7,699 nucleotides of DNA from Deltaproteobacteria bacterium RBG_13_61_14. Lineage in GTDB: Bacteria > RBG-13-61-14. The stretch spans positions 8,243-15,941 of the forward strand of contig MGQK01000127.1 in assembly GCA_001797815.1 (NCBI GenBank), written 5' to 3'. The notes beneath the pieces were generated by a model. The model was given only the letters and a program-made list of their open reading frames with translations, searched no databases and was not told where the DNA came from. The number at the start of each line of letters is the position of its first letter. Position 1 is the first letter of the stretch. The position numbers and the translations under genes are program-made. Below are positions 1-7,699 of this stretch, in pieces.

Positions 1-1
1 A

Positions 2-29
2 GTAGGTAGTAGATAGGGGGAAGAAGGCG
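2..29. repeat. Short heptanucleotide-period array at the window start
   Basis: The first bases split cleanly into 7-nt units (GTAGGTA, GTAGATA, then G-rich degenerate units). The same GTAGGTA word occurs at 6921-6969, so this is a member of the dispersed repeat family of this genome. It lies 60 bases upstream of ndk. No convincing promoter is visible between it and the ndk ribosome binding site. The array may begin before the window. Confidence 0.55.
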
Positions 30-89
30 AGGCGATGCCTTTTCCCTTCCCCGAAACGCGGCGCTGGATCAATCTGGAGGTAGGGAACC

Positions 90-509
90 ATGAAAGAACG
101 GACCTTGACCATTATCAAGCCCGATGCCATGAAGAAGGACGTGGCCGGCGAGATCATCTCCCGCTGGCTCCAGGCCGGCTTCCAGATCAAGGCGATGAAG
201 CTCGTGCGCCTGGACCTGAAAGCGGCCGAGGGCTTTTACGCCGTTCATCAGGAGCGGCCCTTCTTCAAGAGCCTGACCCAATTCATGAGCTCGGGCCCGT
301 GCCTGGTGGCGGTGCTGGAAGGGGAGGACGCGATCCGGCGCAACCGCGAATTGATGGGCGCGACCGATCCGGCCCAGGCCGCGGAAGGCACCCTGCGCCG
401 GCTTTACGGCAGCACCGTGCAGAACAACGCGGTCCACGGCTCGGACGGGCCTGCGACCGCGGCTTTCGAGATCGCCTACTTTTTCAACGCCCTGGAGATC
501 GTAGGCTAG
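90..509 (+). CDS. ndk: Nucleoside diphosphate kinase
   Basis: Ndk moves the gamma-phosphate of ATP onto NDPs through a phospho-histidine, balancing the cytoplasmic NTP and dNTP pools. The 139-aa product is normal length for the compact bacterial form. The whole active site is visible: K10 in IIKPDA, Y50, R86 and T92 around [11 protein letters not shown]103, N113, and catalytic H116 in the NAVHGSD signature. These keep the same mutual spacing as the residues of the well-studied Dictyostelium enzyme. The ATG at 90 is set by a GGAGG at 76-80, nine bases upstream. It is followed by rlmN after 68 bases on the same strand. Nothing is truncated, and the GC-rich codon use matches rlmN. Overlapping frames on both strands are shadows. 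The assignment is secure. Confidence 0.98.
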
Positions 510-577
510 CATGTTGACAAATTCGGTATTCCCGCCGTTGGTCCTGCGGAATTCCTTTCACGCATTAATAAAGCCCG

Positions 578-1624
578 ATGACGCCGCTTGAAAATCTGCG
601 CGATTTTTCCCCGGAGGCGGTCGAACTAAAACTCAAGGAGCTCGGCCAGCCCGCCTACCGCGGCCGCCAGGTGCTGGAATGGGCTTATCAAAAATCCGCC
701 GATTCTTTCTCGGTCATGACCGACCTGCCCCGGGAACTGCGCCGGCAACTGGCCGAGCGCTATTCCCTGGCCCTGCCTGAAAAAAAATCCGAGCAACTCT
801 CCTCGGACGGCACCCGCAAATTTCTTTTCGGACTCGAAGACGGCGAGGCCATCGAGACCGTGCTCATCCCCGAACCCGGCCGCCTCACCCTCTGCGTCTC
901 CACCCAGGTCGGCTGCCGCTTCGGCTGCGCCTTCTGCTTGACCGGCGCCCACGGCTTCCGCCGCAACCTCTTCCCCCATGAGATCGTGGGCCAGGTGGTC
1001 GCGGTCAACCGCCTCCTCGGCGAAAGCGCCTCCGCGCGCCAGCTCGTGTTCATGGGCATGGGCGAGCCGCTGGATAATTTCGAGAACACGGTCATCGCCC
1101 TCCAGATCCTCACCCATCGCCGAGGCATGGCCTTCCCGCGGCGGCGGATCACGCTCTCGACCGCGGGGATCGCGCCCATGATCGAGAAGCTGGGCCAGGA
1201 AGTCCCGGTCAATCTCGCCATTTCGCTGAATGCCCCGGACGACCGGCTCCGCTCGCAACTGATGCCGGTCAACAAAAAGTATCCGATCCCGGGGCTGCTC
1301 GCGGCCTGCCGGCGCTACCCGATGCAGCGGCGGCAATGGCTCACCTTTGAATACGTGCTGATCAAAGGCGTGAACGACTCGGAGGAACAGGCGCGGAAGC
1401 TGGCGAAACTGCTTAAGCCGCTCAAGGCCAAGGTGAACCTGATCGCGATGAACCGGCACCCCGGCTCCGAATATCAGCCGCCTTCCGAAGAGGTCGAGCT
1501 TCGGTTTCAGCGGGCCTTGAAAGAGCGCGGCCTCAACGCCTTCCGCCGCCAAAGCCGGGGGTCCGACATCCTGGCGGCCTGCGGCCAGCTCCAGGGCGCG
1601 CTGACCGGAAAGGGCAAGGGATAA
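578..1624 (+). CDS. rlmN: Dual-specificity rRNA/tRNA C2-adenosine methyltransferase RlmN (radical SAM)
   Basis: RlmN methylates C2 of A2503 in 23S rRNA, and of A37 in some tRNAs, using SAM and a [4Fe-4S] cluster. The 348-aa protein has the N-terminal RNA-binding helical part (about 1-90) followed by the radical SAM barrel. The CxxxCxxC cluster is C113, C117 and C120. The two mechanistic cysteines are present: C106 in LCVSTQVGC (methyl carrier relay) and C335 in the C-terminal GSDILAACGQL. GMGEP lies at 160-164. Length and motifs are complete. The ATG at 578 has no clear Shine-Dalgarno sequence, but the N-terminus matches the family. A TTGACA lies at 514-519 in the 68-base gap after ndk, without a good -10 at 17 bases. 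The next gene starts one base after the stop, so the two are probably cotranscribed. Confidence 0.98.
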   Translation: MTPLENLRDFSPEAVELKLKELGQPAYRGRQVLEWAYQKSADSFSVMTDLPRELRRQLAERYSLALPEKKSEQLSSDGTRKFLFGLEDGEAIETVLIPEPGRLTLCVSTQVGCRFGCAFCLTGAHGFRRNLFPHEIVGQVVAVNRLLGESASARQLVFMGMGEPLDNFENTVIALQILTHRRGMAFPRRRITLSTAGIAPMIEKLGQEVPVNLAISLNAPDDRLRSQLMPVNKKYPIPGLLAACRRYPMQRRQWLTFEYVLIKGVNDSEEQARKLAKLLKPLKAKVNLIAMNRHPGSEYQPPSEEVELRFQRALKERGLNAFRRQSRGSDILAACGQLQGALTGKGKG

Positions 1625-1625
1625 C

Positions 1626-2729
1626 ATGACCATGTATTTGGTCTTTGCCGCGATTGTAGTGGCGGTCCTGGTGATTTTCGGGATCCCGGCCATCACCCGC
1701 CAGGTGAAAATCCCCCGCGTCCTGCGCTGGGTGGAGCTGGAAGACGCCGAGCTTACCGAGGCCGCCGTCCATCTCTTCGCGGACACCGATGCCGCGGCCC
1801 AGGAGCTGGGCTTCCGCCCGCTCGAGAATTTCACAGTGCCCGGCCTGGCCCGCGGCAACGAGAACCGGCTTTACCTGAACCCGGAAGAAGCGACCTCCAT
1901 GATCGCCACCGTGCTCGCGGCCGGCAAAGAGCGATCGCGGATGCTGGAATTCAGCACTGGATTCGAGGACGGGGTGGAACTGTGCACCTCCAACGCCCAG
2001 GTGGGCGGGCTTTTCGAGCAACCGGACTGGCACCAGGTCCGGCAACTCCCTGCCCTCACCGACCTGGCGCGCCTGCACCAGGCTCATCGCCGGCGGGTGT
2101 CCGAGCGAATGGCGCAAGGAGCAAGTTCTCGCCCCGTCCCGGAAAACCGGCTCCTGGATGAGATGCTTCGGAGCCAGGCGCGGCAGATCGAATACCAGGT
2201 GGAACAGGGCTTGTTCCGGTTGGATGAGGAAGCCGGCATGTATGTGGCCACGCCCCGGATCGCGCTCCGCGGCATCCTCAACTTCCTCAACCCGCTCGCC
2301 GACAATTTCACCTTCAGCCGCTTCGCCCTCGGCTTCGGCCTGGGTCTGGCCCTGGCCCTGGCCGCGATCCTCCTGGCCCAGCCGCTCGGCTTGCCGGAAT
2401 TCCTCCGCCAGGTATTCCCCAATGCGACCGCCGGCCAAATCACCTTCCTGCTCTATTGCCCCGGCTTTGTCCTGGCCGGGCTGGTGGTCGGCTGGCAGTT
2501 CCGCGAAAAAGGGTTTCTCTGGGGGTTCCTGATCAGCCTGCCCGGGCTGATCCTGCTCCCGGCATCGGTGAGTCAGCCCATTTTTTACTCGATCATCGCC
2601 GCCTGGTCCGGCCAGACCATGAACCGCCTCTGCCAGGCCCGCGAGTCGGGCCTGAGCTCGCCCCAGGCCTTCACCGGCTTGATCGTGCTCGCCGTCCTGG
2701 TGGTCGTCGGCTATTATTATTCGACTTAA
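1626..2729 (+). CDS. Uncharacterised polytopic membrane protein
   Basis: I do not recognise a named family. The 367-aa product has an N-terminal membrane helix (about 3-21), then a soluble domain of about 200 residues. This contains an LEFSTGFEDGVELCTSN stretch (108-123), a pattern I associate with unannotated planctomycete-type membrane proteins. Four hydrophobic segments follow (about 233-251, 273-291, 297-327, 347-365), the last almost at the C-terminus. The start at 1626 is one base after the rlmN stop, with AAGGG at 1616-1620 inside rlmN as ribosome binding site; M3 at 1632 is an alternative. Codon use equals that of rlmN. The final codons (VVVGYYYST) are repeated at 7518-7545, which suggests that an element was inserted at the end of this gene. 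No catalytic motif is evident and function is unknown. Confidence 0.85.
   Translation: MTMYLVFAAIVVAVLVIFGIPAITRQVKIPRVLRWVELEDAELTEAAVHLFADTDAAAQELGFRPLENFTVPGLARGNENRLYLNPEEATSMIATVLAAGKERSRMLEFSTGFEDGVELCTSNAQVGGLFEQPDWHQVRQLPALTDLARLHQAHRRRVSERMAQGASSRPVPENRLLDEMLRSQARQIEYQVEQGLFRLDEEAGMYVATPRIALRGILNFLNPLADNFTFSRFALGFGLGLALALAAILLAQPLGLPEFLRQVFPNATAGQITFLLYCPGFVLAGLVVGWQFREKGFLWGFLISLPGLILLPASVSQPIFYSIIAAWSGQTMNRLCQARESGLSSPQAFTGLIVLAVLVVVGYYYST
2701..2728 (+). repeat. Left copy of a long direct repeat (attachment-site-like), within a gene end
   Basis: The bases 2701-2725 match 7518-7542 at 24 of 25 positions in direct orientation. The next bases still agree in sense (ACT TAA here, ACC TGA there). 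This copy is the live 3' end of the membrane protein gene. The pair brackets the AT-rich insert and all the repeat-rich DNA around it. No integrase gene is present between the copies, so the att reading is an inference. A recombination or duplication event without an integrase is the alternative. Confidence 0.6.
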
Positions 2730-2771
2730 AATCACCCCTCGAAAAGCCGGGGCCTGCTTTCCATCAGGTTA

Positions 2772-2806
2772 AACCTTTAACCGTCAACTGAAACCGGGAA
2801 CCAATT
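2772..2806. repeat. Heptanucleotide-period array (ACC-type)
   Basis: Five successive 7-nt units share an AAC or ACC beginning (AACCTTT, AACCGTC, ACCAATT and others). Overlapping its left edge is a 7-bp inverted repeat, GGTTAAA (2767-2773) and TTTAACC (2776-2782). The final ACCAAT word also ends the array at 2926-2967. Both are followed by a pyrimidine run and a TTGAC promoter element. Confidence 0.5.
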
Positions 2807-2812
2807 TTCCCC

Positions 2813-2842
2813 TTGACATTCCTTCCGCAACCATGCTACAAG
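2813..2842 (+). promoter_or_regulatory. Possible sigma70-type promoter (upstream copy)
   Basis: A perfect TTGACA (2813-2818) is followed after 18 bases by TACAAG (2837-2842), a 4/6 match to the -10 box. No ribosome binding site or gene start follows closely; the next array begins within 15 bases. It may be the relic of a promoter for a lost gene, or a duplicate of the better promoter at 2979-3008. Confidence 0.35.
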
Positions 2843-2854
2843 GTCATCAAGAGT

Positions 2855-2889
2855 GGTCGGTGCCGGTGCCTGGTTCACGGTCCAACAGC
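2855..2889. repeat. Heptanucleotide-period array (CCTGGTT/CACGGTC type)
   Basis: Units GCCGGTG, CCTGGTT and CACGGTC follow each other with an exact 7-base step. The same words occur, in a different order, in the array at 6243-6298, about 3.4 kb away on the other side of the ATPase gene. The two arrays therefore belong to one repeat family. Confidence 0.5.
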
Positions 2890-2925
2890 AACCAAAGCCA
2901 GCCTGGCCCAGGCCAATGCTTTGTT

Positions 2926-2967
2926 ACTTTGCACTTTGCACTAGGAACCAGAAACCAGGAACCAATC
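2926..2967. repeat. Heptanucleotide-period array of six units
   Basis: Six contiguous 7-nt units all begin with AC: ACTTTGC twice, then ACTAGGA, ACCAGAA, ACCAGGA and ACCAATC. The unit sequence drifts along the array while the 7-base step is kept. It is directly followed by a T-rich run and the promoter at 2979-3008. Confidence 0.6.
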
Positions 2968-2978
2968 TTACTTTTTTC

Positions 2979-3022
2979 TTGACTTTCCCCAAGCTCCCGG
3001 CCTAGAATAGCTCCAAAGGAGG
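2979..3022 (+). promoter_or_regulatory. Sigma70-type promoter with downstream Shine-Dalgarno, leading to no convincing gene
   Basis: TTGACT (2979-2984) and TAGAAT (3003-3008) are each 5/6 matches, 18 bases apart. A strong AAAGGAGG follows at 3015-3022. The first ATG (3038) is 15 bases further and opens an 83-codon frame to 3289. That frame runs through a hairpin, a REP-like repeat and a palindrome, so I do not call it a gene. The signals look like the front end of a gene whose body was replaced. The promoter could still feed the ATPase gene, about 440 bases downstream, as there is no terminator between them. Confidence 0.5.
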
Positions 3023-3072
3023 CCGAAGCGCGCGGAGATGAAGACCTCGGAAATCATCCCTCCAATTTGTAG

Positions 3073-3101
3073 CCCATCCCTCCCGTTTCCAGGAGGGTGG
3101 G
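3073..3101. repeat. Strong hairpin
   Basis: CCCTCC (3078-3083) pairs with GGAGGG (3092-3097) around an 8-base loop. The stem continues as CCCA (3073-3076) with TGGG (3098-3101) past a single bulged T. There is no T-run on either strand after it, so it is not an obvious intrinsic terminator. It is probably a small palindromic repeat of the intergenic repeat set. Confidence 0.55.
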
Positions 3102-3111
3102 TCCGTGGCAT

Positions 3112-3162
3112 CCCTCGATTGCACTCGGGACAGGCCCTGACACCATGCCACCTTGACACCAT
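3112..3162. repeat. REP-like intergenic repeat fragment with internal direct repeat
   Basis: The stretch carrying CTCGATTGCACTCGGGACAG resembles a family of GC-rich repeats common between genes of many environmental bacteria (from memory; no search run). It is followed by TGACACCAT twice, 16 bases apart. Overlapping frames read through it, but only as repeat translation. Confidence 0.4.
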
Positions 3163-3185
3163 CCAACTGCACTATAGCCAGAAAT

Positions 3186-3201
3186 GGGAATTGCAATTCC
3201 C
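3186..3201. promoter_or_regulatory. Perfect 16-bp palindrome, candidate operator
   Basis: GGGAATTGCAATTCCC is its own reverse complement with no spacer. It lies 41 bases upstream of a TTGACA element and about 65 bases before the first AT-rich ORF. It sits at the point where base composition drops from GC-rich to AT-rich. A dimeric repressor site for the insert genes is plausible but unproven. No regulator gene is in the window. Confidence 0.4.
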
Positions 3202-3241
3202 GCTCTCATTTTTCTCGGTAAATTATCCAAAACCTGTATTT

Positions 3242-3271
3242 TTGACATCAATTGAAGGAATTAAGTATGGT
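3242..3271 (+). promoter_or_regulatory. Possible promoter of the ATPase gene
   Basis: A perfect TTGACA (3242-3247) precedes TATGGT (3266-3271, 4/6 match) by 18 bases. Transcription would start near 3278, leaving a leader of about 185 bases before the chosen ATPase start. This start would lie inside the small ORF at 3267, so the promoter and that ORF exclude each other unless the ORF is read from an upstream promoter such as 2979-3008. Confidence 0.3.
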
Positions 3272-3383
3272 GTCCCCAGAATTCTGTGAGGAATTTCTGA
3301 AAGTCAATAATATGATAAGTAATAATCTTGGGCAATATATAGATTTAATTGGTGATATTGGGATAGGTAATAATAAGAATTAG
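3267..3383 (+). CDS. Possible 38-aa small protein upstream of the ATPase gene
   Basis: I do not recognise this ORF. It begins with ATG seven bases after a good Shine-Dalgarno core (AAGGA, 3255-3259) and encodes 38 residues, starting MVSPEFCEEFLKVNN and ending in an Asn/Gly-rich tail. It shares the AT-rich composition of the ATPase gene and ends about 80 bases before it on the same strand. It could be a leader peptide, a small partner protein, or the remnant of a longer gene. Neither of the other frames continues open past its TAG. Only the ribosome binding site and spacing support it. Confidence 0.35.
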   Translation: MVSPEFCEEFLKVNNMISNNLGQYIDLIGDIGIGNNKN

Positions 3384-3462
3384 GTAGTATTGCAATCTAG
3401 AACATCACTTCAAAACCCTGCTTCATGAATTGATGAGCGGGGAAAGAAGGGTGGTACTTTCT

Positions 3463-6126
3463 ATGAAAGCGAGCAAAAGTGCCTCAAATGAAAGTGTTGA
3501 GAGTTGGCTATCTAGCAAGCCTTTCTGGGAACAATATGTCTGGAAGCTCAACCTCGAAAAGGACTCGCTAACTGATAAGGATGTTGAAAAATGCTACCAA
3601 TATCTCTGTGAACACCTTGGCCTTATTGATAAACTACCGGATGAAAAACCTGAAATATCATTCAAAAATGTTTTGGCGGCAATCCCAGATACACCTGCTC
3701 CAATTGATAAATTGAGTCTCGTTGAGGTCAAGGATATTTCCGACGTAAACGCTCTATCACCAGACTGCTCCATTAAACTCGGCCCTAATCTTACCTTGGT
3801 ATATGGAGGCACTGGTAGCGGCAAGAGCGGCATTGGCCGCCTTCTATGCAATGCCTGCTTCTCGCGTGGAGAGCGCGATATCCTTCCGAACGTGAGGCAA
3901 TCAACACCAACTGGCTCTGAACCCAAAGCAACATTCGTAATTCGGGACGCTACAGGAGCAGCCAGGGAAATCAATTATAAGTTGGGAGAGAACATTGACG
4001 ACCTCAAACGATTCTCGGTCTTTGATTCGGAAAGCGTTTTGATCCATCTCGACCAGTCAAATCAAGTTCACTTTACTCCGGCGCAGATCCAGATATTCGA
4101 CAAGGTCGCCGACACCATTAACAAGCTTGAGGGAAAGCTTGGCAATGATAAGAATGCCAGAAGAAAGGGCAATCCATTTCAGACAATGTTCCTTGATGGG
4201 GTCGACTCTGAGACTGCGGAATTTTGCAGGGCCATTTCCGCATCAACAAAGGCAGAGGATTTTTTAAAACACGCTAATTTTAATCCCGAAACCGATGATC
4301 TTGCCATAGCCAAGTTGCAGAAGAAGATAGATGAGAAGAAAAGGCTTGATATTCCCAAGAAGAAAGCCCAGCTCGCCGCCGACAGAAAAACCCTAGGGGC
4401 ATTAAAAGCATCCCTCCAAAATGTAATTGATCATTTCACCGATGATGAATCGCAGGAAATTAACCAACTCATCAAGGACATACTTGAGAGAAAGAAGATC
4501 ATTCGAGGTTTAAGCGTCAAGACTTTTGACGATGGAATTTTCAAGACGATCGGGAGTCATGAATGGAAAGCTTTGATAAGCGCGGCAAAAGAGCTATATG
4601 AACGGGAAAAGGCGGCAAATGAAGGCAAGGAACCGGAGCACTGCCTGCTTTGTCATCAGAAACTAACGGGGGAAGCAAAATCGCTTTTCCAGAAATACTG
4701 GGAGTTTCTCGAAAGCAAGGCGGAGAGCGAACTCAGACAGTTGACGCGCCAGCAATCTTCTTTATTGCAGGATTTGCAATCACTCAAGACAACTTATCCA
4801 AAATTCTTGGACACTGATGCAGGAATCAAACAGCTTCATGAAGAAGATTCAAAATACTTGGAGCAATTAAAGTCGGAATTTAATACGCTTGAGGGCATTC
4901 TTGATGAATGGATCACAAACATCGGCCAGCTGAAAGCCGTCTCAAGAAGCGAAGACCCGGAAATTGATCTTGAAAGAATCGAATCTATCATCGCCGCTAA
5001 GAATGAGGAAGAATCCAAGCTTATTGACCCCTCAGAGGAAATCCGCAAACTTACAGCCAAACAAAATGCGCTCAAGCACAAGAAGGAGGCTACTACGGTC
5101 AAAGATGCCGCTTTGGAATACATTGCTTATCTTCAATGGGACTCAAAAGCAGACCAGGTGAATTTTGCCGGCATCAAACAGGCCACGACAAGGAAGCGGA
5201 CTGAAGCTTTCTCAATAGCGGTTGCCAAGAATTACCAAGAAATGTTCAATCAGGAGCTTTCTAAACTCGATTGCGATTTTAATTTGGTAATGAGAACAAG
5301 TGGAGTTTATGGCAGTACAGTCAAAGAATACCGACTCGATTTTGCGCAGAGTTATAGCCCAAGCCAGATATTAAGCGAAGGTGAACAAAACGCTTGTTCA
5401 CTCGCCGATTTTTTAACTGAAGCGCAACTCGATAAAAATAATTGCGGTATCGCTTTTGATGATCCCGTCTCTTCACTCGATCATGAGCGAAAGGATAAAA
5501 TTGCTAAAAGACTGGCTGAAGAGGCTGGCCAGCGTCAAGTCGTGGTCCTCACCCATGATATCGTCTTCATGAGCCAGCTTGTTAGGCATGCTGGTGATAA
5601 TGATATACCGACCATCGCTCATTGGATGAGAACTGTTAGTGGCATTCCCGGATGCATAGAGGAAGAGTCGAGTCCCAAATTATCTACTCTGAAAAAACTT
5701 AAAAACGATTCACAGGAGGCTGTCAGAAATTATGATTCACTTGGTCCCAAAGAACAAGAAATAAAACTTGGCGTCGCCCTAGACTATCTCCGGAGTGCTT
5801 GTGAATCTCTTATTGAAGAATTGCTGTTTGCGAAAACCATTCAAAGATATGACGATCATATAAAGGTTCAGAGTCTTGAAGAAGCCATCTTCGATCAAGA
5901 TTTAGCCCTCAAGATTGTTGATTTGCATGGCAGAATCTCTGAAATGATACTTGCTCATAACCGGAGCGATCTAAAACGAGAGAATCCATTTGATATTAAA
6001 GACCTCAAGACGTTGCGTAATGAATTTAATGAATTAGAACGCGACCTAAATGATGCAAAAAAGAGCGCCCTTATTGAAAGAGCTAAACGCAAAGAAGAAA
6101 AGAAGTCTAAGCAAAAAGGATGGTAA
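3463..6126 (+). CDS. RloC/PrrC-like zinc-hook ABC ATPase, candidate anticodon-nuclease defence protein
   Basis: Positions count from M1 at 3463 (887 aa). An SMC/Rad50-like ATPase is split by a long insert. Walker A is YGGTGSGKS (114-122, K121), followed by an ILPNV block (140-144). Coiled coil flanks a CLLC zinc hook (C394, C397). Then come the ABC signature LSEGEQ (637-642), Walker B FDDP with D-loop SSLD (665-673), and the H-loop THD (H698). The family uses DDP where most ABC ATPases have DE. The roughly 190-residue C-terminal part contains LRSACE (R777, E781) and LAHNRSD (H832). This resembles the Arg-Glu-His set of the PrrC/RloC tRNA anticodon nucleases, but spacing differs from PrrC and catalysis is inferred. 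RloC proteins typically lie in type I restriction loci, and a likely HsdR scar follows. ATG 3463 is preferred for GGTGG at 3450-3454; in-frame TTG 3430 and ATG 3433 lack a ribosome binding site. The gene is markedly AT-rich, suggesting transfer. It is full length. Confidence 0.85.
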   Translation: MKASKSASNESVESWLSSKPFWEQYVWKLNLEKDSLTDKDVEKCYQYLCEHLGLIDKLPDEKPEISFKNVLAAIPDTPAPIDKLSLVEVKDISDVNALSPDCSIKLGPNLTLVYGGTGSGKSGIGRLLCNACFSRGERDILPNVRQSTPTGSEPKATFVIRDATGAAREINYKLGENIDDLKRFSVFDSESVLIHLDQSNQVHFTPAQIQIFDKVADTINKLEGKLGNDKNARRKGNPFQTMFLDGVDSETAEFCRAISASTKAEDFLKHANFNPETDDLAIAKLQKKIDEKKRLDIPKKKAQLAADRKTLGALKASLQNVIDHFTDDESQEINQLIKDILERKKIIRGLSVKTFDDGIFKTIGSHEWKALISAAKELYEREKAANEGKEPEHCLLCHQKLTGEAKSLFQKYWEFLESKAESELRQLTRQQSSLLQDLQSLKTTYPKFLDTDAGIKQLHEEDSKYLEQLKSEFNTLEGILDEWITNIGQLKAVSRSEDPEIDLERIESIIAAKNEEESKLIDPSEEIRKLTAKQNALKHKKEATTVKDAALEYIAYLQWDSKADQVNFAGIKQATTRKRTEAFSIAVAKNYQEMFNQELSKLDCDFNLVMRTSGVYGSTVKEYRLDFAQSYSPSQILSEGEQNACSLADFLTEAQLDKNNCGIAFDDPVSSLDHERKDKIAKRLAEEAGQRQVVVLTHDIVFMSQLVRHAGDNDIPTIAHWMRTVSGIPGCIEEESSPKLSTLKKLKNDSQEAVRNYDSLGPKEQEIKLGVALDYLRSACESLIEELLFAKTIQRYDDHIKVQSLEEAIFDQDLALKIVDLHGRISEMILAHNRSDLKRENPFDIKDLKTLRNEFNELERDLNDAKKSALIERAKRKEEKKSKQKGW

Positions 6127-6142
6127 ATAAACATTAACTAAC

Positions 6143-6247
6143 ATGAAACCAACAGAATCAAAATCAGTCCAACAGCGTATTATCAAGTACGCCATTGAAG
6201 CCGGTTGGGATCGGGATCAGAGCTTCTCTTTACACTTAAGGGAGTGA
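6143..6247 (+). pseudogene. Probable N-terminal remnant of a type I restriction endonuclease subunit R (HsdR)
   Basis: This 34-codon frame starts 16 bases after the ATPase stop. Its N-terminus contains VQQRIIKYAIEAGW, the pattern VQxRILxYAxExGW that I know from the beginning of one large class of HsdR proteins (usually around 1000 residues). The similarity stops at the GWD, and the frame ends with TGA inside the first unit of the heptad array at 6243. No Shine-Dalgarno sequence is visible. An hsdR directly behind an RloC-like gene is a familiar order in type I restriction loci. I infer that the R subunit was deleted and replaced by repeats. The match is short and from memory; an unrelated micro-ORF is the alternative. 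Confidence 0.45.
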
Positions 6248-6298
6248 ACAGTAAGCAGTTCCTGGTTCCTGGTTCACGGTGCCGGGTTCCTGGTTCAT
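6243..6298. repeat. Heptanucleotide-period array of eight units
   Basis: Eight contiguous 7-nt units all begin AGT or GGT: AGTGAAC and AGTAAGC first, then GGTTCCT twice, GGTTCAC, GGTGCCG and GGTTCAT. Its first unit supplies the stop codon of the HsdR-like remnant, so this array marks the right edge of the AT-rich insert. Confidence 0.65.
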
Positions 6299-6317
6299 CT
6301 CAGGCTTTGAACGGGAA

Positions 6318-6482
6318 AATCTGCCCCTCGACAGGCTCGGGGTGGTGAGCGAGGCCGAACCGCGAAATCTGTCCTCGACCCCGCCCTCGACCCTGAGAGG
6401 CTCGGGCCGAAGGGAGCTTGCCGAGGGGCGTAATCTGCCCTTCGACAAGCTCAGGGCGGTGAGGGAATCGAACCGCGGATCC
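6318..6482. repeat. Pair of REP-like repeats
   Basis: Two roughly 50-base copies lie in direct orientation at 6318-6369 and 6432-6482. Both read AATCTGCCC, then TCGACA, GCTC, GGTGAG and GAACCGCG in the same order. The core is a short inverted repeat (CCCTTCGACAAGCTCAGGG in the right copy). Words such as CCCTCGACC and GGCTCGGG recur between them. This core is widespread between genes of environmental bacteria. Open frames across it, on both strands, are repeat translation rather than genes. Confidence 0.55.
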
Positions 6483-6494
6483 TCCTCTTCTTCT

Positions 6495-6557
6495 CTTCAC
6501 CTTGACACCTTCAAGCAGTGAACAGTGCACGGTGCATCAAGAGGCTTTAGGCATTAG
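6495..6557. repeat. Heptanucleotide-period array of nine units
   Basis: Nine consecutive 7-nt steps change gradually in sequence: CTTCACC, TTGACAC and CTTCAAG, then CAGTGAA, CAGTGCA and CGGTGCA, and finally GCTTTAG and GCATTAG. The last words match the array on the far side of the cloverleaf element (from 6757), so that element sits inside a run of these repeats. Confidence 0.6.
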
Positions 6558-6567
6558 GGGCTTAGTG

Positions 6568-6756
6568 CTTCGATTCGCAAATACAATGACGTATTTATTT
6601 TATCGCAAAGGCTTATTTGCTTACTCAGCCCTCGGCCGTGAGCTCCATTCGGCCCGAGCTCATGGCCGAGGGCGGGCCGAACGGCACTAAGTCCTGAGTA
6701 AATAAGTTCGACTTCGGCGAGCTCAGCCGAGCCGTCATCGAACTTATGAATCGAAG
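6568..6756. other. 189-bp cloverleaf-forming inverted-repeat element
   Basis: Nested stems meet almost without spacers. The closing stem is CTTCGATTC (6568-6576) with GAATCGAAG (6748-6756). Arm 1 is GCAAATA (6577-6583) with TATTTGC (6614-6620). Arm 2 is TTACTCAG (6621-6628) with CTGAGTAA (6694-6701), capped by a 17-bp hairpin (6629-6645 with 6656-6672, one G-T pair). Arm 3 is TAAGTTCGA (6703-6711) with TCGAACTTA (6738-6746), with an inner TCGGC/GCCGA. Only single bases (6702, 6747) separate the arms. The bulge at 6673-6693 can instead pair with either flank. There is no coding potential and no T-run. It could be a miniature inverted-repeat element, a structured RNA, or a recombination site. 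Confidence 0.65.
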
Positions 6757-6805
6757 GACTTAGGCTTTAGTCTAAAGCCTAAAGTCTAATGTCTAATGTC
6801 TCAAG
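6757..6805. repeat. Heptanucleotide-period array containing a 23-bp palindrome
   Basis: Seven 7-nt units run without a gap from the edge of the cloverleaf: GACTTAG, GCTTTAG, TCTAAAG, CCTAAAG, TCTAATG twice and TCTCAAG. The first four are mutually complementary, giving an 11-bp perfect inverted repeat around a single T (6760-6782). The array thus switches orientation at 6771. Confidence 0.65.
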
Positions 6806-6817
6806 CCTTCGGAACCT

Positions 6818-6901
6818 GGGGTGGTTGCCGCGCAGGATGGGGTGGTTGCTGAGCAGAATGGGGTGGTTGCTACGCAGAATGGGGTGGTTGGCGTGCAGAA
6901 T
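6818..6901. repeat. Four tandem 21-bp repeats with a variable 4-nt core
   Basis: The units start at 6818, 6839, 6860 and 6881. Each is GGGGTGGTTG, four free bases, then GCAGAAT (GCAGGAT in the first). The free bases are CCGC, CTGA, CTAC and GCGT, while the other 17 positions differ only once over all units. A partial fifth unit follows. On the minus strand the array is open and would read as a seven-residue repeat (TTPFCVA-like), but no gene context supports translation. Confidence 0.75.
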
Positions 6902-6920
6902 GGGGGGACGTTTGAAGAGA

Positions 6921-6969
6921 GTAGGTAGTAGGTCGTAGGTAGTAGGTCGGGGGTAGTAGGTCGGGGAAG
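6921..6969. repeat. Heptanucleotide-period array (GTAGGTA/GTAGGTC)
   Basis: Seven units run here, with GTAGGTA and GTAGGTC alternating as a 14-base super-unit before degenerating to G-rich units. It matches the array at the left end of the window (2-29), 6.9 kb away. Confidence 0.65.
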
Positions 6970-7150
6970 AGAAGAAGAAGAAACCAAGAGAAATTTCGCC
7001 AGGTTAAGTTGGTTCCCGGGTAGTCGGAGAGGAGGATCTGGGGATTTTGAAGAGCCGGGGCCGGGAATGGGGGTGCATCTTGGGGGCGCTGGGACAAAAA
7101 GGTCTTGAGAAATCGCCGGGTTATCATTTCGAATAATTGTTTGATTTCAG
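6970..7150. other. Intergenic stretch without recognised content
   Basis: I see no gene, RNA or clear repeat here. The stretch is purine-rich on the plus strand up to about 7100 and then becomes AT-rich. Open frames across it lack ribosome binding sites and family resemblance. Confidence 0.4.
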
Positions 7151-7192
7151 CCCTCATCCTTCACCCTTCAACCTTCTTTTTCACTCCCCCCT
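7151..7192. repeat. Heptanucleotide-period array (CCTTCAN type)
   Basis: Six 7-nt units (CCCTCAT, CCTTCAC, CCTTCAA and CCTTCTT, then two degenerate ones) lie just before a TATATATG stretch. The step is exact; the unit differs from all the other arrays. Confidence 0.5.
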
Positions 7193-7220
7193 ATATATGT
7201 ATGTTTGTTGCAGTTCCAGG

Positions 7221-7517
7221 CCACCTGCCGGTGGAGGAAACTGGGCTTTTTCCCGTTGGTCAAAAGCAGAAGTCTAAGAGCCACCAGGGGCCACCTGCCG
7301 GTGGAGGGAATATGGCCCGCTCCCGCTTCGGCCTGTCTTCGACCCTGTATTCGACCCTGAGGCTCATACCCGAAGGGAGGCTCAGACCCGAAGGGAGCCC
7401 TTGGTCGAAGGACCGCTGGTCGCAGGCTAAAATCATCAGGCCACCAGGGGCCGGCTGCCGCCGCCAGGGATGATCCCTGGACCGGCTGCCGCCGGTTGAA
7501 ATATGGCCCGCTCCCTT
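7221..7517. repeat. Cluster of small palindromic repeats with duplicated unit
   Basis: CCACCTGCCGGTGG occurs at 7221-7234 and 7291-7304. ACCGGCTGCCGCCGGT (7481-7496) keeps the TGCC loop while both stem arms have changed together. CCAGGGATGATCCCTGG (7464-7480) is another perfect hairpin. A larger unit starts with GCCACCAGGGGCC (7280 and 7440) and ends with AATATGGCCCGCTCCC (7309-7324 and 7500-7515); the second copy is longer by an extra hairpin. No gene is supported here. Confidence 0.6.
7361..7396. repeat. 18-bp tandem duplication
   Basis: GGCTCATACCCGAAGGGA (7361-7378) is followed directly by the same sequence with one change (G for T at the seventh base, 7379-7396). A shorter 12-base duplication of TTCGACCCTG words lies just before it. 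Confidence 0.6.
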
Positions 7518-7545
7518 TGGTCGTGGGCTATTATTATTCGACCTG
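7518..7545 (+). repeat. Right copy of the long direct repeat: orphan gene end
   Basis: Twenty-four of 25 bases match 2701-2725. In the matching frame (from 7517) it reads LVVGYYYST and then TGA, the C-terminus of the membrane protein with different codons (GTG for GTC, ACC for ACT) and a different stop. It has no open frame leading into it. It overlaps the stop region of the minus-strand TPR gene (stop at 7534-7536). This looks like the original convergent gene junction. Confidence 0.6.
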
Positions 7546-7699
7546 AGACCCGCCCCGGCTTTTGCGGATCTGCTCCAGGGCGGCCCGGACCTCGGGCTGG
7601 TCCGGATTGAGCCGCAGCGACTCCTCCAACTCCCGCTTCCCCTCCTCGATCCGGCCCAGGTGCAAGTAGAGCGCGCCCAGGCTTCCGCGCAAATCCGCC
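7534..7699 (-). CDS. TPR-repeat protein, C-terminal part (5' end outside window)
   Basis: Read on the minus strand from the window edge, 54 codons lead to a TAA at 7536-7534. The sequence contains one complete tetratricopeptide repeat: LGALYLHLGRIEEGKRELEE, then SLRLNPDQPEV, with the usual small, aromatic and Pro positions. A short charged tail ends in SQVE. TPR units form helix-pair scaffolds for protein-protein contacts, so the specific partner cannot be told. GC-rich codon use matches ndk and rlmN, so it belongs to the backbone genome. It is convergent with the plus-strand genes, and its stop overlaps the right direct-repeat copy. The truncation is due to the window end. Confidence 0.8.
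   Translation of the reverse strand, partial: ADLRGSLGALYLHLGRIEEGKRELEESLRLNPDQPEVRAALEQIRKSRGGSQVE

Follow-up and report, generated by a model that had tools for sequence, protein, structure and literature searches.

Insertion at the 3′ ends of protein-coding genes is already well known, the SCC elements in rlmH being integrative elements that occupy a site of this kind. Of 73 streptococcal tyrosine-integrase elements, 30 (approximately 40%) occupy the 3′ end of a housekeeping protein gene, and the repeats of site-specific streptococcal elements range from 12 to 54 bp (PMC4701971); the preliminary description of the locus considered here was therefore mistaken in regarding a protein-gene 3′ end as an unusual target. 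The locus has a duplicated gene end on either side of an ATPase gene. We propose, with a probability of about 0.5, that a single illegitimate rearrangement left it as a scar, duplicating an old junction between a membrane protein gene, designated gene M, and a TPR-protein gene. It should be recognized that the 25-bp gene-end repeat also looks just like an att site, which counts against this proposal.

The window, which is the whole stretch of DNA that was analysed (7,699 nt), stops at the end of its contig (15,941 bp), which leaves 157 bp after the right repeat copy, and comes from an assembly of 4.74 Mb in 132 contigs. About 21% of the genome (0.98 Mb) was read base by base and the remainder was covered by searches alone; the relatives compared are two genomes of the same order, which is represented by three genomes in the collection. 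Along the window the order is ndk, rlmN, gene M, a region of 4.8 kb, and the 3′ end of the TPR gene on the minus strand, and an Rfam search of the window gave no match. The sequence at 2701–2725 (TGGTCGTCGGCTATTATTATTCGAC) recurs in the same orientation at 7518–7542 (TGGTCGTGGGCTATTATTATTCGAC) with 24 of 25 bases identical, and both copies encode VVGYYYST followed by a stop, through ACT TAA on the left and ACC TGA on the right, so that sequence comparison confirms the preliminary description on these points. When up to two mismatches are allowed, the 17-base core (GGCTATTATTATTCGAC) is matched in the whole 4.7-Mb genome by these two copies alone; the suggestion that other inserts might be bounded by the same word found nothing to sustain it in this search. 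No 24/25 direct pair was present in 300 third-order Markov copies of the window (0/300), and a chance origin of the repeat is unlikely.

Gene M (1626–2729, plus strand) follows rlmN and encodes a membrane protein of 367 amino acids, and the left copy (2701–2729, plus strand) is its native 3′ end, with the stop codon TAA. The C-terminal VVGYYYST aligns with the native C-termini of relatives (IIGWMM.. and VIGWLI..), and it is the correspondence of VVGY with the conserved IIGW and VIGW that identifies the left copy as the native gene end; a replacement end is therefore not needed. The membrane proteins of the two order-level relatives are 26–30% identical to the gene M product. In one of them (G001) the contig stops after gene M, and in the other (G002) a different gene lies downstream and there is no TPR gene at that place; a search of the genome-contig collection for relatives of gene M found none.

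The right copy (7518–7545, plus strand) is a composite in which the end of a dispersed repeat is fused to TATTATTATTCGACCTGA. Its first 11–12 bases (TGGTCGTGGGCT) are the end of an intergenic repeat that is present at 64 places in the genome and that occurs elsewhere without the gene M end; these bases were thus not copied from the gene end. The end module of the dispersed repeats (CCGGCTGCCGCCGGTTGAAATATGGCCCGCTCCCTTTGGTCGTGGGC; 7482–7529, plus strand), of the form CCGGCTGCCGCCGGTTGAAATATGGCCCGCTCCC(G/T)TTGGTCG(C/T)GGGC, overlaps the first 11–12 bases of the right copy and so continues into it. The 44 bp ending in TTGGTCG(C/T)GGGC are 95% identical at an unrelated locus on contig 32, where the module is followed by other sequence, without TATTATTATTCGAC, and exact matches to CTGGTCGTGGGCT and to TGGTCGTGGGCT, the 12 bases with which the right copy begins, lie on contig 21. 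The gene-specific part of the right copy consequently amounts to about 14–17 bases, namely TATTATTATTCGAC plus the stop region, and, because TATTATTATT is simple sequence, the independent part of the repeat match is weakened. A gene-end direct repeat around the ATPase insert is present, although half of its right copy has another source. The preliminary description had regarded an ordinary dispersed repeat as incompatible with a mobile element; the 5′ half of the right copy, which is found at many unrelated sites, comes close to being one. At the fusion itself, TGGTCGTCGGCT of gene M agrees with the dispersed-repeat end at 11 of 12 bases, which is the relationship between an incoming end and its target that a microhomology junction would show. 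As half of the right copy is genome-wide repeat DNA, the structure looks more like a one-off rearrangement scar than the trace of a mobile element.

The ATPase gene (3463–6126, plus strand) is the sole substantial gene within the 4.8 kb between the copies. It encodes an AAA/SMC-like protein of 887 amino acids that matches the PADLOC PDC-S06 profile over its full length (1.5e-129; residues 20–869 of 898, profile positions 4–853 of 858), and it lies in an AT-rich, foreign-looking block (about 3161–6240) with a GC content of 0.35–0.44, as compared with 0.64 in host genes; the GC3 of the ATPase gene is 0.44 versus 0.83–0.87 for its neighbours. It is present in a single copy in the genome and was not found when searched for in the two order-level relatives. 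The nearest relative found, from a Blastocatellia MAG, is 61% identical, and distant relatives are carried on plasmids, one of them adjoining genes for a DNA methyltransferase and a helicase. The gene is an acquired candidate defence gene. A frame of 34 amino acids (6143–6247, MKPTESKSVQQRIIKYAIEAGWDRDQSFSLHLRE) that follows it is possibly a truncated gene; its assignment as the beginning of a subunit of a type I restriction system was dropped when library and plasmid searches gave no support.

On both sides of this block the sequence is native. Repeat phrases (GGAACCAG...) together with a promoter-like TTGACT-TAGAAT block (2940–3008) recur elsewhere in the genome, the block also being present at the start of contig 44, and a REP-like word, AATTAAGTATGGTGTCCCC (3258–3276, plus strand), is found at 76 places, as compared with 0 for a control pattern. 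On the right, when the window was compared with roughly 1 Mb of the genome to which it belongs, most of 6258–7529 proved to consist of intergenic dispersed repeats, including a core of about 400 bp (6813–7216, plus strand); a genome-wide search with 6795–7560 gave 64 matches, among them over 20 copies of this core, whether full or partial. The left end of the core is made up of tandem units of 21 bp (TGGGGTGGTTGCYGNGCAGAA), its full copies are 77–91% identical, and it has no Rfam match. Inverted repeats of 25 nt at 2938–2962 and 6258–6282, which are 84% complementary and contain GGAACCAG... phrases that recur elsewhere in the genome, flank the AT-rich block. The two copies of the 25-bp repeat do not bound the foreign DNA itself, since the native repeats at 2940–3008, 3258–3276, and 6258–7529 intervene; with foreign composition confined to about 3161–6240, what the copies bound is native intergenic material in which a foreign gene lies.

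The window could in principle reflect a misjoin through the near-identical repeats at 6560–7216, with the right copy and TPR gene belonging elsewhere or to a strain variant. The segment 6560–6765 (206 bp) has 99% identity to a stretch of contig 21, the core at 6813–7216 is common to many loci, and the contig ends shortly after the right copy. A misjoin, however, leaves the existence of a second genomic copy of the gene M end unexplained, and the overlap of 11–12 bases at the fusion point is too short for joining by an assembler, so that we consider an artefact quite unlikely.

The genome has 19 matches to Y1_Tnp (RAYT-like), of which at least one (contig 46, 40554–40874) is flanked by AATTAAGTATGGTGTCCCC, and a resident REP/RAYT system is likely from these sequence matches. 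Another repeat-rich region (positions 1–3300 of L054, on contig 44) has the same promoter-like block and REP words, with one REP word directly upstream of an AT-rich ORF in a layout that resembles the window. Direct repeats in the 0.98 Mb that was read are, among the matches listed, mostly attributable to paralogues, tandem-repeat genes, or dispersed repeats. In one instance (L013, 18459–18480 and 19497–19518) adjacent minus-strand frames, which are possibly paralogues, appear to share a 22-base end, GGCTATATTCAGAAATAAAAGC. With respect to duplicated gene ends, no common 12-mer was found across 103 other spacers of at least 500 bp, representing about a fifth of the genome; the occurrence of one case among 103 long spacers points to an accident and not to a recurring system.

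These observations bear on the possibility that an element entered the 3′ end of gene M through the action of a site-specific recombinase, in which case the 25-bp repeats would be attL and attR and the integrase would have been lost or would act in trans. In its size, its location at the 3′ end of a gene, and the reading that it preserves, the repeat is typical of tyrosine-integrase sites; the ATPase is foreign and absent from the two order-level relatives, and there are at least eight integrase-domain genes elsewhere in the genome, which is where the preliminary description had proposed to look for an enzyme acting in trans. Yet no integrase, relaxase, or transposase was found between the copies, as had been noted before for integrases, integration leaves the dispersed-repeat half of the right copy as a coincidence, native repeats separate the foreign block from both copies, and the word bounds no other insert in the genome. 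We therefore regard site-specific integration as doubtful. The earlier proposal of an element that brought a replacement end is likewise unsupported, in view of the dispersed-repeat half, the native flanks, the lack of a recombinase, and the negative result for 103 spacers; such an element would be of a known kind if real, but is not established here. A variant in which a non-autonomous element with ends formed from dispersed intergenic repeats, mobilised in trans by a recombinase of the cell and carrying the candidate defence ATPase, targets matching gene 3′ ends is extremely improbable in our judgement.

The TPR-protein gene is represented by its 3′ end (...EQIRKSRGGSQVE-stop; 7534–7698, minus strand), its 5′ part being past the contig end, and a search for the gene elsewhere in the genome, or for an overlapping contig, gave no substantial match. 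Its stop codon (7534–7536) is located within the right copy, so that the two readings overlap there by 12 bases. A second sequence is shared by the two sides. On the left, a CCCC-TCGAAAAGCC-GGGG stem-loop (2735–2752; 18 bp, with 4-bp arms) contains the 12-base word AAAAGCCGGGGC at 2742–2753 (plus strand), and the same word is present in the TPR tail at 7552–7563 (minus strand), inverted relative to the first. It has three occurrences on both strands of the 0.98 Mb, two of which are these, 16 and 9 bases past the left and right repeat copies, respectively. Of 400,000 random pairs of 40-bp segments, 193 had a 12-mer in common when either strand was allowed, but it should be noted that the inverted word was spotted after the fact. 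When the left stem-loop is inverted, left and right align over 46 bp instead of 25 bp. Template switching at inverted repeats can leave a spacer inverted, the yeast cases having needed arms of more than 9 bp (PMC8604942), as compared with the 4-bp arms here. The presence of AAAAGCCGGGGC past both copies in opposite orientations suggests that the duplicated tract perhaps once reached the TPR tail, and gives moderate support to the descent of both sides from one M/TPR junction. An ancestral convergent junction is plausible from the right copy, and the preliminary description, which had proposed one, accords with both the TPR stop in that copy and the second shared word.

The second word is also pertinent to the view that the dispersed-repeat end and the TPR tail merely resemble the gene M end by chance. 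The independent origin of the first 11–12 bases of the right copy and the simple sequence in the rest of the match lend themselves to this explanation, but the Markov copies of the window, the restriction of the 17-base core to the two copies, and the adjacency of the second word to both of them make it very unlikely.

In the rearrangement that we favour, gene M and the TPR gene would have been convergent neighbours in the ancestor, with ends overlapping by about 12 bases. A repeat-rich intergenic segment of the same genome would have been spliced into this junction, either bringing the acquired ATPase gene along or gaining it later. The dispersed-repeat end of the segment may have paired with the gene M end, to which it is nearly identical, and synthesis or strand exchange could then have re-entered the junction upstream of the point of exit, so that copying passed twice over the gene M end and the first part of the TPR tail. 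The left-hand gene M end and the right-hand TPR tail would have been preserved by selection while the redundant parts decayed. Template switching of an MMBIR-like type and homology-facilitated illegitimate recombination would be fitting routes. The enzymology and the sequence of events, like the ancestral junction itself, are inferred from one derived sequence; such a rearrangement accounts for the microhomology and the composite right copy, for the second word and the native left end, and for the case being unique.

A convincing att-like footprint can thus form at the point where a gene end and a dispersed repeat come together, and such footprints can mislead searches for islands in the repeat-rich genomes of poorly sampled lineages. 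An empty site, if one were found, would show how foreign defence genes come to settle between host genes with the help of intergenic repeat arrays.

In its relationship to described systems, the ATPase is like the single-gene candidate defence ATPase PDC-S06 of PADLOC, and no difference from it was found in the full-length match. The locus resembles the streptococcal ICEs in rplL, rpsI, and guaA in that the 3′ end of a gene is directly repeated on either side of an insert and the gene product is preserved, but differs from 3′-end integrative elements in that the window is without a recombinase, one copy is half dispersed repeat, and native repeats adjoin the copies. It shares with MMBIR and homology-facilitated illegitimate recombination the microhomology at one junction, the duplicated flank, and a possible inversion at the other junction, although, unlike described junctions of the MMBIR type, the event is reconstructed here from a single derived sequence. 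Finally, whereas the 25-bp repeat, of which there are only two copies, is not a REP, the genome in which it lies is like those with REP/RAYT systems in its 76 REP-like words and 19 Y1_Tnp matches, and one of the REP copies is situated upstream of the ATPase gene.
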